Shown here piece after piece: positions 1 to 27,763 of a stretch of 27,763 nt of DNA. Position numbers and translations under genes: made by a program. The DNA comes from a virus. The stretch spans positions 1 through 27,763 of the IMG/VR virus record IMGVR_UViG_3300003323_000868; one strand, given 5' to 3'. Position 1 is the first letter of the stretch. Every line of letters begins with the position of its first letter. Under the pieces are notes generated by a model, which saw only the letters and a program-made list of their open reading frames with translations, was not told the DNA's origin and did not search any database.

Positions 1-305
1 CTAACCTGGCTCTCAACCTGGCTCCTAACCTGGCTCCCAAGATTTTTAGGGAGGGATTTAATATACTCTTTCAGGTATTGCACTGCGTACTGGCAGCCAA
101 TAGGACTATCCACATGAATAATAATAGGCTCATTCCTACCTGAGAATTTGTACAGCCAATCTATACCCATCTTGGCTGCCTCCTTATTTACTTGGTTTTT
201 ACAGGAGAAAATGTAATTCAGCCAGAAGTTTTTTACTTCAAGCATTTTCTCTTCCTGTTCGGGCGTGAGCTTTTCAATTTTTGAGGATGATGTTCTGTTT
301 TTCAT
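1..305 (-). CDS. DUF6745-like repeat protein, N-terminal part (cut by window edge)
   Basis: Reading leftward from an ATG at 305, 101 codons stay open to the window edge. The N-terminus is charged (MKNRTSSSKIEKLTPEQEEK). Around residues 60-80 comes IIIHVDSPIGCQYAVQYLK, and then four-residue tandem repeats begin (GSQVRSQVESQV). An N-terminal helical segment, a HVDSP-type stretch and long SQVx or DSVx repeats are, from memory, the layout of the DUF6745-type proteins common in Bacteroidota phages and genomes; their biochemical role is not known to me. It is the last visible gene of the leftward early operon, 72 bases after the exonuclease gene. Only the first repeats are visible, so total length is unknown. 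The open frame is certain; the family name is moderately sure. Confidence 0.6.
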   Translation of the reverse strand, partial: MKNRTSSSKIEKLTPEQEEKMLEVKNFWLNYIFSCKNQVNKEAAKMGIDWLYKFSGRNEPIIIHVDSPIGCQYAVQYLKEYIKSLPKNLGSQVRSQVESQV

Positions 306-377
306 TTATGATTTTTTTATTCTTGAAAAAGTTATTGTGGTTTGTAATAAGCCTGGAAGCGGACCGTTTCCAGATAG

Positions 378-1190
378 TCAAATGAGTAGTAAAGAGGCCT
401 CAACAGCTCTGGATTCTAGATGTAGCTTATCCTCGTCCGGTACGCGAAATCTGATAGTATTAGAGTCCTGGTAGAATCCGTTATTGGGAATGCATGGCAG
501 ATCGCCTGGAATCGCCATGCCTATCCAGTAATACTCCGGGGATTCATTCTGGGCTGCCCTAATGATTTCCGGGAGATCATCCTCATAGGGCATGTACACT
601 TTTAATTCCGCATACTCGACCCCCAAAAGGATAGAGTTGGATACCAGCTGCCAGTAAAACTTATTGCCATCCTTGTGCGCTTTGTGCGGTAGTCCTCTTT
701 TATCAGTGTATCCGTTTCGGATGGCGTTAATAGCCTCCAATCCCGTAAGTCCATCATAAAGAGGGTCTACTAGCTGGCAAAATGATTTACGTGTCATAGG
801 GCACTTATAGTCGCCAGTAGTGTTTAGTGCTTCAGTGTCGGGAGATCCGGCCCAGAAATCATAATCAGGGTGAATGATGGTTTGATCCGATATGAGTCGA
901 TGATCTAACCCCGACTTATTATGAGCAAACCATTCCAGGTGCTTGCCCCATATTAAGGGCTTTGCTTTCGATTCCTCATCGATCCGGCACCCCAGGCGCC
1001 GTTCCATGTTAGTTTCGGCGATGTAGGTATATCCCGCTTCAGAGAATCCATGTGGGATTGTCTTCTTTTTACTCTTGGGGTTGTCTCTAACATGTGCCGT
1101 CAACTCATCCTCCGTCATATCCCGTGAGCCATATGCAATTAATGCTACGATCTCAGAACTGGTAAACCTGCCTACTCGTATATCATTCAT
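378..1190 (-). CDS. YqaJ-type phage exonuclease (lambda Exo / RecE-like)
   Basis: This 270-aa protein has the order of motifs of YqaJ/lambda-exonuclease nucleases of the PD-(D/E)xK superfamily. An N-terminal substrate-recognition helix (GRFTSSEIVALI) is followed by GKHLE at 82-86, GSPDTE with Asp118, GDYK at 126-129 giving the (D/E)xK element, and a YWQLVSNSILLG helix with Gln181. Such enzymes resect double-stranded DNA 5' to 3' and hand single strands to an annealing protein. The start overlaps the last codon of the upstream annealing-protein gene by 4 bases, as expected for a coupled recombination pair. The pair would act in phage recombination, genome circularisation or replication. The exonuclease assignment is strong; substrate details are inferred. 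Confidence 0.85.
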   Translation of the reverse strand: MNDIRVGRFTSSEIVALIAYGSRDMTEDELTAHVRDNPKSKKKTIPHGFSEAGYTYIAETNMERRLGCRIDEESKAKPLIWGKHLEWFAHNKSGLDHRLISDQTIIHPDYDFWAGSPDTEALNTTGDYKCPMTRKSFCQLVDPLYDGLTGLEAINAIRNGYTDKRGLPHKAHKDGNKFYWQLVSNSILLGVEYAELKVYMPYEDDLPEIIRAAQNESPEYYWIGMAIPGDLPCIPNNGFYQDSNTIRFRVPDEDKLHLESRAVEASLLLI

Positions 1191-1870
1191 AGTGATTGTA
1201 GTTTATCGTGAAGCTTTTTGTAGGAGGCTATTTCCTTGTTGTTCAGGACACGTTGCGCGGATACCCGGTCACTCTCGCTGAGCGCTTCCTTTTTAAGGTC
1301 AAAAAGAGCATACAGATCATCGTATTCTATGGAATCCTTGTAATACATGGGTGAGAAGTCCTGTACGTTCTTCTGCAGACCGCTACCGAAGAGAATGCCC
1401 AACTTTTCAGCAGCATTTTTTAATGCGTAACTTTCAGCGGCGGGCAAAGCTTTCATCACCGCATCTTGCTTGATTGCATTCAGGTCAGAAGCGGAGGCCC
1501 CTTTATCGGTTTGTACACCAACTGCGCCGACGCCATCATGAATGATCATCTGCCCGGTTATCGGGCTCTTAACCGTCAACCGAACTTGTACGCTGACAGC
1601 ATTAAAAAGCTGCTTGAATTCAATAACCTGACTGCTCCATTCCTGGAATATGCGCGTAAGCAAGAACTTCACTTTGTCCACTGGAATATATTCCAGTGGC
1701 ACCTTTATTTTTTGACCGGTTTCAGGGTGTGGAATCTCGACATTAATAAATGGGTGCTGCTTAATGAAAGACTTCGGCGGCGGGCTATTCAGGAGGGCAT
1801 TCAGGGCATCATTTTTGAATGCCAGCTGTATATCATGATGCAGTTCTGTAATGCTGGGTAATTGGCTCAT
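1187..1870 (-). CDS. single-strand DNA annealing protein, Rad52/ERF-like
   Basis: The 227-aa protein has features of phage single-strand annealing proteins of the Rad52/Sak-ERF group. VDKVKFLLTRIFQEWSSQV lies around residues 64-82, a beta hairpin region VSVQVRLTV at 92-100, HDGVGAVGV at 111-119, then the helix KQDAVMKALPAAESYALKNA and AAEKLGILFG ending near 162. The last part resembles the 'KSAxTDALKRALRxFG' type helix of Rad52-family proteins. It would bind exposed single strands and anneal them during recombination. The next gene encodes a YqaJ exonuclease with a 4-base overlap, the usual partner arrangement. It could be annotated as RecT-like by some pipelines, but the GVG...AAEKLG pattern favours the Rad52/ERF type. 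The C-terminal 60 residues are charged and probably mediate partner binding (inference). Confidence 0.75.
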   Translation of the reverse strand: MSQLPSITELHHDIQLAFKNDALNALLNSPPPKSFIKQHPFINVEIPHPETGQKIKVPLEYIPVDKVKFLLTRIFQEWSSQVIEFKQLFNAVSVQVRLTVKSPITGQMIIHDGVGAVGVQTDKGASASDLNAIKQDAVMKALPAAESYALKNAAEKLGILFGSGLQKNVQDFSPMYYKDSIEYDDLYALFDLKKEALSESDRVSAQRVLNNKEIASYKKLHDKLQSL

Positions 1871-1882
1871 TGTTTTATTTTA

Positions 1883-2077
1883 TTATGATACCAGTTGCGG
1901 TATCGTGTTAATAATCATTTCCTGGCCGGTGATCTGCTTGTAGTTCTGCAAGATGGCCCGCAGGTTGTCCCGGTCCTCCCAGGTAATATCTTTCTGGTTG
2001 GCGATCCTGGCTGCTTCTTGCTCCAGCTCTCCAGCATCCATTTCCCGGATAATTCCTTTAAGGCTTGATACGTTCAT
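1883..2077 (-). CDS. small hypothetical early protein
   Basis: This is a 64-aa acidic, mostly helical protein beginning MNVSSLKGIIREMDAGEL and ending PQLVS. No motif allows a function. It lies 12 bases upstream of the annealing-protein gene in the same orientation, and its start overlaps the end of the 32-aa membrane peptide, so it is transcribed with the recombination genes. It could be a small accessory of recombination, but that is only position-based. Confidence 0.6.
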   Translation of the reverse strand: MNVSSLKGIIREMDAGELEQEAARIANQKDITWEDRDNLRAILQNYKQITGQEMIINTIPQLVS

Positions 2078-2156
2078 TTTTGTCTGGTTTAAGAGTGAGC
2101 AATAGCACTACTGCGGCGCATACGATGACTGAAAGCGAATAGATGTTCATGATCAT
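2058..2156 (-). CDS. 32-aa single-span membrane peptide
   Basis: From an ATG at 2156 the frame reads 32 codons: MIMNIYSLSVIVCAAVVLLL, then a short charged tail with KPDKNE, and a TAA at 2058-2060. About 16 consecutive hydrophobic residues form one transmembrane helix. GAGG lies about 14 bases before the first ATG (8 bases closer to none of them), and a second ATG is at 2150. It fills the gap between neighbouring same-strand genes and overlaps the start of the 64-aa gene by 20 bases. It is too short for routine gene calling. Function is unknown. Confidence 0.45.
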   Translation of the reverse strand: MIMNIYSLSVIVCAAVVLLLTLKPDKNERIKP

Positions 2157-2172
2157 ATCTGTATTAAAATCC

Positions 2173-2316
2173 TCAAATTCCAATGTCATCACCGTAGTAT
2201 TTTTCGTATTTATCATCGTCTCTGCGACGCTTCCGAGCCTTCAGTTATATCCGGATAGTCACATAGAAGTAGAGGGCGAATATTACCGCCATAAGGAAGT
2301 AAGCTGTGATCAGCAT
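2173..2316 (-). pseudogene. small membrane-protein gene with an in-frame stop
   Basis: The ATG at 2316 overlaps the TGA of the upstream 133-aa gene (ATGcTGA), a typical coupled start. The frame encodes a hydrophobic segment, MLITAYFLMAVIFALYFYVT, then IRI and a TAA at 2245-2247. The same frame continues with a strongly charged tail, LKARKRRRDDDKYEKYYGDD, to a TGA at 2173-2175. A membrane helix followed by a basic-acidic tail is a natural 47-residue protein, so the TAA looks like a nonsense mutation, a sequencing error or, less likely, a readthrough site. The 23-aa upstream product could still be made. The tail lacks a start codon of its own in this frame. Confidence 0.45.
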
Positions 2317-2711
2317 GGTTCAGTGTTAAAGTGTGAAAAGATGGAGTTTATAGCAGAAGAAATACCGTCAAAAGGAGTTGGTCGGTGAAATGCTTCGAGA
2401 TATCCTTTAATGATAGGCCAGGTATGGGAGTTATTCAGTAGCCGGAATTCTTCCGGAGTTATATAACATGGTTGCGGATCATTATCATATCCCTGTTCCG
2501 TTAGATAAGGAGAAGGGACTTCAATAACCAGGTGGTCATTATCTTCGAGGTATTCATAGAATTTTTCGAGGCTTATCTTGATGAACTGGTGTTCACCGGC
2601 CTCTGTAGCGCCTGGGCTGGAATAGTAGGCGAAGAGATGTTTGTCCGTCCATACCACATCGTCGATTTGGGATTCCGGAATAGTTATTACCTTTGTCATG
2701 TCAAAACACAT
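2310..2711 (-). CDS. hypothetical early protein, 133 aa
   Basis: An acidic soluble protein beginning MCFDMTKVITIPESQIDD. It contains a central LEKFYEYLEDNDHLVIEVP stretch and ends in NSIFSHFNTEPC. A second possible start is the ATG at 2699 (MTKVITIPES). I recognise no catalytic motif, membrane segment or zinc site. It is followed with overlap by the interrupted membrane-protein gene. It belongs to the leftward early operon and is probably a small host-takeover or accessory protein; this is only inferred from position. Confidence 0.6.
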   Translation of the reverse strand: MCFDMTKVITIPESQIDDVVWTDKHLFAYYSSPGATEAGEHQFIKISLEKFYEYLEDNDHLVIEVPSPYLTEQGYDNDPQPCYITPEEFRLLNNSHTWPIIKGYLEAFHRPTPFDGISSAINSIFSHFNTEPC

Positions 2712-2727
2712 TTATTTGTGAAAGATC

Positions 2728-2752
2728 GCCCTGTTACAGCAGGGCTTTTTTT
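2728..2752 (+). terminator. hairpin with T-run, rightward orientation
   Basis: GCCCTG at 2728-2733 pairs with CAGGGC at 2740-2745 around a 6-base loop, followed directly by seven T residues (2746-2752). This is a classic intrinsic-terminator shape for rightward transcription. It lies inside the 3' end of a leftward gene, whose TAA falls in the loop, so it would stop antisense transcripts rather than the operon. On the minus strand no U-run follows. It has not been tested and could be a chance feature of the coding end. Confidence 0.4.
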
Positions 2753-3090
2753 ATTGAAGGAGGTAGTGAATAATCGGGTCGTTTGTTCGCACTGTTTAGC
2801 ATTTCCATAAGAGGGCATCCCATATCGAGATACTCCTTGTTCTTTTGCTCATTCACAAGGCGATCAATTTCTCCGAATGGGAGAAAAATCACTTTAGGAT
2901 GTCTTTGGATCATTTGGGAGTAATCCATAAAGAGTATCGGCTCAGGGTTGAATTGACATTCTCCTACTAGATAATTTTCTATGAATACCCTGCATAGATC
3001 AGGCCCCACGGCGTTTTTACCTCCTGCGATTATCTGCATATCATATCGTTTTACCCATCTGCATTTCTCATCCTGGCTTTGGACAGGCAA
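2734..3090 (-). CDS. hypothetical early protein, about 101-118 aa
   Basis: The open frame encodes YDMQIIAGGKNAVGPDL followed by CRVFIENYLVGECQFNPEP, a run of hydrophobic beta strands (ILFMDYSQ, KVIFLPFGEID) and a basic end (PPSIKKALL). An in-frame TAA lies just upstream, so the start is either the TTG at 3090 or the ATG at 3039, which gives 101 residues; neither has a decisive ribosome site. I recognise no family. Position between the broken small gene and the 133-aa gene places it in the early operon. Confidence 0.55.
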   Translation of the reverse strand: MPVQSQDEKCRWVKRYDMQIIAGGKNAVGPDLCRVFIENYLVGECQFNPEPILFMDYSQMIQRHPKVIFLPFGEIDRLVNEQKNKEYLDMGCPLMEMLNSANKRPDYSLPPSIKKALL

Positions 3091-3106
3091 ACGGCTGCAT
3101 TAGTAA

Positions 3107-3311
3107 TTAGTAAGGCGCTTCGTAGGCGATATATCGGCCCCCTCTTGCTGTTCCCGCTTGTTCACCTGGACTATTTATCCAGCTGGCAGTAAGTTTCCTC
3201 TTTTGAAGCTCCGGTATGGTTTCTGCACCCAATACCTTCTTTGCTTCCCAGTGTTATACACTCTGGATGTGTAAGTGTTCGTGGGTAGTCCGGAATCGAA
3301 CCGGGAACCAT
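3107..3311 (-). pseudogene. small gene with a probable one-base frameshift
   Basis: An ATG at 3311, 9 bases after the upstream stop, opens a frame reading MVPGSIPDYPRTLTHPECIT. About 60 bases later the coding-like signal moves to another frame, which reads EAKKVLGAETIPELQKRK, then SWINSP and RGGRYIAYEAPY, ending at a TAA at 3107-3109. Removing one base of the GGG run (plus-strand CCC at 3247-3249) joins the two into one 67-aa protein with the junction ITLEAKKVLGAE. The middle looks like a helix-turn-helix recognition region. The join fills an otherwise empty gap in a dense operon. It may be a mutation, a homopolymer sequencing error or a programmed shift; I favour one of the first two. Confidence 0.45.
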
Positions 3312-3318
3312 GCTACCC
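3283..3318 (-). other. tRNA-like T-arm plus acceptor-like hairpin
   Basis: On the minus strand GGGTAG (3318-3313) pairs with CTACCC (3288-3283). Between them sits CCCGG-TTCGATT-CCGGA, with four of five pairs of a T-stem and a canonical T-loop (GGTTCGATTCC). This is exactly the 3' half of a tRNA with its acceptor stem closed, but the D arm and anticodon arm are replaced by 7 bases. It overlaps the start of the frameshifted small gene, with the ATG in the unpaired segment. It could be a tRNA remnant or attachment-site core, a translation-control hairpin, or chance. Confidence 0.35.
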
Positions 3319-3320
3319 TA

Positions 3321-3524
3321 TTATGTGGCTAACGACTGCCGTTTTATGAACTCCGGTGGCAGGCTGTTCAGATTGTACCGGATATGCCCCCTGCCTTTGC
3401 TGTCCTTGTATTTTTTGAACTCGATCAACTTGGACTCCCTGGCGCGGCGGAGTTCCCTGTTACCCCAATTTGTGATAGCCTTCACGAAGCTTACCGGTAC
3501 CCATTTTTCTTCTTGCTCTGTCAT
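3321..3524 (-). CDS. small DNA-binding protein (excisionase/HTH-like)
   Basis: The product begins MTEQEEKWVPVSFVKAITNW and continues with NRELRRARESKLIEFKKYKD and YNLNSLPPEFIKR. A helix-turn-helix-like region (VSFVKAITNWGNRELRRARE) followed by a basic strand-turn (KKYKDSKGRGHIRYNL) and SLPPEF resembles small winged-helix proteins and the N-terminal DNA-binding domain of phage transposases; no transposase follows. The ATG at 3524 gives 67 residues and starts 7 bases after the upstream stop. The longer TTG start at 3551 would overlap that gene and is less likely. It is the second gene of the leftward early operon and may regulate early transcription or excision (inference). Confidence 0.6.
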   Translation of the reverse strand: MTEQEEKWVPVSFVKAITNWGNRELRRARESKLIEFKKYKDSKGRGHIRYNLNSLPPEFIKRQSLAT

Positions 3525-3531
3525 AGCCTGA

Positions 3532-3765
3532 TTATTTGTTAACGTTTTCAATTTCTTCCGGCACCACGGTCAGGAGTTTCTCGTATACCCTTGGGGCGCA
3601 CTTTTTATCCTTGATAGCATTGGGGATAGTATTGATGCCCACATTCAGAAATCCGGCGGCATCTTTTATGCTTCCTTGAGTTAGGAGCCATTTCTTCAGC
3701 CGGGTGATATACCTGGGGGTAAGTATTTTTTTCTGATTTGACCTTGCTGTTTGTATTCGTGTCAT
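3532..3765 (-). CDS. Cro/early-regulator-like helix-turn-helix protein
   Basis: The first gene left of the repressor, transcribed away from it. From the ATG at 3765 it encodes 77 residues, starting MTRIQTARSNQKKILTPRYI. WLLTQGSIKDAAGFLNVGIN followed by TIPNAIKDKK is a typical helix-turn-helix. A TTG 30 bases further up (3795) extends the frame, but it lies within the tandem repeats of the leader, so the ATG is preferred. By position it is the Cro-like or CII-like regulator opposing the S24 repressor. The assignment rests on layout plus the HTH; no close relative is named. Confidence 0.65.
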   Translation of the reverse strand: MTRIQTARSNQKKILTPRYITRLKKWLLTQGSIKDAAGFLNVGINTIPNAIKDKKCAPRVYEKLLTVVPEEIENVNK

Positions 3766-3783
3766 ATTACAGTATACTTTTGC

Positions 3784-3822
3784 GTGACTTTTCAAGTGAC
3801 TTTTGAAGTGACTTTTGAAGTG
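3784..3822. repeat. three tandem 12-bp repeats in the early leader
   Basis: GTGACTTTTCAA is followed by two copies of GTGACTTTTGAA (3784-3795, 3796-3807, 3808-3819) and a partial GTG. They differ by one base in 36. They lie between the leftward -7 box and the start of the Cro-like gene, so in the 5' leader of the early transcript or just inside the promoter. A 12-bp period is close to one helical turn, so proteins bound to each copy would line up on one DNA face. They may be operator half-sites or leader signals. Confidence 0.7.
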
Positions 3823-3827
3823 TGATA

Positions 3828-3835
3828 CAAATGTA
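3828..3835 (-). promoter_or_regulatory. leftward early promoter, -7 box TACATTTG
   Basis: Read leftward, positions 3835-3828 give TACATTTG, a full match to the Bacteroidota -7 consensus TAnnTTTG. No clear TTG -33 element is seen at the usual distance, which could mean activation or a weak promoter. The 29-bp inverted repeat starts 5 bases upstream of the box, so a bound repressor would cover the polymerase site. It should drive the HTH and recombination genes. Confidence 0.55.
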
Positions 3836-3839
3836 GTGA

Positions 3840-3868
3840 CGCATAGCGTTAGTTAGTAACACTATGCG
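3840..3868. promoter_or_regulatory. 29-bp inverted repeat, likely repressor operator
   Basis: CGCATAGCGTT (3840-3850) and AACACTATGCG (3858-3868) are inverted copies with one mismatch in 11, separated by 7 bases (agttagt). The element lies between the divergent early operon and the repressor gene and abuts the leftward -7 box. A dimeric helix-turn-helix repressor binding here would silence the early genes and could autoregulate itself. This is the expected operator position; no binding data exist here. Confidence 0.6.
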
Positions 3869-3904
3869 AGTTATTCAATTGTTAATGATTTCAAATAGTT
3901 AAAA

Positions 3905-4657
3905 ATGAATAATTTAGACATTAAGTCTTTCAGGAAAAAGTATAAATTATCGCAGGAAGATCTCGCAAAAATTGTTGGAACCGGCATTCGAGGAGTTCAA
4001 GGATGGGAGCAGGGCGTTAGAAAAGTACCGCAAAGTGCCATTAAACTCATTGAACAGTATATAGAATCACATAAGGTGCCGGTTGTATCTGGCATTCCTG
4101 ATGTTTTTAAGAACGAAGTGCGGATGCTTGTGCCAAAGAATGCTGATAAGTCCGAATGGCTTACCAACAGTTTCGGCAACACTTTTTTACCGCTCGATGA
4201 TGGGCGTTATCTGATGGAATGCCCGCTGGTAAATGAATATGTCCAGGGCGGCCCCATGGCCGGTTTTGCGGATAATGAATACCTGGAGTCGCTTCCAAAG
4301 CATTCCGTGGTGGTTGATCGCATTCATAGAGGGAGATACCTTTCGTTTCCTATGCGCGGCCACAGTATGGATTATGATGGTCGAGACTACATAGCAGATG
4401 GAGCAATCCTCACTGCCCGGGAATTGAAGAGAGAGCTATGGATAGGATCTAAGCTGCATTTCAATACCAAGAAAGACTATATTATTGAGTGCCTTGAAGG
4501 GCTAATCGTGAAGAGAATCATAGACCATGATGTCAAAAACTACACTATAACCTGCCATTCACTGAATACAGACAAAGAAAAGTATCCGGACTTCGTTGTC
4601 AATCTCAATGAGGTATTGAATATATTTAGTTTAATCAAAGTGGACAACCCAAGATAA
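3905..4657 (+). CDS. S24/LexA-type lysogeny repressor
   Basis: The 250-aa protein has an N-terminal XRE helix-turn-helix (SQEDLAKIVGTGIRGVQGWE, residues 16-35) and a C-terminal S24 autoprotease domain. The cleavage site is Ala119-Gly120 within QGGPMAGFAD. The catalytic serine is Ser154 in MRGHSMDYDG, and the general base is Lys203 in GLIVKRII. All three are present, so RecA-stimulated self-cleavage and prophage induction are expected from family knowledge. The length fits the family. It is divergent from the early operon, with the inverted repeat between. It very likely keeps the phage dormant and may repress its own gene. The ATG is clear; the promoter upstream is not. Confidence 0.9.
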   Translation: MNNLDIKSFRKKYKLSQEDLAKIVGTGIRGVQGWEQGVRKVPQSAIKLIEQYIESHKVPVVSGIPDVFKNEVRMLVPKNADKSEWLTNSFGNTFLPLDDGRYLMECPLVNEYVQGGPMAGFADNEYLESLPKHSVVVDRIHRGRYLSFPMRGHSMDYDGRDYIADGAILTARELKRELWIGSKLHFNTKKDYIIECLEGLIVKRIIDHDVKNYTITCHSLNTDKEKYPDFVVNLNEVLNIFSLIKVDNPR

Positions 4658-4699
4658 AAATCGTGTGTTATAACATGAAGTTAGAGTTGCTACATATTG

Positions 4700-4707
4700 T
4701 ACATTTG
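4700..4707 (+). promoter_or_regulatory. -7 box TACATTTG for the lipoprotein gene
   Basis: TACATTTG at 4700-4707 is a full match to TAnnTTTG, 28 bases before the ATG at 4736. A TTG at 4687-4689 is too close to be a normal -33 element. The box falls inside an upstream in-frame extension of the lipoprotein frame, so that longer start cannot be used from this promoter. An independent promoter suggests expression separate from the late genes, probably in the lysogen. Confidence 0.5.
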
Positions 4708-4735
4708 CAAAACGTCAAGTAAAAACCTTGGAATT

Positions 4736-5113
4736 ATGAGATCGTTATTGATATTCGTAGCTGTTATTACCTTGCTTCAGTCGTGTAAAAAAGAGGATAA
4801 GGGAGAATTAAGGTGCGGCATCTTAAAGGTAACCAAGGAATATAAATTGCATCCTCAGCCTTTCGCTCCAGACTCGGAATTGGTGTACTTTTCGGAAGAC
4901 ACTATCAATTCAGGGACAGTCTATCGATACGAAGAAGAGTTCCAATTTTATTCCAAAATTGGTTACGACGATTTCTTAATGAAAAAAAATAATAGCGCAG
5001 TCGTAGATTATGGCAAGTCAATACGACATTGCTTTGATTCGTTGTCCGGCACTAAGCAGTATTTTGACCATTTAAACGGAGCGCCGTCGGTATCTGTCGC
5101 CCAATGTAAGTAA
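4736..5113 (+). CDS. small phage-encoded lipoprotein
   Basis: From the ATG at 4736 the product is 125 aa. It starts MRSLLIFVAVITLLQSCKKE: a short basic start, hydrophobic core and a lipobox-like LQSC with Cys17, followed by KKEDKGE. Such Bacteroidota lipoproteins are lipid-anchored in the membrane or exported to the surface. The rest is soluble, with aromatic-rich beta stretches, and shows no family I know. An upstream frame to 4697 would hide the signal and overlap the promoter. It is followed 10 bases later by a membrane-anchored gene, so the two may work together. Possible roles are superinfection exclusion or lysogenic conversion (inference only). Confidence 0.65.
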   Translation: MRSLLIFVAVITLLQSCKKEDKGELRCGILKVTKEYKLHPQPFAPDSELVYFSEDTINSGTVYRYEEEFQFYSKIGYDDFLMKKNNSAVVDYGKSIRHCFDSLSGTKQYFDHLNGAPSVSVAQCK

Positions 5114-5123
5114 ATAGTATAAA

Positions 5124-5657
5124 ATGATAAATGCTATACCAAACCCCAAGAAGGCAATAACCGTAGAGGTCCCAATTTGTGATGCCTACAATGCGGTATT
5201 AAATATCCCACTATTTTCGAAGTCTTACACTCTTAATAAGGCAAACGATATCGCAAACATTGTTACTTTCGAAGCATTCGAATTCTTAAGTCTCGGAGTT
5301 TATATTGATATTTCAAGTAAAGCTATTTCCGAAAATCAAACAGAGATTGAAATTGAGATACGGAGAAAAGCGGGAACATTCAACCAGTCGCATGAAGTTA
5401 CTAAGGCAAACCAGCACATTTCTACCCTAATCGATATACTATCCGAGTCATTAAAAGCAGATCCGGAGACGATAGAGAAATTAAAGCAGGAACAGCCTAA
5501 GCCTGCTCCATCCCTATCTATTGAAGAGAAGAAAAGACTAGCGATTGAAATGAAAAAAAACAACCCTGTCAAATACTATATACAGCAAGGGTTGATGTTA
5601 TTAGCTGCCGTGGGGTTGCTGTATTTGCTTTATAAATTGATTGCCTGGGCTTTTTAA
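5124..5657 (+). CDS. C-terminally membrane-anchored protein of unknown function
   Basis: This 177-aa protein begins MINAIPNPKKAITVEVPICD and has a soluble domain of alternating strands and helices (residues about 1-120) with a conserved-looking core IEIEIRRKAGTFNQSHEVTK. A linker rich in Lys, Glu and Pro (QEQPKPAPSLSIEEKK) follows. The last 20 residues or so are a hydrophobic helix (MLLAAVGLLYLLYKLIAWAF), so the domain sits in the cytoplasm and is tail-anchored. The core looks like a polyketide-cyclase/START-like sheet, but that is only an impression. It starts 10 bases after the lipoprotein gene and ends before a hairpin. It may act in the lysogen on the envelope. Confidence 0.6.
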   Translation: MINAIPNPKKAITVEVPICDAYNAVLNIPLFSKSYTLNKANDIANIVTFEAFEFLSLGVYIDISSKAISENQTEIEIEIRRKAGTFNQSHEVTKANQHISTLIDILSESLKADPETIEKLKQEQPKPAPSLSIEEKKRLAIEMKKNNPVKYYIQQGLMLLAAVGLLYLLYKLIAWAF

Positions 5658-5680
5658 AATCTGATCTATCTTTACAATAC

Positions 5681-5713
5681 GACACTCATTTCCCACAGAA
5701 GGAAATGAGTGTC
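5681..5713 (+). terminator. 13-bp hairpin, likely terminator
   Basis: GACACTCATTTCC (5681-5693) pairs perfectly with GGAAATGAGTGTC (5701-5713) across a 7-base loop. It is 23 bases after the stop of the tail-anchored gene. TGCATTTTC follows, a weak T-run, so termination may be partial. Its long perfect stem makes a chance origin unlikely. Confidence 0.6.
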
Positions 5714-5728
5714 TGCATTTTCAGGGAG

Positions 5729-5736
5729 TACTTTTG
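5729..5736 (+). promoter_or_regulatory. -7 box TACTTTTG for the 72-aa gene
   Basis: TACTTTTG is a full TAnnTTTG match, 22 bases before the ATG at 5759 and just after a hairpin terminator. No clear TTG is visible at the -33 distance. It suggests a separate transcription unit. Confidence 0.45.
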
Positions 5737-5758
5737 TGGGTAACTAATAACTATTCGC

Positions 5759-5977
5759 ATGTCATACCTATACCCAGATAGCAGAGAAAATACTCCAGTT
5801 TACATACCAAGTATAGTCGTAATTACAAGAGACGACAGGGGCGCTCATTCTTCAGAGTACGAGATAAAATTCAAGATGGTTTGCGGTCAAAGTATTTACT
5901 GGGAGTATCTGAGCAGGCATATGAGGGATGCTGAATATGAAAGGATCAGGAAAGAATACGCAGAAGCCACCATTTAA
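5759..5977 (+). CDS. hypothetical small protein, 72 aa
   Basis: The product starts MSYLYPDSRENTPVYIPSIV and ends RIRKEYAEATI. It has a predicted beta-rich first half and a helix (SRHMRDAEYERIRKEYAEAT) at the end. No family is recognised. It has its own -7 box upstream and is isolated by a hairpin before it. The protein is soluble and of balanced charge; it belongs to the lysogeny-side accessory block. Confidence 0.55.
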   Translation: MSYLYPDSRENTPVYIPSIVVITRDDRGAHSSEYEIKFKMVCGQSIYWEYLSRHMRDAEYERIRKEYAEATI

Positions 5978-5980
5978 TCA

Positions 5981-5988
5981 TATATTTG
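5981..5988 (+). promoter_or_regulatory. -7 box TATATTTG for the 71-aa gene
   Basis: TATATTTG at 5981-5988 fits TAnnTTTG and lies 16 bases before the ATG at 6004, just after the stop of the previous gene. The leader would be very short. No TTG at -33 is evident. Confidence 0.45.
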
Positions 5989-6003
5989 TAAAAATTCAAC
6001 ATT

Positions 6004-6219
6004 ATGGCAATAGGATTAGGTTCAATTGTTATTGATAAGGATAAAGAGCTTTTCGATAAACCAGGTATCGTCACCGATATAAACGGAGATACGGTAACAG
6101 TTCATGTGTTTGAAAAATTCAGCGATGAAAAAGATGAGGCTGGGCGACCCAAAAGCGCTATTTACAGAACCTATTATATCCCAATAGAGGACTTGGAACC
6201 AACAGTAATATTGGGATAA
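6004..6219 (+). CDS. hypothetical small protein, SH3/KOW-like fold suspected
   Basis: The 71-aa product begins MAIGLGSIVIDKDKELFDKP. The pattern GSIVID...GIVTDINGDTVTVHVF...YYIPIEDLEP is a repeating short-strand pattern like small beta-barrel (SH3 or KOW-type) domains that bind nucleic acid or protein. That is a fold guess from strand pattern, not a recognised family. A strong terminator directly follows, so it ends the accessory block. Confidence 0.55.
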   Translation: MAIGLGSIVIDKDKELFDKPGIVTDINGDTVTVHVFEKFSDEKDEAGRPKSAIYRTYYIPIEDLEPTVILG

Positions 6220-6224
6220 ACATG

Positions 6225-6252
6225 AAACCCGGCAGACATTGCCGGGTTTTTA
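6225..6252 (+). terminator. intrinsic terminator after the accessory block
   Basis: AAACCCGGC (6225-6233) pairs with GCCGGGTTT (6241-6249) around AGACATT, followed by T and TAAATTT. A GC-rich 9-bp stem followed by a short U-run is a good rho-independent terminator. It isolates the accessory block from the late operon. Confidence 0.75.
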
Positions 6253-6286
6253 AATTTAATCTACAATTCCGATTTAACATTTCCCG

Positions 6287-6319
6287 CCAAATATTACCAA
6301 ATAACACCAAATATTACCA
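6287..6319. repeat. direct repeats upstream of the late operon
   Basis: CCAAATATTACCA occurs at 6287-6299 and again at 6307-6319. The spacing is 20 bp start to start, about two helical turns, so a protein bound to both would face the same side. It lies just upstream of an inverted repeat and the late promoter candidate. This resembles activator sites for late transcription. Confidence 0.6.
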
Positions 6320-6337
6320 GAATTCACATCAAATAAT

Positions 6338-6361
6338 CATCACATGTTAAATTATGTGATG
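6338..6361. promoter_or_regulatory. 8-bp inverted repeat, likely late-gene operator
   Basis: CATCACAT (6338-6345) and ATGTGATG (6354-6361) are perfect inverted copies separated by GTTAAATT. The centre is about 42 bases upstream of the promoter -7-like box. The position fits an activator or repressor dimer site controlling the terminase operon. Confidence 0.5.
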
Positions 6362-6365
6362 TAAT

Positions 6366-6395
6366 TTGAATACGTTATCAAGGCTATATAATTTG
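6366..6395 (+). promoter_or_regulatory. candidate late promoter
   Basis: TTG at 6366-6368 and TATAATTTG at 6387-6395 are 18 bases apart, close to the TTG/TAnnTTTG layout of Bacteroidota promoters, although the -7-like box has one extra base. The small terminase start is 18 bases downstream. No other box is seen, so this is the likely entry of the 21-kb late operon, probably needing an activator. Confidence 0.45.
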
Positions 6396-6412
6396 CAGTC
6401 AGAAACGCTGCA

Positions 6413-6901
6413 ATGTCCAAGCCTAAAAAATCCTCCAATCTTACTGATAAACAGAAGCGATTCTGTGAAGAGTATCTGACGGATATGAACGCCACTCAGG
6501 CGGCTATCCGTTCGGGGTATTCTGCAAAGACGGCAAGGCAGGTAGGCTCTGAGAACCTGTCAAAACCGGATATACAGGCGTATATACGGGGCCTTATTGA
6601 CGCCAGGAGTGAGCGGACAGAGATATCAGCTGATTTCGTGATTCAGGCATTGAAAGAGGTCGCTGAACGTTGCATGCAGCGGGTGCCGGCAATGGAGTTC
6701 AACTATGAAGAGCGCCGCATGGAGCAGAAGGTAGACGAGGAAGGCAATACCGTATGGGAATTTGACAGCAGCGGTGCCAATCGATCCCTTGAGTTGCTGG
6801 GCAAACATCTGGGCATTTTCGAGAAAGACAACCGGCAGAAAAACGACCTGCCGAAATCAATCGAAGTCATTATTGTTCCACCCAAAAACGAGGAGGAATA
6901 A
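6413..6901 (+). CDS. terS: terminase small subunit
   Basis: This 162-aa protein carries the terminase-small-subunit (Terminase_2) N-terminus: LTDKQKRFCEEYLTDMNATQ, then AAIRSGYSAKTARQVGSENL and SKPDIQAYI, a helix-turn-helix that recognises the packaging start. A central helix and an acidic C-terminus follow for oligomerisation and contact with the large subunit. It is the first gene of the late operon. Its TAA overlaps the ATG of terL (TAATG), so the pair is translationally coupled. The length fits the family. Confidence 0.9.
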   Translation: MSKPKKSSNLTDKQKRFCEEYLTDMNATQAAIRSGYSAKTARQVGSENLSKPDIQAYIRGLIDARSERTEISADFVIQALKEVAERCMQRVPAMEFNYEERRMEQKVDEEGNTVWEFDSSGANRSLELLGKHLGIFEKDNRQKNDLPKSIEVIIVPPKNEEE

Positions 6902-8274
6902 TGCAGGCTACTATCGTATTCCAAAAGAACTGGGACGCTATCCATGCTACCAATCCCGACGGTTCCCGCCGGTACAAATACATCATCAATACCGGCAGCA
7001 GCCGGAGCAGCAAAACCGGGTCTCTGATTCAGGTCTGTGATTTGTACGCCCGTAAGTACGGGAATAAGCGCATTACTGCATGGCGCGATACCAAGAAGGA
7101 CTGTAAGGACACTGTACTTAACGATGCCCTGAATTACTTTAAGATGTGGGGTACATACTTGTTTGGGCAATCATATAATAAGACGGAAAGCATCTTTACC
7201 TATACCGCCACTGACAGCACCTTTGAAATACACGGTACTGACGATGAGGAGAAGGTAATGGGTATGAACAAGGCGGTAGCATGGCTGAATGAGCCCTACA
7301 AGATCAGCCGGGAGACCTTTGACCAGATAGATCAGCGTACTGAGGATTTCGTCCTCATTGACTGGAATCCGAAAAAATCTCACTGGATTACGGACCTGCA
7401 GCTCGATCCGAGGGCTATTACCATACACAGCACCTTCCGGGATAACCCTTTCTGCCCGGACGAGCAGCGACGCAAGATACTCTCTTATCAGCCGGTAAAA
7501 ATGTGTTATCTGGTGGTGGAGAAGAAGTTGACAGAACCGGATGCAAAAGCATATGACCTGGCTGTAAATCCTTTTGGCTTCCAGGACAAACACATCAAGG
7601 AGCTTACCCGCTGCCGGGAGAACGAGGCCAAGCGCAGCGCCAATGATTTCAACTGGAGTGTATACGGTCTGGGCCTGAAAGGCGAAAAGCCAAACCGCAT
7701 ACTCAAATGGGAGTCTATCTCCCCCGAACAATACAACTCCATCAATACTGCAATATACGCCGGCATTGACTGGGGAACGGTTGATCCATGGGGTATTCTG
7801 GAGGCGAAGTATTACGATGGCTGCATGTACTATCATGAGCTGAATTATGCCAGCGAGAATGAGATACGGGCCAAGCTCACCACATCAGAACTGCACCAGA
7901 TCAACAGTGAAGAAGAGGGAATTGTAACCTGGAGGTTGAACCGGATCGGATTGAACAAAAAGACACTGATCATTTGTGACAATAATCGGCCCGACAAGAT
8001 ATCAGCCCTGCGGCGGCACGGGTGGAACGCTATGCCGGCTCACAAAGGTGCAGGGTCGGTAAATGACGGCATAGACCTGCTGAATAACCTGAAGGGTGTG
8101 TACTACACCAGTAGCTCCACAAACCTTGAATATGAACAGGAAAACTATAGCTGGCAGACCGACCGCCATGGTGTCGTAATGGAAGATCCTGAAGATATGG
8201 ATAACCACTTGATTGATCCTGCCCGGTATATCGCACAGCACTTGCAGGCGATAGGTGTAATAAAACGCGTGTAA
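6901..8274 (+). CDS. terL: terminase large subunit, DNA-packaging ATPase/nuclease
   Basis: The 457-aa protein shows an N-terminal ATPase with the Walker A-like TGSSRSSKTG (residues 31-40) and a Walker B-like AVAWLNEP around 125-132. The C-terminal nuclease has Asp290 in YAGIDWGT, Asp360 in LIICDNN and Asp439 in HLIDPARY, the expected acidic triad. It belongs to the phage terminase large subunit group (Terminase_3-like). It pumps DNA into the prohead and cuts it. It follows terS with a one-base overlap and is followed by an ATGA overlap with a small gene. No truncation is seen. Confidence 0.92.
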   Translation: MQATIVFQKNWDAIHATNPDGSRRYKYIINTGSSRSSKTGSLIQVCDLYARKYGNKRITAWRDTKKDCKDTVLNDALNYFKMWGTYLFGQSYNKTESIFTYTATDSTFEIHGTDDEEKVMGMNKAVAWLNEPYKISRETFDQIDQRTEDFVLIDWNPKKSHWITDLQLDPRAITIHSTFRDNPFCPDEQRRKILSYQPVKMCYLVVEKKLTEPDAKAYDLAVNPFGFQDKHIKELTRCRENEAKRSANDFNWSVYGLGLKGEKPNRILKWESISPEQYNSINTAIYAGIDWGTVDPWGILEAKYYDGCMYYHELNYASENEIRAKLTTSELHQINSEEEGIVTWRLNRIGLNKKTLIICDNNRPDKISALRRHGWNAMPAHKGAGSVNDGIDLLNNLKGVYYTSSSTNLEYEQENYSWQTDRHGVVMEDPEDMDNHLIDPARYIAQHLQAIGVIKRV

Positions 8275-8498
8275 TGAGACGAAAGCTGTCGCAAAATATC
8301 GATTACCCAGCCGGCACATTAAAGAGTGTGCGCCGGTTTGCCTGGTGGCCAGCTGACATAGGATCATTCAAGGTGTGGATGGAGCATTACGAGGAGCTAT
8401 ATGTCTTCCGAATTGAAGTAATAGGCGGTATCGTAAACGGCGAGCCGGTAAAAGTGATCAAGAAATTCTGGGATAAAGTTGAGCAACGTATCATATAA
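8274..8498 (+). CDS. small hypothetical protein between terminase and portal
   Basis: This basic 74-aa protein begins MRRKLSQNIDYPAGTLKSVR and has alternating aromatic strands (RFAWWPADIGSFKVWMEHYE). Its start overlaps the end of terL, and it overlaps the portal gene by 20 bases, so it is clearly a gene of the packing-dense operon. No function is evident. Confidence 0.55.
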   Translation: MRRKLSQNIDYPAGTLKSVRRFAWWPADIGSFKVWMEHYEELYVFRIEVIGGIVNGEPVKVIKKFWDKVEQRII

Positions 8499-9867
8499 GC
8501 AGCCGCAGTTCGATAATTGGTTATCGATCCTGCCGACAAACTCACAGTTTGCGGCAGGGGGACACATGCCCAGCATGCCTGCAGGTATTGGCTTTATCCC
8601 TATAGACGGAACCGGCGGTACGATAAATATCTCTATGGAGTCCGGCGAAAAGCTCTTTGAGGCGGCAAGGCGATGTGCGCCTCTTGCCGCTATAGTATCA
8701 TCTATGGCCGACGCCTTCGTTGCAGGCAAATTTGAAGTGCTGAACCGGCAGACGGGGAATTTCACTCGTGGCGCCTATAAAGAATGGGATCGGCTACTGG
8801 AAAAACCAAACCGGTTCCAATCCCGGAAGCATTTCTTCAAGCAGTTGTACATAAGCGTGAAGGTAGTGGGCTATTGTTTCGTTCTGAAGCACTACCCCAC
8901 GGGCTTCAAAGATCGGCCCAGCGAACTGTACGTATTGCCGCCTGAGTGCATCCAATTGGTGAAGAAGCGGTACTCTGTATCGCCTACTTCATTTACCAAT
9001 GTACTGGATCTGTACGATGTGGTATTCACCTGGGGTGGTGAGCAGACCAAACTTGATAATGAAAGCTTGATGCTGATCAAAGACAGCACTCCTGTAGACA
9101 AAGAGACGCTGATGCCGACATCCAGGCTCATTAACCTGCGGTACCCGGTAAGCAACCTGATCGCAGCATATGAAGCCCGGTGTACACTCATCCAGAAACG
9201 TGGAGCTCTGGGTATCCTGAGTAATTCAGGGAAGGACAGCGTGGGAACTATACCGATCCAGGATGAGGAACGCAGAGAGGTACAGGGTCAGTTTTATTCA
9301 AATTATGGCCTTACACGGGGTCAATCGCAGGTGGTGATCACTACTGCTGCGCTACAGTGGCAGCAGATGAGCATGAATGTGAAAGATCTGATGCTAATGG
9401 AAGAACATCTTTCAGATGTGAAGGACGTATGCGATGCCTTTGGATATCCATTCCCGCTGTCTTCACATTCAGACCAAAGCACATACAATAATGTGTCTAC
9501 GGCTGATAGGCTACTTTATCAAAACAGCATAATCCCCGATAGCGAGGATTATATCGATGAACAGTTCAATGAAGGCCTGAAAACTCCAGAGTCCAACATC
9601 CGCATAGTTATCAACTACGAGAATGTACCAGCACTTCAAGCCTCTGCAAAGGAGCGTGGAGAGGGTATGAAGGCGCTGAATGATGCTTTAAAGATTGAAT
9701 GGGACAACGGCCTGATCACGCGAAACATTTGGCTGGAGTCATTGGGTAAAGACACCGTTAACCGGGAAGAATTCAATAAATACAAATTCGAAGTGCAGCA
9801 ACAACAATTCAACGAAAATGGCGAAAACATACCATCCGAAGATCAAGGAACTGCAGCGGCGAGCTAA
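8479..9867 (+). CDS. phage portal protein (HK97 type)
   Basis: The 462-aa protein sits directly after terL, the usual portal position. It contains the portal-family features KLFEAARRCAPLAAIVSSMA, a KEWDRLLEKPNRFQSRKHFF helix, PSELYVLPP, then the NLIAAYEARCTLIQKRGALG and LSDVKDVCDAFGYP stem helices and SEDYIDEQFN near the end. It forms the dodecameric ring through which DNA enters. The called TTG start overlaps the preceding gene by 20 bases; an ATG at 8566 would shorten the protein by 29 residues, and I cannot decide between them. The C-terminus overlaps the protease start by about 50 bases. Confidence 0.85.
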   Translation: MSNVSYKQPQFDNWLSILPTNSQFAAGGHMPSMPAGIGFIPIDGTGGTINISMESGEKLFEAARRCAPLAAIVSSMADAFVAGKFEVLNRQTGNFTRGAYKEWDRLLEKPNRFQSRKHFFKQLYISVKVVGYCFVLKHYPTGFKDRPSELYVLPPECIQLVKKRYSVSPTSFTNVLDLYDVVFTWGGEQTKLDNESLMLIKDSTPVDKETLMPTSRLINLRYPVSNLIAAYEARCTLIQKRGALGILSNSGKDSVGTIPIQDEERREVQGQFYSNYGLTRGQSQVVITTAALQWQQMSMNVKDLMLMEEHLSDVKDVCDAFGYPFPLSSHSDQSTYNNVSTADRLLYQNSIIPDSEDYIDEQFNEGLKTPESNIRIVINYENVPALQASAKERGEGMKALNDALKIEWDNGLITRNIWLESLGKDTVNREEFNKYKFEVQQQQFNENGENIPSEDQGTAAAS

Positions 9868-10576
9868 CCCGATCAACTACAGCACTATGAGTGTTGACAG
9901 TGACGGTAAACTTTCTGCCGAAGAGCGGACTATAAAGGGCTATCTCATTGTATGGGGAGTGAAGGATGACTATGGAACCATCTTCCTGAAGGGTTCTTGC
10001 GCCAAGTCAATACAGGAGCGCGGTCCAAACAGTAACAGCAAATACAAGATCACTGCCCTCTGGCAGCATGATCAAAAAGATCCTATAGGCCAGTTTACTG
10101 TGCTCGATGAGGATGATTACGGCCTGTATTTCGAGGCTGTCTGTGATGCTGGTGTATATAGTGCAGATCGTGCTGTTATCCAGGTAAGGAGCGGCACTAT
10201 CAATCAGTTCAGTGTCGGGTTCGACTATATCTGGGATAAGGTAGAATACGATGAAAAACTGGACGCCCTGCTTTTAAAGGAGATAATACTGATGGAAGGC
10301 AGCGCGGTTACTATCGGAAGTAATATGGAGACATATGCTATACGATCTGCGGAAGACTTTGAGAATCAGTCCGAATTCCTGCGCCAAGAAACCGAATCAT
10401 TCATCAAATCGCTGCCGCCGGCCAAACAGCTGGAAGCACGTCAACTATTTACCAGGAACATATCACTCGCCAAGGCTGAGCCGGAAGTACAGAAGCTGCT
10501 TGCACTCAGACAGCCACGAGCCGATCAGAACGGTATCGACTACAAGTACATAAAAGAAAATTTAAAACTATTCTAA
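9818..10576 (+). CDS. HK97-type prohead protease
   Basis: The 252-aa protein has the layout of the HK97 prohead protease (peptidase U35). An N-terminal beta region includes IKGYLIVWGVKDDYGTIF. His84 is in ALWQHDQKDPIG, Ser132 in INQFSVGF, and an acidic residue Glu155 in LLKEIILMEGSAV; His and Ser fit the family dyad. A helical C-terminus follows. The enzyme matures the capsid by cutting the scaffold domain of the major capsid protein encoded next. The ATG at 9818 overlaps the portal end by 50 bases; M24 at 9887 is an alternative start without overlap. Confidence 0.85.
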   Translation: MAKTYHPKIKELQRRANPINYSTMSVDSDGKLSAEERTIKGYLIVWGVKDDYGTIFLKGSCAKSIQERGPNSNSKYKITALWQHDQKDPIGQFTVLDEDDYGLYFEAVCDAGVYSADRAVIQVRSGTINQFSVGFDYIWDKVEYDEKLDALLLKEIILMEGSAVTIGSNMETYAIRSAEDFENQSEFLRQETESFIKSLPPAKQLEARQLFTRNISLAKAEPEVQKLLALRQPRADQNGIDYKYIKENLKLF

Positions 10577-10577
10577 C

Positions 10578-11966
10578 ATGAAAAGGACACATATTTCCTT
10601 TCCTGCGTCCGGGAGTCGTGGATTCGCTCCTAAGATCAGCAGCCGCCGGCTCGGTCATCAGCCCTTTATGAATATCGCCTACCGTTCCGACGGTGGTGAA
10701 GAAGGCGATGCCAAGCAAGCTCTGCTGGATGCCATTAAAAAGCAAGTCGGAGACGAACTGTCCACCCGTGGATACCAGAGCAAGGCCGACCTGGATAATG
10801 CTATTGCTGCCCAGATGAAGCCCTTTGAGGGTATCGACCTGGAAGGGTTGCGTTCATTGTCTGAAGCCAGTAAGGCAAACGGCGGCATTATGGAAGTGCT
10901 CCGTGCCCAGGGAGAAAAAATTGCCGAACTGGAAAAACGTTCCACAGGTGGCGAAGGCCGCGACCTGTCGATCCGTGGGCAGGTGCAAGCATGGCAGGAG
11001 CGCAATAAAGGCGCCCTGGAGAAAATCAAGAATGGACAGAAAGCGGACCTGGAGCCGTTGGAGATTCGCGCCCCGGCTACCATGACGCTCGGAACGTCCC
11101 TGAACAGTTCCGCCTATCTGCCGAACCCGCAAGGGCAACCCGGTATTGTTGACCTGGTTCGCGTACAGCCTACCTTCTGGAATCAGCTTTCCAAAGGCGC
11201 TACCCGCGCCAATCCCTTTTACTGGGTAAACAAAACTAACAAAGAAGGTAATGCCCAGTTTATCGGCGAAGGCGTACTGAAGCCGCTGGCTTCCTTCCAA
11301 CTGGAAACTGAAACCAGCGTACCTAAAAAGGTAGCAGAGCGTATGAAAATAAGTACGGAAATGCTGTATGACTTGGACGCTATGGCCTCCTATATGGAAG
11401 CAGAACTGCGTTATGAAGTGGAAACAGCTGCCAATGCTGCTGTTCTTACTGGCGTTCTGAGCTCTACAAGCCCGGCCGGTATCACAACCATCGCCAGCGC
11501 CTTCAATCTTACTACCATCAGTACCACGAACCCGACAACTGCTGACGTTGTTCGTGCATCTATCGCCCAGATCCGCAGTCTGAACTTCAACGGCGTGATT
11601 ACTGCGTACATGAATCCGATCGATGTCGCCAACATGGACCTGGAAAAAGCCACGGACAGCGGCGTATACATGCTGCCTCCCTTCACTTCCGCCGACAACA
11701 CAGTTGTCAAAGGTGTTCGCATCATCGAGGACAACAACATAGCCGTCGGCTACCTGCTGATCGGGGTGATGGACCTGTATAAGATCCTGATACATGAGGC
11801 ATTCAAGATCATGTGGGGCTGGGAGAATGACGACTTCAGTAAGAACCTGGTGACCGTTATCGGCGAGATGCGATTCCATCAGTTCTACTCAAGCAACCAT
11901 ACCGGCGCCTGGATCTACGACACAATCGCCAACATCAAGGCGGCGATCAGTGGAGGCAACGAGTAA
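10578..11966 (+). CDS. major capsid protein, HK97 fold with scaffold domain
   Basis: The 462-aa product follows the protease by one base. Residues about 40-155 are charged and coiled (LLDAIKKQVGDEL, IMEVLRAQGEKIAELEKRST), typical of the delta or scaffold domain removed on maturation. The mature part probably begins near EIRAPATMT (162-170) and holds the capsid-family core: PFYWVNKTNKEGNAQFIGEG, SVPKKVAERMKISTEMLYD, MEAELRYEVETAANAAVLTG and an end with WGWENDDFSKNLVTVIGEMR. The cleavage point is inferred. A long antisense frame exists here but is a codon-bias shadow. Confidence 0.9.
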   Translation: MKRTHISFPASGSRGFAPKISSRRLGHQPFMNIAYRSDGGEEGDAKQALLDAIKKQVGDELSTRGYQSKADLDNAIAAQMKPFEGIDLEGLRSLSEASKANGGIMEVLRAQGEKIAELEKRSTGGEGRDLSIRGQVQAWQERNKGALEKIKNGQKADLEPLEIRAPATMTLGTSLNSSAYLPNPQGQPGIVDLVRVQPTFWNQLSKGATRANPFYWVNKTNKEGNAQFIGEGVLKPLASFQLETETSVPKKVAERMKISTEMLYDLDAMASYMEAELRYEVETAANAAVLTGVLSSTSPAGITTIASAFNLTTISTTNPTTADVVRASIAQIRSLNFNGVITAYMNPIDVANMDLEKATDSGVYMLPPFTSADNTVVKGVRIIEDNNIAVGYLLIGVMDLYKILIHEAFKIMWGWENDDFSKNLVTVIGEMRFHQFYSSNHTGAWIYDTIANIKAAISGGNE

Positions 11967-12006
11967 GACACACAACATACTGTAACAGAACACTAAATCA
12001 AAAATT

Positions 12007-12189
12007 ATGCAAGAAAACAAAACAGTAGATCTTACCCAAAGGGTTAAGCTCTACGCCCCGGCAGGGGCAAAGCACCACAAAGAGGGAGAAGAGACCCTGG
12101 TAGGTGCATTATTGGCTGACAAGTTTCGCGCCATGGGTTACACTGACGCTCCTGCGGCAAAGAGCGCAAAGAAAGGAGGTAACGTATGA
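12007..12189 (+). CDS. small hypothetical protein after the capsid gene
   Basis: This 60-aa basic protein begins MQENKTVDLTQRVKLYAPAG and ends in KSAKKGGNV. It has no recognised motif. It lies 40 bases after the capsid gene and overlaps the next start by four bases (ATGA). It could be a head decoration or assembly aid; its function is not known. Confidence 0.5.
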   Translation: MQENKTVDLTQRVKLYAPAGAKHHKEGEETLVGALLADKFRAMGYTDAPAAKSAKKGGNV

Positions 12190-12596
12190 AACGGATAATC
12201 CTCCTCACAAGCCTTCTGGCCGGCATGTTTTGCACAGCCCAGGCTCAGACCTTATCCACTCCTGCAGTGGATACCCTGAGTGGTACAGACACTATCAGCC
12301 TGGTTACTCCACTGAACTACTTCAGCGGCACTGACGGTATTTTCTCCGCATCAGTTGCTGCGACGAAGATATCCGGCACCACAAGTGCAGTGTGTGTGCT
12401 CCGGGCAACAGTGGATGGTATTACCTACCTACCGGTAACCGGCACTTCGTCGGATACGTTCACTCTGACCAATGTCGCTACACGCCAGGTAAGGAACTGG
12501 TACATCGGCAATACAAAAGTCAAGGCGGCGCAGATTTACATTCTGTCTACCGGGTCTCAGTCCACACAAGTAAAAGGGTACTTCATCAAAAAGTAA
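12186..12596 (+). CDS. secreted protein in the head module
   Basis: The 136-aa product begins with a Sec-type signal peptide: MKRIILLTSLLAGMFCTAQA, followed by QTLSTP, with cleavage likely after the AQA. The rest is a threonine- and serine-rich beta protein (SGTDTISLVTPL, SGTTSAVCVLRATV, YIGNTKVKAAQIYIL), like an immunoglobulin-like or decoration fold. It is a normal member of the operon between the capsid and connector genes, with an ATGA overlap upstream and the next start 3 bases after its stop. A signal peptide on a head-region gene is unexpected for a virion protein assembled in the cytoplasm. It may be a host-modifying factor, a virion decoration that escapes export, or a decoy. Confidence 0.7.
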   Translation: MKRIILLTSLLAGMFCTAQAQTLSTPAVDTLSGTDTISLVTPLNYFSGTDGIFSASVAATKISGTTSAVCVLRATVDGITYLPVTGTSSDTFTLTNVATRQVRNWYIGNTKVKAAQIYILSTGSQSTQVKGYFIKK

Positions 12597-12599
12597 GAT

Positions 12600-13151
12600 A
12601 TGCCATCCTTGGTTGATACTACATATTTCATAGGCGAACTCAACATTACCGGCACTGAAAAGCAGCCGGTGCGGGAACGCCTATGCTATATGATCAGCAT
12701 AAGGGAGCCAGAGTTCCTGCGCTATGCGCTGGGTTATGAGTTCTACGAGCTTTTCAAGGCAGGGGTTGCCAGTAATCCGATCTATCAGTTGTTGAGGGAT
12801 GGCGGCGAATACACATTGAGTAATGGAAATAAACAATACTGGAGGGGCCTGGCTAATGCCACCCTGAAAGAATCGCCCATTGCGGGGTATGTCTATTACT
12901 GGTGGATGCGCGACAGCCAAACCCAATCAACTACCATGGGGGAAGCAGAGACCAAACCTGACAACGCGGAGCGCAGGAACAACGGCTTTAAGGCATGCCG
13001 GGCTTTCAATGCAGCCATTTCAAAATGTCGTGATATGTGGTGTATGCTCACGGCTGCCGTGGATGAAGATGGCTCCAAACTATTTTCTCAATTCAAGGCC
13101 GACCAGGTTGACACCTGTCAGCTGCAACATATAAACATGCATGGGATATGA
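12600..13151 (+). CDS. putative head-tail connector protein
   Basis: The 183-aa protein begins MPSLVDTTYFIGELNITGTE and is rich in Trp and Tyr in the middle (YWRGLANATL, GYVYYWWMRDSQTQ). A helical bundle pattern and position after the capsid fit the DUF6712-type or gp6-type connector proteins of Bacteroidota phages. The family name is from memory of position and size, so confidence is moderate. It overlaps the next start by four bases (ATGA). It would join the portal ring to the tail. Confidence 0.55.
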   Translation: MPSLVDTTYFIGELNITGTEKQPVRERLCYMISIREPEFLRYALGYEFYELFKAGVASNPIYQLLRDGGEYTLSNGNKQYWRGLANATLKESPIAGYVYYWWMRDSQTQSTTMGEAETKPDNAERRNNGFKACRAFNAAISKCRDMWCMLTAAVDEDGSKLFSQFKADQVDTCQLQHINMHGI

Positions 13152-13675
13152 GAGAAGGTTTGGATTTGGTCTATAAGTTCCAGTATGTGGTTCAGGCGAC
13201 AGAGAATAAGCTGTTGCCCGGTTTCCAAACACTGAACCAGGAAATGCAGGTTATCAACTGCAGGTACGGCAGGCCGGCGGAAATCAACGCGGAGATCCAA
13301 GAGTTATCACTGGGTACAAATTCCAGGTATCAGAAATTCCCTCTGATCGCCATGTTCGAACCGCTGACAATTGTTCACCCTTCTACTGGTGAGTATTCAT
13401 TTGCCAGGGGCGTGGAAATCATCATAGCGATGCCTTCCGAGAGCGGTTGGGATTCCTACCAGCGCCAACAGCGGAATGTTGACCCGTACCTGATACCGAT
13501 ATACCAGGAATTCATGAGGCAACTCGGCAAGCATCCCGGCATCGTATGCCGCGACCCGAAAAAGGACCTGCCACATACTGTTACCATCCATAAAGGTGGT
13601 AAGCTGTTTAACGACCTTATCGACTGTATTGAGATCAAAGACCTGACAATAAAATTCAAATTTTCAAACTGTTAA
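13148..13675 (+). CDS. putative neck/tail-completion protein
   Basis: The 175-aa product begins MREGLDLVYKFQYVVQATEN and has beta stretches IIIAMPSESGWDSY and KFKFSNC with IDCIEIKDLTIKF at the end. It follows the connector gene with an ATGA overlap and comes before the likely major tail protein, the usual place of a tail terminator or completion protein. The function is inferred from order only. Confidence 0.45.
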   Translation: MREGLDLVYKFQYVVQATENKLLPGFQTLNQEMQVINCRYGRPAEINAEIQELSLGTNSRYQKFPLIAMFEPLTIVHPSTGEYSFARGVEIIIAMPSESGWDSYQRQQRNVDPYLIPIYQEFMRQLGKHPGIVCRDPKKDLPHTVTIHKGGKLFNDLIDCIEIKDLTIKFKFSNC

Positions 13676-13687
13676 AACATTATAACA

Positions 13688-14626
13688 ATGGTTAATTCAA
13701 AATCTTGCGGCATCAAGTCCATGAACCAGGGCATTGGCCGCTGTATTCAGGAGTTCGGGATGCCGACCGGCCTGATCTATGCTCCCGGTGATGGCAAGAT
13801 CACAGAGGCGCAACTCGCGACATTGAAGGCTACCTTGGAGGCAAACTCCCTTATTGATGCGCCGGTATCCCGTTGGCAGCCACTGGGGAACCTAGTAAAC
13901 TGGGAAGTTGCAAACGGCGATCCCCGTACCGAGACATTACCGAATAACGTGACCAAATACCTGGGCGACGGGTTCCCGGTATATACCGCCCGATGGGACG
14001 GTGGCGGCTTCGCTATGCATCTCAACCGCAGGAAGCTGACCAATTCCCAGGCCTCCGGTAAATACTTCATCATCCACAATACTTCTACAATCGGGGGTAA
14101 GGTGATCAAGAATACCGACGGTACTACCGACCTGCAGGGCCTGACCATGGCCCAGGTATTTACTCTGGGTCGTGGGTTTGCCACGGCTACAACATCGGAG
14201 ATCTACTCGACCGCCTTCGCCTTCGACAATACGCGGCAGTTGAATGAGGACTATGGTTTCATCGAAGCGGACTTTGATGTCCTGGAATCCATGATCGCCG
14301 TTACGGATGTGGAGTTGATTGCCACCAACAGCACATCCACAAAGTGGAACGTAAAGGCCCTAGCAGGCTATGCGAAAGCTGATCTGTCTGTTTACTTCCC
14401 TACTGAGCTAGCTGCTGCCGGAGCATGGGTTGCCAGGAACGAAACTGCCGGAACCACCCTAACAATCTCTGCGGTTGCTGCCAAAGAAGGCTATTTCGAG
14501 CTTACACTGAGTGCGGCACCGACAAGCGGAAACAAACTGTCTTTCAAACTGGCAGCACTTTCCGTACTGGAGCCACTGGGTGTGGTTGGGTATGAAAGCG
14601 AAAAGGTATACGTCACTCAGCCCTAA
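13688..14626 (+). CDS. putative major tail protein
   Basis: This 312-aa protein begins MVNSKSCGIKSMNQGIGRCI, is rich in Gly, Thr and beta strands and ends with an immunoglobulin-like region (GTTLTISAVAAKEGYFELTL). It lies after the neck genes and before the small tail genes and tape measure, where the tail-tube protein belongs. Length and composition fit. No diagnostic motif was seen, so the name rests on order. Confidence 0.55.
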   Translation: MVNSKSCGIKSMNQGIGRCIQEFGMPTGLIYAPGDGKITEAQLATLKATLEANSLIDAPVSRWQPLGNLVNWEVANGDPRTETLPNNVTKYLGDGFPVYTARWDGGGFAMHLNRRKLTNSQASGKYFIIHNTSTIGGKVIKNTDGTTDLQGLTMAQVFTLGRGFATATTSEIYSTAFAFDNTRQLNEDYGFIEADFDVLESMIAVTDVELIATNSTSTKWNVKALAGYAKADLSVYFPTELAAAGAWVARNETAGTTLTISAVAAKEGYFELTLSAAPTSGNKLSFKLAALSVLEPLGVVGYESEKVYVTQP

Positions 14627-14637
14627 ACCGTAAGACT

Positions 14638-14838
14638 ATGCAAACAGTAAGATATGCCGATATCGGATTTACGGCAGACCATGTTGCCAGCCTGACTGAA
14701 GCCGAGTGGCTTAAGGAGGCAAAGGGCGAATACTTCGGTCACAAATCCGACAAGGCAGAAACTGAAGACCTCAAGCGCGTATACAAGCTTTGCGTAAAGG
14801 CAGTGCGTGGCGACGCTAAGGAAGACGAGAAAAAATAA
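14638..14838 (+). CDS. small tail-region protein
   Basis: A 66-aa helical, charged protein beginning MQTVRYADIGFTADHVASLT and ending DAKEDEKK. It lies right after the major tail protein. The end is an A-rich stretch (GAGAAAAAATAA) followed by a hairpin, so a frameshift was considered, but no long extension exists. It could be a small tail assembly factor. Confidence 0.5.
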   Translation: MQTVRYADIGFTADHVASLTEAEWLKEAKGEYFGHKSDKAETEDLKRVYKLCVKAVRGDAKEDEKK

Positions 14839-14844
14839 GTACAG

Positions 14845-14872
14845 CCTGGGGGCTGCTATTGTAGTCCCCAGG
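14845..14872 (+). other. intercistronic hairpin before the 164-aa gene
   Basis: CCTGGGG (14845-14851) pairs with CCCCAGG (14866-14872) across a 14-base loop, ending 8 bases before the ATG at 14881 and starting 7 bases after a stop codon. It could limit ribosome entry to the next gene, protect mRNA ends or act as a weak attenuator. No U-run follows, so it is not a normal terminator. Confidence 0.45.
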
Positions 14873-14880
14873 TCTTCACT

Positions 14881-15375
14881 ATGGGACAGACACTCGCAAG
14901 CATGGCCAGAAAATTTCAAGCCCTTACCCTTACGGATGAGGCTGCGAATATCATTACTGACAATGCGACAGAAGTAGGAGACCTGAACCGGGAACAATTG
15001 TACAAGGGCCTGGACGCCAACGGGCAATTTCTTAGTCCGAAGTACAGCGAAGATCCATTCTTCAAGACCAGGGAGGCCGCCGAACGGTATGCCCAATGGA
15101 AAATGAGAATTACCCCGGACCCGGACCGGCCAAAAGATGTCCCAAACCTGTATATAACAGGCCGGTATCACGAAAGCCGGCAAGTGAAGGTGGAGGGTAA
15201 TAAGCTGGTATTCTTATCGGACGACCCCAACGCCTCCAAGATAAAAGGTAAGTACAGAAACATTGATGGCCTGACAATGGAATCGATTTACAAGTTCAGA
15301 GCCAAAACACTTTACCCACGGCTGGTGCGGGTTATTTCAGAAAAGACCGGCGCCGGTATCGGAACAAACGTATAA
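14881..15375 (+). CDS. tail-region protein of unknown function
   Basis: The 164-aa protein begins MGQTLASMARKFQALTLTDE and contains REQLYKGLDANGQFLSPKYS and YAQWKMRITPDPDRPKD. This kind of protein is familiar from Bacteroidota prophages near the tape measure, but I know of no defined role. It might be a minor tail or morphogenesis protein. It ends two bases before the next start. Confidence 0.5.
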   Translation: MGQTLASMARKFQALTLTDEAANIITDNATEVGDLNREQLYKGLDANGQFLSPKYSEDPFFKTREAAERYAQWKMRITPDPDRPKDVPNLYITGRYHESRQVKVEGNKLVFLSDDPNASKIKGKYRNIDGLTMESIYKFRAKTLYPRLVRVISEKTGAGIGTNV

Positions 15376-15377
15376 CC

Positions 15378-15593
15378 ATGGCATGCCTATCGTGTGAAGA
15401 GGCGGCCAGGGCAAGAGACAAAGCAAAACTGGAAGATGCGAAACGTCGTGCAAAAATTTATGCAGCAAGCAAGAAGGAGGTGGTCGAGCTGGTCATCTTC
15501 CGGACGGTCAATGACGGCTACGGATTCTGCGAACCAGGAGATGATGTGCTCACCCGAAGGCCCACAGTCGAACATATATCATTCCGTAGATGA
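15378..15593 (+). CDS. small cysteine-pair protein
   Basis: The 71-aa product begins MACLSCEEAARARDKAKLED, with a CxxC at residues 3-6, a highly charged helix and an end VLTRRPTVEHISFRR. The reading frame is real-looking and distinct from the overlapping frame of the next gene, which overlaps its last 53 bases. It is typical of tiny tail-region genes, but no function is known. Confidence 0.5.
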   Translation: MACLSCEEAARARDKAKLEDAKRRAKIYAASKKEVVELVIFRTVNDGYGFCEPGDDVLTRRPTVEHISFRR

Positions 15594-16218
15594 TTTACCC
15601 TTTGTCCTGTTCGAGGATTGTCTGCTCAACGACAGGCTGTCTTCCCTGATCAGGTCCAGGTACAAAATAGTACAGCAGGAACGCCAATACTATAAGCCGG
15701 AAGTCCCGGATTATGAACTGCAGCAGGCTTGGATGAATATCTATAGCCAATACTGCGAACGCCTGGGAGATAATAACCTCATGCATGCTACCAGGGTCAT
15801 GGGCGGAATACATGTATATGATTCCAAGATACAACGAGTGACTACCATTATTCAATGCCTGAGACAATGGTATGATGTACGCCAGGCGGAAATGCTTGAG
15901 CGGGCATTGCCAGGAGCGAAAGTGGATCATTCGTCCCTGGAAGCATACGAGAAAAGCCTGAGCCGGGCAGAAACACTGCTCAAAAAAGACATCATCGCAA
16001 GGGATACGCTGGTTCAGGAATATCAGGATCTACAAAAGAAAGCCGCATCCGGCTCCAGAATGACCGGCGAGTACTTCACTGAAATGCTAGTTCACGTCAG
16101 CAAGCATGAAGGATACCATGTAAGAAAAAAAGATATCACTGTAGGGGAATACTGCGCCTATGTCAAGACATACAGAAACCACATTGAAACTGAACTGCTT
16201 AAACGCAAGCGTAAATAA
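15541..16218 (+). CDS. putative tail assembly chaperone-like protein
   Basis: The open frame extends back to 15394, but its first part overlaps the 71-aa gene and has poor composition. The more likely start is the ATG at 15541 or 15544, preceded by GGAG; this gives about 225 residues. The protein starts MMCSPEGPQSNIYHSVDDLP and has a helical C-terminus with many Arg and Lys (RKKDITVGEYCAYVKTYRNH). It lies immediately upstream of the tape measure, the site of tail assembly chaperones in siphoviruses. It overlaps the tape-measure ATG by one base. The chaperone role is inferred from position. Confidence 0.5.
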   Translation: MMCSPEGPQSNIYHSVDDLPFVLFEDCLLNDRLSSLIRSRYKIVQQERQYYKPEVPDYELQQAWMNIYSQYCERLGDNNLMHATRVMGGIHVYDSKIQRVTTIIQCLRQWYDVRQAEMLERALPGAKVDHSSLEAYEKSLSRAETLLKKDIIARDTLVQEYQDLQKKAASGSRMTGEYFTEMLVHVSKHEGYHVRKKDITVGEYCAYVKTYRNHIETELLKRKRK

Positions 16219-19200
16219 TGCCTGAAGTTGTAGAGGAAATAGTAGGGAAAAAGGCGTACGACCAGATCGACGCACTGACCGATCGGTTGCTGAAGGCGGC
16301 CGGGCTTATTGATGATCTAAACTCCAAAGGATCGAAGATGGAAATCGATCTTAAAGGAGCAAAAACCATCAATGAGGCTATTGCCGGGATGTCGGCACTG
16401 AAGCAAAATCAGGACGCTCTCGCAGCTGCCAACATTGATTACCAGAAGACGATCCGGGATACAGATAAGCTATTGGTCAACTTCGGCACCAACTTGGAGG
16501 AAAATATCCGGGTTCAGCTCAGTATGAAGACCGAGTTGAAAGGCGTAAAGGACGAAATGAAGAACCTGGCCAAAGACACAGATGTTTATGGAAGGATAAA
16601 TGAAAGGGTTCGGGACAGACTTGTTGAACTCACCAAGCGGGAAAAGGAGCTATCTGCATCCATTCGGGAGCAGGAGCAGCTCATAAAATCTCAGGCTAAG
16701 GCGAACGTGGCCGCAGCAGGGTCTATAGACCAGGTTTCCGCAAAGCTGGACCAATTTAAAAATATATTCCGGCAATTATCCCAGGCAGAAAGAGAAGGTG
16801 CAATAGGGGAACAGCTTTTGAAGTCTGTTCAAGAATTGGACCCAACAGTCAAAGGGTTCAATGCTACAATTGGAGACTTTCAGCGGAATGTGGGCAACTA
16901 TGCCGGTACTTTCTCTGGGGCATTTTCCGTACTTAACACTGAGCTTTCGGAGGTTCGGACCAAACTGGCCGGCATGAGCTCTTCTGATGCCGGGTTTGAC
17001 AGCCTGACCAAACAGGAGCAGGCCCTGGCCAAGATCACTGAAGGCTTAACTCAGGCTTTCGGATCAACAAAGCAGGAGCTCAGGGAGTTCCAGGAAGCAG
17101 CAAAGCAGTTAGGGCTTACACTTGGGTCTGACAGCGAATTATTCGCCCAATTTGTTGCGCAAGTTGGTAAAGCCAAGGATGAGTTGGGCGACCTGCAGGC
17201 GACCGTGGATTTCAATGCCTCCGACACAAAATACCTGGATGGCACCATTGAGGGCATAAATGCTGTGGCCGGCGCCTATGGTGTCGCAGAAGGTGCCGCT
17301 ACCCTATTTGGTGCCTCCCAGGAAGATTTGCAGCGTCAGATGGTTGTCCTGCAGGCGGTAATGACCATAACTAACGGCCTGCAACAGATACAGATTGCGC
17401 TACAGTCTGAATCTGCACTGATGATGACCCTTCTGTCTACTCAGACCAAGATCCTGGCCGCTGCCAAAGCGGTCGAAGCCTTTATTGATAAACTGGCTAC
17501 AGCTGCAACCCGGGCCAATACTCTTGAAACTATTAAAAACCGGGCTGCAAAGATAGCTGCCACTATAGCTACCGGAGCGCAAACTGCAGCCATGAGTCTA
17601 TACACCTTTGTGACCAATGGAGCTACCGTGGCGACGAAAGTCCTTCGGGCGGCATTGCTGGCCACTGGTATTGGAGCGGTAATAGTTCTTTTGGGAACAG
17701 CAATTTCGTATATGTCTTCTATGAGTAAGGAAACAGACAAGGCGGCAAGTAGTGTGCGGGATTTTTCAAGCGCCCTTGAAAATCTGAATGACATTTTTGA
17801 TCGGGTTAATGCTAATCTGGAACGCAATACAAAGGTGGCGATTGCTGCGGCTAAGGCCCGTGGGGCATCTGAAGAAGAGATCTTGGCCATAGAGCGTAAA
17901 GCATTGGAAGCCAGAATTGAAAATCTGGAAGAGCAGAAGGGCATACTTGATAAGAACTACAATGATCAGAAGCAATCAGCCGAAAATCTCAAGAAGATCG
18001 AGCAGGACCGGGTTAAACTAACCCAACAGATCGCTGATGCTCGGGCTGAAATACAGATTAAGGAATATAATACCCAGGAGCAGGCCAGGAAGAAAAGCGA
18101 ACAGGCAGCTAAAAAAGCCAGCGATGACCGGAAGAAACTTCTTGAAGAAGAGTTAAAAAATACCGAAGCTCTGCAAAAGGAACTAGCAAAACGGCGGATT
18201 GAGCTATTGACCCCTTCAGAAGAAGAAATTTCTTCTATGGTTGAGGACATCACCCGTATTGTCAATTCAAAATCCGGGAAGGTATACCTGAATGCTGGGA
18301 TTGCCGTGAACCAGGAAGAAGTTGCCGCAGACCTGGCAAAAGTGGATGCTGCGACATCCCAAAAACTTGCCAGCATAGAGAGGGCGTATGCTGAAGGCTT
18401 GTACAAGTCCTACAAGGAATATGAGAAAGACAAGACCAACGCCACCATTGAAGGCAGCCAAGCCAGGTATCAGGTAGAGATTAATGGCATAAAAAAACTA
18501 CTCGCATACTTGCCGACCAGCATTTCCGAACAATTAACATTTAACAAGCAACTTAACGATCTGGAGCTGAAGCAGTTGGATGAAACCAATAAGCTGAAGC
18601 TAGACAAAGAAAAAGAGGCTGCAGAAAAGAGGAAGGATGTACGGAAGAAGTTGGCGGACTACGAAAAGCAAATTGGAGAGGAAACATTTCAAACTGTCGT
18701 GGCATTCATAAATGCCACCTTTGAGAAGCGCCGCCAGGGTCTTGATAATGAGCAAAAGCAGATCGACCGGAATAAAGAATCGGAGATCAATGCTATTAAC
18801 GCATCCATGCTTACCCAGGAGGAAAAGCAACGGCGGGTAGCAGAGGCTGAAATCCGGGCTGCGGCCAAGACTCAAGAGATCGAGCGCAAAAAGATAGAAC
18901 TACAGCGCAGGCAGGCGGCATTTGATAAAGCAGTCACCATCGCAAAGATTATAGGAGATACCGCGTCAGCAGTAGTAGAAGCCTTGCCTAATATCCCGTT
19001 GTCAATAGCTATTGGCGTTATTGGTGCTTTACAGTTGGCTCGGGCAGTAGCCGCCCCGCTCCCCCAGTTCGCGGAAGGTACGGATAATGCACCTGGTGGA
19101 CTGGCCAGGGTATCTGAGCGCGGTCAGGAATTGGTAATTGAGCCAGATGGATCTACCTGGTTGACCCCTAAACAAGATTCAATAGTATATCTCCCTGCTC

Positions 19201-19439
19201 ATTCAAAGGTAATTCCAAACGATGAGTTGATCCGCATGACCAACTACGGCATGATGAATGGTATGGCTGTAATGCCTCACTATAACGATGATGGTCCGAT
19301 TATGAAGGAAGTAGTGTCAGAAATGAAAGCCTCTAATGTATTGAACCGGAAGATATTATCTGAACTGAGCAAAAAGAAATCATCCAATGTAAATGTATAC
19401 ACGGGATGGAGTGATTATGTGCACAAAATAACACATTAG
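16218..19439 (+). CDS. tape measure protein
   Basis: At 1073 aa this is the longest gene. It has long charged coiled regions (about 1-200 and 540-850), a hydrophobic block ATGIGAVIVLLGTAISYM near residues 480-500, and a helical middle. The C-terminal motif FAEGTDNAPGGLARVSERGQ, then ELVIEPDGSTWLTPKQDSIV and YLPAHSKVIPNDEL, is typical of phage tape measures. The length sets the tail length, which by the usual 1.5 angstrom per residue rule suggests about 160 nm; this is an estimate. The ATG overlaps the previous TAA. Its TAG overlaps the next gene's GTG. Confidence 0.85.
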   Translation: MPEVVEEIVGKKAYDQIDALTDRLLKAAGLIDDLNSKGSKMEIDLKGAKTINEAIAGMSALKQNQDALAAANIDYQKTIRDTDKLLVNFGTNLEENIRVQLSMKTELKGVKDEMKNLAKDTDVYGRINERVRDRLVELTKREKELSASIREQEQLIKSQAKANVAAAGSIDQVSAKLDQFKNIFRQLSQAEREGAIGEQLLKSVQELDPTVKGFNATIGDFQRNVGNYAGTFSGAFSVLNTELSEVRTKLAGMSSSDAGFDSLTKQEQALAKITEGLTQAFGSTKQELREFQEAAKQLGLTLGSDSELFAQFVAQVGKAKDELGDLQATVDFNASDTKYLDGTIEGINAVAGAYGVAEGAATLFGASQEDLQRQMVVLQAVMTITNGLQQIQIALQSESALMMTLLSTQTKILAAAKAVEAFIDKLATAATRANTLETIKNRAAKIAATIATGAQTAAMSLYTFVTNGATVATKVLRAALLATGIGAVIVLLGTAISYMSSMSKETDKAASSVRDFSSALENLNDIFDRVNANLERNTKVAIAAAKARGASEEEILAIERKALEARIENLEEQKGILDKNYNDQKQSAENLKKIEQDRVKLTQQIADARAEIQIKEYNTQEQARKKSEQAAKKASDDRKKLLEEELKNTEALQKELAKRRIELLTPSEEEISSMVEDITRIVNSKSGKVYLNAGIAVNQEEVAADLAKVDAATSQKLASIERAYAEGLYKSYKEYEKDKTNATIEGSQARYQVEINGIKKLLAYLPTSISEQLTFNKQLNDLELKQLDETNKLKLDKEKEAAEKRKDVRKKLADYEKQIGEETFQTVVAFINATFEKRRQGLDNEQKQIDRNKESEINAINASMLTQEEKQRRVAEAEIRAAAKTQEIERKKIELQRRQAAFDKAVTIAKIIGDTASAVVEALPNIPLSIAIGVIGALQLARAVAAPLPQFAEGTDNAPGGLARVSERGQELVIEPDGSTWLTPKQDSIVYLPAHSKVIPNDELIRMTNYGMMNGMAVMPHYNDDGPIMKEVVSEMKASNVLNRKILSELSKKKSSNVNVYTGWSDYVHKITH

Positions 19440-21595
19440 TGAGCCACCTGCCGAAATATATCGTATACCTGAAGCGTGATGCCGTGACGTACTATAAGTA
19501 TATCAATGGTATCGTGACTACCACCGGTACGCCATATGCCATTCCGACTTTACCGATCGGTTGGAAGGATACGCAGATCCGTTGGGTTCGTAATGTGAAA
19601 TATCATGGCATTTCCCGTACCCTGTCGACTCCGTACCAATTCGTCCGGGAGGCGGCTGAGATATTGCGTAAGGTGAAGTATACAGAAGGCGGGGAAGGTC
19701 GCTGCACTATGGTGATCATGATGCGTAATGAGGATTGGACCTATTCCCAGCTATATTCCGGTGAAATTGACTTCTCCACCAGTAAAGACGGCGTTGTTGT
19801 ATTCAAGGCCAATATCCTGGATAATAGTATCGAGTCAAAGATCAAGGCTAATGAAAATACGCCATATGAAATACCGGTAAATGACACTACCGGCACAATA
19901 ACGCTTACCGGCCTAATGCTGGAATCAAAAGCCAACTTCATAACTATAGCCGGCAGCAATATAAACGGAGTAATCAAAAACGCCTTCACCTTCCAAGAGG
20001 GAGATTATACGGTCACCCAGAATATGGGACAGGGTATAGATACAAATCTCGGGGGGGGATATGATATAGTAGGGAACTTTTGGACCATACCAATGTATGA
20101 TCAGAATTCGTACCTGATAGAGGCCCTGAGAACGATGGATGTAAGATGTACATTCAATCAACGATTTGTTGTAGAAAAGGCCGGCGGGGGCTCTGTTTCA
20201 GTGAAGGTGCAGTTCCTTGTCGTGAACAAAGATCGTGAAGTCACGGCCGCTGACGGACCGCCGGCATCGGTGCCCATAACCGCCGATGGGATTACTGAAA
20301 AGATCATGGGTGGCGGGACCTCCTACTTTACCATTAATCCAGGAGATCGCGTATACTTAGCTGCGAAAATCATCGTAAACAGCGGATCCCCTGATTACAG
20401 TCTTTCCTATGACGGGAATGGCGACTCGCCTACCTCAGCACCCAATTATTGGGCGAAAGTAGAATCCCGCTGGCAATATGAGACTACTACCCATTATGCC
20501 ATCCGTCATTGTGACGCGTATGACGAACTGATGAAGAAGGTAGTCGGATCGTCAACAATCGTAAGCTACAGTGCTTATTTGCGTAGTACTGCGCAACACG
20601 AAGACAACATTCCGTACATGAATTTCCTTTTACCTGGTGATTCTATACGCCGTTTGCCGGACGCCAAACTGAAGGTAACCCTTTCAGACTTCTTTCAGGA
20701 TGCAACAGGCCGAGCCTGCCTGGGTATGGGGCCGGACAATACCGGTACCATCCGTATGGAGCCATTTAAGTATTGGTATGACAAGGACATTATCATTGCG
20801 GATTTGGGGGACATTACTGACCCGGATGCTGAGTTGGAAGATGCAAATGACATCATATACGATAATATCAAGGTTGGCCAGCCAGAGCAGACCTACGACA
20901 ACATCAACGGCAGGTACGAATACAACCAGGAATCCCGGTTCCGGGGCCCGGTGACCAGGGTAAGCAATGAACTTGACTTAACCGGCAAATTTCGCCGGGA
21001 TAGCTTCGGAATAGAGGCGCAGCGTCAGAATCTTTCAGGTAAGACAACTACGGACAGCTCCAGCGACAATGACACTTTTATTGTCTGCACGAGGCTCATT
21101 GCGGGATTCCTGGTACAGCGCCGGCCATTGTTTAGCTCCGGCGCCACGGCTTCCGGAATCCCTTATGTAGAACAGGGGTATGAATATGACCTGACACCGA
21201 AACGGGACCTGCTGCGCAATAAGCCCAGGCTGGCTGCCTCCTACTTCCTGCGAAATGGACAGACAATTACCTTCCAGACCACTGATAAGAATACAGAACT
21301 ACAGGTGATGTTCGAGGGGGGGCGGCCAAATATAGTGGAAAAAGCAAACCTGGCAGTAAGTGATCTTGGAACGCCCTATTGCCTTCCTTGCAATTTCAGG
21401 TTTAAAGCCAGATCCCCTAAAAATCTGCTTTACCTAATGGATCTCTATAGCCGGGGTTGCTTTAAGTTCAGATGGAAGGGGGTCAACCTGAAGGGGTATC
21501 CAATGGATGTGGGTCTCAACCTGAGCACAAATGGAGAATATGACTTCTGGCTGCGCCTCACTGAGGACAGCGATATTTCAAAACTGCACAAATAA
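19439..21595 (+). CDS. large tail-tip/baseplate-like protein
   Basis: The 718-aa product starts with GTG, overlapping the stop of the tape measure (TAGTG). It begins SHLPKYIVYLKRDAVTYYKY and contains beta-rich stretches such as KVKYTEGGEGRCTMVIMMRN, GEIDFSTSKDGVVVFKANIL and PLFSSGATASGIPY. The last third has GCFKFRWKGVNLKGYP and NLSTNGEYDFWLRLTEDSD. Its place right after the tape measure fits a distal-tail or baseplate hub protein. No catalytic site is visible. Confidence 0.55.
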   Translation: MSHLPKYIVYLKRDAVTYYKYINGIVTTTGTPYAIPTLPIGWKDTQIRWVRNVKYHGISRTLSTPYQFVREAAEILRKVKYTEGGEGRCTMVIMMRNEDWTYSQLYSGEIDFSTSKDGVVVFKANILDNSIESKIKANENTPYEIPVNDTTGTITLTGLMLESKANFITIAGSNINGVIKNAFTFQEGDYTVTQNMGQGIDTNLGGGYDIVGNFWTIPMYDQNSYLIEALRTMDVRCTFNQRFVVEKAGGGSVSVKVQFLVVNKDREVTAADGPPASVPITADGITEKIMGGGTSYFTINPGDRVYLAAKIIVNSGSPDYSLSYDGNGDSPTSAPNYWAKVESRWQYETTTHYAIRHCDAYDELMKKVVGSSTIVSYSAYLRSTAQHEDNIPYMNFLLPGDSIRRLPDAKLKVTLSDFFQDATGRACLGMGPDNTGTIRMEPFKYWYDKDIIIADLGDITDPDAELEDANDIIYDNIKVGQPEQTYDNINGRYEYNQESRFRGPVTRVSNELDLTGKFRRDSFGIEAQRQNLSGKTTTDSSSDNDTFIVCTRLIAGFLVQRRPLFSSGATASGIPYVEQGYEYDLTPKRDLLRNKPRLAASYFLRNGQTITFQTTDKNTELQVMFEGGRPNIVEKANLAVSDLGTPYCLPCNFRFKARSPKNLLYLMDLYSRGCFKFRWKGVNLKGYPMDVGLNLSTNGEYDFWLRLTEDSDISKLHK

Positions 21596-21597
21596 CC

Positions 21598-23475
21598 ATG
21601 GCAACCAAGATAGTAATTATACCACCCATTAATCCGATCCGGTTCGTCCGGGCTGGGAAAGTGCTGCCCGCCGAATTCAATTACAAACAGTTTGACTCAT
21701 ATTGGCTGAATGAAAGCCTGCTGGACTTCCAGGAGAATACATATTATAAAATACTGGTACAGTATCTTGACCTGCTTTGGACACAGATACATCACACCGG
21801 CACCCATGGAGCGGATATCTTCGTTGTGGACTGTGAAGGAAATACTGTTGCCTTCCACCCGAGCCGATTCCTGAAAGCGGCAAAGACATTCCCAGGAAAC
21901 ACATTCGACAACCACGGTGATTTTACCACGCCAATACAACTTAATACCTACACAACCAGGGTATCCTTCGCTGACCCGCTACTGCAGGATGACAAAACAT
22001 ACTTCCTGAAGATCGAGGTGTACTTCAATGTTGAGAAAACAGACAAGGTAATATACTGGTCTGAGCCGATTCATTACCGGACAAAACACAGGAATACCCT
22101 CGCTGTGGATTATTCCCACGAATCCAACGATAATGATAAGGGAGTGTTCTGGACAAATATTACCGTGCCGGTATGGAATATGACATACCGTCTGCGTATG
22201 CCGGGATATATAGAAGAGTTCACGCCTCAGACACACGATACTTTTATGGAGGATCAGCTGACCGACCTGCGGCTGCTGAGTTCATTCGTATTCCGGAAAT
22301 TCAAGATTTTCGGGGGGTATACAGACGGCCTGTCGGATTATCATATTGACAAGTTGAACCGGGCGTTCTCCTGCAGCAATACCAAAGTTGATGATATTTT
22401 ATTCGTAAAGGAAGATGGTGCCCAAATAGACATTCAGAGAAACGGACAGCGGCAGATCAAACGGGCTGAGCTGGAGATCAGGGAGTACTATGGTGCGGAT
22501 GCTGGGGTAGATATCGTTTCGCTCGATGACGGAGGAATAATTGTTGATCCTGGGGAAACAGGAGGATCAGGGTTTCTCATAGTAGACCTGGGAACCGGCC
22601 CGATTGAACTTACCGGGCCTGTCAGTCTGACAACTGAAGGGGAATGGGATGCCTATGTTGATCAGATCAATGAACTGATCGCCGGAGAAGAAGGAGAGGA
22701 AGGTGACGAATACAATACCTACCCTTTTGGAATTACCGGGATGGTATCCTATGATCCAGAACTTGGGTTTATATATACACCCGGGGAGGATGATCAGGCA
22801 ACACCCGCTTTCTCCTTCTTTCTGCTTTCAACAGACATACAGATGCCGGCAGATGTCGAACAGGATCACTTCATCACTTACTATTTCGTCGGAGGGACAC
22901 ACATAGTAGACTGGGGAGACGGCAATTTAGAAGTGATCAATTATACCGCTGCGGGAGGTCAATATCAGGAGGTTACGCACCAATATGGTACTACTGACGT
23001 ATTCGACATGAGGATATACCATGACAATACCGGAATGGAGAAGTTGAAAATCCTAAATGAGGATGGAATACTCGCAGACTTTACAGGCAATTTCCCTCAG
23101 ACACTACAGGTAATGCATATGGAAAACGGAAATATCCCTACCCTTACAATGGCAATTTTGGAAGATGCTGCTGGTAGCCTAACAACCCTGATCTTCAAAA
23201 ACTGTGGTATACAAGATGTGAATGCAACAGCATTTGATCTGCAGACTTGGACTGGCGGTTTAGTGCATATCGATCTGTCGGAAAATGAGCTCACCACAAG
23301 TGATGTAGACGATTTTCTTATTGCCTTGGTATCTAACACGATGTTAACCGGCGGAGGTTACATTAATCTGTCTACACAGGCGACACCGGCTCCGCCAAGT
23401 GGTGATTCCAATGCTGTACGCGCCACCTTGACTGAAATTTCCTGGACACAAATTTATGACGAAGAAACACCATAA
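21598..23475 (+). CDS. tail-tip protein with WGDGN and leucine-rich repeats
   Basis: The 625-aa protein begins MATKIVIIPPINPIRFVRAG and has a beta-rich N-terminal two thirds. An acidic linker GEEGEEGDEYNT follows near 363-374. VDWGDGNLEVINYT around 438 is the WGDGN turn common in Bacteroidota surface-repeat proteins. After that come leucine-rich-repeat-like units: FPQTLQVMHMENGNIPTLTM, SLTTLIFKNCGIQDVNATAF and LVHIDLSENELTTSDVDDF. It is a likely tail-surface or receptor-contact protein. LRR at the end of a phage tail protein is uncommon in my experience. Gene order and length support the tail role. Confidence 0.6.
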   Translation: MATKIVIIPPINPIRFVRAGKVLPAEFNYKQFDSYWLNESLLDFQENTYYKILVQYLDLLWTQIHHTGTHGADIFVVDCEGNTVAFHPSRFLKAAKTFPGNTFDNHGDFTTPIQLNTYTTRVSFADPLLQDDKTYFLKIEVYFNVEKTDKVIYWSEPIHYRTKHRNTLAVDYSHESNDNDKGVFWTNITVPVWNMTYRLRMPGYIEEFTPQTHDTFMEDQLTDLRLLSSFVFRKFKIFGGYTDGLSDYHIDKLNRAFSCSNTKVDDILFVKEDGAQIDIQRNGQRQIKRAELEIREYYGADAGVDIVSLDDGGIIVDPGETGGSGFLIVDLGTGPIELTGPVSLTTEGEWDAYVDQINELIAGEEGEEGDEYNTYPFGITGMVSYDPELGFIYTPGEDDQATPAFSFFLLSTDIQMPADVEQDHFITYYFVGGTHIVDWGDGNLEVINYTAAGGQYQEVTHQYGTTDVFDMRIYHDNTGMEKLKILNEDGILADFTGNFPQTLQVMHMENGNIPTLTMAILEDAAGSLTTLIFKNCGIQDVNATAFDLQTWTGGLVHIDLSENELTTSDVDDFLIALVSNTMLTGGGYINLSTQATPAPPSGDSNAVRATLTEISWTQIYDEETP

Positions 23476-23478
23476 TAT

Positions 23479-23856
23479 ATGATAGACTGTCATTGTATAA
23501 CACACGTTTCGCCTACTTGGGAGTCAGAAAGTATAGCCATCTTCAAACTTTTGGAGCAGGCTCGCTTCCCGCTAAGTATACCCATTAAGGATGCCTTTGA
23601 TATGATCGTGAAGATTGCGAAATCTGGCAATGCACCCCCGCCAACACTCGCATTTGAGCACGTGACTGGCACCTCAATAACTAATTCGGGCCTATCCGGC
23701 CGCTTAATCTCAGCCATAATAGTTGATGACTATGCGAAAAGTACAGGATTCCGAAAGACAGGGGCAACGCCGGATGATCAGCTTGAGAGCGATACAATGG
23801 AAATAACAGACGGGACCCCTATGAATGATTCAGACGTAGTAATAATTTTCAAATGA
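23479..23856 (+). CDS. small tail-associated protein
   Basis: The 125-aa product begins MIDCHCITHVSPTWESESIA and shows a beta-rich second half (TLAFEHVTGTSITNSG, DDYAKSTGFRKTG). It lies between the tail-tip and fibre genes; its stop overlaps the fibre start (ATGA). A small tail adaptor is possible. No family is known. Confidence 0.45.
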   Translation: MIDCHCITHVSPTWESESIAIFKLLEQARFPLSIPIKDAFDMIVKIAKSGNAPPPTLAFEHVTGTSITNSGLSGRLISAIIVDDYAKSTGFRKTGATPDDQLESDTMEITDGTPMNDSDVVIIFK

Positions 23857-25886
23857 GAAACATACTAGTGGCATTACTCCTGCTGCCGATAATTGCAAGA
23901 GCTCAGACCCCGATATACCAGGGGCGACCCGATGTCTGGACCCAGGCACGGGGAATGATGGGGGCAGATTCAGGCATAGTCATAACACCATCAGACACAT
24001 TCGCACATAATCGCCCGGCCGGCACTATAAGATTGAATGCAGGTGACTACCGGATGTACATCTTCAATGGATCATGGTGGAATCCTGCAAGCTCCACGCT
24101 TGATAGTATGGATGTGCTGGGCCTTATGACATGGAGTAATATACAGGATAAGCCAGCTACCTTTCCGCCACAAAGCCATACCCATCCAATAACGCAGATT
24201 ACTGACCTCCAGGATAGTCTGAACAAAAAAGTAAGCCTGCAGGCCACTATAGGGACGCCGGAGCCTGGGAATATAAATATATCAGGGTCTGGCCAGGCCC
24301 GCAGATATAATTCGGATACCATAACTATCAGCCGGCAAAGTGCGTTCTCCATAACCGATACATTCACCTTTATTGGTGATTCCTGGACGAAAGGAAACGG
24401 ATCTACCAACGGAGGATATGTGGGACAGTTTGCTCTGCTCAGCGGTGCTACAGTGATTAATAAAGGCCTGGCAGGATCAACAATGCAATACGGAACTCCA
24501 CCCAATCCGTTTGCCGGCGAAAGCCAGGCTCTGGAAAACAGGTTGGGTGACATCCCGGTAAAAAGACCCGGGCTTAAATACCTGATAAGCCAGGCATTAT
24601 TAAATGACTTCGGGTATAATGGTGGGAACTATGACACAGTTGGTGCGAAAGCCGCGATGCGGGTTTGGGTTAATAATGCCATCTCAAAAGGATGGAGTAC
24701 TAACGAAATATTGTTCATAGGCCCTGGATATGCAAATGCCACGGGGTACGCGGCCTATGCAGCGCTTAGCGGGAACCCGGCTCCCAATGTTATACGACAC
24801 CTGCAGTATGTGGATGCCGCAAGAAAAGCATGTCAGGAATACCCGGGCTTAAGGTTCATAGATCTCTATGAATTTATGCGTTCAAACGGAGGGAATGCAT
24901 TGCTGTCTGGTGATGGCTTCCACCCTAATAATACCGGAGCAGTATTGATCGCAAATTATCTGTACAATATGTTGAATGGGTCAGGATATATGTATAATCC
25001 CGGCCAAACAGTGCTTGCTGGAGAAACCAATGTCAGCAAAATGGTAATAGCCGCCCAGCCTACAGGTAGTTTATCGCCATCTCTACGTTTTGGTATAACA
25101 AATGACACTACGGCCGCGCGTATACCTGGATCTGTAGAGTTCAAAAGGGATAAAGTCTATGTAACAGATTCTTTCGGCGTTAAATGGGAAGCGTTCTTAG
25201 TCCCTCTCGGCTATAGGACAAAAGACACCTCCCAACTTATATGGAATAATGCAACTGCCACGGCCCAAAGCGCAGCTATTAATGTTACAGGAAATGTGAT
25301 CAGTGGGGGCAGTGTGCTAGCTGGCGGATCTGCTGGCGTTCTTACAGTCGGTACTAATTCGCCATCCGGGAGAGCATTTTTTCAGATGCAAACAGCAGGG
25401 CAAACGGATGATATAGAGTTCAATACTGTCCCTGCTAACAATTACGGAAGAATTTGGTTCAGAAGTGCGGCAACTGATCACGCATGGATCTTGTGGCCAG
25501 GATCTTCCTATGCAGGCAGCGGTTTATTTCAGGCCGGAGGATTTAATTTTTCTAATAGGAAGTCAGGTGGCCCCTTGACCCTGAATACAACGGGAACAGG
25601 TATTATTAACCTGGCGCCGGGAGGGGACAACCTATCGAACATAAAATTAACGGCTACTACTACCGGCGTAGGTATTGGCACTACCTCTCCTAATGCCTCT
25701 GCGGCATTACAGATTAACAGTACAACCCAGGGGTTTGTGCCATCCAGGATGACCGCAGCGCAAGCGAGTGCTATCGCCTCTCCACAAGAAAGCCTCATTA
25801 TATATGTAACGGACACTAATGGAACCTTCACCAGTAAAGGTTGGTGGGGATTCAATGGCTCTGCATGGGAAAAACTTAACAACTAA
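23853..25886 (+). CDS. SGNH-hydrolase tail fibre with signal peptide
   Basis: The 677-aa protein starts MRNILVALLLLPIIARAQ, a Sec signal with cleavage probably after ARA. WSNIQDKPATFPPQSHTHPI, followed by TQITDLQDSLNKK (around 95-126), is the pattern of phage tail-fibre tails. An SGNH/GDSL hydrolase domain follows: block I IGDSWTKG with Ser177, block II Gly208, block III Asn251, block V DGFHPN with Asp354 and His357. Such enzymes remove acyl groups from polysaccharides or lipids. The C-terminus has GIGTTSPNASAALQINSTTQ, GFVPSRMTAAQASA and GWWGFNGSAWEKL, common in Bacteroidota tail fibres. It would deacetylate host surface glycans during adsorption; substrate is unknown. Confidence 0.8.
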   Translation: MRNILVALLLLPIIARAQTPIYQGRPDVWTQARGMMGADSGIVITPSDTFAHNRPAGTIRLNAGDYRMYIFNGSWWNPASSTLDSMDVLGLMTWSNIQDKPATFPPQSHTHPITQITDLQDSLNKKVSLQATIGTPEPGNINISGSGQARRYNSDTITISRQSAFSITDTFTFIGDSWTKGNGSTNGGYVGQFALLSGATVINKGLAGSTMQYGTPPNPFAGESQALENRLGDIPVKRPGLKYLISQALLNDFGYNGGNYDTVGAKAAMRVWVNNAISKGWSTNEILFIGPGYANATGYAAYAALSGNPAPNVIRHLQYVDAARKACQEYPGLRFIDLYEFMRSNGGNALLSGDGFHPNNTGAVLIANYLYNMLNGSGYMYNPGQTVLAGETNVSKMVIAAQPTGSLSPSLRFGITNDTTAARIPGSVEFKRDKVYVTDSFGVKWEAFLVPLGYRTKDTSQLIWNNATATAQSAAINVTGNVISGGSVLAGGSAGVLTVGTNSPSGRAFFQMQTAGQTDDIEFNTVPANNYGRIWFRSAATDHAWILWPGSSYAGSGLFQAGGFNFSNRKSGGPLTLNTTGTGIINLAPGGDNLSNIKLTATTTGVGIGTTSPNASAALQINSTTQGFVPSRMTAAQASAIASPQESLIIYVTDTNGTFTSKGWWGFNGSAWEKLNN

Positions 25887-25897
25887 TACTAAACAAT

Positions 25898-26263
25898 ATG
25901 AAAAAGGTAATTATCACACTGGCAATCCTCGCCACAACAACTTTTGCCCATGCGCAAACAACCTACTTCGTCCGGGACACCACCGCCCAGTATCCGGAAT
26001 TTCAAAGCCGGGTAAAGATAGCGGCGATCCAGGCTGCCAGTACAAAACTTTCAGGGGCTCCGGCGTTACGGGTGCGACAATATGCCCAAATCGTTATCTC
26101 AGATGCTTCCGGCGCTTCTTGGTTGGAGGCCTTGACTTACGGAGTCCTGACGGTATCGAATATTAAGATTACCAGCTCCGATGCTGAACTGCTCAGCGCC
26201 GTAAACAGCATATTCGACAGGTACGCTTATGCGTATTACAAGGAACTTCCGGAGAACAACTAA
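25898..26263 (+). CDS. secreted small protein after the fibre gene
   Basis: The 121-aa product has a Sec signal peptide MKKVIITLAILATTTFAHAQ, then TTYFVRDTTAQYPEFQSRVK. The mature part is about 100 residues, helical with a YAYAYYKELPENN end. It starts 12 bases after the fibre gene and precedes the membrane (lysis) proteins. It may be a periplasmic phage factor or a virion accessory; no family is recognised. Confidence 0.6.
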   Translation: MKKVIITLAILATTTFAHAQTTYFVRDTTAQYPEFQSRVKIAAIQAASTKLSGAPALRVRQYAQIVISDASGASWLEALTYGVLTVSNIKITSSDAELLSAVNSIFDRYAYAYYKELPENN

Positions 26264-26289
26264 AGTATCACTCACTAAACTAACCAGTC

Positions 26290-26637
26290 ATGGACATTAA
26301 AAAACAATTCGCTGAGTGGGGCATCAATGCTATTGCAGCAGTAGCAGCATTCTTTGGCGCTATTATATACCTCACCGTTAGCGAAAAGGAGTTTCGCTTC
26401 AGAGAATCCATAGGGCAGGTAATCTCTGCTCTGGCATTTGCCGGCTGGGGAACGGAATTTGTAGTCAAATGGCTCCGCCAGGAATCCAGCCCGTCAGTTT
26501 GTGGCCTTTTGGGGCTCGCTATTGGCATATGCGGGTTATTCGCCGCAAAAGGAGTTATCAAGCTAGGCAAGCGATTCGAGGCAGACCCGGCAGCATTTTT
26601 AACCAAAAAAGGCAAAAACGATGTGGCAGATAATTAA
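26290..26637 (+). CDS. putative holin, three membrane spans
   Basis: A 115-aa protein, MDIKKQFAEWGINAIAAVAA, with hydrophobic segments at about 11-29, 42-58 and 68-88 and a charged C-terminus (KRFEADPAAFLTKKGKNDVA). Short size, three spans and location after the tail genes are typical of class I holins. The name is inferred. The overlap with the next gene is 17 bases. Confidence 0.55.
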   Translation: MDIKKQFAEWGINAIAAVAAFFGAIIYLTVSEKEFRFRESIGQVISALAFAGWGTEFVVKWLRQESSPSVCGLLGLAIGICGLFAAKGVIKLGKRFEADPAAFLTKKGKNDVADN

Positions 26638-26920
26638 TATCGGACTGAATGTCCTTATCGTCTTAGAGGTATTATATCTCTTTACCAGCGGTCAGTGGTA
26701 TATGAAACTGGCAGTCCAGCGCAATCGTAGGAACTTCTCGCTGGAGCGCTGGACCTACTTGATCATCAGTCTATGCGCCGGTGCCAGCATATTATACAGC
26801 TTAAGCGCGGAGCCCATGGAGTGCTTTTTGAAATTAGCAGTGGCGTTCCTGTTTTTCCGGAAGTGCCTTACGGCATACCAACATTACCGGGATTTAAAAG
26901 CAGAGGAGGGGAAGTCATGA
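26621..26920 (+). CDS. second small membrane protein (holin-like or antiholin)
   Basis: A 99-aa protein, MWQIINIGLNVLIVLEVLYL, with hydrophobic segments near 4-22, 44-62 and 67-78 and a basic C-terminus. It overlaps the preceding holin-like gene by 17 bases and the next start by four bases (ATGA). Paired membrane proteins are common in lysis cassettes as holin and antiholin; which is which cannot be told. Confidence 0.5.
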   Translation: MWQIINIGLNVLIVLEVLYLFTSGQWYMKLAVQRNRRNFSLERWTYLIISLCAGASILYSLSAEPMECFLKLAVAFLFFRKCLTAYQHYRDLKAEEGKS

Positions 26921-27579
26921 AACGGCCGGTAATTGCTCTGGTGCTGATTTGGCTGGGCCTGTTCTTGGCCTTTATCGGCTGCGCTATGCTGATATCCTGC
27001 CAGGCCCCGAAGCCAGGCGTATGCTCCGGTAAGCAGCAGCGGCGGGCACTGCACCACCTGAATAAGGCCCTTGACCTGTGCCCTGGTGCCGTGGCCGAAA
27101 AGGCGGCGATCATGTACCCGCCACGGGTGTATGATAGTATCCGTACCGAGTTCTTGCCCGGAAAAGTGGAACGTGACACCGTAGACCGGTATGTTGACTG
27201 CGACAGCATAGTAAATGCGGCGGCTGTTGCGCAGGCCCGGGGAGAAAAGCCGGCAGTGGATCCAAAGAAGGTGCCATACCAGGAGATCATAACCAGGCAG
27301 CGGGATACGATCAACCAGTTTCGGAACCGACATGTAGCGAATACGGCAGAAATAGAGGGGCTGAAATGGCGCCTGCAGCAAACGCAAGATGAAAGTGCGG
27401 GTAAGGATATCGCTATCAGCAAAAAGGATCAGCAGATTAAAACGAAGGACCGGCAGATAAAAGACCTGCAGGGCGACAAATGGCGGTTGCGCCTTTGGCT
27501 ATTGGGCCTGGCCGGCTACCTGGTTGTAAGCCGGGTAATTAAATGGAAGTTCCCGGTGATCGGCAAGTTCTTGCCGTAG
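26917..27579 (+). CDS. candidate unimolecular spanin (lipobox plus C-terminal membrane helix)
   Basis: The start is the ATG at 26917, overlapping the previous TGA and preceded by GAGGAGGGG; a longer upstream frame would overlap the membrane-protein gene. The 220-aa product begins MKRPVIALVLIWLGLFLAFI, continues GCAMLISCQAPKPG with a lipobox-like LISC (Cys28), then a soluble domain and coiled helix RQRDTINQFRNRH to KKDQQIKTKDRQIKDLQ (about 128-186). The C-terminal segment LRLWLLGLAGYLVVSRVIKW is a membrane helix. A lipid-anchored N-terminus in the outer membrane and a C-terminal inner-membrane helix is the layout of a unimolecular spanin, which fuses the two membranes at lysis. Similar proteins in Bacteroidota phages are usually unannotated. 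Confidence 0.55.
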   Translation: MKRPVIALVLIWLGLFLAFIGCAMLISCQAPKPGVCSGKQQRRALHHLNKALDLCPGAVAEKAAIMYPPRVYDSIRTEFLPGKVERDTVDRYVDCDSIVNAAAVAQARGEKPAVDPKKVPYQEIITRQRDTINQFRNRHVANTAEIEGLKWRLQQTQDESAGKDIAISKKDQQIKTKDRQIKDLQGDKWRLRLWLLGLAGYLVVSRVIKWKFPVIGKFLP

Positions 27580-27680
27580 TCTATCAAATTATGCCAAAAA
27601 CGATACACAAACCTTTTTGATCCTACAAAAGGATAAACAAAACTGCGAGATTCTCGCAAAACCTCGTAAAAACAATATAA

Positions 27681-27763
27681 ATGATAGATGTAGTAATTGA
27701 TGTTCCGTTGTTTAAACAAGTAATTGCGAAAATTATGCAAGACCTTGAGAAACTGGAATCGGA
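27681..27763 (+). CDS. start of a gene cut by the right edge
   Basis: After about 100 AT-rich non-coding bases (27580-27680, holding a short GCGAG-ATT-CTCGC palindrome) an ATG opens a frame MIDVVIDVPLFKQVIAKIMQ that continues DLEKLES to the window end. Too little is visible to name it. The gap before it and the start of a new frame suggest a new transcription unit after the lysis genes. A recognisable endolysin is not in this window and might lie beyond. Confidence 0.35.
   Translation, partial: MIDVVIDVPLFKQVIAKIMQDLEKLES

Follow-up and report, generated by a model that had tools for sequence, protein, structure and literature searches.

In the textbook view, the whole assembly of tailed phages occurs inside the host cytoplasm. 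Export of virion proteins is a feature of filamentous phages, in which the coat proteins pIII and pVIII are Sec-exported and processed by signal peptidase ahead of their incorporation in the virion; these phages, however, assemble at the inner membrane without lysis, whereas the phage considered here is a tailed one with holin-mediated lysis. In Bacteroidota, most substrates of signal peptidase I (SPI) carry a Q immediately after the cut (Q-rule), which is turned into pyroglutamate; across species, this applies to a mean of 71% of the predicted substrates (PMC5837995). Q-rule SPI proteins were also described in P. gingivalis phages (Nixviridae), with five genes of unassigned function, for which a role in modifying the outer membrane of the host was proposed (PMC10367356). 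These proteins have the same type of signal as the fibre analysed here, but they were not assigned to virion structure. Hence, Q-rule signal peptides of phages were already known; what appears to be new, relative to the open-licence literature, is their link to virion structure and their fixed positions in the late module. In the same literature we found no precedent for extracytoplasmic fibre assembly or for exported fibres in tailed phages.

Consecutive tail genes with signals, most of them annotated as virion components from MS/MS, also occur in three Cellulophaga phages. Precisely, phi10:1 has five consecutive distal tail genes (gp091-gp095), each with a Q-rule signal, and gp091-094 are annotated from experimental MS/MS; in phi19:1 (gp101-gp104) and phi18:3 (gp085-gp087) all the products carry signals, with F instead of Q at +1 in gp104, and all are MS/MS-annotated. 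We counted in total 11 signal-bearing MS/MS-annotated virion proteins from three phages of two families (10 with Q-rule signals and one with F at +1), the MS/MS status being that of the record annotation and not of peptides, so that signal removal in virions is not readable from it. According to a later paper, in which signal peptides go unmentioned, the earlier structural proteomes of this phage collection were obtained from purified particles (PMC11946311), and no remark on signal peptides of Cellulophaga tail proteins was present in the literature that we examined. Some of these proteins are fused to polysaccharide enzymes, including pectate lyase, where the fibre analysed here has an SGNH domain instead, and homology between them and this fibre was not detected. 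Outside the tail module, phi10:1 and phi19:1 encode Q-rule proteins of 104 and 119 aa, respectively (L037:23531-23845 and L038:22972-23331).

We analysed the whole of a virus record of 27,763 bases (hereafter, the window), whose host group is Bacteroidota and whose gene order is of the siphophage type: terminase, portal, protease, capsid, head completion, tape measure, distal tail, fibre and holin. The features considered are listed in Table 1, in which a slash marks the predicted cut. The parts of the tail interior (tape measure, distal tail and tip) have no signal, whereas two Q-rule signals further to that of the fibre, absent from the original prediction, were found in the late region (12186-12596 and 25898-26263). 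For the product of 25898-26263 there was no family match in Pfam or PHROG. Adjoining the repressor gene (3905-4657) there is a lipoprotein-like ORF (4697-5113, LLQS/CKKED), a candidate lysogenic-conversion or superinfection-exclusion lipoprotein.

Table 1. Features of the late region of the window and of the fibre ORF
Feature	Coordinates	Strand	Evidence or remark
Major capsid protein	10578..11966	+	tblastn to annotated major capsid proteins
60-aa ORF	12007-12189		between capsid gene and 12186-12596
136-aa cement-like protein, Q-rule signal MKRIILLTSLLAGMFCTAQA/QTLST	12186..12596	+	between capsid and head-completion genes
Tail tape measure protein, signal absent	16218..19439	+	PHROG matches
Distal-tail structural protein, signal absent	19439..21595	+	phrog_15220 virion structural, E=2e-33
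Tail-tip protein, signal absent	21598..23475	+	position; homologues in relatives
Tail-module ORF	23479-23856	+	directly 5' of fibre ORF
Tail fibre ORF, 677 aa	23853..25886	+	signal peptide, tail-fibre repeat, SGNH hydrolase, beta-rich shaft, C-terminal knob
Signal peptide, residues 1-17, MRNILVALLLLPIIARA	23853..23903	+	predicted SPI cleavage before Q18 (Q-rule)
Tail-fibre repeat, PTR-like, residues 90-128, HTHPITQITDLQDSL	24120..24236	+	Pfam PTR sub-threshold, PHROG, tblastn
SGNH/GDSL hydrolase domain, residues 173-369	24369..24959	+	Pfam PF13472, PF00657
C-terminal knob, residues 603-677 (GFVPSRMTAAQ...)	25659..25883	+	common to Q-rule-secreted Bacteroidota chromosomal proteins
121-aa protein, Q-rule signal MKKVIITLAILATTTFAHA/QTTYF	25898..26263	+	between fibre and holin
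Holin	26290..26637	+	phrog_2359 holin, E=3.8e-6
Spanin-like membrane/coiled-coil protein	26932..27579	+	inferred by eye from sequence; weak PHROG match

The original prediction had described the fibre ORF as a protein with a Sec signal, a tail-fibre repeat and a full SGNH catalytic set, and its coordinates, strand and length were correct. The ATG of this ORF overlaps the stop of the ORF 23479-23856 (AAATGA, an ATGA junction), as one would expect for translationally coupled tail genes, and the second in-frame Met is only at residue 35, therefore the signal belongs to the natural ORF; on these two grounds a mis-called start was ruled out. The repeat was confirmed by matches of residues 90-128 to PHROG tail families (E=3e-6 to 7e-5) and to mycobacteriophage minor tail proteins (tblastn, E=4e-6), with a Pfam PTR match of 20.6 bits, under the gathering score of 27 bits. 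The protein has thus the repeat or trimerisation modules of tail fibres and its gene lies distally in the tail operon, after the tape measure, distal-tail and tip genes and ahead of the holin.

The SGNH set also held when checked position by position. In fact, Lipase_GDSL_2 (PF13472) matched residues 173-363 above its cut-off (E=3.9e-11) and PF00657 matched with E=5.7e-5; block I is represented by F-I-G-D-S177-W, with S177 as the nucleophile, the Gly of block II (G208) and the Asn of block III (N251) of the oxyanion hole are both present, and the DxxH of block V is D354-G-F-H357. The blocks I, II, III and V are those of the PF13472 family, including its phage tail-fibre members phrog_5240 and phrog_8443, from which the window fibre differs by the Sec signal ahead of the domain. 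We considered the fibre, on the strength of these motifs, as a putative SGNH hydrolase that would act on an ester such as acetyl; an acetylated glycan as substrate is a guess. The structure model of the fibre has a mean pLDDT of 36.5, too poor for a structure search, and its alternation of helices and strands at residues 170-374 fits an SGNH fold; searching by sequence gave no credible match to a solved structure for this domain. No close relatives of the fibre were found in viral contigs.

The N-terminus of the fibre (MRNILVALLLLPIIARA/QTPI) is a textbook Q-rule SPI signal of Bacteroidota, with a positively charged n-region, a hydrophobic core (9-residue hydrophobicity of 3.2) and an A-x-A site followed by Q at +1 (ARA/Q). 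Two other routes were ruled out: a lipoprotein (SPII), as Q is at +1 and a Cys or lipobox is absent, and a cargo of type IX secretion (T9SS), as there is no NCBIfam match to a sorting domain and the C-terminus is the knob. We scored signals by a home-made rule-based script, and not by SignalP, considering as genes the longest ORFs. Among 943 genes of Bacteroidota phages, we observed 34 Q-rule signals, the expectation from shuffled N-termini being 3.0, and the known false positives of the detector (G026, 289 aa; G037, 213 aa; G040, 130 aa) agree with this estimate. Moreover, Q represents 3.8% of residues, yet Q at +1 recurs on many unrelated signal-bearing proteins, at a frequency well beyond that given by shuffling. 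In lambda, mycobacteriophage Saintus and Pseudomonas phage D3 the late regions had no Q-rule signals; they contain two non-Q signal-like proteins, Lom and the protein in the Rz position.

In order to collect relatives we used terminase matches in viral contigs, and about 30 of the longer records were read. The position of the signals was analysed in 25 long records, the window included, considering as late module the 24 kb from the terminase. Q-rule signals were present in 37 of the 775 genes of the late module versus 3/637 elsewhere (odds 10.6, p=3e-7), and 18 of the 25 records had at least one of them. The signal-bearing genes fall in two slots, one beside the capsid gene (slot A) and the other in the distal fibre position before the lysis genes (slot B). 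The slot-B proteins range from about 180 to 1021 aa and for the most part are mutually unrelated, therefore the signal is recurrent and not inherited with one gene; a single inherited fibre gene behind the pattern was ruled out in this way. An SGNH domain occurs in four of them, i.e. the window fibre and those of G010, G036 and G037. Several independent relatives (L002:2700-3938, L015:1588-2832, L034:8276-9526, and also G028, G031, G038 and L083) have the portal gene antisense to the large terminase gene, which is unusual for a late operon.

The pattern has its exceptions. No Q-rule signals were found in the tail modules of phi12:1, phi38:1, crAss001 (first 48 kb), B40-8, 11b, snusmum9-1 and Arctus_1, hence export is unnecessary for fibre assembly in general, and signals on late-gene products are a common strategy and not a universal one. 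Among cellular genomes, the only relative by TerL was one distant Elizabethkingia prophage, with no Q-rule signals in the stretch examined.

Slot A is occupied by one protein family, with a signal in 16/16 aligned members (the window protein 12186-12596 and 15 homologues, 19-32% identical to it; e.g. L032:13160-13567, L033:2403-2840 and L034:4717-5484, among others). The homologue in phage Pan5, which has the signal, is annotated as 'cement protein'. The window protein was modelled as a beta-sandwich (pLDDT 73), with a TM of about 0.5 to a TNF-like lectin and lower values to phage and virus jelly rolls, while by sequence there was no credible match to a solved structure; as support for a cement-like protein the model is supportive but weak. 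Its position beside the capsid gene, the Pan5 annotation and the model are compatible with a putative role in capsid decoration. The O-glycosylation motif D(S/T)x, considered as a possible independent sign of a stay outside the cytoplasm, was enriched in slot A, but so was the reversed motif, and in slot B the enrichment was not significant. Pan5 (Pseudanabaena phage, L045, ON968456) was reported from a cyanobacterium; its Q-rule signals are of the Bacteroidota type, and it has capsid-adjacent, tail and distal-tail genes in common with the phage group of the window. It may thus have a true host, or an ancestry, in Bacteroidota, although high Q-values are also found in a few cyanobacteria.

The main rival to a virion fibre is a secreted or surface esterase that works outside the virion, with borrowed fibre modules, editing the surface glycan of the producing cell so as to exclude superinfection, to free progeny from cell debris or as lysogenic conversion. 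In favour of this reading, the export signal is genuine and the knob is common to chromosomal proteins secreted under the Q-rule; lambda offers a parallel in Lom, an exported protein whose gene adjoins that of the tail fibre J. The Q-rule proteins of P. gingivalis phages, of unassigned function, were read in a similar way (PMC10367356). Also, the slot-A gene is sometimes antisense: it lies in this orientation between terminase and portal in six relatives (G010, G012, G034, L082, L014 and L018), an arrangement that resembles an independently expressed cargo gene. (An antisense slot-A gene is also listed under the labels L014, L018, L029, L031, L082 and L144.) However, the tail-end slot of the window has no other full fibre candidate, the protein does carry the tail-fibre repeat and, in the three Cellulophaga phages, the records list signal-bearing distal tail proteins among the virion components. 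We regard an esterase outside the virion as unlikely, though a serious competitor, and membership of the window fibre in the virion as probable, by analogy with the Cellulophaga proteins. The same annotations challenge the premise of the original prediction that a tail protein should remain in the cytoplasm: given these proteins, 'exported' and 'virion fibre' are not necessarily alternatives, and of the meanings that had been offered for the signal, export was the right one.

Between phages, the signal of the pectate-lyase tailspike showed 0 nonsynonymous versus 4-7 synonymous changes in 19 codons, and for the slot-A signals most pairs had dN well below dS. These comparisons show purifying selection on the signals of the tested phage homologues, the signal of the window fibre, which is without close homologues, lying outside the test. 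The signal could instead be a relic of a recruited host surface-protein gene, ineffective late in infection, with the fibre assembled in the cytoplasm as is the rule in tailed phages. The homology of the knob to secreted host proteins would agree with such an origin, as would phi17:2 gp050, in which a homologous fibre body has an ordinary N-terminus with no signal; against it there are the selection on the phage homologues and the recurrence, on unrelated proteins, of an intact motif like A-x-A/Q, so that we consider a relic improbable. Fibre N-termini normally bear the attachment site, and the different N-terminal segment that replaces the signal in phi17:2 could also be read as the counterpart of a hydrophobic N-terminus kept in the virion, either as an anchor packing the fibre into the tail tip or for insertion in the host membrane. 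An anchor, however, needs neither a signal peptidase site nor the Q that follows it, and Q at +1 is found on far more unrelated proteins than shuffling would give; retention of the segment seems to us very improbable. A cryptic signal, as was also suggested originally, or a chance one was judged unlikely from the shuffle control, the consistency with the Q-rule and the selection, with signals maintained in the tested homologues and recurring on unrelated proteins at two slots. We conclude that the signal of the fibre is very probably genuine and used.

The same order of Q-rule signal, SGNH domain and knob was found in a prophage of Bacteroidota with a contractile tail (tail sheath, tape measure and baseplate hub); the last gene of its tail operon encodes a signal-bearing SGNH fibre (L189:9516-11381, 621 aa). 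This fibre is 30% identical to that of the window and all five catalytic residues (S177, G208, N251, D354 and H357 of the window fibre) are conserved in the alignment; unlike the window fibre, it has no detectable tail-fibre repeat and it belongs to an unrelated tail module. When the window fibre was compared to Bacteroidota genomes, 49/396 matched, nearly all in the knob segment, and 10 of 12 closed chromosomal ORFs with the knob had a Q-rule signal. Given the knob on such secreted proteins, it is likely that phage fibres and surface proteins of the host have exchanged modules, in one direction or the other. In one chromosomal stretch (L190:3586-14488), five neighbouring genes encode products of about 690-720 aa with the phage-fibre knob, three of the five with Q-rule signals; these genes may represent an array of host surface proteins with a relationship to phage fibres.

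The best reading, in our opinion, is that the window fibre is exported by Sec, cleaved and joined to the virion at or after lysis. Inference gives good support to export together with virion membership; for the whole chain, i.e. a genuine and used signal, virion membership and late attachment jointly, our confidence is modest, leaning in favour. Late in infection, the fibre preprotein would enter the Sec channel of the host, signal peptidase I would cut it after A17 and the exposed Q18 would be cyclised to pyroglutamate by the host glutaminyl cyclase. The mature fibre would then fold and trimerise, presumably in the periplasm or at the cell surface, while tails would be built fibre-free in the cytoplasm. 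The two pools would mix upon opening of the envelope by holin, endolysin and spanin, and the fibre would attach to the tail tip last, in an extracytoplasmic step. On the next cell, the knob would bind a surface glycan and the SGNH domain may remove from it an ester group (acetyl, for instance). In vitro, preformed particles are bound by decoration proteins and by tail fibres or spikes, such as lambda gpD, T4 fibres and P22 tailspike. The signal-bearing parts are of the kinds able to join finished particles in other phages. Export followed by attachment is, of the accounts that use all the evidence, the simplest one.

We extend this account only tentatively, and with somewhat less than even confidence, to many tailed phages of Bacteroidota, in which assembly would be split, with heads and tails made in the cytoplasm and the receptor-binding fibres and the capsid cement-like protein exported by Sec, processed by the signal peptidase and glutaminyl cyclase of the host and added during or after lysis. 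Prior export of the outermost parts would mean that assembly ends outside the cytoplasm. In that case, the virion fibres of such phages would start with pyroglutamate, e.g. pGlu-TVEGTVGSDGSL... in Cellulophaga phages, and an annotation that equates 'signal peptide' with 'not a virion protein' would misread these parts. The exported parts could also undergo modification by periplasmic enzymes and be shared between co-infecting phages, and the pools of fibre and cement protein could act on the host or on its neighbours before lysis.
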